A stretch of DNA of 64,000 bases from Cyclobacteriaceae bacterium (lineage in GTDB: Bacteria > Bacteroidota > Bacteroidia > Cytophagales > Cyclobacteriaceae). A program made the position numbers and the translations under genes. A model generated the notes under the pieces. It made no database searches, had not been told where the DNA came from, and saw nothing but the letters and a program-made list of their open reading frames with translations. Shown here one piece after another: positions 1-64,000 of the stretch (position 1 is its first letter; every line of letters starts with the position of its first letter). The stretch is taken from assembly GCA_016786585.1 (NCBI GenBank), contig JAEUUI010000008.1, forward strand, positions 1 to 64,000, written 5' to 3'.

Positions 1-97
1 CTTTCTTCAAAACCTTCACGAATTTCTCGACAGTATCCTTCATCTGATCATCAGACAAAACGGGATTCAAAATGAATACTGTCTCGTAGTTTTTCAT
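1..97 (-). CDS. rpsF: 30S ribosomal protein S6 (partial, 3' part outside window)
   Basis: The minus strand from 97 downward reads [20 protein letters not shown] and continues in frame to the window edge, so about 32 N-terminal residues are present. The MKxYETVFI(L)xPVLSD(D/E)QM opening is characteristic of Bacteroidota bS6, which binds 16S rRNA with bS18 in the platform of the 30S subunit. The gene is truncated only by the window. A well-formed promoter lies 31-60 bases upstream. In this phylum rpsF is normally followed by rpsR and rplI, which would lie outside the window. Confidence 0.9.
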
Positions 98-127
98 GGG
101 TTTAACAATTGTTTTTAAAATGAGGTG

Positions 128-158
128 CAAAAATAGGGAAAACGCCTGAAATCAGCAA
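128..158 (-). promoter_or_regulatory. rpsF promoter (Bacteroidota type)
   Basis: On the minus strand, TTG (156-158) is followed by 20 nt and then TATTTTTG (128-135), a perfect TAnnTTTG -7 box at a permitted distance. Transcription would begin near 121-123, giving a leader of roughly 25 nt before the rpsF ATG at 97. Assignment rests on the match to the known consensus; no start site is demonstrated. Confidence 0.65.
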
Positions 159-347
159 CAATTTCTCAAATCTGACAGTCTACCCAATACATTGTTTATC
201 AGCCACTTGTGAGCTTTGGTGTTACCTTTTTGCGTATCGGGATGATCTACCGGTAAAAGAATGCTAACACGCCAAAAGCGGGAAATTCCGTAATATTGAA
301 GCTTTAATAGCTCATAAAGCAGATCTGAACGACTCTAAACCACTACA

Positions 348-1403
348 ATGACCTACATTATCAGCGGAATCCAGCAGGTTGGAATCGGGGTAACCGATGC
401 AGAAAACGCCTGGGCCTGGTACCGGAAGCATTTCGACATGGACGTGCCGGTTTTTAAGGACGCAGCCGAAGCCAAACTGATGACCCGCTATACCTCGGGA
501 AAGGTCGAGAGTCGCTACGCCATTCTCGCGCTTAACATGAGCGGTGGTGGTGGTTTTGAAATCTGGCAATACACCAGCAAAGTTCCATTGAAAGCAGAGT
601 TCGACATTGTATTGGGCGACACTGGAATTTATGCAACTAAAATCAAGTCCCGCGCAGTAGAAGAAAAATACAACGAACTCAAAGCAAAAGGTGCGAACAT
701 CGTTAGCGCACTCGGACAAGCACCTGACGGGCGCAAGAATTTCTTCCTGACCGATCCGTACGGTAACTTATTTGAGATTGTGGAGAGCACCAGTTGGTTC
801 AAGCTTGGGAAAAGCAAGAACGGTGGTGTAGCGGGTTGCGTGATGGGTGTGTCGGATATTGATAAGGTAATTCCGCTTTACCGCGATGTACTCGGATATT
901 CGGTTGTGTATGATACAACAGGGGTCTTTGATGATTTTAACGGCCTTTCAGGCGGTGGCGATAAATTCAGACGGGTTCTGCTTCGCGGAACGAAGAGTGG
1001 AAAAGGAAACTTTGGCCGTCTGCTCGGTGCAACGGAGATTGAACTCGTTCAGGTTTTCGGGCGCACGCCACGCAAGATATTCGGTAAGCGTAACTGGGGT
1101 GATCTGGGCTTCATCCACGTTTGCTTTGACGTTAACGGAATGAAAGAGCTCGCCAAGAAAGCTGAAGCTGCCGGTTTTCCGTTTACGGTCGACAGCAGCA
1201 CCTCGTTCGACATGGGTAAAGCGGCAGGTCAGTTCACATACATCGAAGATCCTGATGGAACGCTGATCGAGTTCGTTGAAACGCACAAGATTCCAATTTT
1301 CGAAAAGATCGGCTGGTACCTTAGCCTTAAAAAGCGCAATCCGGAAAAACCTCTCCCTAACTGGATGGTGGGAATGCTTTCGCTGAACAGGGTGAAAGAC
1401 TGA
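348..1403 (+). CDS. VOC-family (glyoxalase/dioxygenase fold) two-domain protein
   Basis: A 351-aa protein with two vicinal-oxygen-chelate modules. The first (about residues 5-150) opens with GIQQVGIGVTDAENAWAWY and ends with FFLTDPYGNLFEIVE; the second (about 160-315) opens with GCVMGVSDIDKVIPLYRDVL and ends with FTYIEDPDGTLIEFVETHK. The paired DPxGxLxE(I/F)VE ends are the usual last-strand signature that carries the metal-binding glutamate. Family members include extradiol dioxygenases, lactoylglutathione lyases and epimerases, and the substrate here cannot be told. It is predicted cytoplasmic, with no signal peptide or membrane segment. It diverges from rpsF and converges on the 308-aa coiled-coil gene. 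A weak -7 match (TAATATTG, 291-298) lies upstream. Confidence 0.8.
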   Translation: MTYIISGIQQVGIGVTDAENAWAWYRKHFDMDVPVFKDAAEAKLMTRYTSGKVESRYAILALNMSGGGGFEIWQYTSKVPLKAEFDIVLGDTGIYATKIKSRAVEEKYNELKAKGANIVSALGQAPDGRKNFFLTDPYGNLFEIVESTSWFKLGKSKNGGVAGCVMGVSDIDKVIPLYRDVLGYSVVYDTTGVFDDFNGLSGGGDKFRRVLLRGTKSGKGNFGRLLGATEIELVQVFGRTPRKIFGKRNWGDLGFIHVCFDVNGMKELAKKAEAAGFPFTVDSSTSFDMGKAAGQFTYIEDPDGTLIEFVETHKIPIFEKIGWYLSLKKRNPEKPLPNWMVGMLSLNRVKD

Positions 1404-1548
1404 TAGACGTAAGTATTAAGACAAAAGTAGTAAGACATCCGTAGCAAAAACGGCATCGTCTGATGGTTGATACCTGTGTCTGCGTGTTTAGGCAAACGTC
1501 TTACACCTTTATACTATGGTCTTGAGTCTTTGTACTAACGTCTTAAGT

Positions 1549-2475
1549 CTATTTAACGTCAAACTTTCCCGATCCGATCTTATAATCTTCGCAATAGATT
1601 TCAAGCGTGTATGATCCGGAAGCATACTCGGATCCTTTCTCGTAGAGATACGTCAGTTTCTGCTTCGTGTTATCAAACAGGATTTCCTGGGAAGCGGTGT
1701 AAAACTCTTCTTTACCGTTGTAAATAAAGGTTCCTGAACCGCGGGATACATCAAACAACACCTGATTGTTCTGGTCGATGATACGGATCATGATCTTCTT
1801 GCCTTCAATCGGGGCAACATTGTTTTCTGCCAGGTTGAATTCAACTTTCAATTTTTCGAGCTGGCGGTTTTTGAACGGTGATTCACGTTCTTTTCCTTTA
1901 TCGTTAACCGCTTTGATGGAAACATTTTCAGCCTTGAGCTGAGAAGCGATACTCACCTTTGTGGCAAGTTCGTCTTTTGTTTGTGCCAGTCGGTTGATGG
2001 AATCTCCAAGCTGGTTTTTTTGAGTTTTGAGCGTTGAGTTTTCCGACAACAATTCTTTGTTAACCGATTTGAGTTTATCAAGTTCTTCGTCCTTCAGCTT
2101 CAACAGTTGCTCGTAGCCTTCCACCCGGTCTTTTAATTCTTTAATTACCTGTCCGTTTGCTCTTCTCGACCGTTTTAGCTCAGATTCGATCTCAGCCTTG
2201 GCTTTCTGAAGTTCGGTAACGTCACCACCGAGTTTCTGGATTTCGGTAATTTTCTGATCAAGCTCAAGCTTGATGCTGTTCAGTTGTTGAAGCGTTGATG
2301 CGAGCTCCTGCTCAGTTGAAGCGATGGTAGTTTCAGCGGCCTGCTTGTCTTTATGGTCAAGATACATCTTGACAAATTGAACCAGTATCACGATCGACAG
2401 GATCGCGATAATGATCACGTTTCGGTTATTCTTTTTCGGGGCCGGGGCGGCCGATGGGGCTGTTGTTTCGCTCAT
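1549..2475 (-). CDS. membrane-anchored coiled-coil protein, function unknown
   Basis: A 308-aa protein. A short Pro/Ala/Lys-rich N-terminus is followed by one hydrophobic segment (about residues 18-38, NVIIIAILSIVILVQFVKMY). A long heptad-like region rich in Glu, Lys, Leu and Gln (about 45-185) is a predicted coiled coil. The C-terminal third (about 200-308) is beta-rich and begins after FKNRQLEKLKVEFNLAENN. The topology suggests a periplasmic coiled-coil stalk held by an N-terminal anchor. Similar proteins are common and unnamed in Cytophagales. No catalytic motif is seen. It lies downstream of the methyltransferase gene with a 41-bp gap and may share its transcript. Confidence 0.7.
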   Translation of the reverse strand: MSETTAPSAAPAPKKNNRNVIIIAILSIVILVQFVKMYLDHKDKQAAETTIASTEQELASTLQQLNSIKLELDQKITEIQKLGGDVTELQKAKAEIESELKRSRRANGQVIKELKDRVEGYEQLLKLKDEELDKLKSVNKELLSENSTLKTQKNQLGDSINRLAQTKDELATKVSIASQLKAENVSIKAVNDKGKERESPFKNRQLEKLKVEFNLAENNVAPIEGKKIMIRIIDQNNQVLFDVSRGSGTFIYNGKEEFYTASQEILFDNTKQKLTYLYEKGSEYASGSYTLEIYCEDYKIGSGKFDVK

Positions 2476-2516
2476 AACAGGGTTAACTAAACTTCAAAAT
2501 TACAGGTTCCGTAAGG

Positions 2517-3305
2517 CTAATGCAACACGTTAAACTGCAATACAACGTGCTGTTTGGTAAGTGATGGATCAAAAAACAGGATTCCGCACCGGTACAAGTC
2601 GAGGCTGGTGTGTACCAGGCTGTGTTCGCAGATTTCTTTCCAGGCTTTATCCATTTCCGGACTTGCATGGATGTCGTCAATCACCATCAGGCTTTTGTGA
2701 TGGACTTTCATCAGCAATTCTTCGAAGTACTTTTTTGTCGCTGTGTATTGGTGGTTGGCATCGATAAAGGCAAAATCAACTTTCGGAATGCGGGAGAGGG
2801 TGGAGTAGAGGGTACTGTCAATGTTACCCTTAATGAGTTCGATATTTTTTACAGCGGCAAACCTGAACGTGTCTTCCGCCACTTCTGCAATGGTGGCAGA
2901 GCCTTCAAACGTGTACACACGAGCACTCTTTGTTCGGGAAAGATAAAGTGTATTCAACCCGAAAGACGTTCCTAGTTCGACTATCGTTTTTGCCTGTGTG
3001 TATTCAGCAAGACGATGATACAAGGATGAAAATCTGATGTTGCTTAAACTGGTTTCTGCTACCTCGCTGATCTTACGTTTGCCTGATGAAAAGTGTTTTG
3101 ATTTCGCCCCCAGATCCTGAACATCTATCTCACGGTGTGTTTTCAGCAAATCCATGCGAAGCTTTTCAATTTCGAGATCCGCTGTTGGTTCGACATTGAT
3201 TGTTTTTGTATACAGATCGTACAAAAAGGGCGAGTGCAACGAGTGCTCGTTTACTGAATCAAGCCAGTAATTGAGATATGTCTTTACCTGGAAGAAATCG
3301 GGCAC
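2517..3305 (-). CDS. class I SAM-dependent methyltransferase (O-methyltransferase-like)
   Basis: A 262-aa protein with a Rossmann-type methyltransferase core. Motif I is TIVELGTSFGLNTLYLS (about residues 107-124), followed by an acidic ribose-binding position in VYTFEGSATIAEVAE. KVDFAFIDANHQYTATKKYF (about 173-193) holds the FIDA(N/D)H stretch typical of the catechol-O-methyltransferase-like family (Methyltransf_24). SLMVIDDIHASPEM corresponds to the post-core Asp region. The acceptor substrate is unknown. It is cytoplasmic and likely co-oriented with the apaG gene upstream, from which it is separated by a repeat-filled gap. Confidence 0.8.
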   Translation of the reverse strand: MPDFFQVKTYLNYWLDSVNEHSLHSPFLYDLYTKTINVEPTADLEIEKLRMDLLKTHREIDVQDLGAKSKHFSSGKRKISEVAETSLSNIRFSSLYHRLAEYTQAKTIVELGTSFGLNTLYLSRTKSARVYTFEGSATIAEVAEDTFRFAAVKNIELIKGNIDSTLYSTLSRIPKVDFAFIDANHQYTATKKYFEELLMKVHHKSLMVIDDIHASPEMDKAWKEICEHSLVHTSLDLYRCGILFFDPSLTKQHVVLQFNVLH

Positions 3306-3312
3306 AGAGCGG

Positions 3313-3379
3313 TTTTAGATTTACGATTTACGATTTTAGACGTACAGTTTTCTAAAATCCAAAAAATTAAAATCTAAAA
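3313..3379. repeat. AATCGTAAATC/TCTAAAATC simple intergenic repeat
   Basis: The gap between the methyltransferase and apaG is filled with short repeats: GATTTACGATTTACGATTTT at 3319-3338, followed by the inverted forms TCTAAAATCC and AATCTAAAAT at 3351-3380. The same vocabulary in the opposite orientation fills the trpA-arsC gap at 42741-42789. No coding or promoter signal is visible. Confidence 0.6.
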
Positions 3380-3382
3380 TGG

Positions 3383-3802
3383 TTAGTTGAGCCGGAGCGG
3401 GGCAATCATCGTGAATTCCGGAATGATCACCTGAAGTGGTGTTCCGTCTATGATGCGTTCCATGGTATATGTGCCGGTCATTTTTCCGATACCTGATTTC
3501 AGGTTGCAACCGGAAACATATTGGTGAGACTGACCAGGCTCAAGTACGGGCTGCTGGCCAACAACACCTTCGCCTTCAACCTCACGCATCAGAAAACCCG
3601 CATCGTGAATATGCCAATGTCTGCGTTTAAGCTGAATGGTATACTCACTCTGGTTCTCGATCGTAATTCGATATGTAAAGACGAAATGATATTGGCTGGG
3701 ACTCGAATATGCAGGTTGATATTCAGTCTCCACCGTTACTTTTACCCCTTGTGTTATCTCGGTCACCATCTGGCCAAAAATATTAAATTTTTGGAATTTC
3801 AA
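3383..3802 (-). CDS. apaG: ApaG-family protein (Co2+/Mg2+ efflux-associated)
   Basis: A 139-aa protein of the size and sequence of ApaG, a single immunoglobulin-like beta domain. Diagnostic stretches are VFTYRITIENQSEYTIQLKR (about 48-67), RHWHIHDA, EVEGEGVVGQQPVLEPGQ and the C-terminal GTYTM.R..DG motif. ApaG is linked by genetics to cobalt/magnesium tolerance in enterobacteria, but the biochemical role is unresolved. It is cytoplasmic. It is divergently arranged with ung over a 43-bp gap. Confidence 0.9.
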   Translation of the reverse strand: MKFQKFNIFGQMVTEITQGVKVTVETEYQPAYSSPSQYHFVFTYRITIENQSEYTIQLKRRHWHIHDAGFLMREVEGEGVVGQQPVLEPGQSHQYVSGCNLKSGIGKMTGTYTMERIIDGTPLQVIIPEFTMIAPLRLN

Positions 3803-3845
3803 ACTTTAACATAAAAGTCTTTTCTTACCCCAAAAAACGGCCTAA

Positions 3846-4508
3846 ATGGATGTAAAAATCGCGATTTCGTGGAAATCACAGCTGGCAGAAGAATTTCAAA
3901 AGCCTTATTTTGAACAACTTACAGGATTTGTGAAATCGGAGTACCAAAGCCATGTGGTTTACCCTCCCGGGAAGGAAATTTTCCGGGCCTTTGAAGAATG
4001 CGATTTTTCGAACGTGAAAGTGGTTATTCTGGGGCAGGATCCGTACCACGGCCCCGGCCAGGCCAACGGGCTGTGTTTTTCCGTTCATGATGGCGTCCGG
4101 GTGCCGCCTTCCCTGGTTAACATTTTTAAGGAAATCAAGGCCGACCTCGGCAAGCCTATCCCGACATCGGGGGAACTTGAGCGCTGGGCGGAGCAGGGGG
4201 TATTATTGCTTAATGCGACCTTAACCGTACGGGCCGGCTCTCCGGGATCGCACCAGAACAAAGGTTGGGAAACGTTTACCGATGCTGTAATCAAAAAAAT
4301 CTCGGACGAAAAACAGCATGTAGTGTTTTTGCTGTGGGGCGCCTATGCGCAGAAAAAAGGAGAAATCATCGATCGCAATAAGCACCTTGTATTGATGTCG
4401 GCACACCCGTCACCGTTCTCGGCTGATCGCGGTTTCTTCGGATGCAAGCATTTTAGCAAGGCAAACGCCTATCTGAAAAGCAAAGGTCTGAAAGAAATTG
4501 ACTGGTAA
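3846..4508 (+). CDS. ung: uracil-DNA glycosylase (family 1)
   Basis: A 220-aa protein, full length for family-1 UDG. The water-activating motif GQDPYHGP lies at residues 63-70 (catalytic Asp65), LLLNATLTV is the uracil-binding Asn motif, and HPSPFSA near residue 183 is the minor-groove intercalation loop with its His. It removes uracil from DNA after cytosine deamination or dUMP misincorporation and starts base excision repair. The ATG at 3846 gives the expected N-terminus. The gene converges on lepB across a strong inverted repeat. Confidence 0.97.
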   Translation: MDVKIAISWKSQLAEEFQKPYFEQLTGFVKSEYQSHVVYPPGKEIFRAFEECDFSNVKVVILGQDPYHGPGQANGLCFSVHDGVRVPPSLVNIFKEIKADLGKPIPTSGELERWAEQGVLLLNATLTVRAGSPGSHQNKGWETFTDAVIKKISDEKQHVVFLLWGAYAQKKGEIIDRNKHLVLMSAHPSPFSADRGFFGCKHFSKANAYLKSKGLKEIDW

Positions 4509-4519
4509 GGATGTTAATA

Positions 4520-4561
4520 GTTATCCGTTAATAGTTTTTAGGTTTACTATTAACGGATAAC
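4520..4561. terminator. perfect inverted repeat between ung and lepB (bidirectional terminator candidate)
   Basis: GTTATCCGTTAATAGT (4520-4535) and ACTATTAACGGATAAC (4546-4561) form a perfect 16-bp stem with a 10-nt loop between two convergent genes. The stem is AT-rich and lacks a clean T-tract, so termination is an inference from position. A third copy of the TTAACGGATAA core overlaps the lepB stop codon at 4571-4581. Confidence 0.5.
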
Positions 4562-4570
4562 GGATTCCGG

Positions 4571-6028
4571 TTAACGGATAAGATTAAAGAATCTGTTCCA
4601 GCGGATGCCTCCGCGATCGCGATCGATCGACAGCCAGATAAAGAATCCTTTTCCAACGATGTGATCTTCCGGCACAAAACCCCAGTACCTTGAGTCGTGG
4701 GAGTTGTGGCGGTTATCACCCATCATGAAATAATAATTCTGTTTGAATGTATAGCTCGTCACTTCCTTACCATCGATCAAAAGCTTTCCGTCTTTAATCG
4801 CGGCTTCGCTGTTGTGATCGTAATCTGTGATGGTGGTTCCGTAAAGCGCCAACGTTGAGTCGTTTACTTGAATGGTCCAGCCTTCTTTCGGGATGGTGAG
4901 CTTCCCGAAGTTATCGCCTGTCCATTTGCTGAATAAACCCGAGTGCGGAAATGTTTCACCTTCTGACGGGATCAACTCAACACTTACGATGTATGGCAGC
5001 TTACGCATTTCGGCCACCACTGCATCGGTCAGAAACATCTGATAAACTGCTTCGTTGCTTTTTGTTTTGCGAATCAGGCGAACGTCATCACCTGCCAGAT
5101 CAAATTTCTCGAGATTGCGATCGTTGATTTCATCTTTAGCCGTTACCACGTAGCTGTATTGCATGCCGGGATGATTTTCAACTGCAGTACCGTTCGCGTA
5201 AACCTGGCGGTCTTTGATTTCGAAAACGTCACCTGGTAAGCCTACGCAACGCTTGATATAGTTTGTCTTAAGATCGGTTGGATATTTTTTCCACTGACTT
5301 TGGGGTAGGCCCCAGTTGTTTTCCATCATTCCGGGAACATTAAATACCACAACATCCCCGCGTTTTACTTCGGAAATTCCGGGCAACCGGTATTGCGGCA
5401 ATTGAATCCATTCCACGTAAGAAGGTATTTCGGTAAACCAGATTTTCTGATGAGTCAACGGAATCTGCAACGGAGTTTTTGGCGTACGCGTACCGTAGTG
5501 AAATTTACTCACAAATAAGAAGTCGCCTACCAACAATGAATTCTCCATGGAAGGAGTAGGGATGGTGTATGCTTCCATGATGAGCCAGCGGATGAGCGTA
5601 GCGGCAACAACGGCAAACACAATTGCATCAGCCCACTCTCGCGCAACCGACTTCGGGTTCACTGGTTTGGGTAACGAATCAATTGTACCTAAATAACGTG
5701 TTGATTTTTTGTACGCGAAAATTGGCAGGTACAACCAGCCTAAAGTTATCGCCAAGGTCTTACGAAAACTTCGCTGTTCACCAAAGCACCGTAGTAATTC
5801 AACGATGTCACGGATGTAAATAAATACGTTTACGATTGGAATAAACTCTAGAATAACGCTCAGCTTCTTACGGCCGGTTATTTCAAGCACAGTCATCGAG
5901 TTCCACACCGGAACAAAAGCGTGCCAGCCAGGCTTATTGGCTTTTTTGAAAAGTTTGTAATACCCAATGGAGTTGAGTAACTGTAACGGTAGTGTTATAA
6001 GGAATACGCCTAATGACTGTGGGTCCAT
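4571..6028 (-). CDS. lepB: signal peptidase I with N-terminal membrane domain
   Basis: A 485-aa S26 peptidase. Residues 1-115 form an extra membrane domain (DUF5684-like) with hydrophobic segments near 5-22, 57-75 and 92-106. A further transmembrane stretch near 133-150 precedes the catalytic Ser160 in PTPSMENSLLVGDF. The general-base Lys259 sits in NYIKRCVGLPGD, and the C-terminal GDNRHNSHDSRYWG box is clear. It removes signal peptides from Sec-exported proteins at the inner membrane. It is longer than enterobacterial LepB because of the N-terminal domain and a large insert between the Lys box and the GDNR box, both usual in Bacteroidota. It is the last gene of the parA-parB-DUF5683-dapB-lepB run. 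Confidence 0.95.
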   Translation of the reverse strand: MDPQSLGVFLITLPLQLLNSIGYYKLFKKANKPGWHAFVPVWNSMTVLEITGRKKLSVILEFIPIVNVFIYIRDIVELLRCFGEQRSFRKTLAITLGWLYLPIFAYKKSTRYLGTIDSLPKPVNPKSVAREWADAIVFAVVAATLIRWLIMEAYTIPTPSMENSLLVGDFLFVSKFHYGTRTPKTPLQIPLTHQKIWFTEIPSYVEWIQLPQYRLPGISEVKRGDVVVFNVPGMMENNWGLPQSQWKKYPTDLKTNYIKRCVGLPGDVFEIKDRQVYANGTAVENHPGMQYSYVVTAKDEINDRNLEKFDLAGDDVRLIRKTKSNEAVYQMFLTDAVVAEMRKLPYIVSVELIPSEGETFPHSGLFSKWTGDNFGKLTIPKEGWTIQVNDSTLALYGTTITDYDHNSEAAIKDGKLLIDGKEVTSYTFKQNYYFMMGDNRHNSHDSRYWGFVPEDHIVGKGFFIWLSIDRDRGGIRWNRFFNLIR

Positions 6029-6065
6029 GTTTTTGAAATAAAAGCCTGCAAATAAAGTGATTAAA

Positions 6066-6770
6066 TCAGAATTTCAGGAAATCATCCATTCCTAAAACGC
6101 CTTTTTTATCGCGGAGCCACTCGGCCACCATTACAGCACCCCGTGCAAAACCCTCGCGCGAATGGGCTATATGTCGGATTTCGAGGTCGTCAATTACAGA
6201 AGCGTATTTCACGATATGCGTACCCGGAACGGCATCAATCCGGAATGAATTGATGGTAATTTCACCATCTTTTTCAGTGGGATGATTAACCCACTTTGTT
6301 CCGACTCCTTCCTGGACTATGCCATCGGCCAGGGTAATGGCTGTTCCGCTGGGTGCATCCTTCTTTTCAGTGTGATGTGTCTCTTCAATGCTTACGTGAT
6401 ATTGGTCGAATGTTTTCATCATCGCGGCAAGCTGACGATTCAGTTTAAAAAAGATGTTCACGCCTACGCTGTAGTTCGAGGCGTAAAAAAATGTTCCGTT
6501 AAGTTTTTTGGTAAGGGAGTCAATTTCATTCTTCCGCTCAATCCATCCGGTGGTCCCGCATGCAACCGGAATGTTATTTTCGAGGCATGTCCGGATATTA
6601 TTGAATGCTGCTTCGGGCTGTGAGAACTCAATGGCCACATCGGCTTTTGAAGAAGCGATCTGTTCAGGGTTTTCAGAATCGATCCGGCCTGCAATCTCGT
6701 GGCCACGCTCCAATGCAATCTTCTCAATGGCCTTGCCCATTTTGCCGTATCCAAGCAATACTATTCTCAT
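6066..6770 (-). CDS. dapB: 4-hydroxy-tetrahydrodipicolinate reductase
   Basis: This enzyme reduces HTPA to tetrahydrodipicolinate with NAD(P)H in lysine/diaminopimelate synthesis. MRIVLLGYGKMGKAIE is the N-terminal dinucleotide-binding GxGxMG motif, PVACGTTGW is the conserved turn, and the catalytic His and substrate-binding Lys lie in EETHHTEKKDAPSGTA. The frame is open up to an ATG at 6788, but starting at 6770 puts the GYGKMG loop at the standard distance and avoids overlap with the DUF5683 gene, so the 234-aa form is preferred. The 4-bp gap to the upstream gene indicates co-transcription. Confidence 0.95.
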   Translation of the reverse strand: MRIVLLGYGKMGKAIEKIALERGHEIAGRIDSENPEQIASSKADVAIEFSQPEAAFNNIRTCLENNIPVACGTTGWIERKNEIDSLTKKLNGTFFYASNYSVGVNIFFKLNRQLAAMMKTFDQYHVSIEETHHTEKKDAPSGTAITLADGIVQEGVGTKWVNHPTEKDGEITINSFRIDAVPGTHIVKYASVIDDLEIRHIAHSREGFARGAVMVAEWLRDKKGVLGMDDFLKF

Positions 6771-6774
6771 GTGA

Positions 6775-7362
6775 TCAGAATTTAACAATCAAAGATATGC
6801 CGGTTGTAGTTCCTGTGAGCATATCATTGTTCATGCTCGGCTGAATTTTTACGTGAAGGTTAGGATTCAGGTCGAACTCTTTCAGGTGGGCATCCACGTG
6901 CGCATCAATCATCTGCAACAGGTACATTCCTGCCGAGAGGATGATAAAGAAGTCCCGCTCCCTTCGATACCGGTCAACAATCGTTCTCAGCGACTGCTCG
7001 CTCCACGGCTGACCCCGTACGACAATGGAAGATTCTCCTGATTCGAGCAGATCAAACAGTGCTCCTTTAAATTCTTTGTAGCCTTTCTGATAAAAATTCA
7101 CACCGTAGCCAAACCCTGCAAACCCACCATAGACCAGTGGAAGTTTCCAATATTTTTTATTGTAAACCTGGCCGAGCCCGGGAAGTATGGCAGCAAATAA
7201 AATAGCTTTACGCGGGTCGTACCGGCTCGCATAAGAAGCTATCGTTGCAGTATCGGATTTAAGGAATACGGTATCCGGATTGGCGTCTCTGCGAAGACTA
7301 TCCTGCGCGTAAGCAGCTATGGAAAAAACCATGATCAGGCAAGCCAGTACAATCTTCTTCAT
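6775..7362 (-). CDS. DUF5683 domain-containing protein
   Basis: A 195-aa protein. The signal peptide (about 1-19, ending AAYAQ) is followed by a linker and the DUF5683 core: RKAILFAAILPGLGQVYNKK (about 51-70), YWKLPLVYGGFAGFGYGVNF, and a central membrane-associated helix FFIILSAGMYLLQMIDAHVD (about 138-157). The family is restricted to Bacteroidota and has no established function. It sits between parB and dapB in the conserved operon, which suggests an envelope role. Confidence 0.85.
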   Translation of the reverse strand: MKKIVLACLIMVFSIAAYAQDSLRRDANPDTVFLKSDTATIASYASRYDPRKAILFAAILPGLGQVYNKKYWKLPLVYGGFAGFGYGVNFYQKGYKEFKGALFDLLESGESSIVVRGQPWSEQSLRTIVDRYRRERDFFIILSAGMYLLQMIDAHVDAHLKEFDLNPNLHVKIQPSMNNDMLTGTTTGISLIVKF

Positions 7363-7385
7363 TCAGCGGTGGTTAAGCGCGGAGC

Positions 7386-8303
7386 CTACTGTATCTTTAA
7401 AATGTCCAAGATACGATTAAGGTCTTCGACTGACAAAAACGGGATTTTGATTTCGCCTTTTTTGCCATCGCTCTTAATAACAATGCGAGTGCCAAAATGT
7501 GAGGAAAGCTTTGATTGCAACTGATTTATTTCGCGGTTTGCTGGGGTTGTTGCAGGTGTGGAACCGTTATCCGTTTTCTTGACCGAAGCCAGCTCGCGAA
7601 CGAGTTCTTCAACCTTTCGGACAGACAGGTCTTCTTCCAGCGTTTTTTTGAAAATATATAACTGCTGGTCAGGATTTTCCACGTTAATGATGGCCCGCGC
7701 ATGTCCCATCGAAATCCGGTTATCCCGCACTGCAATTTGAATATCAGGCGGAAGCTTCAACAAACGGAGGTAGTTGGTAACAGTGGCCCGGTTCTTACCC
7801 ACCCGGTCGCCCAGTGCTTCCTGATTCAGGTTACACTCGGTGATCAGTCGTTGGTATGAGAGTGCAACTTCGATCGCGTTCAGGTTTTCACGCTGAATGT
7901 TTTCGATCAATGCCATCTCCAGCATCTGCTGATCATCCGCAGAACGGATATAAGCAGGTACGCTCTTTAATCCGGCAAGTTTGGATGCCTGGAAACGTCT
8001 TTCACCCGAGATGAGCTGGTACTGGTTCGTGGCCAGTCTTCGCACCGTGATGGGTTGAATGATACCGTGGACTTTAATTGAATCCGCCAGTTCCTGTAAT
8101 GCCTGTTGATCGAAGTGAGTACGCGGCTGGAAAGGGTTGACTTCAATTTGACTTAACTGAATCTCGAGTGTGCTTCCGGATGTACTCGGAGGTTGTGTTA
8201 CTACGGGCTTGACAACCGGAGGATCAATCTCCAGTCGCTCTTCGGTATTACTGTCGCTCAGTAACGCATTTAACCCTCTTCCCAATGCTTTCTTCTTGCT
8301 CAT
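7386..8303 (-). CDS. parB: ParB-family chromosome partition protein
   Basis: A 305-aa ParB/Spo0J. The N-terminal KKALGRGLNALL motif is the ParA-interacting box. The CTPase/ParB domain follows, with EVNPFQPRTHFD, GIIQPITVRR, LISGERRFQASK and ENIQRENLNAIE (about residues 50-145). A helix-turn-helix with ALGDRVGKNRATVTNYLRLL (about 165-185) recognises parS. The C-terminal dimerisation region ends the protein. The start codon overlaps the parA stop as ATGA, showing translational coupling. Confidence 0.95.
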   Translation of the reverse strand: MSKKKALGRGLNALLSDSNTEERLEIDPPVVKPVVTQPPSTSGSTLEIQLSQIEVNPFQPRTHFDQQALQELADSIKVHGIIQPITVRRLATNQYQLISGERRFQASKLAGLKSVPAYIRSADDQQMLEMALIENIQRENLNAIEVALSYQRLITECNLNQEALGDRVGKNRATVTNYLRLLKLPPDIQIAVRDNRISMGHARAIINVENPDQQLYIFKKTLEEDLSVRKVEELVRELASVKKTDNGSTPATTPANREINQLQSKLSSHFGTRIVIKSDGKKGEIKIPFLSVEDLNRILDILKIQ

Positions 8304-9076
8304 TTCGCTACTGTGTTTTTATCGAGTACTTCATGCGCCATATTCAGGTAGCTGATCGCTCCTTTGCTTTCCGCGTCATGAACAATTACGGGCAAACCAA
8401 AGCTTGGCGATTCGCTCAGCTTAACATTTCGCGGAATGATTGTTTTAAACGTCATCTTCTGGAAGTGTGTTCGCACTTCTTCAACAACCTGGTTGCCCAG
8501 GCTGGTGCGTGAATCATAAAGTGTTAACAGAATGCCTTCTATTTCCAGGTTTGGATTCAATCGTGTTTGAATGATCTTGATGGTATTCAGTAATTTACCA
8601 AGACCTTCCAGGGCAAAGTATTCGCACTGAACCGGAATGATTACAGAATCAGCAGCCGTTAATGCGTTGATGGTAATTAATCCCAAAGAAGGTGAACAGT
8701 CGATGATGATGAAATCGTACTCGTCTTTTACTTTGCCGAGGGCATCGCGCATTTTTTCTTCCCTGCGTTCAATGCTTACCATTTCCACTTCAGCACCCAC
8801 GAGGTCGATGTGTGAGGGGAGGATGTCGAGATATTTAAGCTGTTCGTTCGTAACAATTGCTTCGCGAACGGGTGTTCCGTCAACCATACATTCGTAGATG
8901 CTGGTCTCAACTTCTTTCGGATTAATACCCAGGCCTGAGGTTGAGTTTGCCTGCGGATCGGCATCCACCAATAGTGTTTTACACTCAAGCACTGCCAGAC
9001 TTGCTGCCAGGTTAATTGCTGTTGTGGTTTTTCCGACACCGCCTTTTTGATTGGCAATCGCTATGATCTTTCCCAT
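8300..9076 (-). CDS. parA: ParA-family chromosome partition ATPase (Soj)
   Basis: A 258-aa MinD/ParA ATPase. The deviant Walker A KGGVGKTTTAINLA starts at residue 11, Walker A' LLVDADPQANSTSGLG lies near 38-54, and Walker B YDFIIIDCSPSLGLITINAL near 120-139. It binds DNA nonspecifically as an ATP dimer and drives segregation of ParB-parS complexes. First gene of the parA-parB-DUF5683-dapB-lepB run. The region just upstream holds a -7 box, two parS-like half-sites and a terminator-like hairpin (see separate entries). Confidence 0.95.
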   Translation of the reverse strand: MGKIIAIANQKGGVGKTTTAINLAASLAVLECKTLLVDADPQANSTSGLGINPKEVETSIYECMVDGTPVREAIVTNEQLKYLDILPSHIDLVGAEVEMVSIERREEKMRDALGKVKDEYDFIIIDCSPSLGLITINALTAADSVIIPVQCEYFALEGLGKLLNTIKIIQTRLNPNLEIEGILLTLYDSRTSLGNQVVEEVRTHFQKMTFKTIIPRNVKLSESPSFGLPVIVHDAESKGAISYLNMAHEVLDKNTVAK

Positions 9077-9080
9077 GATT

Positions 9081-9109
9081 AAAAATAAAGCCCCGATTTT
9101 TACCGGGGC
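9081..9109 (-). terminator. yidC terminator / parA leader hairpin
   Basis: On the minus strand the stem GCCCCG (9104-9109) and CGGGGC (9090-9095) with an 8-nt loop is followed by TTTATTTTT (9081-9089). It is placed to terminate yidC transcripts, but it ends only five bases before the parA ATG, so it would also lie in the parA leader if transcription starts at the -7 box at 9112-9119. Confidence 0.65.
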
Positions 9110-9111
9110 CT

Positions 9112-9119
9112 CAAATATA
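9112..9119 (-). promoter_or_regulatory. candidate parA -7 box
   Basis: The minus strand reads TATATTTG, a perfect TAnnTTTG, 36 bases before the parA ATG. No TTG is seen at the proper -33 distance, so this is a partial promoter call. Confidence 0.4.
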
Positions 9120-9137
9120 AGCTAACTAATCACGGGC

Positions 9138-9154
9138 GTGGAACCTTGTGGAAC
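9138..9154. promoter_or_regulatory. tandem parS-like half-sites upstream of parAB
   Basis: GTGGAAC occurs at 9138-9144 and again at 9148-9154, exactly 10 bp apart in the same orientation. GTTCCAC/GTGGAAC is the inner part of the palindromic parS consensus (GTTCCACGTGGAAC form). A full palindrome is not present, so ParB binding is inference only. Confidence 0.3.
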
Positions 9155-9186
9155 GTATTTGTCCACAATCAATTCACACGGGAATG

Positions 9187-10998
9187 TTAATTTTTCTTCT
9201 TTTTGCGATTGTCTTCAGCTTGTTTACGCGCTTCTTCACTCGCTTTCATGGCATCCTGGAGCCGGGTCATGAACTTTGACTTTTTGCCTTCTCCTGCTGC
9301 ATTTTTGCGTTTATTCTCCTCCATGATTGCACGGATCTTACCATCGTCTACGAATCTTCTGATGATGGCTTGCTGCCCGAACGTGGCAATGTTCGACATG
9401 AAGTAGTAAAAGCTCAAACCTGCCGGGAATGTGTTCAGCACGAACAAGAAGATGATCGGCATCATGTACGACATGAACTTCATCGGCCCCTGTACGGTCG
9501 ACATTTGATTGTTCTGCCAGGTGTAAACCAGGGTTGAGATCGTCATCAATAATGTGAACAAGCTCACGTGGCTTCCATAAAACGGAATGGTGAACGGAAG
9601 ATTAATGATTGAATCGTAGGTTGAAAGGTCTTCTGCCCAAAGGAAATGCTCCTGACGAAGCTCAATTGTGTTCGGGAACAAGTAGAACATCGAAAACAGA
9701 ATCGGCATCTGCAACAACAAAGGAATGCACCCACTGATTGGGTTTACACCAACCTGCTGATAGAGTTTCATTTGCTCTTGCTGCGTCTTGGTCATGTCGT
9801 CACCATACTTTTCTTTGATTTCGTCAAGCTCAGGCTTAAGTACTTTCATTTTCGCCATACTCAGGAATGACCGGTAGGAGAGAGGCAACAGGATCAGACG
9901 GATCAGAATTACGAGAATGATAATGATCAGACCGAAGTTGTGTATGAATGTGGTCAGGAAATAGAATACCGGGAAAATAACGAACTTGTTAATCCAGTAA
10001 ACCGGAGGCCATCCGAGATACACATTCTGATTATACTTCTCTGCCACGTTGCCGATTTTGCGGTATTCGTTCGGACCGAGGTAATATTTAAAGTTGGCTG
10101 TTCCGTTAACGAGTTTTTGTGTTTCGATGAAAACCTTGATGCTTCCCTGTTTAACAACCGAAGTATCCTCACGGGTAAAAGAAGTTTCAATCTCACCGCC
10201 TTTAAAACCATTGGCAGAAATGAATCCGGTCAGAAAGAACTTCTGTTTGAACGTTACCCACTTAAGGTCGCTTCCGAATGTTTCTTTCTGAGCCTCTGTT
10301 GAACGCTCGGTTAACCAGTTAACTTTTCCCCCTTCGTTGTACGTAATGGTGGTGTTGTTGCGGCTGTCGTTGATATCCTTTTCACGCGGACGCATCGCGT
10401 TATTCCATTGATACGTGAGTTGTTCAGATAACGACTTGTCAAAACCTTTGCTGGTAATGCTATAAGTGATTTCGTACCCATCTTCCGGTATTTTATAGGT
10501 TTGAATAAGTTCGGCACCATCGCCAGGATTTACCGAGAATTTAACGACTGTAGTATCACCAACTTTTGTTGATGCTACAGTATAGTACAATGAATACAAG
10601 TCGAGATTTTCACCTTTGTATCGCGTGGTTAACGAGAATGTGCTTGAGCGTTCATCAATCAATACAAGCGGTTTGCCAAAATATGTTTTGAAGTTCCTGA
10701 GTTCGGCATACCGGATCAAGCCACCCTTGTTTGAGAAGGTAAGGTTAAGCTTGTTGGTTTGAATCGTAGTTAATTTCTCTTCGCCTTTGAAAGCGGTCGC
10801 AATTCCGCCAAATGTCACAGCCGCCAGGCTATCGTCTTTCGCCACCTGTTGGGGTGCCGGTTTACCTACCGAATCTCTTGATATTGAAGGTGTTGAAGCC
10901 GGTTTTTGCGGAGGAGCCGGCTGCGGTGCAAACCAAAAAAAATACACCACCAGCATGGCGCCAATCAGTGTGAGGCCAATGGCCGAATTTCTATCCAT
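9187..10998 (-). CDS. yidC: membrane protein insertase YidC
   Basis: A 603-aa insertase of the Gram-negative type. An N-terminal transmembrane anchor MDRNSAIGLTLIGAMLVVYF is followed by a periplasmic beta-sandwich domain (about 60-340). The conserved five-helix core begins near FYFLTTFIHNFGLIIIILVI and includes SYRSFLSMAKMKVLKPELDE, NPISGCIPLLLQMPILFSMF and LSFYYFMSNIATFGQQAIIR. A Lys-rich C-terminal tail is usual. It inserts and folds inner-membrane proteins, alone or with SecYEG. It lies 15 bp downstream of pyrG, a pairing common in Bacteroidota, and is followed by a hairpin terminator. Confidence 0.97.
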   Translation of the reverse strand: MDRNSAIGLTLIGAMLVVYFFWFAPQPAPPQKPASTPSISRDSVGKPAPQQVAKDDSLAAVTFGGIATAFKGEEKLTTIQTNKLNLTFSNKGGLIRYAELRNFKTYFGKPLVLIDERSSTFSLTTRYKGENLDLYSLYYTVASTKVGDTTVVKFSVNPGDGAELIQTYKIPEDGYEITYSITSKGFDKSLSEQLTYQWNNAMRPREKDINDSRNNTTITYNEGGKVNWLTERSTEAQKETFGSDLKWVTFKQKFFLTGFISANGFKGGEIETSFTREDTSVVKQGSIKVFIETQKLVNGTANFKYYLGPNEYRKIGNVAEKYNQNVYLGWPPVYWINKFVIFPVFYFLTTFIHNFGLIIIILVILIRLILLPLSYRSFLSMAKMKVLKPELDEIKEKYGDDMTKTQQEQMKLYQQVGVNPISGCIPLLLQMPILFSMFYLFPNTIELRQEHFLWAEDLSTYDSIINLPFTIPFYGSHVSLFTLLMTISTLVYTWQNNQMSTVQGPMKFMSYMMPIIFLFVLNTFPAGLSFYYFMSNIATFGQQAIIRRFVDDGKIRAIMEENKRKNAAGEGKKSKFMTRLQDAMKASEEARKQAEDNRKKKKN

Positions 10999-11013
10999 CT
11001 TTACTTTTTATAA

Positions 11014-12633
11014 CTAATTAACAACTGTTTTCTTGTGCTCCACCGAAGCTTCAACGAACTTCACAAACAAAGGATGCGGGTTCATTACGGTGCTGCGCAA
11101 TTCCGGATGGAATTGAACGCCAACAAACCATGGATGGTCTTTTAATTCAACAATCTCAACAAGATTCGATTCAGGATTTGTGCCAACGGCTTTTAAGCCT
11201 GCTTCTTCAATGGCATCGAGATATTTATTGTTGAATTCGTAGCGATGACGATGGCGTTCCTGAATGGTAGACTCTCCATAGATATGATGAGCTTTACTGC
11301 CCTTTTTAATCTTGCAGGTATAGGCACCCAAACGCATGGTGCCTCCCTTCGCAGTGATCTTCTTTTGCTCTTCCATCAAATCGATCACCGGATTTTTTGT
11401 CTTAGGATTCAGTTCGGTTGAGCTCGCATCCAGCCCGAGAACGTTTCTGGAGAATTCAATTACCGCACACTGCATTCCTAAACAAATTCCGAAGAACGGG
11501 ATCTTGTTTTCGCGGACGTATTTAATCGTTTCGATTTTACCTTCCATTCCGCGCTCACCAAACCCGGGGGCGACTAATACGCCATCCAGTCCGTTCAGTA
11601 CGGATTTTACTGAGTCTTTATTAATATCTTCTGAAGAAATCCATTTCAGGTTTACACGACAATCGTTTTGCGCGCCTGCGTGAACAAATGCTTCCGCGAT
11701 TGATTTATAAGCGTCCGGTAATGAAACGTACTTACCTACCAGTCCAATCGTAACTTCCTCAACCGGATTCTTGAGCTTGCCAAGGAAATCTTTCCATTGT
11801 TCGAGATCCGGTTCTTCCTTGCTGTGGACTTTAAGTTTGGAGAGTACGCGTTCGTCAAGCTTCTCTTTGCGCATCAGCAGCGGAACATCATATATGGTCT
11901 CTGCATCGATTGCTTCGATAACTGAATTTAATTGAACGTTGCAGAAAAGCGCGAGCTTTTTACGAATCTCCATCGGTAAAGGATGCTCCGTCCGGCAAAC
12001 GAGAATGTCGGGCTGAATACCCTCTGCAAGTAGCTCTTTTACAGAGTGTTGCGTTGGTTTCGTCTTAAGTTCTTTGGCCGCCCGGAGATAGGGTATAAGC
12101 GTGAGGTGAATGACCAAGGCGTTGTTTGAGCCAAGTTCCCACTTTACCTGGCGAACGGCTTCAACAAACGGTAATGATTCGATATCACCAATGGAGCCAC
12201 CAATTTCAGTTATTACGAAATCGTACTGACCTGATTCGCCTAATAAGAAGAGGTTACGCTTGATCTCGTCAGTAATGTGAGGAACAACCTGCACGGTTTT
12301 TCCTAAATACTCACCCTGACGTTCTTTGGTGATGACGTTATTATAGATTCGGCCTGTAGTAATGTTGTTGGCTTTCGATGTAGGAACATTCAGGAAGCGT
12401 TCATAATGACCCAGGTCGAGATCGGTTTCGGCCCCATCGTTGGTCACGTAGCATTCTCCATGTTCGTAAGGGTTTAACGTGCCCGGATCGATGTTAATAT
12501 AGGGGTCGAACTTCTGGATTGTTACGTTAAAGCCCCGGGCCTGCAGCAGTTTGCCTAAAGAAGCCGAGATAATTCCTTTACCAAGTGAAGAAGTAACACC
12601 CCCCGTCACGAAAATGTATTTTGCTGCAGACAT
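11014..12633 (-). CDS. pyrG: CTP synthase
   Basis: A 539-aa full-length enzyme converting UTP to CTP with glutamine. The synthetase domain opens with [20 protein letters not shown] (P-loop) and holds [20 protein letters not shown] (Mg-ATP/UTP site). The class I glutamine amidotransferase domain from about residue 295 includes [15 protein letters not shown], the nucleophile Cys in [13 protein letters not shown], and the His/Glu pair in [11 protein letters not shown]. It is probably the first gene of a pyrG-yidC transcript; a perfect -7 box sits 20 bases upstream of the ATG. Confidence 0.98.
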
Positions 12634-12932
12634 ATTTAATCGTTACGGGGTGCAAAAATAGGATTTAATTCCGAAAGAAAACGGGTCGATTCGGAATGTC
12701 TCCCGGTTAATTCCACAACTTTTTGGGTAGATCGCGACAGAGCGTTATAACTGTAAAAAGTATTTATTACTGCTTAAATAAGCTGTAATCGACTGAATAT
12801 CACGAAAAACCGTTGTTTGACAGGTCATTTTGTCGGAAATTTTGAAGATTTCCCATATTTTTAGCGGATTATTTAGGTTACAAATGCCCTTGACTTTGAT
12901 ATTAACACCCTGAAAACCTGAATTACGCCTTC
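12634..12932. other. divergent intergenic region pyrG / giant adhesin
   Basis: About 300 bp without a gene. On the minus side a perfect -7 box TATTTTTG (12653-12660) serves pyrG, though no matching -33 TTG is seen. On the plus side, ahead of the 3955-aa gene, only near matches occur, such as TGACTTTG at 12891-12898. The region is AT-rich, with no ORF or strong hairpin. Confidence 0.5.
12653..12660 (-). promoter_or_regulatory. pyrG: candidate pyrG -7 box
   Basis: Minus-strand TATTTTTG, the same eight bases as in the rpsF promoter, lies 20 bases upstream of the pyrG ATG, predicting a leader of about 13 nt. The -33 element is poor. Confidence 0.45.
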
Positions 12933-15900
12933 ATGAGAATAAAGCATTATGTCTACGTCTCGTTACTCGCTATAATCGCCCTAGCAACTTCTTACCAATC
13001 TGTCCTTGCACAGTGTGCGTCTTTACCGCCGGTATCCAGTATCAGTAGTACAAAAACCCCGAATAAACTTTGCTCTCCGGTAACAGCCGATCTTACCTAT
13101 TCGGTAACTTTTGCGTTTGCAATGCCAGCCGTTATCGGGCCACAACTTTTGTTTGAGTGGGGAGACGGAACTCCTACGACAATCATCAATTTAACGGCAG
13201 GTTCAACTACATATTCATTTACACGAACCCACGTTTTCCCGACTGCAAGTGATTGCGAATATCAGGTAAGGATGTATGTTCGTACAAATGGCGTTCCTTG
13301 CGCAAGTACTATTCAATTTCAGCGCATTGCATCCTGGCGTACAGATGCTTTCAATCAGGGGAATGTGCAATTGATTTCTTCAACTCAGGGTACCGCTATC
13401 CATCAGGTGTGTGAAGGGGTTCCTGTCAGCGCTGTGTTTAATGATCAAACGGCTTACAACTGTAATGCAAATTACCCGGTAAATTATACGCCGGGTGGTC
13501 CATTCGTTGAGACGCCAAATGAACAGCAACGGTGGCAGCAAATTGTCTACAATACGCCTATTGCAGGCACAAAAATTCCGAACGTGTCTGTAAATGGAGT
13601 TCCTGTAACAGGCGCAGGCGGTGCGGATATTATTGCAAATTATCAGGATCCACGAGGCGTTTTCGTAATGACAACCCCTGTTGTTGTTAACGATGCGCGA
13701 AGGCGGCCTACTCTTACTATCACGGCTCCGGGAGGGTTCGGGGCAGGCTTTCCAACGGTAGGTCAGGAGTTTGAGGTAACGATTAGATACTGGAATTTTT
13801 GTAACCCGTACGATAACCCGGCCGTTGCCGGTCCCCCGGCTGACTTAATTAATGGTGACAACGCGCCAGTTGAACAGGTGGCGTTAATTCGAATTATTGA
13901 TTCCCCAGATCCTCCAGTTGTGGCTGATAGGGATATCTGTTCAGGTACAGCAACAACATTGACTGTATCTTCACCTTTGGGAGCAGGATTTACCTATCGT
14001 TGGTGGTCGAATTCAACACTTACCACGCAAGTTGCTGTCGGAACAACGTTCACACCTACAAATCTACAGGCACCGGTCGGACAGCGTACACACTTTTGGG
14101 TAACTGTTGAATCTACTGCTTCAGGAACATGCCGAAGTGATGCTACTGAGGTTCGTCTTATCAGACGTGCAGCTTTAACAGCTCCATCACCCATCAGCGG
14201 GCCATTAAATTTATGTCCTAACTCGACTTATACCTATTCAGTCGGATCATCTCCGACAGATATCGTCATAACAGATGCCACTGCCGATCCTGACGTAAAC
14301 CTTCCTACTCAATATATCTGGACTGTTCCAGCAGGCTGGACGATAAATTCAGGTAATGGAACAAATACAATTAACGTCACGACAGGTGCCGCTGCTGCCG
14401 GTAATGTAACTGTTACCCGTCAGTATACCTCCGCTCCTAATTGCGCGGCCACGGCAACATCGCAAGCTGTGACCGTCCGGGCTCAACCGACTGCTAACAT
14501 TACACCTAATCCGGCAACACTCTGCGCAGGTGGAACAATTCAGTTAAATGGAAATCCATCGTTGCCGGCTTCAGGTGGAGGATTTAATCCTACTATTTCT
14601 TCTCATACGTGGAGTGGTAGCACAGGCATTCTGGATGCTGATAATGTTCAGCAGCCAAATGTATTGACATCTGCAACAGCGGGAGCATATCCGCTGACGT
14701 ATGTTGTTACGGCAGATTATGGAAGCGGTGTGTTTTGTGCGTCTGCACCGGTTAACCGAACGGTAAACATCTCAGCTAACCCCGGAACAGCTACCGTGGG
14801 AGCAAATCAGAATCTTTGCTTCGTTGCCGGGCCACTTACGTCTAACCCATTGGGTGGAAATACACCAGCCGCGGGAACCGGAACATGGACGAAAGTTACG
14901 GGTCCTGGAACGGTGACATTTAATCCTAATGCTAATACTCCGAATGCGACCGCTACAGTTTCACTCAATGGAGTTTATGTGCTGCGGTGGACAATCTCCA
15001 ACCCGCCTTGTACAAGTCAGGCAGACATCACAGTGGATTTTGGAACGGATCCCGGGCCACAAAATGCAGGTGCGGATGCTGCTTTTTGCGGGCTTACGGG
15101 TTCTTTACCCGGTACTGGAGCAGTAACCCCTGGCGTTGGTTCTATAGTCTGGACGCAGGTGGCCGGACCTGTAGGGGGAACAACTGTATTTGGTACACCG
15201 AATGCCTTTAATACTACCACATCAGCGAATGTACTCGGTACCTATACCTATCGCATGACTGTTACCAGTGGAACGTGTGCTTCGCGTACCGATGATATTC
15301 TTGTAACCTATAACAATCCGGCAACCGTTCAGAATGTTGCGGATTTTACAACTTGCGTTGATGGGACATTGCTGGCTCCAATCGCGCTGAGTGGAACATT
15401 TGGCGGTGGGGCGAGTAATGCACATTGGGAACGAGTAACGGGTACGGGTACATTCACCTCAAACGGAACTTCAGTTGGTGCCAATGATGCATCCAGTCCG
15501 GCAACTGATTCTTACACCCCTACGGCTGCCGATTTTTCATCCGGCTCGGTTCAGGTACGTCTTGTTTCCAATGATCCGGCTGGTCCTTGTCCATCTGTCC
15601 TTGATAATGTGACAATTACGTTTGACAGACGTCCCGCTACAGCAGATGGGGGTTCAAACTTTTCTGTCTGCGGATCAACTGCAGCACTAACCGCTGTGGC
15701 TGCAACGAATGGAGGTACCGGTACCTGGACGGGACCGGTTGGTGTAACATTTACTCCTTCTGCGAATTCACCAACAGCGACCGCTAATAACCTTGCGGTG
15801 GGCGCGAACAATTTAACGTGGACTGTTACCAGTGCACTTGGTGTCTGCGGATCGACAAACGAGGTTATTGTTGTCACCCGAAATGCAGTGCCAGTAAATA

Positions 15901-18900
15901 ATAATCAGACTCAACAACGATGCGTTGACGTACCAGGAGGTTCGACAGCCGTAGTTGCATTAACAGAACTTCAGGCGCTGAATGATGCTATCACAGGTAT
16001 TGTCGGATCCACGAATCGGACTGTTACTTTTTATGAAGATGCTGCCAGAACCGATTTGTACGATGCAACAGAAACACTATCCAATGGAGCAATTGCTTAT
16101 ACACGGGTAACTCGGACGGATGTTTCGCCCGCGTGTACAACCGATGGAACTGTGACGTTTACAATCAATGCTCGTCCTGGTGTAACGGCACAAAATCCTG
16201 AATTCTGTGAAGACTTACCTGTGGGAAGTAACACGAAGGCGGGAATTAATCTTACTTCCTTTAACAACGCTATTAAGAATGGCGTGGCTGCCAACACTGT
16301 TGCGTGGTTTACCAATGCTGCCCGGACGATCCCGGTGGCTACTCCAACCAGTGTTACTGCAAACAACAACACTCGTTTCTATGCGCGTGTAACCAACACG
16401 ACAACGACTTGTACAGATACAACAAGTTTAAAAGTTAAACTGAATCCGATACCATCCCCTAATCCAATTATTGGCGCAAATGAGGTTTGTGCGGATCCAA
16501 CTACTGCCATCCTATATCAACTGTTGACAAATAAACCGGGTTATACTTATACATGGTCAATACCAGAACCGCCATTTGATATTCGTCTTGGAGGCGCTTC
16601 AACAGATGACCTTGTCCTATTAAGTTTTCCTGTAGTAGTAGATCCCGCCCAGAATATTTCAGTAGTGGAGACATCTGATAAAGGTTGCGTGGGTTCGGCA
16701 AACGTGTTTGCTATTCGTGTAAATTCCAGCCCGCCGACTATTAACATATCAGGACCGTCTGCTGTTTGTGAAAATGAATCTGGGGTGGTATTTAGTGTGC
16801 CCGCTTTGGCCAATACAACTTATGCATGGACAGTACCGACAGGTGCCTCAATTATCAGCGGACAAGGAACAAATTCGATTACCGTAAATTTTGGCATAAT
16901 CGGTGGTTTAGTGTCAGTCACACCATCTACGCAAACCACTACCGGCGGTTGTGCGGGTAATCCGGATGATCATTCAGTTGCTATTAACCCGCGTCCAACG
17001 CTCAATGCAATTTCAAACACAGTTTGTAGTGACGCAGTAGCAGGAATCACACTTGCGGGAACCGGGGCAACATCGTTTGATATCACGAACGTTGCCATTC
17101 CGGCTGGTATCACGCCTTCATCGCGCGCACTTGCAAATGGTGTTGCGGCAAACGCAATCTTTAACGATGTGTTTACCAACACTACCGGTGGTAGCTTGGT
17201 AGTTCAATACACTATCGTGCCGGTAAGTGCATTGGGCTGTAAAGGAGCATCGCGCGTTGTAAACCTGACAGTTCAGCCTGAGCCTGTGTTGGATCCGGGT
17301 TTGGTCGATGAAATTTGTAGCTCGACAGAAGATGTTAACATCGTTCTTAAAGTTGCTGTCGGTAGTTTCCCGGCAGATCAATATGATATTACCGCTGTTA
17401 ACGTTCCTGCGGGAGTAACTCCGGTAGCGGGTAATCCGACTACTACCGGTAATGGTTTTACAGCAACTGTTTTGACGGACGACCGGTGGCAAAATCTTAC
17501 GGCTGGCCCGCTGGTGGTTGAATACATGATTAGACCCCGGAATTCAAGTACAGGTTGCTTGGGTGATCCTGCGATACCGGTACGGGTGACGGTCAACCCG
17601 GAACCACAGGTTGCAGCTGCCTCTCAGACAATTTGTAGTGGGGATTCACCAACGCTTACATTGACTACATCACCGCTTATCGCGGGAAGTACATTTGCAT
17701 GGACTGTTAAGAGTGTAACTGGTTTAATCACCGGAACAGCGAATGGTACCGGAGCAACCATCACAAACGTGTTGGTTAATAATGGCGTGACAGCCGGAAC
17801 CGTTACGTATGAAGTGCGTGCAACCGGATCAGCCGGAGTTGGTGGCTGTCTTGGACCGCCAACGGATGTAACGATCACGGTCAACCCTGCTCCGCTTACA
17901 AACAATGTAGATCAAATCGTATGTTCTACCTCGCCAGGCGGGAACACGTTTATTCAAAATCTTATTTCACTTCAGCCATCAATCAATTCAGATGGAACGT
18001 TAACCTTCAGCTGGCATACAAGTCAGGCGGATGCTTTGGCCAATACGAACGCGATGTCTGTTGCTACTGCCTCAGCGTTTCCGCTGGCTAACGGTATTCC
18101 TGTTTTTGTTCGGGTAAGCAATGGAACGTGTGCAAGAATTCAGGCAGTTACCTACACGGTAAATCCTTCGCCTTCGGTTACGGCTGCGATTACCTCCAAT
18201 TACAATGGAGCTCAATTATCATGTAATACTTCAAGTAATGGTATCATCACGGTAACGCCTCCAACCAATGGTACGGCTCCGTATCTATACAGTATTGATG
18301 GAGGATCAAGTTTCTTTACCAGTACAACGTTTAACGGACTGTCAGCTTCAGGAAATCCATATGTAGTTCGGGTTCGCGATGCAAGAGGATGTACCGCTGA
18401 TTCACCACCGTTGAATTTTGTGGCGCCACCGGCTCTTACAGCAACGATCGCAATAACATCTAACTTTAACGGACGGAATATCCGTTGTCCGGGAGACAAC
18501 AATGGCCAGATTACGGTTACACCTTCCGGTGGAACAGGGGCAAAAACGTTCTCTATTCTTGAATTACCGGGTAACGCGACAGGTGCAACAACAGGTGTGT
18601 TCACCGGTCTTACTGCCGGAACATATACGGTAGTTGTTAAAGATGTTAATAACTGCCAGTTTACAACAACGTCTGTTACGCTGGTAGACCCTCCGGCAAT
18701 TACGGCAACTGCCGTTCTCACCAACCCCGTGGTGTGTAACGGCCAGTCTAATGGTGTGATTACCGTTACGGCTTCAGGCGGAACATTGGTAGGACCAACG
18801 TATACATATACAATATCGCCAGGTGGAACATCTAATTCTACGGGTGTATTCAGCGGACTTGCAGCCAACACGTATACCGTTAATGTAACCGATGGAAACG

Positions 18901-21900
18901 GATGTGTAAAAACATCAAACAGTGTAACGGTTACGCAGCCTTCAACGCTCACTGCTTTTGCATCTGTAACAAGCAATTACAATGGGGCAAAAATAAGCTG
19001 CCCGGGTGCTAACGATGCAGTCATTACCGCAACAGCGAATGGAGGTAATGGCGGTTATGCATATGTTTTAATAGAAGCTCCTGGAAATACCACTGGAAAT
19101 GCCACGGGTGTTTATACGGGTATTGGCCCTGGAACATACACTGTTAGGGTTACTGATTCGAAGTCGTGTACGGTAGTAACTGTCGCGGTAAATATCACTG
19201 AGCCAACTCCTGTTGATGCAACGGGTGTTGTATCAAGCGTGATTAGCTGTAATGGAGGTAACGATGGTGAAATCAGGATTTCGGCAACAGGCGGAACAGG
19301 AGCTTACACGTTTACGATGACAAGCCCTGCGGGTCCATCGAATGCAACCGGAATATTTTCTGGCTTAACACAGGGTACGTATAATTTCATTGTAAGAGAT
19401 CTCAATAACTGCTCGGATGTAGTGTCGGTCATCCTTACACAGCCAACGGCTGTTACAGCAACGGCTGCGGTAACGAGTAATTACAGTGGAGCTCAGATTA
19501 GCTGTAATGGCGCAAGCGATGGTGTGATTACTGTAACCGCCAGCGGAGGTACAGGTGCGCTTACCTATGTGTTCGATCAGTTCGCGCTTTCAAACATTAC
19601 CGGAAAAAACACCGGAGTGTTTACAGGTGTTCCTGCAGGAACAGGGTATACATTCACGGTAAAAGATGCGAAAAACTGTCCGGTTGGCGGATTCGTAACA
19701 GCACCGATTAACGTAGTTCAACCAACAGCGATCACAGCTTCTGCTGCGATAACGAGCAACTATAATGGTCAACACATTAGCTGCCCGACTGCAACAGACG
19801 GAATTATTACGATAACTGCCAGTGGGGGAACAGGAGCTTTATCCTATCGATTGGATCAGGCCCCCCTTAATGTAACAGGTGCTGCATCCGGAATATTTAC
19901 GGGCGTGGGTGCCGGGTCCTATACTGTAACTGTGCGCGACTTGAACAGCTGCTTTGTTGTAACGGTACCGATAACGGTAGTTCCTCCAACGGCAGTCGCA
20001 GCAAGTGCTGCTGTGACAAGTAATTATAATGGCCGTCAGATTAGCTGTAACGGAGCGAGTGATGGACGAATTGCGATAACCGCAAGCGGAGGTGTTTCGC
20101 CATACACGTATGTTCTTAACGAAATCCCTGCTAACGTAAGCGGAGCCGCTTCCGGAATATTTACCGGCTTACCGGCCGGAACCTATACGGTTAATGTTAA
20201 AGATGCCAATAACTGTACCGTGGTTACACTTCCGGTAACGTTAAGCGCACCGACTGCCGTTTCGGGTACAAGTGCAGTAACAAGTAACTATAATGGTGCG
20301 CAGATAAAATGCGTTGGTTCGAGTGATGGTATTATTCGCGTAACCGGTTCCGGTGGCACTGCACCATATACATTCATTTCGATAGAAGTTCCTGGAAATG
20401 TTACGGGCGCTACTACCGGTATCTTTACAGGCTTACCGGCCGGCAGCTATACGTTTACGGTACGGGATGTTAATAACTGTACGTTTGTGACGCCTGCTGT
20501 AGTTATCAGTCCACCAACAGCGGTTACTGCATCGGCAGCTGTGACCAGCAACTACCATGGATCCCAGATCAGTTGCAACGGAGCTTCCGATGGTGTAATC
20601 ACGGTTACGGCTTCGGGCGGAACGGGCATCCTGAATTATGTATTTAATGAGATCCCTGGCAATACAACCGGTTCTACTTCGGGTGTGTTCTCTGGAATCC
20701 CTGCTGGTGGTCCCTATACATTTACGGTCACGGATGCCAATGGCTGTCCTGTGACAACTGTAAATGTTAGCATCGCACAACCGACTGTGATTACTGCTTC
20801 AGCAGCTATCACAAGTAATTATAATGGTCAGCATATTTCCTGTCCTACTGCAACAGATGGTGTTATCACCGTAACGGCCAGTGGGGGAACAGGAGTATAT
20901 ACATACAGACTTGATCAGGCACCGTTAAATACGTCCGGTAATTCAACCGGAATCTATTCGAACGTTGGTGCCGGAACATATACCGTAACAGTTCGTGATG
21001 AAAACAGCTGTTTCGTGATTACGGCTTCTGTAACAGTAGTACCTCCGACACCGGTAACGGCAACAGCTGCTGTAACCAGCAACTATAATGGTCAGCAAAT
21101 CAGTTGCAACGGATTAAGTGACGGTCGAATTACCGTTACAGCCGGAGGTGGAGTAGGAGGATATAGCTACGTGTTAAGCCCGGCTATCAATGCAACAGGT
21201 GCAGCAACGGGTGTATTCACAGGACTTCCTGCCGGAACATATACGGTAACCGTTCGCGATGCAAACAACTGCCCGGTTACGACATCACCGATTACTATTA
21301 CACAACCCGGTGTACTCGGAGCAACGGCAGCTGTAACGTCAAATTACAACGGTCAGCAGATTAGCTGTAATGGTGCAAGTGATGGCCAGATCACAATAAC
21401 CGTTTCCGGAGGTACAGGTCCGTTTACCTACACATCTGTGGAGGTTCCGGGTAATGTTACGGGTGCAAGCTCAGGTATCTTTACCGGATTACCGGCCGGC
21501 AACTACACTTTCAACGTAAGGGATGTTAATACTTGTGCTACATCAACCGCACAAGTCACTATCTCTCAACCAAGCTTAATGGTCGCTACACTGGCGGTAA
21601 GCAAACATTATAATGGAAGGGATGTTAGCTGTAACGGAGCAAGCGATGGAGAGTTAACCGTAAGCGTTTCGACTCCGGGTACCGGAACAATGACATACAC
21701 GATTGATCAAATCCCATTAAATGCTTCAGGAAGATTCTCAGGAGTATTTACTGGTGTTCCTGCTGGTGTGTATACGGTTACAATAAAGGATGCAAATAAC
21801 TGTACAATTGTTACCAACGCTGCAACAATAAATGCCACACCGGCAATTGTCGCTAATTCAGCAGTTACGAAGAATGTTAGCTGCTTCGGTGAAGCAAACG

Positions 21901-24800
21901 GCATTGTCACGGTAACGGCTTCCGGCGGAACGGGTGCGTTAGACTATATGCTGATTGAGGATGCTAGCAATTTAACCGGAAAGACCTCAGGCGTGTTTAC
22001 CGGTTTGAGAGCGGGAAGTTATCGCGTTCGTGTAACGGACATTAACACATGTTTCGTGACAACGACAGCGGTTACTGTTACGCAACCTGCAAACCTGACA
22101 ATTACAATTGCTAAATCTTCTCCGTATAATGGTTTTGATTTGAGTTGTGCAGGAGCTTCCGATGGCGAAATCCATGTTACCGCAACAGCAGGCGGCACAG
22201 GACCTTACACATATGTGCTTGATGGATTCCCGGGGAACACCACAGGAGCGACATCGGGCAGCTTTACGGGATTGAGCGCTGGTTTGTACACCATTACGGT
22301 AACTGACGCTAATTCCGGAGATCCGTTCGGGCCATGTTCAAAACAATCGTTGCCCGTGTTCATTAACGATCCGGTGCCATTGGGTGTGAACCTGGTCGGC
22401 TTTGATAAGCAGATTTGTATTGGCGATGATCCTTCGGTTATTGCGCAAATTGCAAATCCGGTAGGGGGTATTGGTATCTATACGTATCAGTGGCAGGATT
22501 CAATTGTTGGGGGCGCATTTGCTAACATCGGTGGCGCGACAAGTGCTACGTTTGATCCTCCAGCAGTAGCGCAGACTACTTATTATCGCAGATTGCTTTC
22601 TTCGGGTTCATGTACCACGTTGATATCAACTCCGGTAGAAGTTAAGGTGAATCCATTGCCGGAAATTGATAACATCACTGCACCGCAGTACATCTGCGAG
22701 AATCAGGCAATGATTGTGTTCTATGATTTTGCACCAGGTCAGTCGCCATTCTATTTCAGCTATACGCAGGAAACGCTTAATCAGAGTGGTACTGTGATCG
22801 CGACAAAAACGGTTACCAATGAATTGTCGGGCGACAGCAAGCCGGTGATTCAATCACCATTTACAGATGATGTCAGGATTACAGTAACCGGCTTGAAAGA
22901 CTTCAACGGTTGCGTGGCTAATCCTGCTTTGTTCCCGGCTCCCGTGTTTGTGGAAGTGCTGAAAACAAGCGCTGCGTTCACGGCAACAGCGGCTACACTG
23001 TGTAGTGGAAGTCCGTTTGATGTTAACTGGAATGCGAATCCGGAGGTGGAGTATACGTTCAAGTGGCCCGAAGGACCGGATGCAGTATTTGGTCCTGGCT
23101 TAACCGGTGCACAAACTGACTCCCGTGTTCTGCATTCACAAAACCCGACTGGTACGCAAACCTTGCCAATCATTTTAACGGCAGCCAACACATTGCACCT
23201 GACTAACCCGGCTGCGCCTGATTGTGGTATTGCAACGCATCTCGAGAATATTAAGATATTCCCTACTATCATTCCGAATATCGTAGTTCCGATTGATACA
23301 GTATGTAGTGGTACGCCATTGTCGATCACCAATAGCACACAAGGTGGAGCTACACATACTTGGACAGTCACGCGTGTATCAGATGGCGCAGTGCAACCGG
23401 CTCCTCTCACCCGAACCGGTACATTGCATAATTCCGAAACGTTTACGATACATAATCAGACAGCTAATAATCCTGAGCAGTATGAGATACTTTATGAAAT
23501 TCAAAATTCAGCTGCTAATGGAAGCTGTCAGCGAGACACTACGGTAACGGTTGTTGTTTATCGCGAAGGTATCGCTCATATAGGAACGCCTAAGGATCCG
23601 TTAACCCCGATTCCGTTGTGGACAGCTCCGAGTGATGATATTACGTTCCAGAATGCAACGGTGCCGCTGGATGCTGCTGATTTTGAGTACACATGGGTAT
23701 TCAATAATAATAATCCAAGTACACCAGCCGATACTGTGATAAGCGCTGCTGGTTCAGAAACCTATACGTTCCTAAATCCGGGTGTTGGTAAACGAGCCAT
23801 ACTCATCGTGGTTAACCGCGATGCACTTGCGGCTGGATTGCCGAATGGTTGCGCTACTCGGGATGAGTTTGTGTTTACAATCAATGTACCTCCATTAACG
23901 GCATTGTTTGACGCAACACCGGTGGCGGCATGTTTACCTACCGTGATTAATGTAACAAACCAGTCGACCGGTGATTTCGTAAGCACCTGGAGAGTTGTCA
24001 ATCAGACGAACAACGAAATCTATTTCTCCCAGGAGTTCGAGCCGAACTTCCCGATAACATCACCTGGTAGATATACGATTACGCTCACAGTCAAGAATCC
24101 ATTCAACGCAACCGATGAAGAAGAAGCGCCTGCGAAAGTGGTAGATGTTTATGCTAACCCGGTAGCGGCATTCATTACAAGTCCGTTGGAAAAAGTATTT
24201 GTGCCGGATCAAGAACTGCGTACGGATAACGGTAGTGCGTCACCGCTCGATCCGTTGACCAGCACGCGTTTCCCGGTTCAATACCGCTGGTACTTTGGCG
24301 ATGGATCGGATACTGTCAGAACAGATCCATCGAATCCGGCCCCAGTTTATGGTGACATTGGTCATAGTCCGACCCACAAGTTTGATACGGAAGGAAGTTA
24401 TCAAATAGCACTCATTGCCATCAACGATCATGGAAATGGTGTTGAGTGTCGCGATTCGGCATTCCAGATGATCCAGGCAAGAGCTTCAGGTACTTCAAAA
24501 GTTCCGAATGCCTTTACACCAAATCCCGGCGGACCGAGTGGTGGTGTGGTGAATGAAGACGGTACAACAATTAATGATGTATTCCTGCCGATTACGAAAG
24601 GTGTGAAGGAGTTTCAGATGCAGATATTCGACCGTTGGGGGAATCTGGTGTTCCAGAGTACGCAGCAGAACAAAGGTTGGGACGGTTATGATCGAAATGG
24701 CAACCTGATGCCGGCCGGGGTATACGTCTATAAACTTGTCTTGCGAATGGCGAATGATCAGCGAACGACTCAGGTGGGAGATGTGACACTAATACGATAG
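12933..24800 (+). CDS. giant T9SS-secreted adhesin with SprB repeats and gliding-motility C-terminal domain
   Basis: A 3955-aa protein. A signal peptide (about 1-27, ending SVLAQ) leads into a PKD-like module with FEWGDGTPTT. Serial Ig/PKD-like modules run from about 150 to 1745; several open with a Cys-containing strand such as DICSGTATTL, NLCPNSTYTY or TLCAGGTIQL. Residues 1749-3149 hold 16 SprB-type repeats of about 88 residues, and more Ig/PKD-like modules follow. Residues 3856-3955 are the CHU_C / gliding-motility-associated C-terminal domain: KVPNAFTPNPGG, NDVFLPITKGVKEFQMQIFD, RWGNLVF, GWDGYDRNG, GVYVYKL. That domain marks type B T9SS cargo, exported and fixed or released at the surface with a PorP/SprF partner, which is encoded 8 bp downstream. 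By analogy with SprB of Flavobacterium it may be a motility or attachment adhesin, but orthology is not claimed. Confidence 0.93.
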   Translation: MRIKHYVYVSLLAIIALATSYQSVLAQCASLPPVSSISSTKTPNKLCSPVTADLTYSVTFAFAMPAVIGPQLLFEWGDGTPTTIINLTAGSTTYSFTRTHVFPTASDCEYQVRMYVRTNGVPCASTIQFQRIASWRTDAFNQGNVQLISSTQGTAIHQVCEGVPVSAVFNDQTAYNCNANYPVNYTPGGPFVETPNEQQRWQQIVYNTPIAGTKIPNVSVNGVPVTGAGGADIIANYQDPRGVFVMTTPVVVNDARRRPTLTITAPGGFGAGFPTVGQEFEVTIRYWNFCNPYDNPAVAGPPADLINGDNAPVEQVALIRIIDSPDPPVVADRDICSGTATTLTVSSPLGAGFTYRWWSNSTLTTQVAVGTTFTPTNLQAPVGQRTHFWVTVESTASGTCRSDATEVRLIRRAALTAPSPISGPLNLCPNSTYTYSVGSSPTDIVITDATADPDVNLPTQYIWTVPAGWTINSGNGTNTINVTTGAAAAGNVTVTRQYTSAPNCAATATSQAVTVRAQPTANITPNPATLCAGGTIQLNGNPSLPASGGGFNPTISSHTWSGSTGILDADNVQQPNVLTSATAGAYPLTYVVTADYGSGVFCASAPVNRTVNISANPGTATVGANQNLCFVAGPLTSNPLGGNTPAAGTGTWTKVTGPGTVTFNPNANTPNATATVSLNGVYVLRWTISNPPCTSQADITVDFGTDPGPQNAGADAAFCGLTGSLPGTGAVTPGVGSIVWTQVAGPVGGTTVFGTPNAFNTTTSANVLGTYTYRMTVTSGTCASRTDDILVTYNNPATVQNVADFTTCVDGTLLAPIALSGTFGGGASNAHWERVTGTGTFTSNGTSVGANDASSPATDSYTPTAADFSSGSVQVRLVSNDPAGPCPSVLDNVTITFDRRPATADGGSNFSVCGSTAALTAVAATNGGTGTWTGPVGVTFTPSANSPTATANNLAVGANNLTWTVTSALGVCGSTNEVIVVTRNAVPVNNNQTQQRCVDVPGGSTAVVALTELQALNDAITGIVGSTNRTVTFYEDAARTDLYDATETLSNGAIAYTRVTRTDVSPACTTDGTVTFTINARPGVTAQNPEFCEDLPVGSNTKAGINLTSFNNAIKNGVAANTVAWFTNAARTIPVATPTSVTANNNTRFYARVTNTTTTCTDTTSLKVKLNPIPSPNPIIGANEVCADPTTAILYQLLTNKPGYTYTWSIPEPPFDIRLGGASTDDLVLLSFPVVVDPAQNISVVETSDKGCVGSANVFAIRVNSSPPTINISGPSAVCENESGVVFSVPALANTTYAWTVPTGASIISGQGTNSITVNFGIIGGLVSVTPSTQTTTGGCAGNPDDHSVAINPRPTLNAISNTVCSDAVAGITLAGTGATSFDITNVAIPAGITPSSRALANGVAANAIFNDVFTNTTGGSLVVQYTIVPVSALGCKGASRVVNLTVQPEPVLDPGLVDEICSSTEDVNIVLKVAVGSFPADQYDITAVNVPAGVTPVAGNPTTTGNGFTATVLTDDRWQNLTAGPLVVEYMIRPRNSSTGCLGDPAIPVRVTVNPEPQVAAASQTICSGDSPTLTLTTSPLIAGSTFAWTVKSVTGLITGTANGTGATITNVLVNNGVTAGTVTYEVRATGSAGVGGCLGPPTDVTITVNPAPLTNNVDQIVCSTSPGGNTFIQNLISLQPSINSDGTLTFSWHTSQADALANTNAMSVATASAFPLANGIPVFVRVSNGTCARIQAVTYTVNPSPSVTAAITSNYNGAQLSCNTSSNGIITVTPPTNGTAPYLYSIDGGSSFFTSTTFNGLSASGNPYVVRVRDARGCTADSPPLNFVAPPALTATIAITSNFNGRNIRCPGDNNGQITVTPSGGTGAKTFSILELPGNATGATTGVFTGLTAGTYTVVVKDVNNCQFTTTSVTLVDPPAITATAVLTNPVVCNGQSNGVITVTASGGTLVGPTYTYTISPGGTSNSTGVFSGLAANTYTVNVTDGNGCVKTSNSVTVTQPSTLTAFASVTSNYNGAKISCPGANDAVITATANGGNGGYAYVLIEAPGNTTGNATGVYTGIGPGTYTVRVTDSKSCTVVTVAVNITEPTPVDATGVVSSVISCNGGNDGEIRISATGGTGAYTFTMTSPAGPSNATGIFSGLTQGTYNFIVRDLNNCSDVVSVILTQPTAVTATAAVTSNYSGAQISCNGASDGVITVTASGGTGALTYVFDQFALSNITGKNTGVFTGVPAGTGYTFTVKDAKNCPVGGFVTAPINVVQPTAITASAAITSNYNGQHISCPTATDGIITITASGGTGALSYRLDQAPLNVTGAASGIFTGVGAGSYTVTVRDLNSCFVVTVPITVVPPTAVAASAAVTSNYNGRQISCNGASDGRIAITASGGVSPYTYVLNEIPANVSGAASGIFTGLPAGTYTVNVKDANNCTVVTLPVTLSAPTAVSGTSAVTSNYNGAQIKCVGSSDGIIRVTGSGGTAPYTFISIEVPGNVTGATTGIFTGLPAGSYTFTVRDVNNCTFVTPAVVISPPTAVTASAAVTSNYHGSQISCNGASDGVITVTASGGTGILNYVFNEIPGNTTGSTSGVFSGIPAGGPYTFTVTDANGCPVTTVNVSIAQPTVITASAAITSNYNGQHISCPTATDGVITVTASGGTGVYTYRLDQAPLNTSGNSTGIYSNVGAGTYTVTVRDENSCFVITASVTVVPPTPVTATAAVTSNYNGQQISCNGLSDGRITVTAGGGVGGYSYVLSPAINATGAATGVFTGLPAGTYTVTVRDANNCPVTTSPITITQPGVLGATAAVTSNYNGQQISCNGASDGQITITVSGGTGPFTYTSVEVPGNVTGASSGIFTGLPAGNYTFNVRDVNTCATSTAQVTISQPSLMVATLAVSKHYNGRDVSCNGASDGELTVSVSTPGTGTMTYTIDQIPLNASGRFSGVFTGVPAGVYTVTIKDANNCTIVTNAATINATPAIVANSAVTKNVSCFGEANGIVTVTASGGTGALDYMLIEDASNLTGKTSGVFTGLRAGSYRVRVTDINTCFVTTTAVTVTQPANLTITIAKSSPYNGFDLSCAGASDGEIHVTATAGGTGPYTYVLDGFPGNTTGATSGSFTGLSAGLYTITVTDANSGDPFGPCSKQSLPVFINDPVPLGVNLVGFDKQICIGDDPSVIAQIANPVGGIGIYTYQWQDSIVGGAFANIGGATSATFDPPAVAQTTYYRRLLSSGSCTTLISTPVEVKVNPLPEIDNITAPQYICENQAMIVFYDFAPGQSPFYFSYTQETLNQSGTVIATKTVTNELSGDSKPVIQSPFTDDVRITVTGLKDFNGCVANPALFPAPVFVEVLKTSAAFTATAATLCSGSPFDVNWNANPEVEYTFKWPEGPDAVFGPGLTGAQTDSRVLHSQNPTGTQTLPIILTAANTLHLTNPAAPDCGIATHLENIKIFPTIIPNIVVPIDTVCSGTPLSITNSTQGGATHTWTVTRVSDGAVQPAPLTRTGTLHNSETFTIHNQTANNPEQYEILYEIQNSAANGSCQRDTTVTVVVYREGIAHIGTPKDPLTPIPLWTAPSDDITFQNATVPLDAADFEYTWVFNNNNPSTPADTVISAAGSETYTFLNPGVGKRAILIVVNRDALAAGLPNGCATRDEFVFTINVPPLTALFDATPVAACLPTVINVTNQSTGDFVSTWRVVNQTNNEIYFSQEFEPNFPITSPGRYTITLTVKNPFNATDEEEAPAKVVDVYANPVAAFITSPLEKVFVPDQELRTDNGSASPLDPLTSTRFPVQYRWYFGDGSDTVRTDPSNPAPVYGDIGHSPTHKFDTEGSYQIALIAINDHGNGVECRDSAFQMIQARASGTSKVPNAFTPNPGGPSGGVVNEDGTTINDVFLPITKGVKEFQMQIFDRWGNLVFQSTQQNKGWDGYDRNGNLMPAGVYVYKLVLRMANDQRTTQVGDVTLIR
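18177..22379 (+). repeat. 16 tandem SprB-type repeats inside the giant adhesin
   Basis: Encodes residues 1749-3149 as 16 consecutive units averaging 88 residues. The unit pattern is TAAVTSNYNGxxISCNGASDG, then (I)TVTASGGTG, then YT(Y/F), then TGxFTGLPAGTYTVTVxDxN, then C, then (T/V)xxPTA. Units 3, 5 and 15 lack the TSNYNG segment and are shorter. Each unit typically carries two cysteines, one in SC(N/P) and one after the DxN motif, which could pair. Confidence 0.9.
19452..21578 (+). repeat. two copies of a four-unit SprB block (higher-order duplication)
   Basis: Repeat units 6-9 (19452-20522, 357 codons) and 10-13 (20523-21578, 352 codons) match one-to-one. Units 6 and 10 share YVF plus a longer AGT/GGPYTFTV loop; 7 and 11 share SNYNGQHISCPTATDG and RLDQAPLN; 8 and 12 share SDGRI and YVL; 9 and 13 share EVPGNVTGA. 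This points to duplication of the whole block, not only of single units. Confidence 0.75.
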
Positions 24801-24808
24801 GGCAGCTT

Positions 24809-25852
24809 ATGAGAAGATTTCTAGTACTCGGTGTTTTGGTAATGGTTGCAAGTGTTGGGTTCGCCCAGGACTTTCAGTTCTCGCAGTATTATCAGGCACC
24901 ATTATATCTGAATCCAGGCTTTACCGGGATTACTCAGCAACAGCGCGTGTCGTTCAACCACCGTGTTCAGTGGCCAAATCTGCCGAAGGCATTTGCTACG
25001 TATGCGGCTTCGTATGATATTTTTGTTGATGAATTGCGAAGCGGTTTTGGTGTACAGCTTACGGCTGATAAAATGGGTACAGCAGGTTGGCAAACAACTA
25101 ACATTAATTTACTGTATTCATTTAAAGTAAAGCTCACCGAGAAGCTGGTATTTTCTCCCGGACTTGTTTTTGGCTATGGAACAAATGGTATCGACCGAAG
25201 TAAACTCCGTTTCGGAGACGGTTTAAATTCACCGAACGAGGATGTTTATTATTCAAACGACCCTGCAGAAGGAAGACTTGGACGGCAGAATTATTTTGAT
25301 GTCGGAACCGGTTTTTTGTTTTACAGCAGAAATATCTGGTTAGGTGCAGCTTTTCATCACCTGAATAAGCCAAACATATCTGTAATGGGCAACGAAAGCC
25401 GCCTTCCGATGAAAACGACTATCCATGGTGGTATGCGACTGAGTCTGAATGGCGGGATTAAGTCAAAAGGTGCCCGAATGTCATATTTAACGCCATCGTT
25501 CATCTATCGCATACAAGGCCCGGCATTCTCACAACTTGATCTGGGTGTTAATTATCACATCGATCCGGTGTCAATTGGGGTTTGGTATCGCGGTAAGCCA
25601 TTCCAGAAGTCGGTTATTAATTCACCCACACAGGATGCGATCATCCTCGCACTCGGGATGTACTTTAAGAATTTTACCATCGGCTATAGCTACGACTTTA
25701 CAGTATCTGAGCTTGGTACGTCATCGGGTGGTGCGCACGAAATTTCTTTGATATATGAATTTTCATCCAAGCCGGCTGGCCGGAACGTGAAGAAGAAGTA
25801 CAAGCTTATCCCTTGCCCGACTTTCAACAGCAAGGAAGGATTCTGGAACTAG
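24809..25852 (+). CDS. type IX secretion system membrane protein, PorP/SprF family
   Basis: A 347-aa protein. The signal peptide (about 1-19, ending GFAQ) is followed by the PorP/SprF hallmark FSQYYQAPLYLNPGFTG. Beta-barrel-like strands include VSFNHRVQWPNLPKAFATYA, SGFGVQLTADKMGTAG and GYSYDFTVSELGTSSGGAHE. It is an outer-membrane protein. Family members are required for surface delivery or anchoring of the type B CTD protein encoded immediately upstream, as SprF is for SprB. The 8-bp spacing to the adhesin gene indicates an operon, and a terminator follows. Confidence 0.93.
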   Translation: MRRFLVLGVLVMVASVGFAQDFQFSQYYQAPLYLNPGFTGITQQQRVSFNHRVQWPNLPKAFATYAASYDIFVDELRSGFGVQLTADKMGTAGWQTTNINLLYSFKVKLTEKLVFSPGLVFGYGTNGIDRSKLRFGDGLNSPNEDVYYSNDPAEGRLGRQNYFDVGTGFLFYSRNIWLGAAFHHLNKPNISVMGNESRLPMKTTIHGGMRLSLNGGIKSKGARMSYLTPSFIYRIQGPAFSQLDLGVNYHIDPVSIGVWYRGKPFQKSVINSPTQDAIILALGMYFKNFTIGYSYDFTVSELGTSSGGAHEISLIYEFSSKPAGRNVKKKYKLIPCPTFNSKEGFWN

Positions 25853-25873
25853 GAACCGTAATCAGACACTATC

Positions 25874-25900
25874 AAAAGCCCTGCACTGCAGGGCTTTTTT
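25874..25900 (+). terminator. intrinsic terminator after first adhesin-PorP cassette
   Basis: AAAAGCCCTG (25874-25883) pairs with CAGGGCTTTT (25889-25898) across a 5-nt loop, ending in a run of T. It lies 22 bases after the PorP/SprF stop and separates the two cassettes. Confidence 0.85.
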
Positions 25901-26055
25901 ATTTCATCGTCCGGTAATGTGATTCGTTTCGATATATCTCATCCTGCCGATAAAACGAGATTCCTGACGGAAAAGACGGTTTCCTTTTGTTTTCAAGAGC
26001 TATTAATTGCGTCAAAATAGTACAGGCTTTAGTCGGACTTTGAACCGGTTAAAGA

Positions 26056-29000
26056 ATGATCCCCCGTTGCAGGTTATTTTTTCTGTTGATTGTATTCATG
26101 CTGGGCGCTACAATAACTGTAAAAGCCCAGTGTAACACATTACGCCCGCAGATTAACATCAGTTTTAATACCGATCAGGATTGCGCGCCAGTAACGGTAA
26201 CGCAATTTACGATCACATACTTTTTTAATGCCTCTCAAAACCCGGCCGACATAGAAATCCGGTACGAATGGAACGATCCGGCCAATACCGTAACCACTGT
26301 TAATCTCGGCTCGGGTTTGGTGGTTGGCAACCTGGGAACTGGTCCGAATAGTTCATACACCGCTAATGCTACCTTTACATACTTTGATAACAATGGTCAA
26401 TGCAGCATCCGGCCAACAGCATCTTTGCTGATTAACGGTGTACTATGCCCGTCATCGCAGGAAACTCAGCTGGCATTTTTCTGGGGAACAGATGAACAGG
26501 CGAATGCCAACGTGGCGATGGCACCTGCAAACTGGGATGTCTGTTATAACAACCCGGTGGTGAATGCGGTATTCAACGATGCATCGGAATTTAATTGCAA
26601 CATCGTAGTTGAACCCGATAACCCGAATCGTTTCGCAAGGCATGTTCAGTTTGTATATGGAACAAATCACAATCCTGCCGCCACGATCAGAAATCTCACA
26701 TTAAACGATGGAGCTGTTGTTGGTCTGACCGATGGTACGGGTAACTTGGTTTCATCCGCTACGCGTGGAACGGGTGGATTGTTAGTCACCGGAGCATACT
26801 TTGGACCGGTTGATGCGATTCCATTCCCGGCCGATGCACCAACGTCATCAACCTTCCCGATGAATGCACCTGCCAATGCAGCCAACCTGATCGGGAACAG
26901 GTTTGAAATAACATTATTCAACTGGAACATCTGTAATCCCTGGAACGGTGACCCGGTTAATCCTAATTATGAAGATGCGGTGATGACTACCGGTTACATC
27001 ATTATCGTTGCTGCGCCTGAACCCGAGTATATCACGGAAGACAGTGGTGGAAATCCTACCAAAGATTTTTGTATCGGAGAGCCGATATTTTTCAATAATG
27101 AAACTCCCAATCAGGGAGCGTATAGTTATACGTATGAGTTTTACGATGACGCAGCGGGAACAATTCTGCTTACTACCAGCAACCAGGCTAATCCGACATT
27201 CTCGTATTCAACGGGTGGCACAAAACTAATCCGGCTCATCGCCTCAAACCCCACAGCCCAGGGTAGTTGTGTCGAGGAGTTTACAGACATCGTCAACATC
27301 ACCCCATCGGTCCAGGCGGTTATCGGGCTTACGGATTTTAGTAACAATCCGATCACAGGAGTTTTTTGCCAGGAAGCAATCGCTCCCTTCACCAACTTTG
27401 AGGTAAGATTTACCGATTTGTCGACCGGAACCATCACTGCCAACACGCAATGGCAGTGGCAATTCTTTGATCAGAATAACGTGATGATCGCACAGTTTCC
27501 GGCTGTTGGCTTTTCATCAATTCAACTTGGTCCATTCGATCGGATATTCACCACGCCCGGAGTTTATCGCGCTACGCTTACAATTCGCGATAATGTTACG
27601 GGTTGCGCCAGTACAGATGAAGTCGAAATCGAAGTATTGAACAAACCTGCTCCTGAATTTACATTCAGTACGGTATGCGAAGGTTCGCCAACGTCTTTTC
27701 AGGATGCATCTACGCTAACCGCGATCAATGGTCAACAAATCATCCTTTGGGAATGGGATATGGATTATGACGGAGTAACCTTTAATGCCGATGGTTCGCT
27801 CACGAATCAACAAACGTTCGACTACATCTTCCCGGCTGCCGGCATCTACGATGTTGCATTGCGCGTTACCACTGACGGGGGAGGGTGTTCATCCATGATT
27901 GTTCACTTGGTTACAGTCGATGCCATTCCAAACGCAGTGTTTACATCCAGTACAACATCCGGTTGCAGCGTGCTATCGGTTACATTCACGAATAATTCCA
28001 TTGCGGGCCAGCCGGCTGTTATTGATCAATACGTTTGGGAAGTGGACGAGGGTAGTGGCTTTGTGGTTGATTCCATACAACGCCCCACCGATCCAGGGTT
28101 TGGTAACATCTATACCCGTGAATTCGAAAATTTTGGATCAGTAAACAGGGTTTTCAATGTCAGGCTGCGTGTTGTAACCCAAAATGGCTGTGAGTTTACA
28201 TCGCCTGCGCAAACTATCACGGTGTTTCCGGGTCCGCGGTCCGGATTTGTGGCGGCTAACTATTCTCCGTTTAACAACAACTGCTCGCCTCAAACCGTAA
28301 ACTTTGTGGTCGATAATCAAACTCAAAGCTTAAATCCGTCTGACTACCGCTGGATCATAACTGATGCATCGGGCACACTGGCTGATCAGAGTACCGGCAC
28401 TACACCGAATTTCAGTTTTCAATTTATTAACAGCACGCAGGCTATTCGCGACTATAACTTAACGCTCCGGACAACCCTGCCTACCCTTTGCGCGCGTGAT
28501 TCAGTTAAAATAATCCGGATAAGCCCGGTTCCAATTTCGAATTTTACCGTGGACACGTTATTGTTCGACTGTAACGTCATGAACATGCGCTTCGAAGCGC
28601 AGCAAAAAGGGCTTGTAGAATATGCCTGGACGATTAAGGTCAACGGTGTTACGTTGTTTAGTCAGATCGGTGCGCAGGATTTTCTCACATACAATTTTAA
28701 TCGCGCAGCTGCACAGCAGGATGTTGAGGTGGAATTACAAACTACCAATGGGTTTAATTGTGTTAGTTCGGTAACGACTGAAACGTTTACGGTTCCTCCG
28801 GATGATAATATTTCTATTTCGTTTACTGCAACACCTTTGGTGCAAACGCTGCCAAATTCGGTTGTTACGATTACCAATAATACAACCCCCGGCCCATGGA
28901 CACAGGAATGGGACTTTGGTGATGGCACAACCTTTACCGGGGCAAACCCCGGAAATCACGACTATGGAACATACGGTGAATTTACAATCACGTTGACAGT

Positions 29001-29859
29001 TACAAACAACATTTGTATTCTTACTCAAAGTGTGATGGTTCGGATTGATCCGATTCCACCCATTCTCGACTTTGCATACGATCCGCCATCCGGATGCGCA
29101 CCGTTAACCGTGACGTTCACAAACCTTTCGCAGTTTGCTGATCCGTCAACGTACTATTGGCAGTTCGGTACAAACGAGGGTGTATCGCATGCGGTTGACC
29201 CGATTTATACCTACACGCGGCCTGGACTTTATTCAGTGTCACTTTCAGCAACCAATGTGCTGGGCGATACAGTCATGATAACCAAATCACAAATTATTCA
29301 AGTGTTTCCAAGTCCAATGGCACAGTTTACGGCCAATCCGGATACGGTATATGTGCCCGGAGGCAAAGTGTTTCTGAATAATCAAAGTATTGGCGGTACC
29401 GATTACGACTGGGATTTTGGTAATGGTCAGGGATCAAGTTTATTCGAACCTTCGGCAGTAGAATACAAAGTTGAAGCAGGGGATGAGCAGAATTTTTTGA
29501 TATCGCTTGTTGTCACCAATTCATACGGTTGTCGCGATACTGCTACAGTCGAAATCCGCGCGATAAAAGGCCAGCAGATCCTCACTCCGAATGCGTTTAC
29601 ACCCAGTAAGAGCGGCCCGGGAAGCAACAGCCCGAACGACACGTTCCTTCCGATGGTACGGGGCGTCAAAGAGTTCCATATGATGATTTTCAATCGCTGG
29701 GGCCAGTTGATGTTTGAAAGCCGGAGCGAATTGCGTGGGTGGGATGGCTACTTCAATGGCAAGTTATGTCAGCAGGATGTGTACGTGTATAAGATCAAAG
29801 CCAAATACGACAACAATGTTGAAGTTACGCGTGTGGGCGATATTCATTTGATACAATGA
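26056..29859 (+). CDS. PKD-domain T9SS-secreted protein with gliding-motility C-terminal domain
   Basis: A 1267-aa protein. The signal peptide is about 1-25 (TITVKAQ). Many PKD-like modules follow, recognisable by WEWDMDYDG, WDFGDGTTFTG, YWQFGTNEG and YDWDFGNGQG with closing (T/S)(V/L)xVT(N/T) strands. Residues 1175-1267 form the CHU_C / type B sorting domain: ILTPNAFTPSKSGPG, NDTFLPMVRGVKEFHMMIFN, RWGQLMFES, GWDGYFNGK, DVYVYKIKA. It has no SprB repeats, so it is a different architecture from the 3955-aa protein. Its N-terminal layout (Cys-rich strand, then large beta modules) resembles that protein, suggesting a common origin. Cell-surface role inferred. Its stop overlaps the start of the downstream PorP/SprF gene. 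Confidence 0.92.
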   Translation: MIPRCRLFFLLIVFMLGATITVKAQCNTLRPQINISFNTDQDCAPVTVTQFTITYFFNASQNPADIEIRYEWNDPANTVTTVNLGSGLVVGNLGTGPNSSYTANATFTYFDNNGQCSIRPTASLLINGVLCPSSQETQLAFFWGTDEQANANVAMAPANWDVCYNNPVVNAVFNDASEFNCNIVVEPDNPNRFARHVQFVYGTNHNPAATIRNLTLNDGAVVGLTDGTGNLVSSATRGTGGLLVTGAYFGPVDAIPFPADAPTSSTFPMNAPANAANLIGNRFEITLFNWNICNPWNGDPVNPNYEDAVMTTGYIIIVAAPEPEYITEDSGGNPTKDFCIGEPIFFNNETPNQGAYSYTYEFYDDAAGTILLTTSNQANPTFSYSTGGTKLIRLIASNPTAQGSCVEEFTDIVNITPSVQAVIGLTDFSNNPITGVFCQEAIAPFTNFEVRFTDLSTGTITANTQWQWQFFDQNNVMIAQFPAVGFSSIQLGPFDRIFTTPGVYRATLTIRDNVTGCASTDEVEIEVLNKPAPEFTFSTVCEGSPTSFQDASTLTAINGQQIILWEWDMDYDGVTFNADGSLTNQQTFDYIFPAAGIYDVALRVTTDGGGCSSMIVHLVTVDAIPNAVFTSSTTSGCSVLSVTFTNNSIAGQPAVIDQYVWEVDEGSGFVVDSIQRPTDPGFGNIYTREFENFGSVNRVFNVRLRVVTQNGCEFTSPAQTITVFPGPRSGFVAANYSPFNNNCSPQTVNFVVDNQTQSLNPSDYRWIITDASGTLADQSTGTTPNFSFQFINSTQAIRDYNLTLRTTLPTLCARDSVKIIRISPVPISNFTVDTLLFDCNVMNMRFEAQQKGLVEYAWTIKVNGVTLFSQIGAQDFLTYNFNRAAAQQDVEVELQTTNGFNCVSSVTTETFTVPPDDNISISFTATPLVQTLPNSVVTITNNTTPGPWTQEWDFGDGTTFTGANPGNHDYGTYGEFTITLTVTNNICILTQSVMVRIDPIPPILDFAYDPPSGCAPLTVTFTNLSQFADPSTYYWQFGTNEGVSHAVDPIYTYTRPGLYSVSLSATNVLGDTVMITKSQIIQVFPSPMAQFTANPDTVYVPGGKVFLNNQSIGGTDYDWDFGNGQGSSLFEPSAVEYKVEAGDEQNFLISLVVTNSYGCRDTATVEIRAIKGQQILTPNAFTPSKSGPGSNSPNDTFLPMVRGVKEFHMMIFNRWGQLMFESRSELRGWDGYFNGKLCQQDVYVYKIKAKYDNNVEVTRVGDIHLIQ

Positions 29860-30872
29860 GAGCCGGTATAATAGTCATATTGATCGTGTCGTTAGGAAAG
29901 CTCGTTGCCCAGGATCCGGAGTTTTCACAATACTATTCAGCACCTTTATATTTAAATCCGGGGTTTGCAGGCACGGCCAGCGATCATCGCTTCATCGCCA
30001 ACTATCGTAATCAATGGCCATCCATTACCAATGGGTTTGTGACATATGCTTTTTCGTACGACTACAGTCTGCATGATTTGAATAGTGGTATCGGAGTGTT
30101 GCTGATGGTTGATAAAGCGGGAACGGCAGGATTACGATCAACGCAGCTGAATTTTCAGTACGCCTACAAAGTTCATGTAGCGGATAAATTTGTTTTCTCA
30201 CCTGGATTGAATTTCGGGATCGGCTCGCGTAATGTGGATATGGACAAGCTGGTGTTTTATGATCAGCTCAACCCCGATGATCCGAATAATCCGAATCCCT
30301 CAAGTCCGAATTATCAGAACATTGGCAGTAAAATGTATTTCGATTTTGGCTTTGGAGGATTGGCTTACGGGCGAAAAATCTGGCTTGGATTTTCGATGTC
30401 GCACCTTAACAAGCCAAATCGTTCTTTAAAGGAAGATCAATCCATCATTCCGGTGAAGACAACTATTCATGGCGGTATCCGGATTCCGCTTTCCAATGGA
30501 TTGTTCAAGCGTGATAAAGTAGCCGCGATTGCTCCGTCATTTGTATACAAGAAGCAGGCTAACTTCGACCAGTTCGATATCGGAACGTATTTTTTGTATG
30601 AACCAATTGTCATCGGACTATGGTATCGCGGAATTCCAATTATGCAGAACGTGGCTGATAATTTAAGTCAGGATGCTATCGTGGTGATCCTTGGTTTTCA
30701 ATTGCAGAAAATCGAATTCAGCTATAGCTATGATCTAACCGTTTCTGAACTCGGTCCGTCAATCGGTGGTGCACATGAAGTTGCATTGAAATACATGCTT
30801 AACACTCCGCGAAGCGACAGGAATAAAAAGAAAGAGAAGGTGATTCCATGCCCGGCCTTCTATCGGCATTAA
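29856..30872 (+). CDS. type IX secretion system membrane protein, PorP/SprF family (second copy)
   Basis: A 338-aa paralogue of the PorP/SprF protein encoded at 24809. A signal peptide (about 1-18, ending LVAQ) is followed by FSQYYSAPLYLNPGFAGTAS, NYRNQWPSITNGFVTYAFSY, SGIGVLLMVDKAGTAG, and GLWYRGIPIMQN. Near the C-terminus SYSYDLTVSELGPSIGGAHE aligns with GYSYDFTVSELGTSSGGAHE of the first copy. Predicted outer-membrane barrel. ATGA overlap with the upstream adhesin gene shows tight coupling, as expected for a dedicated partner. Confidence 0.93.
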   Translation: MRAGIIVILIVSLGKLVAQDPEFSQYYSAPLYLNPGFAGTASDHRFIANYRNQWPSITNGFVTYAFSYDYSLHDLNSGIGVLLMVDKAGTAGLRSTQLNFQYAYKVHVADKFVFSPGLNFGIGSRNVDMDKLVFYDQLNPDDPNNPNPSSPNYQNIGSKMYFDFGFGGLAYGRKIWLGFSMSHLNKPNRSLKEDQSIIPVKTTIHGGIRIPLSNGLFKRDKVAAIAPSFVYKKQANFDQFDIGTYFLYEPIVIGLWYRGIPIMQNVADNLSQDAIVVILGFQLQKIEFSYSYDLTVSELGPSIGGAHEVALKYMLNTPRSDRNKKKEKVIPCPAFYRH

Positions 30873-30888
30873 TCTCACGATAAACCCG

Positions 30889-30896
30889 TACATTTG
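30889..30896 (+). promoter_or_regulatory. candidate -7 box for the CCA-adding enzyme gene
   Basis: TACATTTG, a perfect TAnnTTTG, lies 18 bases before the ATG at 30914. No clear -33 TTG is seen. It supports the ATG at 30914 over the TTG codon at 30905. Confidence 0.4.
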
Positions 30897-30913
30897 AGCT
30901 CTTTTTGGTGCTC

Positions 30914-32320
30914 ATGAACCTCGCTTCATCGCTTTCTCACAACATATTCAGGATTGTTGGCCGCACGGCAGATAAAGCCGGAGTACAGGCATTTGTTGTG
31001 GGTGGGTACGTGCGGGACCTGCTGCTTAAACGCGGTTCAAAAGACATTGATTTTGTGTGCGTAGGCAGCGGAATTGAGCTTGCTGAAAAGGTTGCTGCAG
31101 CGCTGGGACCGAAAGTCAACGTAAACGTGTACAAAAACTTTGGTACCGCGCAGATCTCCATGGACGATCTGGACCTCGAGTTTGTGGGTGCACGAAAGGA
31201 ATCGTATCGCACCGAATCGCGAAAGCCGATTGTAGAAGATGGAACGCTTGATGATGATCAGAAGCGCAGGGATTTCACCATCAATGCGATGGCAATTTCA
31301 TTGAATGAAGCAAGCTTTGGTGAACTGGTTGATCCGTTTGACGGACTTACGGACCTGAAAAATAAACTGATCAAAACTCCGCTTGATCCGGCTATCACGT
31401 TCTCAGACGATCCGCTGCGCATGATGCGCGCGATCCGTTTCGCTTCACAGCTGAATTTTGATATTGATGCTGATACGTTTGAGGCAATCGGTAATCAAAA
31501 GGAACGGTTGAAGATCGTTTCGCAGGAAAGAATTACCGATGAACTCAATAAGATCATCGTGAGCAATGTGCCGTCCTACGGATTCAAACTACTGTTCCAA
31601 AGCGGACTGCTGAAAGAATTCTTTCCCGAGATGGTATTATTGCAGGGTGTGGAGTATGTTGGGGGTAATGCGCACAAGGATAACTTCTATCATACGCTGC
31701 AAGTCCTGGATAATGTAGCTAAGGTTTCTGATGATCTCTGGCTGCGCTGGGCCGCTATCCTTCATGATATCGCGAAGCCTCAAACCAAGCGTTACGATAA
31801 AGTTCACGGGTTTACGTTTCATGGACATGAAGACAAAGGTGCGCGCATGGTGCCGGGCATCTTCCGGAGAATGAAGCTTCCGATGAACGACCGCATGGAG
31901 TTTGTTCAGAAGCTTGTTCGCATGCATCTTCGCCCAATTCCGTTGTCACGGGAAGTGACCGATTCTGCTATCCGCAGATTGTTGTTTGAAGCAGGCGATG
32001 ATATCGATGCGCTGATGAAACTTTGCCGTGCCGATATCACCTCCAAGAATAACGATAAGGTGAATCGCTTTCTTAAAAATTTCGATCTGGTCGAACAAAA
32101 AATGGCAGAGGTTGAATCGAAAGACCACATCCGGAACTTTCAGCCCCCCGTTACCGGAGATGAAATTATCGCCATGTTCAATATCGCACCCGGAAAAGTA
32201 ATCGGGGAGATTAAGGAACGTATCAAAGAAGCAATTCTTGAGGGCGAGATCCGTAATGACCGGCAGGAAGCACTCGAATTGCTGAACCGGATCGCCAAAG
32301 AGAAAGGGTTGGTTGCGTAA
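30914..32320 (+). CDS. cca: HD-domain CCA tRNA nucleotidyltransferase / poly(A) polymerase family
   Basis: A 468-aa class II nucleotidyltransferase. Its catalytic head has VVGGYVRDLLLKRGSKDIDF (GGxVRD and the DxD carboxylates), then RRDFTINAMAI and DDPLRMMRAIRFASQLNF. An HD phosphohydrolase domain follows: WAAILHDIAKPQTKRYD, FTFHGHEDKG. It adds or repairs the CCA end of tRNAs. CCA versus poly(A) specificity cannot be fixed from motifs, but a single such enzyme in a bacterium of this phylum is usually the CCA enzyme. The frame can be extended to TTG at 30905, but ATG 30914 is preferred. Confidence 0.85.
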   Translation: MNLASSLSHNIFRIVGRTADKAGVQAFVVGGYVRDLLLKRGSKDIDFVCVGSGIELAEKVAAALGPKVNVNVYKNFGTAQISMDDLDLEFVGARKESYRTESRKPIVEDGTLDDDQKRRDFTINAMAISLNEASFGELVDPFDGLTDLKNKLIKTPLDPAITFSDDPLRMMRAIRFASQLNFDIDADTFEAIGNQKERLKIVSQERITDELNKIIVSNVPSYGFKLLFQSGLLKEFFPEMVLLQGVEYVGGNAHKDNFYHTLQVLDNVAKVSDDLWLRWAAILHDIAKPQTKRYDKVHGFTFHGHEDKGARMVPGIFRRMKLPMNDRMEFVQKLVRMHLRPIPLSREVTDSAIRRLLFEAGDDIDALMKLCRADITSKNNDKVNRFLKNFDLVEQKMAEVESKDHIRNFQPPVTGDEIIAMFNIAPGKVIGEIKERIKEAILEGEIRNDRQEALELLNRIAKEKGLVA

Positions 32321-32350
32321 CGGCAGCCGTGCAACCTTTTATTTCCTACC

Positions 32351-32926
32351 TTGTCTTTATCACCAGAAGCTGAAATCTGCTTGAACGAACACGCCCTAGA
32401 CATCCATCACGAGCTCATCGACCGGTGCCGGGCGGGCGACCGGGAGGCGCATTTCAGGCTTTATAAGCTTTATTCCAAGGCGATGTATAACGTTGGCTTC
32501 CGGATTACCGGCAACGAAGAAGATGCAGAGGATGTGCTTCAGGAGGCGTTTGTAAGCGCGTTCCGAAACCTTGAAAGTTATCGTGCAGATGCAACGTTTG
32601 GTGCGTGGCTGAAACGAATTGTTGTGAACAAGGCCATTAACGTTCTGAAAAAGCGAAAGGAAAACGTTATCGCCCAGGAAGAAGATTTCGATGTGCCGGC
32701 TGAAGAACCCGGTGCAGACTATAGACCGGAATTGAGCGTTGAGAAGGTGAGGCAATGCATTGACCTGTTACCAGATGGTTATCGATCGGTGTTGTCGCTT
32801 TACTTATTGGAAGGATACGACCACGAAGAGATTGCCGGAATTATGGGAATCAGCGAATCAACTTCGAAGTCGCAGTTGAACCGGGCCAAGAACAAATTGA
32901 AAGAACTTTTAACCAGTAAACTATGA
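32351..32926 (+). CDS. ECF-type RNA polymerase sigma factor
   Basis: A 191-aa sigma-70 family protein. Region 2 has GDREAHFRLYKLYSKAMYNV and the promoter-melting stretch NEEDAEDVLQEAFVSAF; region 4 has LPDGYRSVLSLYLLEGYDHE and the HTH IAGIMGISESTSKSQLNRAK. The frame has no ATG before region 2.1. TTG at 32351 is the first available start after the in-frame stop at 32318, and TTG at 32381 is an alternative, so the gene probably uses a rare start codon. The stop overlaps the start of the next gene (ATGA), which encodes its likely membrane partner. Confidence 0.88.
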   Translation: MSLSPEAEICLNEHALDIHHELIDRCRAGDREAHFRLYKLYSKAMYNVGFRITGNEEDAEDVLQEAFVSAFRNLESYRADATFGAWLKRIVVNKAINVLKKRKENVIAQEEDFDVPAEEPGADYRPELSVEKVRQCIDLLPDGYRSVLSLYLLEGYDHEEIAGIMGISESTSKSQLNRAKNKLKELLTSKL

Positions 32927-33444
32927 AGAATCAACTGGAGGATTTTATCCGTCAGAACCGGGAGGCTTTCGATGCGAAGGCGCCCTCTGACAAAAACTGG
33001 AATCGGATCAGCAGTAAACTGTTTCCAACGGCATCGCTATGGAACTCGGTAACCGTTTGGCGCGCTGCCGCGGTGCTGTTGTTAGGGGTTTGTATTTATC
33101 TCGCTGTTCCCAGGATGCAGGATCGGAAAGAGAAGGCGATGGTTTTAAGTGAGTTTAAAGACATTGAGACCTTTTACATTAGCCAGATTGCGAATAAGGT
33201 TGAACAGATTGAAGATTACCGCGGCCCAGAAGAAGGTCTTAACGGTTTTACGCATGACTTCGAACAGCTTGAAGCCATGTACCAAGTGTTAAAAGAGGAA
33301 ATGAGGGTACACCCAAGTCAAAAAGTAAAAGATGCACTGGTGCTAAACCTATTGGTAAGAATTGACCTCCTGAACCAGCAACTACATAAGATCGAGCAAG
33401 GTCAGGAAGGCGGAAAAGAAAACAACCTTGACGCAAATACGTAG
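32923..33444 (+). CDS. single-pass membrane protein, putative anti-sigma partner
   Basis: A 173-aa protein. An N-terminal cytoplasmic segment (about 1-42, with PSDKNWNRISSKLFP) precedes one transmembrane helix VWRAAAVLLLGVCIYLAVP (about 44-62), then a helical extracytoplasmic region rich in Glu, Gln and Leu. Translational coupling to the sigma factor gene and this topology suggest an anti-sigma role, but no zinc-binding (HxxxCxxC) anti-sigma motif is present. Function is inferred from context only. Confidence 0.65.
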   Translation: MKNQLEDFIRQNREAFDAKAPSDKNWNRISSKLFPTASLWNSVTVWRAAAVLLLGVCIYLAVPRMQDRKEKAMVLSEFKDIETFYISQIANKVEQIEDYRGPEEGLNGFTHDFEQLEAMYQVLKEEMRVHPSQKVKDALVLNLLVRIDLLNQQLHKIEQGQEGGKENNLDANT

Positions 33445-33468
33445 CGGATTGTAAGTTTGTCGAAGAAT

Positions 33469-33527
33469 TGTCAGTCTGAGCCTGTCGAAGACTGACCGGT
33501 TTCAGGTTCGACAGGCTCAACCTGACA
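33469..33527. repeat. imperfect palindrome with CCTGTCGAA/TTCGACAGG arms (REP-like)
   Basis: Arms of 21 nt (33469-33489 and 33507-33527) pair with two mismatches around a 17-nt loop; the inner 13 bp (TGAGCCTGTCGAA with TTCGACAGGCTCA) are perfect. A second small palindrome, GTCAGTCT with AGACTGAC, is nested in the left half. It sits between convergent genes. This sequence type is a widespread intergenic palindrome in bacterial genomes; a role as bidirectional terminator is possible, though no T-tract follows. Confidence 0.7.
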
Positions 33528-33561
33528 GAAGTTGCAAGGTTGAAGAACTTAGATGACAGCC

Positions 33562-33987
33562 TTAATTTGCTTCCGTGTACTTTTTAAAGTTATCAAGAAT
33601 AGCCTGCCAGCCACCGCGCTGCATTTCTTCCGGATTCTGACTTTCTAATTCGAAGGTTTCAACAACTTTCGTCTGATTTCCTTCCGGCACAAATTCAACT
33701 TTCACTTTACGGCCGTCACCGATCGTGTATTCAATGATCTTGTGGTTTTCAACCTTGGTATAAACACCTCCGAAATCGAAACTGAAGCTGCCGTCTTTAG
33801 CGGCCATGGTAGTTGAGAAGGTTCCGTCTACCCGTAAATCGTTTTCAGCTTTTGGTGCATGCCAGTCGTCCGATGCGAAGGCCCATTTAGTAATGTGTTC
33901 CGGTTGGTTCCAGTACTTCCAAACTTTTTCTACCGGTGCATTAACGGTTGTCTGAATCGTGATTGCTTTTTGAGTCATAGATTCCAT
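33562..33987 (-). CDS. SRPBCC (AHSA1/START-like) domain protein
   Basis: A 141-aa single-domain protein. The N-terminal strand ITIQTTVNAPVEKVWKYWNQ is the typical SRPBCC opening; PEHITKWAFASDDWHAP and the closing GWQAILDNFKKYTEA helix fit the AHSA1 / ligand-binding group. Such proteins bind small hydrophobic ligands or chaperones; the ligand is unknown. The first ATG is at 33987, with an alternative at 33978 (MTQKAIT). A -7 box TATGTTTG lies 43 bases upstream. It has its own transcript, converging on the anti-sigma-like gene. Confidence 0.85.
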   Translation of the reverse strand: MESMTQKAITIQTTVNAPVEKVWKYWNQPEHITKWAFASDDWHAPKAENDLRVDGTFSTTMAAKDGSFSFDFGGVYTKVENHKIIEYTIGDGRKVKVEFVPEGNQTKVVETFELESQNPEEMQRGGWQAILDNFKKYTEAN

Positions 33988-34029
33988 GTTTATCGTGTTT
34001 TAAAGTTATCGTTTGCATTGATTACACAA

Positions 34030-34037
34030 CAAACATA
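34030..34037 (-). promoter_or_regulatory. candidate -7 box for the SRPBCC gene
   Basis: Minus-strand TATGTTTG matches TAnnTTTG. The nearest upstream TTG is 27 bases away, longer than usual. Confidence 0.35.
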
Positions 34038-34101
34038 GCAGGTGAAAACACCTTAAAAGCGGTGCAAACGCGACTTTTGGAGGGGGAAATCCGACAAATG
34101 A

Positions 34102-34809
34102 TCAGTACTCGGTGATAAGTTCGAAAGGTTCCTTTGCAGAATCTATAACGCGACCATTTTCGCATTTCAGAATGCGGGCCGGGAATTTCTTGATCAACGG
34201 GTAGTCGTGTGTCGCCATCAAAACAGCGGTACCGCTTTTATTGATCTGCTGGAAAAGTTTTAAAATTCCGTGCGATACCTCCGGGTCGAGGTTTCCGGTA
34301 GGTTCATCGGCAATCAGAATCAAAGGTTCATTCAATAAAGCGCGAGCGATCACTACGCGTTGCTGTTCTCCACCTGAAAGCTGGTGCGGCATTTTCTTTT
34401 CAACAGAACCCAGGCCAACCTGCATGAGAACTTCCGAAAGCCGTGCGCGCATTTTTCCATTGTCTTTCCAGCCGGTTGCTTTCAATACAAACATCAGGTT
34501 GTCATCTACGGTACGATCGGGGAATAGTTGAAAGTCCTGAAAGATGATGCCGAGCTTTCTGCGCAGCTTGGGCACCTGGCCATCGTTGATGCCGCGAATG
34601 TTAAATCCGGCAACGTTAATGTCGCCCAATCGCAGATCCAGATCTGCGTAAAGTGTTTTTAACAAAGAAGACTTACCTGATCCGGTACGGCCGACAAGAA
34701 ATACAAATTCACCTTTATCGATATCGAAATTGATATCGCGCAGAACAGTGTTATTGTCCTGGAAAATGTGTGCATCGCTTACGCGGACTACCGGATCAGT
34801 TGAAAACAT
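34102..34809 (-). CDS. ftsE: ABC-type ATP-binding protein, FtsE-like
   Basis: A 235-aa single ATPase domain. Walker A GRTGSGKS is at residues 40-47, the Q-loop in [17 protein letters not shown], the signature LSGGEQQR, Walker [16 protein letters not shown] and H-loop THDY. The short length, [14 protein letters not shown]-loop and [11 protein letters not shown] stretch match FtsE, which with FtsX transduces a signal from the divisome to cell-wall hydrolases. No ftsX is next to it here. The start overlaps the transaldolase stop by one base (TAATG). Another MacB/LolD-type ATPase cannot be fully excluded. Confidence 0.8.
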
Positions 34810-35465
34810 TAGCCGTTAACTTTTTTATGATCCGCCAGGAACTTAGCAAGACCACTGTCGGTAAGCGGGTGATTGAGCAAACTGGTAATTACATTCAGCG
34901 GACAGGTTACGACATCCGATCCGATTTCGGCACACTGAATCAGGTGCATGGTATGACGAACAGACGCAGAGAGAATTTCTGTATCAAATCCGTAGTTGTC
35001 ATAGATTTGGCGGATCTGGGCGATTAACTCCAGGCCATCCTGTGAAATATCATCCAGACGACCGATGAAAGGAGAGACGTAGCTGGCTCCGGCTTTAGCC
35101 GCCAGGATCGCCTGACCGGCCGAAAACACCAGTGTGCAGTTGGTACGAATACCTTCGCTTGAGAATTTCTTGATGGCTTTAACACCGTCTTTAATCATCG
35201 GCACTTTTACCACAATCTTGTCATCGATTTTAGCCAGCTCTTTTCCTTCTTTAATGATGTTTTCAAAGTCAGTGGCAATCACCTCAGCACTCACGTTGTT
35301 ATCCACGATGTTACAGATTGCCTTGTAGTGTGCCCGCACGTTTGCATCGCCCTTGATGCCTTCTTTGGCCATCAACGAAGGATTGGTGGTAACGCCATCC
35401 AGCACGCCCAGGTCGTAGGCTTCCTGTATTTCTTTGAGATTAGCTGTATCGATGAAAAATTTCAT
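34809..35465 (-). CDS. transaldolase / fructose-6-phosphate aldolase family
   Basis: A 218-aa short (type 3) transaldolase-like TIM barrel. MKFFIDTANLKEIQEAYDLG and DGVTTNPSLMAKEG form the N-terminal signature, and the Schiff-base Lys87 is in DKIVVKVPM. YVSPFIGRLDDISQDG is the phosphate-site segment. This short family includes both genuine transaldolases and fructose-6-phosphate aldolases, and sequence alone does not separate them. Cytoplasmic, pentose-phosphate/sugar metabolism. It lies downstream of SRP RNA and its terminator. Confidence 0.92.
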   Translation of the reverse strand: MKFFIDTANLKEIQEAYDLGVLDGVTTNPSLMAKEGIKGDANVRAHYKAICNIVDNNVSAEVIATDFENIIKEGKELAKIDDKIVVKVPMIKDGVKAIKKFSSEGIRTNCTLVFSAGQAILAAKAGASYVSPFIGRLDDISQDGLELIAQIRQIYDNYGFDTEILSASVRHTMHLIQCAEIGSDVVTCPLNVITSLLNHPLTDSGLAKFLADHKKVNG

Positions 35466-35490
35466 GGTGAGTTAGTGGTTTTAGATGGGT

Positions 35491-35537
35491 AAAAATAAAA
35501 AAAGTCCGGGAGGGTTCTTATCAAATTCCTGCGGACT
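35491..35537 (-). terminator. intrinsic terminator after SRP RNA
   Basis: On the minus strand AGTCCG (35532-35537) pairs with CGGACT (35503-35508), followed by a T-rich run complementary to 35491-35502. The loop is 23 nt and can fold further through AGG/CCT pairing. It lies 25 nt after the SRP RNA core and 26 bases before the transaldolase ATG. Confidence 0.6.
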
Positions 35538-35559
35538 GGCGGTAAAAAGGCAATAAAAA

Positions 35560-35655
35560 GTGGCAAACCGAACATCACACCGCTACAACCGCCTACCCTT
35601 GCTACCTTCCGGTCCTGGGGGATTCAGCAGGAGCTGGTCGTGCCGGTTTACCGGG
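35560..35655 (-). ncRNA. ffs: signal recognition particle RNA (small bacterial type)
   Basis: The minus strand contains the conserved SRP domain IV: CCAGGACCGGAAGGTAGCAA with the GGAAGG tetraloop (35597-35620 region), followed by GTAGCGGTGTGATGTTCGG. The terminal helix GGTAAACC (35645-35652) pairs with GGTTTGCC (35562-35569), fixing the ends to within a few bases. The RNA binds Ffh and drives co-translational targeting to the membrane. Its promoter and terminator are both visible. Ends are estimated from the helix, not measured. Confidence 0.93.
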
Positions 35656-35657
35656 TG

Positions 35658-35687
35658 CAAATATAGCAGGCAGGGCAGAATTATCAA
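35658..35687 (-). promoter_or_regulatory. SRP RNA promoter
   Basis: Minus strand TTG (35685-35687), 19 nt, then TATATTTG (35658-35665). The predicted start, 5-7 bases downstream, coincides with the first base of the terminal helix of the RNA, which supports both calls independently. Confidence 0.75.
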
Positions 35688-35693
35688 GAAAGT

Positions 35694-35933
35694 TTAAGCC
35701 AGTCCGGACAGATAGAGGTTAAACTCCAGCGGGCTGCATTCTTCAAAGGCATCGGCCTTGAGATCTTCAAAAATGTCTTCGTCAAATTGAAGGTCGCGGA
35801 TTTGCGGCTGTTGACCAGCCTCAATTGTGATTTCCGTACCGGTATAATGAATGGGGTTCACCTTTACGAGGATAAGCAGACCCTCATGGTTTTTCTTAAA
35901 GTACTGGTGAACGATATTTTGATTTTTTGCCAT
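35694..35933 (-). CDS. small conserved-type protein of unknown function
   Basis: A 79-aa protein with a hydrophilic start MAKNQNIVHQYFKK, a strand-rich middle (GLLILVKVNPIHYTGTEITI) and an acidic C-terminal half (FDEDIFEDLKADAFEECSPL). No signal peptide or membrane segment. I do not recognise the family. Support for a real gene comes from its own -7 box TATTTTTG (35941-35948), balanced codon use, and position in an otherwise empty gap divergent from bTHX. Confidence 0.6.
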   Translation of the reverse strand: MAKNQNIVHQYFKKNHEGLLILVKVNPIHYTGTEITIEAGQQPQIRDLQFDEDIFEDLKADAFEECSPLEFNLYLSGLA

Positions 35934-35940
35934 CCGGTTT

Positions 35941-35948
35941 CAAAAATA
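35941..35948 (-). promoter_or_regulatory. candidate -7 box for the 79-aa gene
   Basis: Minus-strand TATTTTTG lies only eight bases before the ATG at 35933, predicting an almost leaderless mRNA. No -33 TTG is seen at the usual spacing. Confidence 0.35.
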
Positions 35949-35984
35949 GTCAATGCCCGCTGCTGGAAAAATGCGCTGCGATAT

Positions 35985-36015
35985 TTTGTGATCCCGCACG
36001 GGTTTGCTATAATTG
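35985..36015 (+). promoter_or_regulatory. bTHX (and probable trp operon) promoter
   Basis: TTTG (35985-35988), 19 nt, then TATAATTG (36008-36015), which matches TAnnTTTG at seven of eight bases. The bTHX ATG is at 36038. No comparable promoter is visible between here and the trp leader peptide, so this may also drive trpEGDCFBA. Confidence 0.5.
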
Positions 36016-36037
36016 CCTCACTATTTCTAACAAACCT

Positions 36038-36217
36038 ATGGGAAGAGGAGATAAAAAAAGCAAAAAAGGCAAGCGTACAATGGGCTCATTCGGTGTAAGC
36101 CGTAGCCGCGCAAAGATCAAAACCAGATTGAAACGCGTTGCATCGAAAAAGAAATCGACCGTAGCATCTGGCGCAGCAAAGCCAAAACGCGCTCCACGCA
36201 AAAAAGCAGAAGCTTAA
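36038..36217 (+). CDS. 30S ribosomal protein bTHX
   Basis: A 59-aa very basic protein opening MGRGDKKSKKGKRTMGSFGV, the hallmark of bTHX, which sits at the top of the 30S head and stabilises 16S rRNA. It continues with SRSRAKIKTRLK and a Lys/Ala-rich tail. The frame is open upstream to 35927, but the conserved MGRGDKK start at 36038 is the true one. Its stop is seven bases before the ATG of the trp leader peptide. Confidence 0.93.
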   Translation: MGRGDKKSKKGKRTMGSFGVSRSRAKIKTRLKRVASKKKSTVASGAAKPKRAPRKKAEA

Positions 36218-36223
36218 TTCGAA

Positions 36224-36280
36224 ATGAAGAGATTTTCTAACATAGCATGGTGGTGGCATATATCTGAAACGGATATGTGA
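36224..36280 (+). CDS. trpL: trp operon leader peptide (18 aa, Trp-Trp-Trp)
   Basis: ATG at 36224 opens an 18-codon frame reading MKRFSNIAWWWHISETDM, ending in TGA at 36278-36280. Three consecutive TGG codons occupy 36248-36256. Three adjacent Trp codons in 18 would be very unlikely by chance, and the frame lies directly ahead of a terminator and trpE. It is the sensor of a ribosome-mediated attenuator: with little charged tRNA-Trp the ribosome stalls at the TGG codons and leaves the antiterminator strand (36276-36285) free; with ample Trp it reaches the stop codon and covers that strand. Confidence 0.9.
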   Translation: MKRFSNIAWWWHISETDM

Positions 36281-36344
36281 ACAGCCTTGCTATAACTATA
36301 CATTAAGCCAGAGGCCCGCTGTTCACAGCGGGCTTCTTGTTTTT
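36276..36344 (+). promoter_or_regulatory. trp attenuator: mutually exclusive antiterminator and terminator
   Basis: TGTGAACAGC (36276-36285) is perfectly complementary to GCTGTTCACA (36318-36327), forming the antiterminator. The same downstream segment is also part of the terminator stem GCCCGCTG (36314-36321) with CAGCGGGC (36326-36333), loop TTCA, followed by TTCTTGTTTTT to 36344. The two pairings share 36318-36327 and cannot coexist. The antiterminator 5' strand overlaps the leader stop codon, as attenuation requires. trpE starts 21 bases after the T-run. Confidence 0.88.
36314..36344 (+). terminator. trp leader intrinsic terminator (also the only bTHX terminator)
   Basis: An 8-bp GC-rich perfect stem with a 4-nt loop followed by a T-rich tract. 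It is the conditional terminator of the trp attenuator and also the first terminator downstream of bTHX. Confidence 0.9.
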
Positions 36345-36365
36345 ACACCCTTTTGGAAAATTGAG

Positions 36366-37766
36366 ATGAACTATAAAATTGTAACACATTCTAAAAAGCT
36401 TCTGTCAGACACGCTGACACCGGTTAACATTTACCTGAAGCTGCGCGATGTTTTTGCCGGAAGTATTTTGCTGGAGAGTTCCGACTACCATGGTCAGGAG
36501 AACAGTTTGTCTATGATCTGCTGCGAACCCATCGCAAGCTTTAAAGTCCGGAAGAATGCCGTTGAGTTTCGTTTCCCGGACGGGAACGTTACGCAAAAGC
36601 AACTTTCTGATTCAAACTTTATTCATGAGCTTGATACGTTCAGGGCCGCTTTTAAAACCGACAATAATCCTGGTAAGAATGGCTTCTCCGGCTGCGGCCT
36701 GTTCGGATACATGGCCTACGATGCGGTTAAGTTCTTTGAAGATGTAAAAATTGATGACAGTGCTGACGACATTCCAGAAGTGTATTACGCTTTGTACCGA
36801 TATGTTATCGTAGTAAACCACTTTACAAATGAGCTTACTCTTTTTGAAAACGGTGTCGAAGGGACAAACGAGCGTGGCATCGGCAGGGTAGAGCAACTCA
36901 TCTTCAGCAACCGGTTTTCCACGTATTCGTTTCAGCCTGCCGGTGATGAAACATCTAATGTGACAGACACTGAATACGTTGAAATGGTGAAGAAGGGGAT
37001 CAGTCACTGTCAGCGGGGCGATGTTTTTCAAATCGTGCTGTCGCGGAGATTTACAAGCCGATTTAAGGGCGATGAGTTTAATGTTTATCGCGCGTTGCGT
37101 TCAATCAATCCTTCGCCTTATCTTTTTTATTTTGATTACGGAAGCTTTAAGCTTTTCGGCTCGTCACCCGAGGCGCAATTGCAGGTTCGCGGATCACAGG
37201 CGAGCATTTTTCCGATAGCCGGAACGTTCAGACGGACCGGTAACGATCAGGAGGATGCTGAATTGGCAAACAAGCTTGCAGCAGACGAGAAAGAAAATGC
37301 TGAACACATCATGCTGGTGGATCTCGCACGTAACGACATGAGCCGGCATGCCGAGCATGTAAATGTGGAGGTCTTTAAAGAGATTCAATACTACTCACAT
37401 GTAATTCACCTTGTTTCAAAAGTTACAGGTAAGCTGGCTCCCGGAACATCTGCGGTAAAAATTGCTTCTGATACCTTTCCGGCCGGAACGCTTTCGGGCG
37501 CACCTAAGCACATGGCCATGACGCTGATCAACCAGATTGAGAATACTAATCGCAGCTTTTACGGTGGAGCCATCGGGTATCTTGGATTCAACAACGATTT
37601 TAATCATGCGATTATGATCCGTACATTCCTCAGTAAAAACAATCAACTGATTTGCCAGGCAGGGGCTGGCGTAGTTTCAAAATCCAATCCCGAAAGCGAA
37701 CTGCAGGAAGTGAACAATAAACTGGGTGCCTTGCGCAAGGCGATTTTAATGGCTCAAACTATCTGA
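36366..37766 (+). CDS. trpE: anthranilate synthase component I
   Basis: A 466-aa chorismate-utilising enzyme. The N-terminal LLESSDYHG (about residues 39-47) is the tryptophan-binding feedback motif LLES. The catalytic domain includes GDVFQIVLSRRF, SPYLFYFDYG, GSSPEAQLQV, PIAGTFRRTGN, DEKENAEHIMLVDLARND, FPAGTLSGAPK, and QAGAGVVSKSNPESELQE. With TrpG it converts chorismate and glutamine to anthranilate. It is the first structural gene of the trp operon, just after the attenuator. TrpE rather than PabB is favoured by the leader, the LLES motif and the operon. Confidence 0.97.
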   Translation: MNYKIVTHSKKLLSDTLTPVNIYLKLRDVFAGSILLESSDYHGQENSLSMICCEPIASFKVRKNAVEFRFPDGNVTQKQLSDSNFIHELDTFRAAFKTDNNPGKNGFSGCGLFGYMAYDAVKFFEDVKIDDSADDIPEVYYALYRYVIVVNHFTNELTLFENGVEGTNERGIGRVEQLIFSNRFSTYSFQPAGDETSNVTDTEYVEMVKKGISHCQRGDVFQIVLSRRFTSRFKGDEFNVYRALRSINPSPYLFYFDYGSFKLFGSSPEAQLQVRGSQASIFPIAGTFRRTGNDQEDAELANKLAADEKENAEHIMLVDLARNDMSRHAEHVNVEVFKEIQYYSHVIHLVSKVTGKLAPGTSAVKIASDTFPAGTLSGAPKHMAMTLINQIENTNRSFYGGAIGYLGFNNDFNHAIMIRTFLSKNNQLICQAGAGVVSKSNPESELQEVNNKLGALRKAILMAQTI

Positions 37767-37767
37767 C

Positions 37768-38334
37768 ATGAAAATTCTAGTACTCGATAACTACGATTCA
37801 TTTACCTATAACCTGGTGCACATCATTCGCGAGCTAAAGTATGATTATGAAGTGCATCGGAACGACAAGATCACACTGGAAGAAGTGAAGCGCTTCGACA
37901 AAATATTGCTTTCACCCGGGCCGGGAATTCCGGATGAGGCGGGTATCATGAAAGATCTGATCAAAACGTATGGTCCTTCGAAGAGCATTCTCGGAGTTTG
38001 TCTGGGGCATCAGGGCATCGGTGAGGTTTACGGAGCATCGTTGTTTAACATCCCAAAAGTGCTTCACGGTGTAACATCTGTGGCGCACGTTACCGATCCG
38101 CAGGAGAAGCTGTTTAAAAGCATCCCTTCGGATTTCCAGGTCACACACTATCACTCGTGGGCAATTAAACCGGATAGCATTAAGTCACCCCTGAAGATTA
38201 CTGCCACTAACCAGGAAGGGTTGGTTATGGCTGTGCGCCATGAACAATACGATGTATGCGGGGTGCAATTTCATCCGGAATCGATCATGACGCCCGAGGG
38301 GCCGAAAATTATTGAGAATTGGCTTAAGGGTTAA
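37768..38334 (+). CDS. trpG: anthranilate synthase glutamine amidotransferase component
   Basis: A 188-aa class I amidotransferase. LDNYDSFTYNL opens the protein, ILLSPGPGIPDEAG follows, the nucleophile Cys78 is in GVCLGHQGIGEVYG, HYHSWAI is the interface loop, and GVQFHPESIMTPEG gives the catalytic His. It supplies ammonia to TrpE. One base separates it from the trpE stop. It is not fused to TrpE or TrpD. It could also serve PabB, as amphibolic TrpG proteins do elsewhere. Confidence 0.95.
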   Translation: MKILVLDNYDSFTYNLVHIIRELKYDYEVHRNDKITLEEVKRFDKILLSPGPGIPDEAGIMKDLIKTYGPSKSILGVCLGHQGIGEVYGASLFNIPKVLHGVTSVAHVTDPQEKLFKSIPSDFQVTHYHSWAIKPDSIKSPLKITATNQEGLVMAVRHEQYDVCGVQFHPESIMTPEGPKIIENWLKG

Positions 38335-38380
38335 TGGGGTCATAGTTCAAGGTTTAAAATTTTGAGTTCAAGGTTAGATT

Positions 38381-39367
38381 ATGAGGACAGTTTTAAATGA
38401 GTTGATCGATCATCAGTCGCTCTCCAAAGAAGAAGCACGACAGGTTTTGATTGAGCTTACATCGGGTAAGTACAACCCGAGTCAGATGGCGTCATTCATC
38501 ACCGTGTATATGATGCGAAATATTACGGTGGATGAGTTGCAGGGCTTTCGCGATGCCATGCTGGAACTTTGTATTCCGGCTCGGTTCGATCAGCCGGTGA
38601 TGGACGTCTGCGGAACAGGTGGTGATGGAAAGAACACGTTCAACATTTCAACCTTGTCGTCTTTTGTGGTAGCCGCAGCTGGTCAGCCGGTAGCCAAGCA
38701 TGGAAACTATGGTGTTTCTTCTGCGTGCGGATCATCTAATGTACTTGAGTATTTTGGGTACACATTTACCAATAACATCGATGAGTTGAAGCGGTCGCTC
38801 GACCGGGCGAATATCTGCTTTATGCATGCTCCGCTTTTCCATCCTGCGTTGAAGAATGTAGCTCCGATCCGCAAAGAACTTGGCGTGAAAACATTTTTCA
38901 ACATGCTCGGCCCCATGGTAAACCCTGCGTTTCCGAAGCGACAATTGGTAGGGGTTTTCAGCCTTGAACTTGCGCGGAAGTATGGCTACTTGTATCAGCA
39001 CACCGATAAGCAGTTCGTGGTGTTGCATTCGCTGGATGGCTACGATGAGATTTCGCTTACCGGTGCCTTCAAATACTTTTATAATAATGGCGAACAACTT
39101 GCAGATGCTGCCGATCTCGGTTTGCCGACTGTAACCTATGAACAAATCGGTGGTGGCGATTCGGTAGCTGACTCGGCAAAGATATTTATGGACGTGCTGG
39201 AAGGAAAAGGTACGCCTGCACAGAACGCTGCCGTAATCGCCAATGCCGGCATGGCTTTGTATTGTGCCGATCAGCAGACTGGATTGTTAAATTCGGTAGC
39301 CAAAGCGAAAGAAGCGTTGGAGTCGGGTAAGGCACTTGAGTCATTTAAAAAACTGATCAACCGCTGA
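38381..39367 (+). CDS. trpD: anthranilate phosphoribosyltransferase
   Basis: A 328-aa enzyme of normal length. The PRPP-binding CGTGGDGKNTFNIST (about residues 78-92), KHGNYGVSSACGSSNVLEYF, and LGPMVNPAFPKRQLVGVF are diagnostic. It attaches phosphoribose to anthranilate. The 46-bp gap to trpG contains two copies of GTTCAAGGTT and no terminator. The stop overlaps trpC by one base. Confidence 0.97.
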   Translation: MRTVLNELIDHQSLSKEEARQVLIELTSGKYNPSQMASFITVYMMRNITVDELQGFRDAMLELCIPARFDQPVMDVCGTGGDGKNTFNISTLSSFVVAAAGQPVAKHGNYGVSSACGSSNVLEYFGYTFTNNIDELKRSLDRANICFMHAPLFHPALKNVAPIRKELGVKTFFNMLGPMVNPAFPKRQLVGVFSLELARKYGYLYQHTDKQFVVLHSLDGYDEISLTGAFKYFYNNGEQLADAADLGLPTVTYEQIGGGDSVADSAKIFMDVLEGKGTPAQNAAVIANAGMALYCADQQTGLLNSVAKAKEALESGKALESFKKLINR

Positions 39368-40158
39368 TGAATATTCTCGATACGATTGTTGCACACAAGC
39401 AAAAGGAAGTAGCTGACAACAAGCAGATTGTTTCTGTGCAGTCGTTGGAGCAACGCGACTTGTTTCAACGGCAGCCGGTTTCGATCAAAGCTGCTTTGAT
39501 GCATCCGGGCTCCAGCGGAATTATTGCCGAGTTTAAGCGCAAGTCACCTTCGAAAGGTATAATCAACGATCAGGTTGCGTGCGATAAAACCACACTTGCG
39601 TACGCGCAGGCCGGTGCTTCGGCTCTGTCGGTGCTAACGGATCATAACTTTTTTGGAGGTAGCGTAGATGATTTTCTGTCGGCAAGACGCGTAAACAATT
39701 GTCCGATGCTTCGGAAGGATTTTGTGATTGATGAATATCAGATCATCGAGGCAAAGTCGATCGGTGCGGATGTCATCCTGCTGATCGCAGCCATCCTTGA
39801 TCCGGGTACAATTGCAAAGTTTGTTACGCTTGCGCATGGACTGGGTATGGAGGTGTTGCTGGAAGTTCATGATGAAAAAGAACTGCTGGATAATCTTGCA
39901 AGCGGTACGGACTTAATTGGAGTTAATAACCGGAATCTGAAAACTTTTGACGTGAGTATTGAAACGTCACGAAGATTGTCAGCGCTGATCCCGGATGGAA
40001 TTATTAAAGTTTCCGAGAGTGGTATTGAGCAAATCGAAACGATTCGCGAATTGCGCGCATCAGGCTTCCGTGGGTTTCTGATGGGCCAGCGATTTATGGA
40101 ACAGACCGATCCGGGTTTGGCGTGTTTGACCTTCATTCAAAATCTTAAAAAGGGCTGA
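39367..40158 (+). CDS. trpC: indole-3-glycerol-phosphate synthase
   Basis: A 263-aa TIM barrel. Conserved stretches are GIIAEFKRKSPSKGIIND (catalytic Glu-Lys loop), ALSVLTDHNFFGGS, LRKDFVIDEYQI, GVNNRNLKTFDV and SESGIEQIETI, which line the active site. It closes the indole ring from CdRP. It is monofunctional, with TrpF encoded separately by the next gene, whose start overlaps the trpC stop by one base. Confidence 0.97.
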   Translation: MNILDTIVAHKQKEVADNKQIVSVQSLEQRDLFQRQPVSIKAALMHPGSSGIIAEFKRKSPSKGIINDQVACDKTTLAYAQAGASALSVLTDHNFFGGSVDDFLSARRVNNCPMLRKDFVIDEYQIIEAKSIGADVILLIAAILDPGTIAKFVTLAHGLGMEVLLEVHDEKELLDNLASGTDLIGVNNRNLKTFDVSIETSRRLSALIPDGIIKVSESGIEQIETIRELRASGFRGFLMGQRFMEQTDPGLACLTFIQNLKKG

Positions 40159-40778
40159 TGAATGTAAAGCTGAAAATATGTGGTATGCGGGATGCAGCGA
40201 ATATTGCTTCGGTTGCAGTATTGCAGCCCGACTACATGGGCTTTATTTTCTACGATAAGTCGCCCCGGTACGTGACTGAAGATTTTACACTTCCGCGGAT
40301 TGATTCGGGCATCAGTAAGGTGGGTGTTTTTGTAAACGATGAGACAGAGTTGATTCTCCGCAAGGTTGAGCAGTACAAGCTTGATTTTGTTCAGTTGCAT
40401 GGAAATGAATCGGTGGAGCAATGTGCTGAATTGTCGGAAAGGGTTGATGTCATTAAAGCGTTCGCGATTGACGAGACATTTGATTTCGATGCCCTGAAGC
40501 CTTTTGAAAATCACGTGACGTATTTTTTGTTTGATACAAAAGGCAGGTATTTTGGTGGCAACGCAAAAACGTTTGACTGGAATCTCTTGGAGAAGTATAA
40601 TCAACAGGTTCCGTTTTTTCTTAGCGGAGGTATAACCCCGGAGAATGTTTCAGATGTTGATGGTTTAAGGAATTTGAATATTCGGGCAATAGATGTTAAC
40701 AGTGGAGTAGAAGATGCTCCCGGAATTAAAAACAGTACCAAAATCAAAACGATAAAAAGCGTGCTACACGCATTATAA
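40158..40778 (+). CDS. trpF: phosphoribosylanthranilate isomerase
   Basis: A 206-aa TIM barrel. [13 protein letters not shown] carries the catalytic Cys; [44 protein letters not shown], and [16 protein letters not shown] (catalytic Asp and phosphate loop) are all present. It isomerises PRA to CdRP. Tightly spaced in the operon (2 bp to trpB). Confidence 0.97.
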
Positions 40779-40780
40779 AT

Positions 40781-41962
40781 ATGAAGTATACAGTTAATGA
40801 AAAGGGCTTTTACGGAAAGTTTGGCGGAGCCTACATTCCGGAAATGCTCTATCCGAATGTGGAAGAGCTGAGACAGAATTACACATCAATTATTAACGAG
40901 CCGTCTTTCCAGACTGAGTTCGCGAAGCTGTTGAAAGATTATGTCGGCCGGCCAACACCGTTGTATTTTGCGCAACGCCTTTCAGAAGCCTACAAAGCAA
41001 AAATTTATCTCAAGCGTGAAGATTTGTGTCACACGGGTGCACACAAAATCAATAATACCATCGGGCAGATTTTGCTGGCGAGACGCATGGGTAAGAAAAA
41101 GATCATTGCCGAAACCGGGGCGGGGCAGCATGGTGTGGCGACAGCAACTGTATGTGCACTAATGGGTATGGACTGCACGGTTTATATGGGCCAGCTGGAT
41201 ATGGACCGCCAGCGCCCGAACGTTGAACGAATGCGGATTCTCGGGGCACAGGTTGTTCCGGCACGCAGCGGCAACATGACGCTTAAAGACGCTACCAACG
41301 AAGCGATGCGTCATTGGATTAACAATCCTTCGGATACGCACTACATCATCGGTTCGGTGGTTGGGCCTCATCCGTACCCGGATATGGTCACCCGGTTTCA
41401 ATCCGTAATCAGTGAAGAAATCAAAGCACAGCTGCAGGAAGCGGAAGGCAATCCGTTTCCGGATTACGTAGTGGCGTGTGTTGGCGGTGGCAGCAACGCA
41501 GCGGGAGCATATTATCATTTTCTGGAAGATGAGCATGTAAACCTGGTTGGCGTTGAGGCAGCGGGCAAAGGTGTGGATTCAGGGGAATCGGCCGCCACTA
41601 CCGCGCTTGGAAAAACGGGTGTGCTTCACGGCAGTAAAACACTTCTCATGCAAACCGAAGATGGCCAGGTGATCGAACCTTATTCGATTTCTGCCGGACT
41701 GGATTATCCCGGCATCGGGCCGTTGCATGCACATTTGTTCGACACGCAACGTGTTCAGTTTGTAAGCGCCACGGATGATGATGCCATGCAGGCAGGAATT
41801 GAGTTGAGTCGCACGGAAGGAATCATTCCGGCCATCGAATCCGCACATGCGGTGGCAGCATTGAAGCAGCTTGCCGTTGATCCGGATGATGTGGTGGTGA
41901 TCAACCTTTCGGGAAGAGGCGATAAGGATCTCGAAACCTATATCCGCTGGGGTAAATACTAA
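40781..41962 (+). CDS. trpB: tryptophan synthase beta chain
   Basis: A 393-aa PLP enzyme of the TrpB1 type. [15 protein letters not shown] opens the protein; the PLP Lys89 is in [22 protein letters not shown] and the phosphate-binding [13 protein letters not shown] loop are intact. It condenses indole and serine to tryptophan in the alpha2-beta2 complex with TrpA. Confidence 0.98.
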
Positions 41963-41982
41963 CGATTGACTATTTGATAATT

Positions 41983-42759
41983 ATGAGCAGACTCAAACAA
42001 CTGTTTCAGGATAAAAAGAACAACATACTGTCGGTGTTTTATACTGCAGGATTTCCGAAGTTGAACGACACGGTGGAAATCGCACGCCATCTTCAATCGG
42101 GCGGTGCCGACATCATCGAGATTGGAATTCCGTTTTCTGATCCTGTCGCTGATGGCCCGACCATCCAGGCAAGCAATAAGGTTGCGCTTGATAATGGAAT
42201 GACCGTAAAATTGTTGCTTGAGCAGGTAAAGGAAATCCGCAAGGATGTGAATATCCCGATCGTGCTGATGGGCTACCTTAATCCCGTACTGCAATATGGC
42301 TTCGAAAAGTTTTGTAAGGAGGCTGCTGCCAATGGGGTTGATGGATTGATCCTGCCGGACATGCCGCTGGATGAATTTAACGAACACAAAGACCTTACCT
42401 CGTCTCTTGGGTTGGATGTAATCTTCCTGGTATCACCTACAACTTCAGCCGAGCGTATCAACATGATTGATGGATTGTCGTCAGGGTTTGTGTACGCAGT
42501 TTCTTCTTCAAGTACTACGGGCGCAAAGAAGGGTTTTACAGCGGATCAGGAGCAATACTTCCAGAAATTAAAATCAGCGAACCTAAAAAATCCGTTCCTG
42601 ATCGGTTTCGGAATCTCAGATCACGCAACGTTCAGTAAAGCAAGTGAATATGGATCGGGAGCGATTGTGGGAAGTGCATTTATAAATCTTTTGCAGGAAT
42701 CAAGTAACTTCGGGAAGGATATTTCACAGTTTGTGGAAAGTCTAAAATCTAAATCGTAA
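41983..42759 (+). CDS. trpA: tryptophan synthase alpha chain
   Basis: A 258-aa TIM barrel. GGADIIEIGIPFSDPVADGP holds the catalytic Glu and Asp, and FVYAVSSSSTTGAKKGF is the loop 6 / phosphate region. The frame opens at TTG 41974, but ATG 41983 is preferred and gives normal length. The last five codons (LKSKS) and stop lie inside a TCTAAAATC/AAATCGTAAATC repeat that continues into the gap, so the C-terminus may have been reshaped by that repeat. Last gene of the trp operon. Confidence 0.96.
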   Translation: MSRLKQLFQDKKNNILSVFYTAGFPKLNDTVEIARHLQSGGADIIEIGIPFSDPVADGPTIQASNKVALDNGMTVKLLLEQVKEIRKDVNIPIVLMGYLNPVLQYGFEKFCKEAAANGVDGLILPDMPLDEFNEHKDLTSSLGLDVIFLVSPTTSAERINMIDGLSSGFVYAVSSSSTTGAKKGFTADQEQYFQKLKSANLKNPFLIGFGISDHATFSKASEYGSGAIVGSAFINLLQESSNFGKDISQFVESLKSKS

Positions 42760-42789
42760 ATCCCAAATCGTAAATCTTAAATCCGGAAT
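42741..42789. repeat. TCTAAAATC/AAATCGTAAATC repeat at the trpA 3' end
   Basis: TCTAAAATCT, AAATCGTAAATC, CCAAATCGTAAATC and TTAAATCC follow one another across the trpA stop codon. This is the reverse complement of the vocabulary at 3313-3379. No hairpin terminator is seen here. Confidence 0.6.
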
Positions 42790-42790
42790 T

Positions 42791-43141
42791 ATGTACATCG
42801 TTTACGGAATCAAGAACTGCAACACAGTAAAAAATGCGCTCGACTGGCTTAAGAAAAACAAGATTGAGTTCGAGTTTCACGATTATAAAGCGAAAGGCAT
42901 TGATGCGGCTAAGCTAAAAAACTGGAGCGGTCAGGTAGGGTGGGAGAAACTCGTCAATAAAAAAGGAACCACGTGGCGTCAGTTGGATGAGAAAGTGCAA
43001 AGCAAAGTAACCTCCGAAAAAGCTGCCATCGAACTCATGCAGCAAAAGACCAGCGTGATCAAGCGCCCGCTGATCGAATCAAAGAACAAAGTGGTTACGC
43101 TGGGTTTTGATGAAGCTGAATTTAAAGCTGCTTACAAGTAA
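42791..43141 (+). CDS. ArsC/Spx-family thioredoxin-fold protein (YffB-like)
   Basis: A 116-aa protein. MYIVYGIKNCNTVKNALDWL has the CxxT (CNTV) form with one N-terminal cysteine, and FEFHDYKAKGI follows. KTSVIKRPLIESKNK is the conserved R-P cis-proline segment of the ArsC/Spx family. Arsenate reductase proper, Spx regulators and YffB-like proteins share this fold; no ars genes lie nearby, so an arsenate role is not assumed. Cytoplasmic. Confidence 0.88.
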   Translation: MYIVYGIKNCNTVKNALDWLKKNKIEFEFHDYKAKGIDAAKLKNWSGQVGWEKLVNKKGTTWRQLDEKVQSKVTSEKAAIELMQQKTSVIKRPLIESKNKVVTLGFDEAEFKAAYK

Positions 43142-43162
43142 ATTCCAATCTCCTATTTCTGT

Positions 43163-43170
43163 TAGCTTTG
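43163..43170 (+). promoter_or_regulatory. candidate -7 box for the MATE gene
   Basis: TAGCTTTG, a perfect TAnnTTTG, 11 bases before the ATG at 43181. It predicts a very short leader of about five bases. No good -33 element is seen. Confidence 0.45.
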
Positions 43171-43180
43171 CAGCGCTTTT

Positions 43181-44518
43181 ATGGAACTGCAGCTTAACAC
43201 CGGTTACCGACAAATTCTCGGGATGGCATTGCCGATATCACTGGCCATGCTGGTGCCGCAGATCAACTTTATTACCAACAATATTTTCCTCGGTGGCCTG
43301 GGCGAGCATGAACTGGCCAGCGCGGGTATCACCGGAGTTTACTATTTGATTTTTGCCGTAATCGGCAACGGATTGAACAATGGCCTTCAGGCGCTTATCG
43401 CGAGAAGAGCAGGGCAGGGTTTACCGAAAGAAATCGGGAGGTTGTTCTTCCATGGTGTATGGGTTGCGCTTGCGATTGCTGCGATGGGTATCGTAATCAC
43501 CTACAGCTTTGCACCCGTTGTGCTCCGGTCGCTGATTCATAACCCCGTAATTGCGGAACAGGTTATCGACTTCCTGCTGATCCGGATCTGGGGCTTGCCG
43601 TTTCTGTATTTGTACGTGATGCGGAATGCGCTGCTGGTCGGTGTAAACCAGACAAAGTTTTTGGTTTGGGGAACACTTTCGGAGGCGGTCGTAAATATCG
43701 TATTCGATTACGGTTTTATTTACGGCCGGCTGGGCTTGCCGGAGATAGGATTCAATGGCGCTGCCTACGCTTCTATCATCGCAGAAGGTGCTGGGCTGTT
43801 TGTGATTTATGCCATCATCCGCCAGAAAGGACTGCACCGCGTGTTTTCATTTTTTGATAACGTAAAACTTGAAGGTGCTGTTTTTAAATTGATTTTGATT
43901 CAGTCTTCACCGCTGATTGCTCAGTACGCAATCAGTATCGCAAGCTGGGAATATTTCTATCTGCTCATTGAACACCATGGTGCGCGTGCGCTCGCGATCT
44001 CAAACACGATGCGGAATATATTCGGACTGTTTGGAATTTTTGCCTGGGCATTCGCGGCTACGACAAACACAATGGTAAGCAATATCATTGGCCAAGGCCG
44101 GCAGGGCGAAGTGATTGGATTAATCAAGCGAATTTCCGGGATAAGCTTTTCGATTTCAGCCGTGATTTTCGTTGTGCTCAATGTTGTTCCGGAGTTGTTC
44201 TTAAATTTCTATAGCCAGGGACCTGAGTTTATTGCTGAAGCAATTCCTGTGGTACGAATCGTTTCGGTTGCATTGTTGATGATGTCGGTTGGTACCGTAT
44301 GGCTGAACTCGGTGACGGGAACCGGTAATACGGTTGTCAACCTGACAATTGAATCAATTACCATTGTTGTGTACTGTGCATACGTTTACATCGTGCTGGA
44401 GTACCTGAATATGCCGATTACATGGGGCTGGGGCTCCGAGTGGGTCTACTGGCTGTCGATGTTCAGCATGGCGTATTTCTACATGCGCTCCGGGAAATGG
44501 AGAAATAAAACGATCTGA
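43181..44518 (+). CDS. MATE-family multidrug/toxin efflux transporter
   Basis: A 445-aa integral inner-membrane protein with about 12 hydrophobic segments in two six-helix halves. The first half opens with ILGMALPISLAMLVPQINFI, with NNGLQALIARRAGQG as the cytoplasmic loop. The second begins near LILIQSSPLIAQYAISIASW. MATE transporters export cationic drugs or metabolites in exchange for Na+ or H+; the substrate is unknown. It has its own -7 box and is followed by a secreted unknown protein gene. Confidence 0.92.
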   Translation: MELQLNTGYRQILGMALPISLAMLVPQINFITNNIFLGGLGEHELASAGITGVYYLIFAVIGNGLNNGLQALIARRAGQGLPKEIGRLFFHGVWVALAIAAMGIVITYSFAPVVLRSLIHNPVIAEQVIDFLLIRIWGLPFLYLYVMRNALLVGVNQTKFLVWGTLSEAVVNIVFDYGFIYGRLGLPEIGFNGAAYASIIAEGAGLFVIYAIIRQKGLHRVFSFFDNVKLEGAVFKLILIQSSPLIAQYAISIASWEYFYLLIEHHGARALAISNTMRNIFGLFGIFAWAFAATTNTMVSNIIGQGRQGEVIGLIKRISGISFSISAVIFVVLNVVPELFLNFYSQGPEFIAEAIPVVRIVSVALLMMSVGTVWLNSVTGTGNTVVNLTIESITIVVYCAYVYIVLEYLNMPITWGWGSEWVYWLSMFSMAYFYMRSGKWRNKTI

Positions 44519-44560
44519 TCCCAACAACCATTTCCGGCCAGTGCCGTATTGTTGAATACT

Positions 44561-45274
44561 ATGAAAAGCACATTTATACTTCTGCTTGTATGGATTACCG
44601 GATCGGCATTTTCCCAAGGATTCGTTGCTGCAATCGGTTCAGATGATATTGGAGTGATTCTGAATAATCCTGCAACGGTTGTTCTGGAAACGGGCGATAC
44701 GCTTAAAGGAAAGCTAACATTTGCCTCCCTGATCAACGGCTATCTGAAAAACGTTGCGCTTAAACTCGCGGACGGATCAAAACGAAAGCTGGATGCAGCC
44801 GCGATGAAAACATTAACAGTAAAAGCATCTGCGCTGGCAAAAATGGCAATGATGAATGAGTCTGCGAACTCGATCTTCCGGACTATTAAAACTGATTTCA
44901 ATTCAATTATTAACCGGGAGTACATCGTATTTGAACAGGCGTTGCGGGCAACCAAAAAAGATAAACCTGCCATGATGCAACTTTTGAATCCCGGGTTTGA
45001 TCATGTTATAAAAGTATATGCCGATCCCAACGCCAACGAAACCATGAAGTTGCAATCGGGTGATGTCTCAATAACAGGTGGTGCTGATAAATCATACCTG
45101 TTCGTGAAGAATGGTGAGAAAGCCGTAATCGTAAAGAAGAACGGATACCGCAGAAATTTTGATGAACTGTATGCCGATTGCCCTGACATGCTCACCGCCT
45201 TTGAAGGCGACAATGCGCGTTTTAAAGACCTTGCCGGGCACGTTTTTGCGTACGATCAGTTGTGCGCGAAGTAA
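44561..45274 (+). CDS. secreted protein of unknown function
   Basis: A 237-aa protein. The signal peptide (about 1-18, MKSTFILLLVWITGSAFSQG) is followed by a beta-type segment, ETGDTLKGKLTFASLINGYL, that resembles a short SH3-like barrel, and then a helical region and C-terminal YKK/YRRNFDELYADCP. It is predicted periplasmic or surface. I do not recognise a named family, but secreted proteins with this TGDTLxGK pattern recur in Bacteroidota. The frame can start at TTG 44549; ATG 44561 gives a proper signal peptide. Confidence 0.7.
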   Translation: MKSTFILLLVWITGSAFSQGFVAAIGSDDIGVILNNPATVVLETGDTLKGKLTFASLINGYLKNVALKLADGSKRKLDAAAMKTLTVKASALAKMAMMNESANSIFRTIKTDFNSIINREYIVFEQALRATKKDKPAMMQLLNPGFDHVIKVYADPNANETMKLQSGDVSITGGADKSYLFVKNGEKAVIVKKNGYRRNFDELYADCPDMLTAFEGDNARFKDLAGHVFAYDQLCAK

Positions 45275-45288
45275 GGTAGTTCAAACGG

Positions 45289-45316
45289 TTGAAATAGGGC
45301 AAAATCCGTATCTTTG
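45289..45316 (+). promoter_or_regulatory. promoter of the E1 dehydrogenase gene
   Basis: TTG (45289-45291), 17 nt, then TATCTTTG (45309-45316), a perfect -7 box, 24 bases before the ATG at 45340. Confidence 0.6.
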
Positions 45317-45339
45317 GGCCTTATTTCCATCGCTCCAAC

Positions 45340-47433
45340 ATGCCAGAAACGGTCAAGGAAAAATCGAAGAAAACATCCGGATCCCAGCTCCCGAAAGACG
45401 TACTGCTTAACGCGTACAAACTCATGTGCACAGCCAGACGTATGGCTGAGCTTTACGATGAGAATCGGGAGATATGCAGCAAATATGTTCATAGCACATC
45501 CCGCGGCCATGAAGCCATCCAGCTCGCGGCAGGCATGCAACTTAAGTCGTTCGATTACGGATCACTTTACTACCGCGATGAATCCATGCTTCTGGGGATC
45601 GGCATGCAGCCGCATGAGCTGATGATGCAGCTGATGGCGAAGCGCGATGATCCGTTCTCCGGAGGAAGAACATACTATGGACACCCATCGCTGAAGCGTG
45701 AAGGTTTTCCGCTCATTCCGCATCAAAGTTCGGCTACCGGTATGCAGGCAATCCCGGCAACGGGTATGGCTCACGGCATCGCTTACCTCGAATCACAAAA
45801 ATTATTAAAAGGAAAAAACAATCCGGTTGTTATATGCTCGCTTGGCGATGGCTCGGTTACGGAAGGTGAAGTAGCGGAAGCTTTTCAAATGGCCGTGCTG
45901 AAGAAACTCCCGATCTTGTATCTCATCCAGGATAATGATTGGGGTATCTCTGCTACCGGCAGTGAAATGCGCGCCATGGATGCCTATGAATATGCGGCCG
46001 GCTTTAAGGGCATGGAGCGCATGCGTGTCGATGGGTCGGATTTTTCGGATTCTTATCAAGGCTTGAGCAAGGCTATAGAATACGTTCGTAAAAAACGTTC
46101 TCCGATTCTGGTTCATGCAAAATGTCCGCTACTTGGTCATCATACCTCGGGTGTAAGAAAAGAATGGTATCGCGGAGATAACCTTGACCTGCACCAGCAG
46201 GATGATCCGCTTGTTAAGCTTGAAAAAGTATTGCTCGAACAGGTTGATGAAAATGAGCTTGCTGCGATCAGAAAAACGGCAAACGAGTTTATTCAATCGG
46301 AATATGAAAAGGCACTAAGTTCACCTGATCCCGATGTATCGGATTTTGGATCGCATGAATTTGCGCCAACCCCGGTAACGGAAGAGAGTGGCATTCGCTC
46401 TCCGAAAGGCGGTGAAAAGGTTGTGATGGTTGATGCCGCCTTGCATGCCGTTGATGAAATTTTAAAGAAACATCCCGAGGCATTGTTCTATGGCCAGGAT
46501 GTTGGCCGCAGGTTGGGCGGAGTTTTTCGCGAAGCTGCAACGCTGGCACAAAAGTATGGCGATGAACGCGTGTTCAATACACCAATTCAGGAAGCGTACA
46601 TTGTGGGTTCAACGGCAGGCATGTCGGCTGTGGGAGCGAAGCCAATTGTTGAGATTCAATTTGCAGATTACATCTGGCCTGGGATTAATCAATTAGTCGA
46701 AGAACTTTCGAAAAGCTGTTATTTATCGAGGGGACAATTTCCGGTTCAATCGCTCATCCGGGTGCCGATTGGTGCGTATGGGGGCGGTGGACCGTATCAT
46801 TCCGGAAGTGTTGAGTCTGCGCTGGTTACAATCAATGGAATCAAGGTTGTATACCCGTCAAACGCGGCCGACATGAAGGGATTACTCAAAGCATCCTTCT
46901 ATGATCCCAACCCGGTTGTGCTGCTGGAGCACAAAGGTCTTTACTGGTCGAAGGTTCCCGGAACAACCGATGCAAAAACGATTGAGCCGGATGAAGACTA
47001 CATCATTCCGCTTGGGAAAGCAAACATTGTTCAAAAGGCTGATGCAAAGTCAATCGAGGCGAGTGAGAGTGCATTGATTATCACGTACGGCATGGGTGTG
47101 TATTGGGCGAAAGAAGCGTCAAATAAATTTAAAGGCCGTGTTGAGATTCTTGATTTGCGAACACTTAACCCGTTAGACTGGGACGCGATCCGATCCGGTG
47201 TTGAAACGCATGGCCGTGCAATGGTACTCACGGAGGAACCGGTTCATAACTCATTTGCCGAGTCGCTGGCGGGCCGTATTTCAAAGACTTGTTTCACAAG
47301 TTTAGATGCACCTGTATGGACTGTGGGAGCCGTTAACCTTCCAGCTGTTCCGTTAAATGTCGATCTGGAAAAGATGATGTTGCCAAACAGCGACAAGGTT
47401 CAGGCAGAACTTGATACGCTGTTAAACTACTAG
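45340..47433 (+). CDS. fused E1 alpha/beta 2-oxoacid dehydrogenase (branched-chain type)
   Basis: A 697-aa thiamine-diphosphate enzyme joining both E1 subunits. The alpha part (about 10-330) has YGHPSLKREGFPLIPHQSS, AIPATGMAHGIAY and the ThDP/Mg motif SLGDGSVTEGEVAEAFQMA ending in QDNDWGIS. The beta part (about 360-697) has VMVDAALHAVDEIL, FYGQDVGRRLGGVFREA, VFNTPIQEAYIVGSTAGMSA, QFADYIWPGINQLVEE, and HSGSVESALVTINGIKVVYP. The family feeds acyl groups to an E2 lipoyl acyltransferase. Fused forms of this kind are usual in Bacteroidota and are mostly annotated as branched-chain 2-oxoacid dehydrogenase; substrate specificity is inferred. E2 and E3 genes are not adjacent. The 3' end overlaps tamL by 4 bp, tail to tail. 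Confidence 0.9.
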   Translation: MPETVKEKSKKTSGSQLPKDVLLNAYKLMCTARRMAELYDENREICSKYVHSTSRGHEAIQLAAGMQLKSFDYGSLYYRDESMLLGIGMQPHELMMQLMAKRDDPFSGGRTYYGHPSLKREGFPLIPHQSSATGMQAIPATGMAHGIAYLESQKLLKGKNNPVVICSLGDGSVTEGEVAEAFQMAVLKKLPILYLIQDNDWGISATGSEMRAMDAYEYAAGFKGMERMRVDGSDFSDSYQGLSKAIEYVRKKRSPILVHAKCPLLGHHTSGVRKEWYRGDNLDLHQQDDPLVKLEKVLLEQVDENELAAIRKTANEFIQSEYEKALSSPDPDVSDFGSHEFAPTPVTEESGIRSPKGGEKVVMVDAALHAVDEILKKHPEALFYGQDVGRRLGGVFREAATLAQKYGDERVFNTPIQEAYIVGSTAGMSAVGAKPIVEIQFADYIWPGINQLVEELSKSCYLSRGQFPVQSLIRVPIGAYGGGGPYHSGSVESALVTINGIKVVYPSNAADMKGLLKASFYDPNPVVLLEHKGLYWSKVPGTTDAKTIEPDEDYIIPLGKANIVQKADAKSIEASESALIITYGMGVYWAKEASNKFKGRVEILDLRTLNPLDWDAIRSGVETHGRAMVLTEEPVHNSFAESLAGRISKTCFTSLDAPVWTVGAVNLPAVPLNVDLEKMMLPNSDKVQAELDTLLNY

Positions 47434-49913
47434 AAGGAGTATCCGATACCGATGTTGTAAATAACCGGTTCGTTGTACTGTGTATAAGGGCGGAAGAATC
47501 GCATCTTAGGAAGTACAAACCTGTCGCCTGAATCACGTGCGGGGTCGTAAGCTTTGATCCCCACATCGAAGCGAAGGATCAGGAACGAGAAGTTGAATCG
47601 TAACCCAAAGCCGGTACCAACACCAATTTCCCGATAAAACCTGTTCAGGTTAAACTGCGAATTGCCTTTGTTTTCATTGTTATCGTCCAGCGGTTTAAAC
47701 GTCCATACGTTACCGGCATCCACAAATACGGCACCTTCCACAAACCCGAATATCTTCTTTCTTATTTCCACGCTTCCTTCCAGTAAAATATCGCCCGGCT
47801 TTTCAAACTGGTAGTTGAAATATCCATCCTGTGCGATGTCGCTGCTCACGTCTGGCTTGAATGATCCCTGTCCGAGCCTGCGGGGCCGCCAGGCACGGAT
47901 ACTGTTACTACCGCCAGCAAAGAAGTACTTTTCGTAGGGGAGCGCCCGGGTTGTATCGCCATACGCATAGGCTACCCCGCCATTGAAGCGGTATGCGAGC
48001 ATGGTGGTTCGGTCAAGAACTTTCGTTCTCCTGAAGTCAACGCTTGCTCGGAGGTATTTGAACTTCTGCAGACCTTCTGCCGAGATATCAATTAAGTTTT
48101 GAATCGTTCCGCCACTTTCGATCGCCCAGCGGAAGAACGCGGATGTGGTACCCGGACTACCATAGTTGTTGAAATTCCACGTCATCGCGAAGATCATACT
48201 GCTTACGAACGATGAATTAAACGAATACTTCAGCGGGTTTCCATATTCGCTGAACTGTTGATTTAAAAAGGTTTGAAACGCGTCAGACGTTGTTGAATTG
48301 ATCACACTCAGGTTGACGATTGTAAAATCGTAACGCCTGATGCGCTGGTTATCCCAACTGTAGGTAAAGTTGGCAGAGGTTGCTTTACGCTGATACTCCG
48401 GCCGGTTTGTGTAGGTATAACCCACCTGGACTTTTGTTCGGGGGTTAACACGACCGAGCCGATACCGCATCTGCTCCGGAAGCGGAAAAAGAAATTGCGG
48501 AAAGAGGATAGAGGCGTTGATACCTGCTTCAATGCTGCGGTATACGCTGATATTGCTCGACTGCGTAGCAGAAAGAACACCCTCGTATCCAACCCGGCCA
48601 TTCATTTCAAAGTTCTCAAGGCCTTTGAAGATGTTGCGTTTCATAAAGTTCACGCTGTAGAACGGACCCGGGAAGCCCTGCGTAACGCTCATACCTACTT
48701 CATTCGACCATTGATATCGATCCAGCGGGCTGGTAAAAATGTTGGCAATAAATTTTCCGCCAGCCGTATCGTAGTTCACGTTCACGAACTTGAAGTTATT
48801 CAGGTTGGCAAGCTGACGCTGGGTATCGAACGTCTTGGTGCGACTGTAATACTGACCCGGTGCAAGGAACACACGCTGGCCAAGCATTCTTAAACTGTAG
48901 TTCCGTTCAAAGTATTGGAAATTAACACCCCGTGATTTTCGCTTCGTGCGAAACGCATCGGAGGAGGGTGGAGCGGTTCCTGCATCGGTGGTGAAGTTCA
49001 CTTCATCGATAATAAATTTCTTGTGATATCCGCGCTTGGCGGGATCGTTCACAATTACCTGAACTCCGATCTTGCGATTCGGGCGATAGGTGGTATCCGT
49101 CTCGTATTCGATGTATTGTCTGCTGAAGTCATAGTAGCCGTTGTCTTTCAGCAGCAAGTCGATGCGCTCGCGTTCTTTCGAAAAGTTATCCTGGCGGTAA
49201 CGCTGTCCTTTCTGCAAAAAACTCTGGGACTTGTTTCGGATCAACAGGTTGTAGATAGCGGTATCCGTTACGCGATAAAATACCGTGTCGATCCGGTACG
49301 GTCTGCCCGCATCAATTGTGTATTCGATCTGCACTTTCTTCTGAAAGCGTTCCTTGTTTCGCTTCCGTTCATTTTTTGGAACGAGTTCACAGGAGGTAAC
49401 GGAGTTGTTAAAATAGCCGTTGGAAAAAAGATAGTCAGAGAATTTTGCCACAGTAAGATCCGTGGCCGATGAGTCGTAAACCGTGATCGGATCAACCCAC
49501 TGCATCAGCAGGTTTCCATTTTGTATCCGGTCGTTCATCTTGTCGACCTTGCTTTGCTTTGTGAACAACAGGTTGTTGGCTTTGTTGTCGGACTTTGCTT
49601 TGGCAATTTTTGCGTTGTACTTCTTTTCGATCTTGGCGATCTTCTTTTCGTACTTCTTCGGGTCGAACTTTTTTCTGCCGAAATAATGAACCCAGCGGGG
49701 CGTTAGCGGAATTCTCCCGAATGCTTTTTGATTTTCCTTTTGGGTGTAAAGATCTTTAAGTGTGCTTTCGCTGATGTCTGCCGGCTGGCCCTTGATTTTT
49801 TGCCGGTAGAGAAGCCGCTCGTTTTCTTTCAGGTACCGCGTGCCCGTGCACGCCTGCAGCAGAATCAAAACTGAGAAAAGAAGGAAATAATATCTAATTT
49901 TCGAGGGTATCAA
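47430..49913 (-). CDS. tamL: TamL-type Omp85 outer-membrane lipoprotein (BamA/TamA family)
   Basis: An 827-aa protein. A lipoprotein signal peptide ends in LLQAC with Cys22. POTRA-like segments follow (about 150-330: VQIEYTIDAGRPYRIDTVFY, LLLKDNGYYDFSRQYIEYET, KIGVQVIVNDPAKRGYHKKF). The Omp85 16-strand barrel fills the C-terminal half, with YFFAGGSNSIRAWRPRRLGQ (the conserved RxWRxRxLG region) and GVGTGFGLRFNFSFLILRFD. Lipidated TamA variants called TamL are known from Bacteroidota and assemble outer-membrane proteins with TamB. No tamB gene is adjacent. Only 10 bp separate its start from the divergent SpoU methyltransferase gene. Confidence 0.88.
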   Translation of the reverse strand: MIPSKIRYYFLLFSVLILLQACTGTRYLKENERLLYRQKIKGQPADISESTLKDLYTQKENQKAFGRIPLTPRWVHYFGRKKFDPKKYEKKIAKIEKKYNAKIAKAKSDNKANNLLFTKQSKVDKMNDRIQNGNLLMQWVDPITVYDSSATDLTVAKFSDYLFSNGYFNNSVTSCELVPKNERKRNKERFQKKVQIEYTIDAGRPYRIDTVFYRVTDTAIYNLLIRNKSQSFLQKGQRYRQDNFSKERERIDLLLKDNGYYDFSRQYIEYETDTTYRPNRKIGVQVIVNDPAKRGYHKKFIIDEVNFTTDAGTAPPSSDAFRTKRKSRGVNFQYFERNYSLRMLGQRVFLAPGQYYSRTKTFDTQRQLANLNNFKFVNVNYDTAGGKFIANIFTSPLDRYQWSNEVGMSVTQGFPGPFYSVNFMKRNIFKGLENFEMNGRVGYEGVLSATQSSNISVYRSIEAGINASILFPQFLFPLPEQMRYRLGRVNPRTKVQVGYTYTNRPEYQRKATSANFTYSWDNQRIRRYDFTIVNLSVINSTTSDAFQTFLNQQFSEYGNPLKYSFNSSFVSSMIFAMTWNFNNYGSPGTTSAFFRWAIESGGTIQNLIDISAEGLQKFKYLRASVDFRRTKVLDRTTMLAYRFNGGVAYAYGDTTRALPYEKYFFAGGSNSIRAWRPRRLGQGSFKPDVSSDIAQDGYFNYQFEKPGDILLEGSVEIRKKIFGFVEGAVFVDAGNVWTFKPLDDNNENKGNSQFNLNRFYREIGVGTGFGLRFNFSFLILRFDVGIKAYDPARDSGDRFVLPKMRFFRPYTQYNEPVIYNIGIGYSF

Positions 49914-49923
49914 CGGTCAAAAA

Positions 49924-50664
49924 ATGCTTTCCAAAGCGCGGATCAAATTCATCAAATCTTTGCAATTAAAGAAATACCGAAAACAGGAACAATGTTTTAC
50001 GGTTGAGGGTGAAAAAAGCGTTTTAGAGGTTCTGAACTCATCACTGCATGTCAGGGAGTTGTACGCCACGGCCGGGTTTATTGGCCGTCAAAAGGCGGCC
50101 CTCGCCACGTTTAAAGGTACCGTTGTCGAGGTACAGGACAAAGATCTTGCTTCAGCAGGAGAGTATGCTTCCAACGATGGCGCGCTTGCCGTGGTTACGA
50201 TTCCCGAAAACGAGTTGCCGAAGATCAGCGAACAAGAATTTGTATTGATGCTTGATGACATCCGCGACCCCGGGAATCTCGGCACCATCATTCGCACGGC
50301 TGATTGGTACGGAATAAAAACTATTATCGCTTCGGAAGAAACCGCGGATGTTTATAACGCGAAAGTCATTCAAGCCAGTATGGGCTCATTTACCCGGACA
50401 CGCGTATACTACACCAACCTGCAGCAGTTTCTGTCAACCAATCGCTTGCCGGTTTACGGAACGTTTTTGAACGGAGCGGACGCGCATGCGTTTAACTTCG
50501 GCAACGGTGGGATCGTTGTAATTGGCAATGAAGCAAACGGAATTTCGAACGATGTGGAACGCTTTGTTACCCAAAAAATCACCATACCGCGTTTCGGTCA
50601 CGCTGAATCCCTGAACGCTGCTATTGCGACAGCAGTAATTCTCGATAACATCCGCAGGCGTTAA
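49924..50664 (+). CDS. TrmH/SpoU-family RNA 2'-O-methyltransferase
   Basis: A 246-aa SPOUT enzyme. An N-terminal substrate-binding domain (about 1-90, RIKFIKSLQLKKYRKQEQCF) precedes the knot domain: motif 1 DDIRDPGNLGTIIRTADWYG, motif 2 GGIVVIGNEANGISNDV, motif 3 IPRFGHAESLNAAIATAVIL. It methylates a ribose 2'-OH in rRNA or tRNA; the exact site is unknown. It shares a 10-bp divergent gap with tamL and overlaps the queuosine transporter by 4 bp, tail to tail. Confidence 0.92.
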   Translation: MLSKARIKFIKSLQLKKYRKQEQCFTVEGEKSVLEVLNSSLHVRELYATAGFIGRQKAALATFKGTVVEVQDKDLASAGEYASNDGALAVVTIPENELPKISEQEFVLMLDDIRDPGNLGTIIRTADWYGIKTIIASEETADVYNAKVIQASMGSFTRTRVYYTNLQQFLSTNRLPVYGTFLNGADAHAFNFGNGGIVVIGNEANGISNDVERFVTQKITIPRFGHAESLNAAIATAVILDNIRRR

Positions 50665-51440
50665 AAGAAGCCTTTGCTGCTTTCCGTTGCTTCCGTGGAA
50701 ATTTTCTCAGCATGTTCCTTACCAAGATATTTATCGATTATGGAATGTCCGAGGTAGATGAGTGGGGTTAAGGCAATCGCAACAATGAATTTGTAGATGT
50801 AATTGGTAATTCCAATCGCCACGATTTGAGATGTGGTGAACACACCGGAAAAGGCAATGAATAAAACAACAAAGCTGTCGATGAACTGGGATACCAGGGT
50901 TGATCCGGTAGAGCGCAGCCACAGGTATTTGTTGCCAGTAACTTTCTTGAGTTTTTGGAATACAAACACATCGGTAAGCTGCCCGATAATGAATGCTGTT
51001 AGTGAACCGATGATGATGCGCTGACCCTGGCCAAATATCTTGTTGAACGCAATGTCCATGTCTACCGTACTGCCGTCAGGCCCTTTGGTGTAATGCCAGA
51101 AATCAGCGGGAGACAGCAGCATCGTAAGAAAGATCACCAGGAAAGCATACGCGATTAACCCTGCCGTGAGGTAGCTGATGCGCTTTACCCCGGGCTTTCC
51201 GAAATATTCGTTGATCAGGTCAGTTGTGATAAACACCACCGGCCAGATCACAACCCCCGCAGTCAAATTAAAATCCATTGTGAACCCAAGAATGTTCAGT
51301 TGCGCAGGGTTCATGCCGAGTGTCTGTTCGAACGAAAAGATCTTTACGCCAATCATTTCGGCCAGCAAGGCATTGGTGATGAAGATACCTGCCAGAACGA
51401 GGAACAGGCGATGCTTCTTTTGCTCAAGAGTGGGGTGCAT
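50661..51440 (-). CDS. queuosine precursor transporter (YhhQ family)
   Basis: A 259-aa membrane protein with about six hydrophobic helices. LAGIFITNALLAEMIGVKIF, GVVIWPVVFITTDLINEYFG and LWLRSTGSTLVSQFIDSFVV are the conserved features of the vitamin-uptake-like YhhQ/DUF165 family, which imports preQ0/preQ1 or queuine for tRNA modification. It lies 4 bp after rnz in the same direction. No preQ1 riboswitch can precede it in that gap. Confidence 0.9.
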   Translation of the reverse strand: MHPTLEQKKHRLFLVLAGIFITNALLAEMIGVKIFSFEQTLGMNPAQLNILGFTMDFNLTAGVVIWPVVFITTDLINEYFGKPGVKRISYLTAGLIAYAFLVIFLTMLLSPADFWHYTKGPDGSTVDMDIAFNKIFGQGQRIIIGSLTAFIIGQLTDVFVFQKLKKVTGNKYLWLRSTGSTLVSQFIDSFVVLFIAFSGVFTTSQIVAIGITNYIYKFIVAIALTPLIYLGHSIIDKYLGKEHAEKISTEATESSKGFF

Positions 51441-51444
51441 AGGG

Positions 51445-52362
51445 TTAGTCTTCTATCGTGAAGGTTTCGCCTTCCAGTGCAAGATACGTATTCTGAAACA
51501 CGCGCTTTGCCTCATCAATCACCGGCAATAAATCTTTATACCGCGCTGAAAAATGGCCGATCAGCAGGCGTGTCGGTTGTGCTTTCATTGCGATTGTAGC
51601 TGCCTGTTTTACCGTACTGTGGCGGGTTTCGAGTGCTTTGTCTGCATCTTCTTCCATGAAGGTCGCTTCATGGTAAAGAACATCAATGTCCCTGATTTGT
51701 TCGATGATGTCTTCAAAATATTGCGTGTCAGAACAGTAGGCGTAGCTTCTGGATTTCCTTGGGGGCAGTGTAAGCTTGTCGTTTCTGTACAAAACATTAC
51801 CGACTTCATCAAGCAGGTCTTCTCCGGCTTTTAGCTTATTCAGCTGCAAAATGGACAGATTCTGCGGCAGCATCTCTTTGTCGATTCGTCTCGGTTTTTG
51901 TTTCTCGCGGATCAAAAATCCTGAACAATCTAGCTTGTGCAGCAACGGTATGGTTTCAACCATTACGAACTTGTTTTCAAAGATTACTTCTTTCTTGCCG
52001 GGCGTAAGCTGATGAAAGATGATCTTATAGTTCAGGGCCGACTTCGAGTATTTTAGTTGAAGCGTGATAATCTCATCCAGGCCTTTATGACTGTAAATGT
52101 GTAAATCGTTTTTGCGTTTATTCAGATGCAGCGTAAAGAGCAAACCCATCAGACCCAGGTAATGATCGCCATGCAGATGTGAAATAAAGATGTGATCGAT
52201 GCGGTGCATATGAAGATCGAACTTCATCAACTGTAGTTGGGCACCTTCCGCACAGTCGATCAGGAAGTAGTTATTCTCAACTTCTATGAATTGTGCCGAA
52301 GGCATGCGCCCGTAGGCCGGAACGGCACCGCTTGAACCAAGGATTGTAATTTTAAACGCCAC
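51445..52362 (-). CDS. rnz: ribonuclease Z
   Basis: A 305-aa metallo-beta-lactamase-fold nuclease. Metal motif ISHLHGDHYLGLMGLLFT has HxHxDH at residues 62-67; LIDCAEGAQLQL precedes it. Later metal ligands are in LDCSGFLIREK, LYHEATF and LLIGHFSARY. It processes tRNA 3' ends. The family hallmark GSSGAVPAYGRMPSA is at the N-terminus. It lies between the serine hydrolase and the queuosine transporter in one transcript. Confidence 0.95.
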   Translation of the reverse strand: MAFKITILGSSGAVPAYGRMPSAQFIEVENNYFLIDCAEGAQLQLMKFDLHMHRIDHIFISHLHGDHYLGLMGLLFTLHLNKRKNDLHIYSHKGLDEIITLQLKYSKSALNYKIIFHQLTPGKKEVIFENKFVMVETIPLLHKLDCSGFLIREKQKPRRIDKEMLPQNLSILQLNKLKAGEDLLDEVGNVLYRNDKLTLPPRKSRSYAYCSDTQYFEDIIEQIRDIDVLYHEATFMEEDADKALETRHSTVKQAATIAMKAQPTRLLIGHFSARYKDLLPVIDEAKRVFQNTYLALEGETFTIED

Positions 52363-52385
52363 GTACCTCGCAATAAGCTCTTAAG

Positions 52386-53696
52386 TTATTTCTTTTTCAG
52401 ATAATACACGTTGTCGGTTTCTTTGATCAGCAATGCATGTTCGTTCGGAATAAATTGAAAGTAATACCCCGTTACAGGATGTACGAAATAATTGATCATA
52501 ACCGGCTCAAGTTCAAAACGTGCGCCCTGGGTTTCAGCAACAGGCTTCGAATTCTGAACTGAGAGGACCACAGGCGGCATTCCTGTTGCTTCGTAGGTGC
52601 CGGCATAGGAGGTAAGATCAGCCGCACTGCCCGATGTAAACGGTATTTCAATGTTCTCGTTAAAACAACTTTTAATGATGCTTTCCAGGATGTCGGTGCG
52701 TGGAAAATTGATCCCATTGGTGCAATACACCACGGAGATTTTGGTTTCAGGATAATAACGAGTAGCCGTATAAAATTCTTCGATGCGACCGTTATGCCCG
52801 TAGCCTTTGGAGGTGCCGTAATCGTATGGGAACAAACCATACCCGTATTCGTTAACCATCGTCTCCATTTCGGTTAAGCTTGACTTGCTGACCAGCTTGC
52901 CTGTGAATAACGATTGAATGAATACCGACAAATCAGAAACGGTAGAAATAATTGAGCCTGCTCCTAGGTGTATGCCAGGATATGTTTGCTTAACTGCGCT
53001 CCATGAACCGTTCGAATACTTGTATGAAATACTCTCCCCGGGTTTAGCTTCAGAAGGTGAAGCTATGTACGTGTCCTTTAACTTAAGTTTTGATGTGATT
53101 CGGCTCTCAAGATTTTTCTCATAACTCAGTCCGGTAACTTTCTCCAGGATATAGCTTAGCAGAAGGTAATTTGTATTGCAGTATTCATTTTTACTCCCCG
53201 GTTCAAAATCCATTCCTTTCGCACGGATAATCTCAATCAGCTCTGCGTGACTCTTGGGTTTATCCATCCATTCTTCAAATCCTGTGGCGTTCGTGTAGTC
53301 GTGTAGTCCGCTTTGATGGTTGAGTAAGTGTGCCAGCGTGATCTTGCCGGCATTTGGGAGATCCGGATAGAAATCACTGAGGAACTGGTTTAAGCTTAGC
53401 TTATTCTTTTCGATCAGCTGAAAAATCATTACAGCCGTAAATACTTTCGAGACGGACCCGATCCGGTAGCGGGTGTTGAGGGCTGTCGGAGTTTTTTGAT
53501 TTTCGCTCATGCTGCTGAACCCCAGCGTGCCCGTGAAGATCTGCTTGTTATTCTGATAGATGGCCAGGCTTCCCAATGCGAGCTCACGTGTCTCAAGCGA
53601 TTGCAGGAATTCTTTCAATTGTTCGGTGCGAACCTGTGCAACGCATGGAGATAGTAGGGAGAGCAGCCATACGGAAACAAAAAATATTCTTCTCAT
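52386..53696 (-). CDS. secreted serine hydrolase (class C beta-lactamase / PBP fold)
   Basis: A 436-aa protein with a signal peptide (about 1-20, ending PCVA). The catalytic SVSK is at residues 81-84, the YxN box in NEYCNTNYLL, and the third motif HNG in GYGHNGRIEE. The C-terminal domain (about 345-436) is a small beta domain. This large family contains DD-peptidases, esterases and aminopeptidases, and the substrate is unknown. Predicted periplasmic. It sits between the STAS gene and rnz, and a terminator lies 5 bp upstream of its ATG. Confidence 0.88.
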   Translation of the reverse strand: MRRIFFVSVWLLSLLSPCVAQVRTEQLKEFLQSLETRELALGSLAIYQNNKQIFTGTLGFSSMSENQKTPTALNTRYRIGSVSKVFTAVMIFQLIEKNKLSLNQFLSDFYPDLPNAGKITLAHLLNHQSGLHDYTNATGFEEWMDKPKSHAELIEIIRAKGMDFEPGSKNEYCNTNYLLLSYILEKVTGLSYEKNLESRITSKLKLKDTYIASPSEAKPGESISYKYSNGSWSAVKQTYPGIHLGAGSIISTVSDLSVFIQSLFTGKLVSKSSLTEMETMVNEYGYGLFPYDYGTSKGYGHNGRIEEFYTATRYYPETKISVVYCTNGINFPRTDILESIIKSCFNENIEIPFTSGSAADLTSYAGTYEATGMPPVVLSVQNSKPVAETQGARFELEPVMINYFVHPVTGYYFQFIPNEHALLIKETDNVYYLKKK

Positions 53697-53701
53697 GGGT
53701 G

Positions 53702-53738
53702 TAAAAACAAAAGACCAAAATCATGAACGACTTTGGTC
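53702..53738 (-). terminator. intrinsic terminator after the STAS gene
   Basis: On the minus strand GACCAAA (53732-53738) pairs with TTTGGTC (53713-53719), followed by TTTTGTTTTT (53703-53712). The T-run ends 6 bases before the serine hydrolase ATG. Confidence 0.75.
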
Positions 53739-53763
53739 TGTGATAGTTTTATAACTTGAAGAC

Positions 53764-54144
53764 TTATCGGTTATCCCGGTCTTTCAGGTCTTTTTCAATT
53801 TCGTGCATAAACACCGCATCGATTGCCTCTTCTGCTGTGTTCGTGATGTTAAGCACGCTGTCGAGCTGGGAAATTTTAATCAGCTTCACCGTGTGTTCAG
53901 ACAGTGCCGCCAGTACAAAAATGCCGCCTTCTTCCTGGAAAATACGATTGCCAACAAGCAATGCACTCAGGCCAGATGAATCGGTGTACTTAACATCCGA
54001 CAGGTCAAGGATAATATTCTTAACGCCTTCTGCGTGCAACGTAATAAGCTCTGATTTCAGGTTAGGGGCAACACTGCTGTCCATCTTCTCCTCGTGCAGG
54101 CGCAGCAAGCTGTACTTTTCCTGCTTATCGATCGTGTATTTCAT
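53764..54144 (-). CDS. STAS-domain protein (anti-sigma factor antagonist-like)
   Basis: A 126-aa single STAS domain. The conserved helix start ILDLSDVKYTDSSGLSALLV holds the usual phosphorylatable Ser in DSSGLSAL (Ser56/Ser57). It resembles SpoIIAA/RsbV-type antagonists, which are controlled by serine kinases, but no kinase gene is adjacent. In other Bacteroidota such a gene is often next to rnz; here the serine hydrolase and a terminator separate them. It follows purC by 16 bp. Confidence 0.88.
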   Translation of the reverse strand: MKYTIDKQEKYSLLRLHEEKMDSSVAPNLKSELITLHAEGVKNIILDLSDVKYTDSSGLSALLVGNRIFQEEGGIFVLAALSEHTVKLIKISQLDSVLNITNTAEEAIDAVFMHEIEKDLKDRDNR

Positions 54145-54160
54145 GTTCTTGGGTACTGTT

Positions 54161-55123
54161 TTAGCTCTTGCGAGCCTTAAAATTAACGGAATTTACCGAA
54201 TTAATGATACTGTCCTTTATTCTTTGAAGAAGATCGGTTGTACCGGTTTCGGACAGTTTTTCACCGGTAAAATGACGGAACAATTCGCGGTAACGGTCTG
54301 ATATTGAGTTCACAATTTGAGGAGTCATCTCCGGTACCTGCTGCCCGTCTTTTCCCTGGAAGCCGTTCTCGATCAGCCACTGGCGTACAAATTCTTTCGA
54401 AAGCTGCTTTTGTGTTTCACCTTTTTGCTGACGTTCGGCATAGCCATCGGCATAAAAATACCGGGATGAATCGGGCGTGTGAACTTCATCGATCAGGTAA
54501 ATTTTGTTATCCTGTTTTCCGAATTCGTACTTCGTGTCAACAAGAATCAATCCGCGCGCGGCAGCCAGTTCTGTGCCTTTTGCAAAGAGCGTTAGTGTGT
54601 ATTTTTCGAGTGTTTCGTAATCGCTTTTTGAAACCAGGCCGCGACTCAGGATTTCTTCACGTGAGATATCTTCATCATGCCCAACCTTTGCTTTGGTGGT
54701 GGGGGTAATAATGGGTTGCGGAAATTTATCATTCTCTTTCAATCCTTCCGGGAGGCTTACTCCGCATAACGTACGCTTGCCAGCCTTGTATTCCCGCCAC
54801 GCATGGCCCGCGAGGTAGCCGCGAACAACCATTTCAACCGGGAACGTTTCGCATTTGAAGCCGATCGTAACGTTAGGGTCTGGTGTGCTGATTACCCAGT
54901 TCGGAACCAGCTCTTTGGTCGCATGAAGGTTGATAGCTGCAATCTGGTTGAGGACACGTCCTTTGTCAGGGATCGCTTTCGGAAGCACAACATCGAATGC
55001 CGAGATGCGATCGGTAGCAACCATCGCCATGATGTCGCCAAAATAGTACACATCCCGAACCTTACCCCGGTAAAAGCCGGTTTGACCTTCAAACTTGAAA
55101 TTGGTTTCCTTGATTGCGTCCAT
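54161..55123 (-). CDS. purC: phosphoribosylaminoimidazole-succinocarboxamide synthase
   Basis: A 320-aa SAICAR synthetase. Features include [20 protein letters not shown] (ATP site), [62 protein letters not shown] and the Mg-binding [16 protein letters not shown]. It joins aspartate to CAIR in purine synthesis. The length is that of the longer eukaryote/Bacteroidota-like type. It leads a purC-STAS transcript that ends at the terminator at 53702-53738. Confidence 0.97.
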
Positions 55124-55182
55124 AGAAAAAACTGAAGCGCAAAGATTGGAAATGTGCGGCAGAAATTCGCCTGCCGGTTTAA

Positions 55183-56496
55183 TTAATTCTTCTTAGGCTC
55201 TACGAGCAATCCGGCTTTGAAAACATAGGTTTTTACCACGTTGCCCTGCTCATCAAATTCCTTCCACTCCTTATGTTTCCGGTCGGCAATGTATTCGCCT
55301 TGTTCTTTGATCTTGCCATTAGGGTAGTAGGCTGTAAACAATCCATGTTTCCGGTTTGACCGAAGTTCGCCTTCAGCTTGAACACCTCCGGTTGCATAGT
55401 AGGTTTTGTATGGGCCCATCTGCAGGTTGAACTTGTACGTTTCTTCCCTGGCGATTTTTCCATTTTCAAAATATTCATACCGCACGCCCGAGAGTTTTCC
55501 GTTTTCATAGTTCTCTTTGATGCGCTCAGTCTTTCCATCCGGATAGTAAAACACCCACGTGCCATTGGGATGTTTGTCTTTGTAGCGTTTAACCGACATG
55601 AGTTTTTCCAGATCCGAGTACTCTTCCACAACCCATTCCTGTCCGGTAAGCGAAGGTTGTTCTTTCACTTTTAATTTTCCGTTCGGGTGATAGGTGAGAG
55701 CGGTACCTACTTTCGATCCCTCTTCATACTTGTATCTGTGCTTCACAGTTCCATCGGCATAATACCCGACATTGTCGCCATGCAGGCGGCCGTTCATGAA
55801 ACTTCCCTCCAGCAACAGGTGGCCTTCGCGATCGTAGTTTTTGAACTCGCCATTTTTGGAACCTTCTTTCATGGTCGAAACAGTCTCCATCTGGCCATTA
55901 TCGTAAAACGTCTTATAGAACCCGGTCATCACCCCGTCTTTGTAGTTGCATTCGGTTTCTATTTTCCCGTTTTCATAAAAGCTGCGCGTGATCCCGTTGG
56001 GCTTGCCATGTGCATACATGATTTCTTTTCTCATGTTTCCTGTAGGATAATATTCGCGCACAACGCCTTCCGGCTTTCCTTTTTTAAAGACCGTTTCGCT
56101 TTTGATAATACCGTTGTCGTAGAACGACTGGACACTGTCGACCAGCAGATCGTTTTGATAGAATGCCTTTTGGATAAATTTTCCGGCTTGGTCGTAAACT
56201 TCCACAGCACCATGGCGTAATCCGTTTACATAGATCATTTTCCGCGAAAGCGTTCCGGTAGGATTGTACTCCGTAAAAACACCTGATTTTTTTCCTTTGT
56301 TAAAGTTTCCTTCTACGGCAACCTTTCCGTTGGGATAGAATTTTTTGTAGGGGCCGATCAGCATTTCTTCATCATCGGGCGCAACCGCATACGCCTCCAT
56401 CGGGAAACGTTTCGCAGCATCGTAATAAGTCTTGATTTCCCGTTGTGCTGATGCAACCAGTGGAAGAAGAACTATGAGGATCAGGATAATTCGCAT
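55183..56496 (-). CDS. secreted YwqK/MORN-repeat protein
   Basis: A 437-aa protein with a signal peptide (about 1-17, ending ASAQ). It then has about 17 repeats of 22-24 residues with the pattern (Y)YPNGKxxxEGxYKxGKxxGxx, for example [32 protein letters not shown] and [20 protein letters not shown]. Such MORN-variant repeats form beta-hairpin ribbons. The YwqK name comes from a Bacillus immunity protein; no toxin gene is nearby, so an antitoxin role is not supported. Probably an envelope or surface protein. Confidence 0.85.
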
Positions 56497-56515
56497 GCTT
56501 TTGAGGGATTCAGAC

Positions 56516-56550
56516 GAAAATAAAACAGCCCTGCAAATAACGCAAGGCTG
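56516..56550 (-). terminator. intrinsic terminator after thiolase
   Basis: On the minus strand CAGCCTTGC (56542-56550) pairs with GCAGGGCTG (56526-56534; one G-U), then TTTTATTTTC. It ends about 20 bases before the YwqK/MORN gene ATG. Confidence 0.7.
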
Positions 56551-56585
56551 CTCCGTTTGTTGTGTTGAATGTTCCGGTGAACGAC

Positions 56586-57764
56586 TTACATGTTTTCAAT
56601 TACAATCGCGGAAGCGCCACCGCCTCCGTTGCAGATTCCGGCTACACCGATGCCCGCCTTGTTCTGTTTTAATACGTTGATCAATGTTGTGGTGATGCGG
56701 GAGCCCGAAGACCCGAGCGGATGACCCAATGCCACGGCACCACCATTAACGTTTACCTTTTCCGGATCGAGTTCAAGTTTCAAATTATTAGCAATCGCTA
56801 CAGCTGAAAATGCCTCGTTAATCTCGTAGTATGAAATATCTTTCGGAGTTACTCCCGCAAGCTTCATGGCCTTCGGTATCGCAAGGGCAGGAGCGGTTGT
56901 GAACCACATCGGATCTTGCGCAGCATCTGCGAAGCCCCGGATTTTTGCAATCGGCTTTAAGCCGAGTTCATTTGCTTTCTCCTTACTCATCAATAGCAGG
57001 GCCGAAGCACCATCGTTCAGTGTTGATGCGTTCGCAGCCGTTACCGTACCTTCCTTGGTGAACACCGGTTTCAGGGAAGGTACTTTTTCGAAGTTTACGT
57101 TTTTGTATTCTTCGTCTTCCGCGAACATGGTTTTGTTGCCTTTCTTGTCAGTAAGCTCAACACCTACAATCTCATCTTTAAATTTCCCGGCAGCCCATGC
57201 GGCGGCAGAACGCTTGTACGAATTGATCGCGTAGTTGTCCTGATCTTGGCGGGAGATGTTCATCTCTTTTGCCGTGTTATCGGCACACACGCCCATCGCA
57301 CAATGGTTGTAAACATCGGTGAGTCCGTCATAGGTCAAGCCATCAATCAATTCGCCATTACCAAATTTATAGCCTGTACGCGCTTTGAGGAGGTAGTAGG
57401 GGATGTTGCTCATGCTTTCCATGCCACCCGCCAGTACGACATCATTTTGCCCGAGCATGATCGATTGTGCGCCTACCATCACAGCCTTCATTCCAGATGC
57501 ACATACTTTGTTGATGAGTGTACAGGGAATATTATAGCCAAGTCCGGCACCTACCGCCACCTGGGTTGCGGGAGCTTGCTTAAGTCCGGCTGAGATAACA
57601 TTCCCGACAAAAACTTCCTGCACCAGTTTTGGATCGACACCTGCTTTTTGCAAGGCACCTTTAAATGCTACTGAACCGAGTTCAACGGCTGTTAGCGCGC
57701 TCAGGCTTCCGCCGAAGCTACCGATCGGTGTACGCACAGCCGAGATAATATAAACTTCTTTCAT
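56586..57764 (-). CDS. acetyl-CoA C-acetyltransferase (thiolase)
   Basis: A 392-aa thiolase II. The nucleophile Cys88 is in LINKVCASGMKAVM; NEAFSAVAIAN, GGAVALGHPLGSSGSR (catalytic His) and GICNGGGGASAIVIE (second Cys) complete the active site. It interconverts acetoacetyl-CoA and acetyl-CoA. The length and motifs favour the biosynthetic/ketone-body type over the long-chain beta-oxidation type. It is monocistronic on present evidence, with a -7 box upstream and a terminator downstream. Confidence 0.95.
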   Translation of the reverse strand: MKEVYIISAVRTPIGSFGGSLSALTAVELGSVAFKGALQKAGVDPKLVQEVFVGNVISAGLKQAPATQVAVGAGLGYNIPCTLINKVCASGMKAVMVGAQSIMLGQNDVVLAGGMESMSNIPYYLLKARTGYKFGNGELIDGLTYDGLTDVYNHCAMGVCADNTAKEMNISRQDQDNYAINSYKRSAAAWAAGKFKDEIVGVELTDKKGNKTMFAEDEEYKNVNFEKVPSLKPVFTKEGTVTAANASTLNDGASALLLMSKEKANELGLKPIAKIRGFADAAQDPMWFTTAPALAIPKAMKLAGVTPKDISYYEINEAFSAVAIANNLKLELDPEKVNVNGGAVALGHPLGSSGSRITTTLINVLKQNKAGIGVAGICNGGGGASAIVIENM

Positions 57765-57783
57765 GTGTGATGAGTTAGTGGGT

Positions 57784-57791
57784 CAAAATTA
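57784..57791 (-). promoter_or_regulatory. candidate thiolase -7 box
   Basis: Minus-strand TAATTTTG matches TAnnTTTG perfectly, 20 bases before the thiolase ATG. No -33 TTG is seen at normal spacing. Confidence 0.4.
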
Positions 57792-57814
57792 GGAGAAATA
57801 CCGCAGAAACCTGC

Positions 57815-58690
57815 CTACCAATCCGGCTTGCCTTTTTCCTTTGGTTTTGTGGCTTTGCGCTTATTTTGCTGCAGATATTGCTTTTCCTGGTTGCGCATGG
57901 CTTCCAGCAGCATCTCAGCCTTCTCCGGGCTGATCTTCATCTGCTCAAGTTTTTCTTTGACTGACGGAGGCATCTTCTTTTCCTCGTCTTTCTTTTCTTT
58001 CTCTTCCTTATCCTTCTTCTCCTGATCTTTTTTCTCCTGGTCTTTCTTTTCCTGATCCTTCTTCTCCTGATCCTTCTTCTCCTGATCTTTCTTTTCCTGT
58101 TCCTCTTTCTTTTTCTCTTCCTGTTCTTTCTTCTCTTTATCCTTCTGCTCCTGATCTTTTTTCTGCTGATCCTTTTTCTCTTGCTCTTTCTTGTCCTGAT
58201 CTTTCTTCTGATCCTGATCTTTGTTTTGCTGATCTTGTTTTTTCTGATCCTGCTTTTTCTTCTCTTCCAGTTTTTTCTTAACCAGTTCGTAATTATACCG
58301 GGCTTCCTGATTGTTCAGATCGCTTTTGATTGCTTCTTTGAAATGATTAAGTGCCTCTTCATGTTTGCCCTGTTGTTCGGCCATTACACCAAGCTGTTGC
58401 TGCGCTTTGGAACGAAACTCATTTTTGGAGCTGGCGGTAAGAGACTGGTATTGACTTAACGCGTTTGTGGTGTCTTTTAGATTGTAATATGCGCTGGCGA
58501 GATTTAACAATACTTCATCTTCGTGTACATCCATTGAATCGACCAGGTAACGGTACTTGGTAATAGCGGTTTTGAAATCGTTTTTCAGATATGCTTTTTT
58601 CGCTTCGGCCTTTAGGCTATTAATCTTACTGATCCGGGTTGGATCGGTAAGCATAGCCAGCACCAATAAAACGGTCGCCCACGATTTCAT
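57815..58690 (-). CDS. TPR protein with Lys/Gln/Glu-rich low-complexity region (BatC-like)
   Basis: A 291-aa protein. An N-terminal hydrophobic segment (about 1-15, export signal) is followed by TPR-like helices (about 28-140: AYLKNDFKTAITKYRYLVDS, ASAYYNLKDTTNALSQYQSL, EEALNHFKEAIKSDLNNQEA). A highly charged region (about 145-245) has six tandem QEKKD pentapeptides and many variants. A short tail follows with PSVKEKLEQMKISPEKAEML. The start overlaps the stop of the VWA gene by 4 bp. The order VWA (BatB-like) then TPR matches the Bacteroidota bat operon, suggesting a BatC-like role at the cell envelope. Confidence 0.8.
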   Translation of the reverse strand: MKSWATVLLVLAMLTDPTRISKINSLKAEAKKAYLKNDFKTAITKYRYLVDSMDVHEDEVLLNLASAYYNLKDTTNALSQYQSLTASSKNEFRSKAQQQLGVMAEQQGKHEEALNHFKEAIKSDLNNQEARYNYELVKKKLEEKKKQDQKKQDQQNKDQDQKKDQDKKEQEKKDQQKKDQEQKDKEKKEQEEKKKEEQEKKDQEKKDQEKKDQEKKDQEKKDQEKKDKEEKEKKDEEKKMPPSVKEKLEQMKISPEKAEMLLEAMRNQEKQYLQQNKRKATKPKEKGKPDW

Positions 58691-59652
58691 ATCCGCACGG
58701 TTTTAATATTCAGAACAACATCCAATACCAGCAATGCAAGGGCAGCTACGAGGAAGTAGAAGTATCGGTTTGCAGTCACGTCCATCACCCGGGCATCCAT
58801 TAATTCGCCTTCAATTTTGCCTATTGTATTGATTAACCGCGAAACATCATTTCTGGTTTCATTGATTTCGAAATACTTGCCACCCGTGCGTGAAGCCAGC
58901 GCCATGAGCGATGTAGCGTTGAGCTTGCTGACCACCACATTTCCGCTTTTGTCGGTTTTATACCCTGATCCCGAACGAATCTGGCCGCCTTTTTCGGTAC
59001 CGATTCCAAGTGTGAAAAGTTTGATACCTTCATCTTCAATTTCCTGCGCCACATCGGCTGTTTCGTCTCCGAAATCTTCGCCATCACTGATCAGAATAAT
59101 AATCTTTGATTTTGCTTCCGAGCGTGTATCATCATCCTCCATTTTTTTCATCGCCATCTGCAGGGGCGGACCGAAATCAGTTCCTGACGAAGGAACGAGG
59201 TTCGTATTCATCGATTCGATGAACAGGTTAAGTGCATTCTGGTCGTACGTGAGCGGACATTGCATGAATGCTTCTGATGAGAAAATGATAACACCAATCC
59301 GGTCAGAATTGAATGCGTCAACAATCTTCTTCATCTCGAATTTAATCTTCTCCAGTCGCGTGGGTTGAATATCGAATGCATCCATTGATTTAGACAGATC
59401 GACACAAATCATGATGTCTTTACCAATTGATTTGACCTCTTGTTTGGACGACCCGAACGAAGGGCCGAGTAAGGCAATAATTAATAAGGAGAAAATGAGC
59501 GTTCGAAGCCCTAACTTGATGAAAATAGATGAAAATGATGTTTTGAGCGACCGCGCAATCGTAATCACGCGGACGATGTACAGCACGTAGAGCGTTACGA
59601 ACAACGCGATGAAAACAATTTCAGTAATTCCTATTCCGCGATACCAGGCCAC
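58687..59652 (-). CDS. VWA-domain membrane protein (BatB-like)
   Basis: A 321-aa protein. Two N-terminal transmembrane helices (about 10-32 and 48-66) precede a von Willebrand A domain with the MIDAS motif DLSKS (residues 85-89). It continues with GVIIFSSEAFMQCPLTYDQN, PSSGTDFGPPLQMAMKKM and ISDGEDFGDET. One C-terminal helix (YFYFLVAALALLVLDVVL) ends it. This TM-TM-VWA-TM layout fits BatA/BatB proteins. In most bacteria moxR, a DUF58 gene and batA lie just upstream; here a 1.1-kb hairpin array does. Confidence 0.85.
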   Translation of the reverse strand: MAWYRGIGITEIVFIALFVTLYVLYIVRVITIARSLKTSFSSIFIKLGLRTLIFSLLIIALLGPSFGSSKQEVKSIGKDIMICVDLSKSMDAFDIQPTRLEKIKFEMKKIVDAFNSDRIGVIIFSSEAFMQCPLTYDQNALNLFIESMNTNLVPSSGTDFGPPLQMAMKKMEDDDTRSEAKSKIIILISDGEDFGDETADVAQEIEDEGIKLFTLGIGTEKGGQIRSGSGYKTDKSGNVVVSKLNATSLMALASRTGGKYFEINETRNDVSRLINTIGKIEGELMDARVMDVTANRYFYFLVAALALLVLDVVLNIKTVRI

Positions 59653-59893
59653 CGGAGTTCTATGCTATGATTATCCCCGCAAGTAACAATTATTCATGAA
59701 ACGGGGCAATACCACTGGTGGAACCGGATCCGATAATATCCGGAAAAAGCATAGGGAAACCCGAGCTCTTATCATGATCAAAATAAAAGAGCGTGCACCG
59801 AATCTAATATTCGACCCCTTCAGGGTCGTGGTCTGCTTGTTGTATGCATATCTATTAACATTCAATCCTTTCAGGATTGGTAAACGGAAATTA

Positions 59894-59956
59894 TTCGATC
59901 CATTTGAATTATGTTCGATCCGATTATAACGATAAAACGAATCCGAAACTTTCAAT
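59894..59956. repeat. 63-bp exact direct repeat, copy 1
   Basis: Begins TTCGATCCATTTG and ends AACTTTCAAT. It is identical base for base to 60198-60260. It sits between two CAATC...GATTG hairpins. Confidence 0.9.
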
Positions 59957-60197
59957 TCCTTGCGATTGTGCTGTAATATTTGGAACGGCAAGTCGAATCC
60001 GAAGGATTTCTATGTTGACAGAAAGAAATGGAGATAGAAAAGCAGTCCAACAGGGTCGAATATTTTTTCTTGCTTAGACACTATGGATTTCGCTACGTGG
60101 CATCTGATGTTTTACATTCGGCCCCTTCAGGGTCGCGTTCCCTCATTGCATTGGCTTTCTATTAGCATTCAATCCCTTTGGGATTGATAATCGGAAT

Positions 60198-60260
60198 TTC
60201 GATCCATTTGAATTATGTTCGATCCGATTATAACGATAAAACGAATCCGAAACTTTCAAT
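60198..60260. repeat. 63-bp exact direct repeat, copy 2
   Basis: Identical to 59894-59956. It is the core of an 87-bp insert (60187-60273) that accounts for the long 306-bp interval; the two later units lack it. Confidence 0.9.
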
Positions 60261-60763
60261 CGCTTCGGGATTGTGCTTGCAATATTTGGAACAACAAATG
60301 GAATCCGAAGGATTCACATGTTAATAGATATGAGTTGATGATAAAAAAACGACTCCCAACGGGTCGAATCTTCTTCTTGCTTTGGCGCCATGGATTTCGC
60401 TCCACGGCATTTGACGTTTTTACATTCAACCCCCTTCGGGGTCCTGGTCTTCTTGGTATTGGTTTATCTATCAATATCCAATCCGTTGGGATTATGCTGA
60501 ATATTTGGAACGACAAATTGAATCCGAAGGATTCACATGTTAATAGATATGAGTTGGTTATAAAAAACGACCCCAACGGGGTCGAATCTTTTTCTTGCTA
60601 TGGCGCCATGGATTTCGCTACAGGGCATTTGACGTTTTTATATTCAAACCCCTTCGCGGTCGTGGTCTTGTTGGTATTGGTTTATCTATCAATATTCAAT
60701 CCCTTGGGATTGTGCTGTAATATTCAAGACAGAAGTTGAATCCGAAGGATTCAGTTTAGAGAT

Positions 60764-60788
60764 AAAAAAACGACCCCAACGGGGGTCG
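60764..60788 (-). terminator. DUF4397 terminator formed by an array hairpin
   Basis: On the minus strand the CGACCCC/GGGGTCG hairpin (60771-60788) is followed by seven T (60764-60770), 36 bases after the DUF4397 stop. Similar hairpin-plus-T elements recur at 60562-60584 and 60343-60366 in the next units. Confidence 0.75.
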
Positions 60789-60823
60789 AATTCCTTTTCA
60801 ATTCAATGTTGTACATATGTCTG

Positions 60824-61537
60824 TTAATTAACCACGACCTGCGCAGCCAAAACATTCGGGTTTCCGCTTGGCGGTGTTTCAAATCCCCGGATAATGATGG
60901 TATAGAAATATCTCGGCTGAAGCTGAATGTCTGGCACGGAAAGCAACAAATCATTATTGGCTGACGAACGTACCTGGAAATCATATTCCTCCGCATCAAC
61001 TTCCATAAAATCTGAAGATTCTTTGAATGCAAGGTCAGACGACCACGCATCTTCGCTTCCATTGGCGATCAAATCTACATCACCCGCATCGGGTGACAGG
61101 TTAATAACCCGAATCTTTGCCTTGCCTTTCGCTGGCGAGTCAGCGTTGTCGTGCGTTACAACAATTCCGGCATCTTCAAATTCATCCACAACAAACACCG
61201 AATACAGCTGGTTAGCTTCAAAGTCTACCGTGGTGTCGATCTCAATGCTGCTGGACGCGTACGGCCCAAATCTCAAAGTACGTTCACCGGTATAAAATCT
61301 TAAATAACCTGTGTAGTCGGTATACTCGAAGGGGTAGGCGTTTATCTGACGACCATCAACTTCAATGTCCAGATCGGGCGCATCGGGTGAGCCCTGGTAC
61401 AGCGACACATACGCAACCGCGACATTTTCAATTTTTGAATCATCATCATCCAAACAACTTGTAACCGACAGCAGGGTTGCACTTACTAACATCCACACAG
61501 CCATACGGCTGTTAAAAACCTTCTTCACACTCTTCAT
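60824..61537 (-). CDS. DUF4397 lipoprotein
   Basis: A 237-aa protein. The signal sequence MAVWMLVSATLLSVTSC ends in a lipobox Cys followed by LDDDDS. Then come DUF4397-type repeats: AYVSLYQGSPDAPDLDIEVD (about 42-61) and IRVINLSPDAGDVDLIANG (about 142-160), the typical (V/L)xxxSPDAPxVD motif. Predicted membrane-anchored, with acidic residues after the Cys that suit surface export in Bacteroidota. Function of the family is unknown. It has its own terminator, made from the repeat array. Confidence 0.9.
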   Translation of the reverse strand: MKSVKKVFNSRMAVWMLVSATLLSVTSCLDDDDSKIENVAVAYVSLYQGSPDAPDLDIEVDGRQINAYPFEYTDYTGYLRFYTGERTLRFGPYASSSIEIDTTVDFEANQLYSVFVVDEFEDAGIVVTHDNADSPAKGKAKIRVINLSPDAGDVDLIANGSEDAWSSDLAFKESSDFMEVDAEEYDFQVRSSANNDLLLSVPDIQLQPRYFYTIIIRGFETPPSGNPNVLAAQVVVN

Positions 61538-61575
61538 ACGCTTCTGATTAAATTATTCCTGACTATAACGCCAGA

Positions 61576-61604
61576 TTTGTCGGTTAACGTATACCTTAAT
61601 TTTG
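61576..61604 (+). promoter_or_regulatory. promoter upstream of the 91-aa gene (distal)
   Basis: TTTG (61576-61579), 17 nt, then TAATTTTG (61597-61604), a perfect -7 box. It would drive a leader of about 130 nt to ATG 61741, or about 47 nt to the alternative ATG 61657. Confidence 0.55.
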
Positions 61605-61712
61605 TGCCACGTAAATTGCTGCCTAAAGCTATGTACTATAGCGTTCGCTTTTTGAAATGCAACGTATTCCGGGTTTGCATGTAGAATTGATTCCCCAATC
61701 ACTGATTTTTTA

Positions 61713-61720
61713 TATTTTTG
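61713..61720 (+). promoter_or_regulatory. candidate proximal -7 box for the 91-aa gene
   Basis: TATTTTTG, a perfect TAnnTTTG with TTG 23 nt upstream (61687-61689), lies 20 bases before ATG 61741, the same geometry as pyrG and thiolase. Confidence 0.4.
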
Positions 61721-61740
61721 ACGGAACTAAAACACGGCTT

Positions 61741-62016
61741 ATGACACCAGTTAAATTCAATGAAAAAGAAGTGCGTGAGATAAACGAAATCATTGAAGAG
61801 ATTTCAAAAGTAATTAAACCGAAAAGCGAAATAGGGGCGAGGAACCGGGCAACGCTCGCAGGCTTGCTTGCTTCATCAAAAACAAAAGGCAAGCCGCACT
61901 ACTTCAAATGCAAGCGTGAATATTCCGATGCAATTGTAAACTTCTTTACGAAAGAAAAAGGCGCTGTAAAAAGCAGGTTCAGCACCTCGGCGCAAGACAC
62001 CATATTTGTGCTTTGA
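61741..62016 (+). CDS. small basic protein of unknown function
   Basis: A 91-aa protein opening MTPVKFNEKEVREINEIIEE, followed by basic and helical stretches (KPKSEIGARNRATLAGLLAS, KGKPHYFKCKREYSDAIVNF). No signal peptide or known motif. The frame extends to ATG 61657 (119 aa), but the extra 28 residues overlap a promoter-like TATTTTTG and look non-coding, so ATG 61741 is preferred. Not a recognised family. Its position next to a small winged-helix-like protein is the only context. Confidence 0.6.
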   Translation: MTPVKFNEKEVREINEIIEEISKVIKPKSEIGARNRATLAGLLASSKTKGKPHYFKCKREYSDAIVNFFTKEKGAVKSRFSTSAQDTIFVL

Positions 62017-62087
62017 GTTTCAACCGAAATGGCGAGGGCTAAAACCTTTGCGGATTATTTTCGTATTCCTCTTAAAATCCATTTTCG

Positions 62088-62291
62088 ATGAGAAAAATTG
62101 ATATCCTGAACTTTATCACCGATTTCAGAAAAGCCCCGAACGATATTAAAACCTATGCACAGGTTCTCGCGCATCTTGGCGTGGCCCATGAACAGTCGAT
62201 CAGCCAGATGCTTTCCGAACTTCAGGAAGCTAAAGTAATCCGCCAGACCGAAGTTGCCGGCGAAAGAGCTTACCAGGTTATCGCGCGTTAA
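62088..62291 (+). CDS. small winged-helix-like protein
   Basis: A 67-aa protein: MRKIDILNFITDFRKAPNDI, then YAQVLAHLGVAHEQSISQML, SELQEAKVIRQTEVAGERAY. The helix-helix-helix then beta-hairpin pattern resembles a minimal winged helix of the MarR/ArsR kind, so DNA binding is possible but not shown. A clear terminator follows at 62316-62340. Confidence 0.65.
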   Translation: MRKIDILNFITDFRKAPNDIKTYAQVLAHLGVAHEQSISQMLSELQEAKVIRQTEVAGERAYQVIAR

Positions 62292-62315
62292 CAAAATTAT
62301 AATCCACTGATAATC

Positions 62316-62340
62316 AGCCTTCTTCGGAAGGCTTTTTTAT
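62316..62340 (+). terminator. intrinsic terminator after the 67-aa gene
   Basis: AGCCTTC (62316-62322), a TTCG tetraloop, and GAAGGCT (62327-62333) followed by TTTTTT. It isolates the PadR operon from upstream transcription. Confidence 0.9.
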
Positions 62341-62356
62341 TGCCAGAAGAATTTGT

Positions 62357-62414
62357 TACTAAATAGTAGAACAAATATTTCATACGCTCGTATATTTCCT
62401 ATACAATCTAGTAT
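62357..62414 (+). promoter_or_regulatory. three palindromes in the PadR promoter (putative operators)
   Basis: TACTAAATAGTA (62357-62368), ATACGCTCGTAT (62382-62393) and ATACAATCTAGTAT (62401-62414) are inverted repeats with 4-bp arms and 4-6 bp centres, in 58 bp just before ATG 62418. The second overlaps the only -7-like sequence, TATATTTC (62391-62398). PadR regulators often bind ATAC/ATGT-type palindromes in their own promoters, so autoregulation is likely. Confidence 0.5.
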
Positions 62415-62417
62415 CAA

Positions 62418-62768
62418 ATGATCGAAACACGATTAGGAGAATTTGAAGAAGTGATCCTGCTTCTGACAGGCATCCTGGGGGAGGAGGCCTACTCTTTTAA
62501 GATTGCCGAAGAGTTCGAATCTCAAACAAAACGCTCCGTATCCATTGGGGCGGTTCACTCAACATTGAACCGGCTTGAAGAGAAAGGGTTTCTCACATCA
62601 AAAGTTGGTAATGCCACGGCCGAACGGGGAGGAAGACGAAAACGGATTTACACCATCACAGCATACGGTAAACGTGCCCTTGAAAGCGCACGCGACCTGC
62701 GCATGTCGTTGTACAATCAGTTTCCGGCATTTGCGGGGAAGGTTGATTTTGGGTTCGGAGGATTATGA
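62418..62768 (+). CDS. PadR-family transcriptional regulator
   Basis: A 116-aa winged-helix protein. LGEFEEVILLLTGILGEEAY opens the domain, VSIGAVHSTLNRLEEKGFLT is the recognition helix and wing entry, and GGRRKRIYTITAYGKRAL is the wing and start of the dimer helix. PadR proteins repress adjacent efflux or detoxification genes and their own promoter. Its stop overlaps the next start by 4 bp. In Cytophagales such regulators commonly precede MacB-like permeases, as here. Confidence 0.92.
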   Translation: MIETRLGEFEEVILLLTGILGEEAYSFKIAEEFESQTKRSVSIGAVHSTLNRLEEKGFLTSKVGNATAERGGRRKRIYTITAYGKRALESARDLRMSLYNQFPAFAGKVDFGFGGL

Positions 62769-63067
62769 AGGAAATACCTAAACTTCCGATGACCGACCTT
62801 GAGGAGGACATCCTGTTTTTATTAACCCGACAATGTGGAGCCCTTTCTGTTATCCGCATGACCGATCTGCTTGCGAAGAATTCGGGAATGAGTATTCCGC
62901 TGGCCGATATTCACCGGACGTTGCTTCAACTCGAGCGCGTAAACTTCATTGAAGTATCACTCGTCAAACTGAAGCGGCATTATCGCATTACCAAAGAAGG
63001 GTTGGAGGCACTGCAACACGATTGGAACTATCATCGCGAACATTTGCACAATCATGCGGAAGCATAA
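62765..63067 (+). CDS. second small PadR-like winged-helix protein
   Basis: A 100-aa protein: MTDLEEDILFLLTRQCGALS, IPLADIHRTLLQLERVNFIE, LKRHYRITKEGLEALQHDWN. The order and spacing follow the PadR pattern of the preceding protein, but the first helices and the wing are shorter and more divergent. It may form a heterodimer with the first regulator or act as a separate one. It overlaps the permease start by 14 bp. Confidence 0.75.
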   Translation: MKEIPKLPMTDLEEDILFLLTRQCGALSVIRMTDLLAKNSGMSIPLADIHRTLLQLERVNFIEVSLVKLKRHYRITKEGLEALQHDWNYHREHLHNHAEA

Positions 63068-64000
63068 CAACCAACCACCGCGGGCTGCTCAAAAACTGCT
63101 TACGTTGTTTTTGCGGAATGATCTTGCCGAAGAAGTTACAGGCGATTTGGGTGAACGATTCAATACAATGCTTACGAAACGGTCGCCACTGCGTGCAAGA
63201 TTTGATTACTGGATGCAGGTTATCAATTATTTAAGGCCCTTTGCAATTCGCAAAGGTCGTGTTCAACAAATCATGCACTACGCTATGATGCAAAATTACT
63301 TTAAAGTCAGCTGGCGAAACCTTGTTAAGTACAAAGCGTTTTCGGCTATCAATGTTTTCGGACTTGCGCTCGCCATGTCGGTATGCATGCTCATCATTCT
63401 GATGGTTGCCGACCAACGCAGGTATGACGCTTTTCATGAAAAGGGCGACCGGATTTACCGGATCACGCTTTCGACAAATTACGCAACTACTCCTCATCCG
63501 CTGGCAGCTGCCGTAAAAACTGAATACACCGTTGCGGAAGAAACCACCGTATTGGTTCCTGGGCCGGCCGGTGATGCCGTGTATCAAAACAAGCTCGCGG
63601 AAATGAGAGGCTATTTTGCGGAGCCTTCGTTCTTTTCGGTTTTCAGCTTTGCGCTGGAAAAAGGTGACGCCACCACAGCAATGCAACAACCGTATTCGGC
63701 AGTGATCTCGCAGGAGTTAGCTTCTCAATTATATGGTGACGATGACCCGATTGGCAAAACATTCGACTTCTCTGATCGCCAGCTTTCGTTTCCGCAGGAA
63801 ATGGATGGTATCGGTGCACCACCGGTTTCCTGGGGAACCTTCACCGTGACGGGTGTATTGGATGAATCGAAATACAAATCTCACTTGAAGTTTGATGTGC
63901 TGATGTCGGCCTCAACGCAAGGGCCATTGCTGACCTCGAAGAAGATAGAAGACCATACCAACGCGTGGGATTGGTTCTATCGCCCATACACGTTTGTGTT
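63054..64000 (+). CDS. ABC transporter permease, MacB/FtsX-like (partial, 3' end outside window)
   Basis: The frame from ATG 63054 (MRKHNNQPPRAAQKLL) is open to the window edge, about 315 residues. An N-terminal prefix domain (about 1-75, with LRNDLAEEVTGDLGERFNTM) precedes MMQNYFKVSWRNLVKYKAFS, the first transmembrane helix (about 97-119, INVFGLALAMSVCMLIILMV), and a MacB-type periplasmic domain (SVFSFALEKGD, PYSAVISQELASQLYGDDDP). Such permeases export peptides or lipids or act mechanically on envelope substrates; the substrate is unknown. Regulation by the upstream PadR pair is likely. Confidence 0.88.
   Translation, partial: MRKHNNQPPRAAQKLLTLFLRNDLAEEVTGDLGERFNTMLTKRSPLRARFDYWMQVINYLRPFAIRKGRVQQIMHYAMMQNYFKVSWRNLVKYKAFSAINVFGLALAMSVCMLIILMVADQRRYDAFHEKGDRIYRITLSTNYATTPHPLAAAVKTEYTVAEETTVLVPGPAGDAVYQNKLAEMRGYFAEPSFFSVFSFALEKGDATTAMQQPYSAVISQELASQLYGDDDPIGKTFDFSDRQLSFPQEMDGIGAPPVSWGTFTVTGVLDESKYKSHLKFDVLMSASTQGPLLTSKKIEDHTNAWDWFYRPYTFV

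Follow-up and report, generated by a model that had tools for sequence, protein, structure and literature searches.

Does the short open reading frame with three consecutive Trp codons that lies ahead of trpE in this Cyclobacteriaceae genome belong to a ribosome-mediated attenuator, and from which promoter would such an attenuator be transcribed? The window considered here is a stretch of 64,000 nucleotides (contig JAEUUI010000008.1, positions 1 to 64,000), whose relevant features are collected in Table 1. Comparison of this locus with those of its relatives indicates that a ribosome-mediated trp attenuator very probably occupies the 3' region of the unit transcribed with a ribosomal-protein gene.

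The initial annotation of this DNA described an 18-codon ORF with three tandem TGG codons, a strand overlapping its stop codon with a perfect complement 32 bases further on, and a GC-rich terminator that uses the same segment. These elements hold base for base. TGTGAACAGC and GCTGTTCACA are perfect complements 32 bases apart, and the terminator stem (36310-36337) contains 12 pairs, 8 of them G-C, and is followed by TGTTTTTA. The predicted fold adds a 1:2 hairpin that the annotation had lacked, and the anatomy thus has the parts of a classical attenuator. The leader and the three alternative hairpins are contained within 36224-36347, ahead of trpEGDCFBA, with 142 bases separating the leader ATG from the trpE start. 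A short ORF with tandem Trp codons stands ahead of trp genes in the window, and folding and 2:3 complementarity indicate, here and in other leaders, a mutually exclusive terminator and antiterminator that share one strand. The leader region folds at -48.4 versus -27.9 kcal/mol (z -5.9), a stability reached by 0 of 200 dinucleotide shuffles. In the 4.19-Mb genome, one strand carries the string TGGTGGTGG 40 times and the other 32 times; any 200 bases of a given strand would contain about 0.002 copies, a figure that does not yet require a short in-frame ORF and an antiterminator ahead of trpE. Because the leader is conserved in relatives, a chance origin is very unlikely. Gene callers would usually miss an ORF as short as this leader. 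At the other end of the operon, an ArsC/Spx-family gene (42791-43141) directly follows trpA on the same strand.

Table 1. Features of the trp leader region and its surroundings in the window
Feature	Coordinates	Strand	Basis and remarks
Predicted Bacteroidota-type promoter TTTG-N19-TATAATTG ahead of THX	35985-36015	+	Consensus match, 9/10 fixed bases
30S ribosomal protein THX gene, 59 aa	36038-36217	+	NCBIfam TIGR04560 ribo_THX, E 7.4e-10, over cut-off
trp leader peptide ORF	36224-36280	+	18 codons, ATG 36224, TGA stop 36278-36280, peptide MKRFSNIAWWWHISETDM
1:2 hairpin	36242-36293; inner stem 36257-36279	+	Predicted fold; covariation on A1
TGG TGG TGG, proposed stall site	36248-36256	+	Sequence reading; alignment A1
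Antiterminator strand 2, TGTGAACAGC	36276-36285	+	Overlaps leader stop codon
3:4 intrinsic terminator with T-rich tail	36310-36345	+	Terminator call, fold, covariation
Antiterminator strand 3, GCTGTTCACA	36318-36327	+	Within terminator 5' arm and loop
trpE, anthranilate synthase component I	36366-37766	+	TIGR00564 E 5.9e-121, 404.6 bits, below 517.7 cut-off; first controlled gene
trpG	37768-38334	+	TIGR00566 over cut-off
trpD	38381-39367	+	TIGR01245 over cut-off
trpC	39367-40158	+	NF001377 over cut-off
trpF	40158-40778	+	NF002298 E 2.3e-50, below its cut-off
trpB	40781-41962	+	TIGR00263 over cut-off
trpA	41974-42759	+	TIGR00262 over cut-off

Conservation of the tandem Trp codons was one of the checks that the initial annotation had named, and it is borne out. 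The set of 110 trpE loci consists of 80 named genome contigs and 30 loci of the window's family, its own locus included; the more distant TrpE-like matches L002 and L003 are excluded from all trpE counts, and L007 and L097 represent the same contig. The nearest named relative, L004, shares 87% TrpE identity and is labelled Cyclobacteriaceae. Of the 110 loci, 108 have a WW(W) leader ahead of trpE: 103 of 109 found by script, four displaced, and L038, which was omitted by the leader script and by everything built on it and was read by eye. Most leaders carry three Trp codons and a few carry two (e.g. L032, L073, L098, and L112). In the displaced cases (L018, L043, L047, and L059) a WWW leader and terminator lie 466-520 bases upstream of trpE, with another ORF between that, in these Flavobacteria-like loci, we take to have the look of a GIY-YIG nuclease. 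The two exceptions are L057, with a degenerate leader containing one Trp codon, and L064, whose contig begins inside the leader. Among 55 further genomes of the family (one per genus, chosen among the matches listed; at least three duplicate named loci), 50 have a leader by an ATG rule. Inspection by eye revealed a leader with a GTG start in L153 and L197, W-H-W in L144, and no leader in L180 or L194. Some loci carry more than one such ORF. L014 has tandem WW(W) leaders ahead of trpE (2602-2723 and 2824-2943), both of which match the covariance model R1 described below, suggesting double attenuators, and two WW ORFs each precede trpE in L191 and L178.

The helices are conserved in different ways. 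On alignment A1, which contains 20 window-type leaders, helices 1:2 and 3:4 together form standard pairs in 93.2% of cells, compared with 33-44% for slid versions, and 10 pairs and 33 cells are changed on both sides, versus 5.6 and 11.6 after shuffling. Of the five measures, one is unexceptional: the count of further pair types (24 versus 21.4, reached by 42 of 500 shuffles). Helix 2:3 is 98.5% paired on A1 with zero changes on both sides, a result that is neutral by itself. In alignment A2 of the second type (14 rows, L008 left out), one 2:3 pair changes from G-C to A-U on both sides in four rows. All four come from the window's genus or from a copy of such a contig, so this double change is perhaps a single event. 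Compensatory changes are thus seen in 1:2 and 3:4, which covary on A1; the 2:3 helix shows leader-specific complementarity, with no double change on that alignment.

That complementarity persists although the strands themselves differ greatly, from TGTGAACAGC with GCTGTTCACA and GATCGG with CCGATC to GTCGTGA with TCACGAC in Flavobacteriaceae and GGGAAA with TTTCCC in Algoriphagus. Shuffle tests on single leaders, run without nine leaders that have no detected terminator, give p<=0.05 for 2:3 in 57 of 94. Because such tests are weak for short 2:3 helices, a swap test was added. With 8 duplicate leaders dropped, the 141 leaders score 18.73 with their own 2:3 partners versus 14.21 (sd 0.24, max 15.0) in 2000 permutations of strand 3, and 91 of the 141 individually beat 95% of swaps with dissimilar partners. 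A strong 2:3 helix was not seen in several leaders, L028 and L112 for example. On the trpE tree, drawn for the antiterminator types A and B with L097 left out, the two types found among THX-linked loci (defined below) need six changes, at least three of which are forced by well-supported branches. One leader, L005 (2823-2955), combines a B-type antiterminator (GATCGG with CCGATC) with an A-like TGAACGGC at the stop and is possibly an intermediate between the two types.

Folding predictions that include the position of the ribosome agree with the proposed switch. For RNA ending with strand 3, three states were folded: ribosome stalled at the second Trp codon, ribosome at the stop, and no ribosome. 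On average, 67, 14, and 38% of the strand-3 stretch, respectively, is then paired to RNA located 5' of the terminator. This pairing is higher by more than 0.1 in the stalled than in the stop state in 149 of 149 leaders. When the upstream part is shuffled, the stalled figure falls to 40%, and the observed value is higher in 148 of the 149, with p<=0.05 in just 60 at 30 shuffles each. L015, L022, L026, and L033, which have no detected terminator, lie outside this folding, its shuffle control, and the swap test. In the full transcript of the window, the terminator is the more stable structure at equilibrium (-25.7 kcal/mol) even when the second Trp codon carries a stalled ribosome, so antitermination here would have to be kinetic. 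The textbook trp attenuation switch is kinetic as well. The geometry of ribosome-mediated attenuation that was originally proposed is therefore supported by WW(W) conservation, by 1:2 and 3:4 covariation, and by leader-specific 2:3 complementarity.

Two further features, the THX gene immediately upstream and the lack of a promoter match at the leader, had not been recorded in the initial annotation and bear on how the attenuator would be transcribed. In the window, 6 nt separate the THX stop codon from the leader ATG. A scan of 36000-36500 found no sigma-70-type promoter. In a Bacteroidota-type promoter, we assume a TTTG element about 19 nt upstream of the -7 box. The accessible text of PMC9723704 gives this box as TAnnTTTG. 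For both sets of loci, a promoter was scored as a consensus match to TTTG-N18-20-TAnnTTTG-like sequence with at least 9 of 10 fixed bases. THX-linked loci are the 36 of 110 in which the gap from the THX stop to the leader ATG is 0-25 nt, in any reading frame (median 6, with the script's choice of start); this gap is the sole non-coding space between the two. Of these 36, 34 have a promoter match upstream of THX (0.6 expected), each one base off TAnnTTTG, and L103 and L104 have none at the score used. Within 160 nt before the Trp codons, a match occurs in 0 of the 36 THX-linked loci (0.0 expected) versus 64 of 67 other loci (2.6 expected). The 50 sampled family genomes with a leader give a looser picture: 38 have a promoter match near the leader, comprising 36 of the 45 without THX within 700 nt upstream and 2 of the 5 with it, and 9 of the 12 without a match have no THX in the 700 nt upstream.

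We conclude from this placement that the promoter ahead of THX probably drives the whole trp operon in the window. With promoter matches ahead of THX and none at the leader, the trp attenuator probably also serves to terminate THX. Ribosomes finishing THX may also feed the trp leader, presumably by reinitiation. Translation initiation in Bacteroidota relies on non-Shine-Dalgarno signals, according to the available part of PMC9723704, and this makes the putative delivery of ribosomes from THX to the leader attractive. In the openly accessible literature, we found no report of a link between THX and trp. Further upstream, the window carries a small SRP RNA (RF04183, 35558-35659, minus strand), the only Rfam match at gathering score in the whole window; the same RNA lies upstream on the minus strand in L004 and L011.

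The attenuator could be real and THX a mere neighbor, with an own leader promoter missed by the scan and no passage of ribosomes from THX to the leader. L181 and L195 lend this reading some credit, as THX lies 39-50 nt ahead of the leader in these loci and yet a promoter match is found near the leader, and the promoter scans consist of consensus matches only. We nevertheless judge it unlikely, given how sharply THX-linked and other loci differ in matches before the Trp codons and how little non-coding space is left between THX and the leader. A plain THX terminator with an incidental WWW ORF is the least probable of the readings considered here. The hairpin alone would make a good intrinsic terminator right after THX, but the Trp codons and the 2:3 complementarity are kept also where no THX lies directly ahead.

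Two other possibilities concern the peptide. In TnaC, the nascent peptide senses free tryptophan in the ribosome tunnel, and the sequence WWWH could act likewise, as its conservation as AWWWH in 30 of 36 THX-linked leaders might suggest. The residue after WWW varies between groups, however: H prevails in Cytophagales leaders, and N, S, or I in those of Flavobacteriaceae. Moreover, the codons that follow WWW belong to a covarying RNA stem, and base pairing in the RNA can account for the conserved WWWH; arrest by the nascent peptide is thus highly improbable. Hardly better is the chance of a trans-acting role, in addition to attenuation, for the peptide once released or for the terminated leader RNA, as reported in the accessible portion of PMC7298713 for peTrpL of Sinorhizobium meliloti, since outside WWW the peptide shows little conservation among the loci. 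We therefore retain ribosome-mediated attenuation within a THX-headed unit.

How THX and trp came together can be approached from the trpE tree, in which all 36 THX-linked loci fall on one side of a branch with 100/100 support, separated from 21 chosen other loci (midpoint root). THX is matched in 118 of the 196 genomes of the window's family, and the distance from THX to trpE was taken in 95 of these 118, among the trpE matches listed. Again among the matches listed, 38 of 94 have the THX start no more than 450 nt upstream of trpE, and 45 have it no more than 800 nt upstream. Twelve of the 38 close pairs lie outside the 36 THX-linked loci, and because nine of these belong to genera other than the THX-linked ones, the THX-trp neighborhood is wider than the clade. 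We read this as THX and trp being old neighbors in the family, with the intervening promoter lost and THX brought against the leader in the ancestor of the clade. Insertion of THX between a promoter and the leader was also considered and is no longer the preferred history, because THX occurs upstream of trpE, at a somewhat greater distance, in family genomes outside the clade.

According to the mechanism that we propose, RNA polymerase would start ahead of THX, as the conserved promoter match suggests, and would transcribe first THX and next the leader. The WWW leader would be translated by a ribosome that may have come straight from the THX stop codon 6 nt upstream. When charged tRNA-Trp is plentiful, this ribosome would reach the stop codon and mask strand 2, the 3:4 terminator would form, and the transcript would end as a THX mRNA. 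When charged tRNA-Trp is scarce, it would stall on the Trp codons, strands 2 and 3 would pair before strand 4 is made, and polymerase would read on into trpEGDCFBA. With respect to origin, we lean toward capture of the trp operon by a ribosomal-protein unit in one Cyclobacteriaceae-like clade, in which the leader would have lost its own promoter, each ribosome leaving THX would start a tryptophan test a few bases downstream, and the antiterminator would have switched repeatedly between two unrelated solutions. If this is true, tryptophan synthesis would scale with THX promoter activity, a reflection of growth, multiplied by the charging level of tRNA-Trp, and THX mRNAs would normally finish at the trp terminator. 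Among related bacteria, the attenuator seems to be transcribed in some from a promoter of its own and in others from behind a ribosomal-protein gene, a natural experiment, and the repeated antiterminator change allows one to ask how a switch is rewritten without being lost.

The attenuator type itself is already known in Bacteroidota, and its underlying mechanism is textbook; as far as we searched the openly accessible literature, the new parts are its placement behind THX and the repeated exchange of antiterminator sequences. The Bacteroid-trp motif (RF01692, Bacteroidete tryptophan peptide leader RNA) is listed in the accessible text of Weinberg 2010 (PMC2864571). The available part of a 2019 paper on Flavobacterium psychrophilum (PMC6414381) describes it as resembling the E. 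coli trp leader in structure and as conserved upstream of trp, and that of PMC9723704 mentions clues to leader-peptide attenuation ahead of amino-acid operons. The accessible portions of PMC4833913 and PMC7366714 contain nothing specific on Bacteroidota trp leaders. The suggestion that ribosome-mediated attenuation operates in this phylum, offered originally as an inference, is therefore supported as to mechanism but not new, such leaders being catalogued (RF01692) and mentioned in print (PMC6414381).

Among the loci submitted, RF01692 matches at the corresponding position in 10 of 12 from Flavobacteriaceae and in 0 of 7 from Cytophagales. In a phylum sample it matches 41 of 395 genomes, 37 of them over the cut-off; neither the family nor the order of the window is represented among the 41, and nine genomes of the family appear in the list with no match. 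In the window it is absent at gathering score (49 bits), and within 36150-36400 it is absent at E<=10. The best Rfam match of the leader region is RF00513 Trp_leader (33.4 bits, E 2.3e-5 on 251 bases, whole model; below gathering 41), followed by RF00506 Thr_leader (28.4 bits versus a cut-off of 55), and because a Thr leader also matches weakly, the resemblance to RF00513 is partly generic. The covariance model R1, built from the 20 window-type leaders, matches each of 30 chosen sources, among them the RF01692 loci L062, L033, L020, L017, L198, and L200. At E<=0.001 it matches 78 of the 395 phylum genomes and overlaps the RF01692 place in 26 of the 41 (coordinates compared by hand); some of the weak matches in the phylum may be mere terminators. 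A minus-strand R1 match at 36300-36387 was set aside as the near-palindromic terminator read backwards. As R1 matches RF01692 loci and the window scores below Rfam cut-offs, the window leader looks like a diverged relative of Bacteroid-trp outside the Rfam threshold. This kind would thereby extend, as far as tested, to Cytophagales loci that score below those cut-offs. Elsewhere in the same genome (L228, contig C7, 291986-292528, minus strand, outside the window), a His-rich leader ORF, MRTTANIHLHHHHVLHTMRGRFMF, lies upstream of hisG and is followed by a GC-rich inverted repeat and a T-run; these features count for attenuation, and the element is likely a His attenuator.

With RF01692 the element in the window shares its position ahead of trpE, a WWW leader, a terminator, and an antiterminator overlapping the leader end, but it has other antiterminator letters, THX directly ahead, and no promoter match of its own. 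The Flavobacterium psychrophilum trp leader differs in belonging to Flavobacteriaceae, and the accessible parts of PMC6414381 and PMC9723704 mention no THX arrangement. Like the E. coli trp attenuator (RF00513), the window has Trp codons in strand 1, alternative 1:2, 2:3, and 3:4 pairings, and a GC-rich terminator; it differs in having three Trp codons and a ribosomal-protein gene ahead. The E. coli pheM attenuator of pheST differs in its Phe codons, its tRNA synthetase operon, and a ribosomal protein other than THX, but it too is a leader-peptide attenuator adjoining a ribosomal-protein gene, rplT, as the available text of PMC5371410 indicates.
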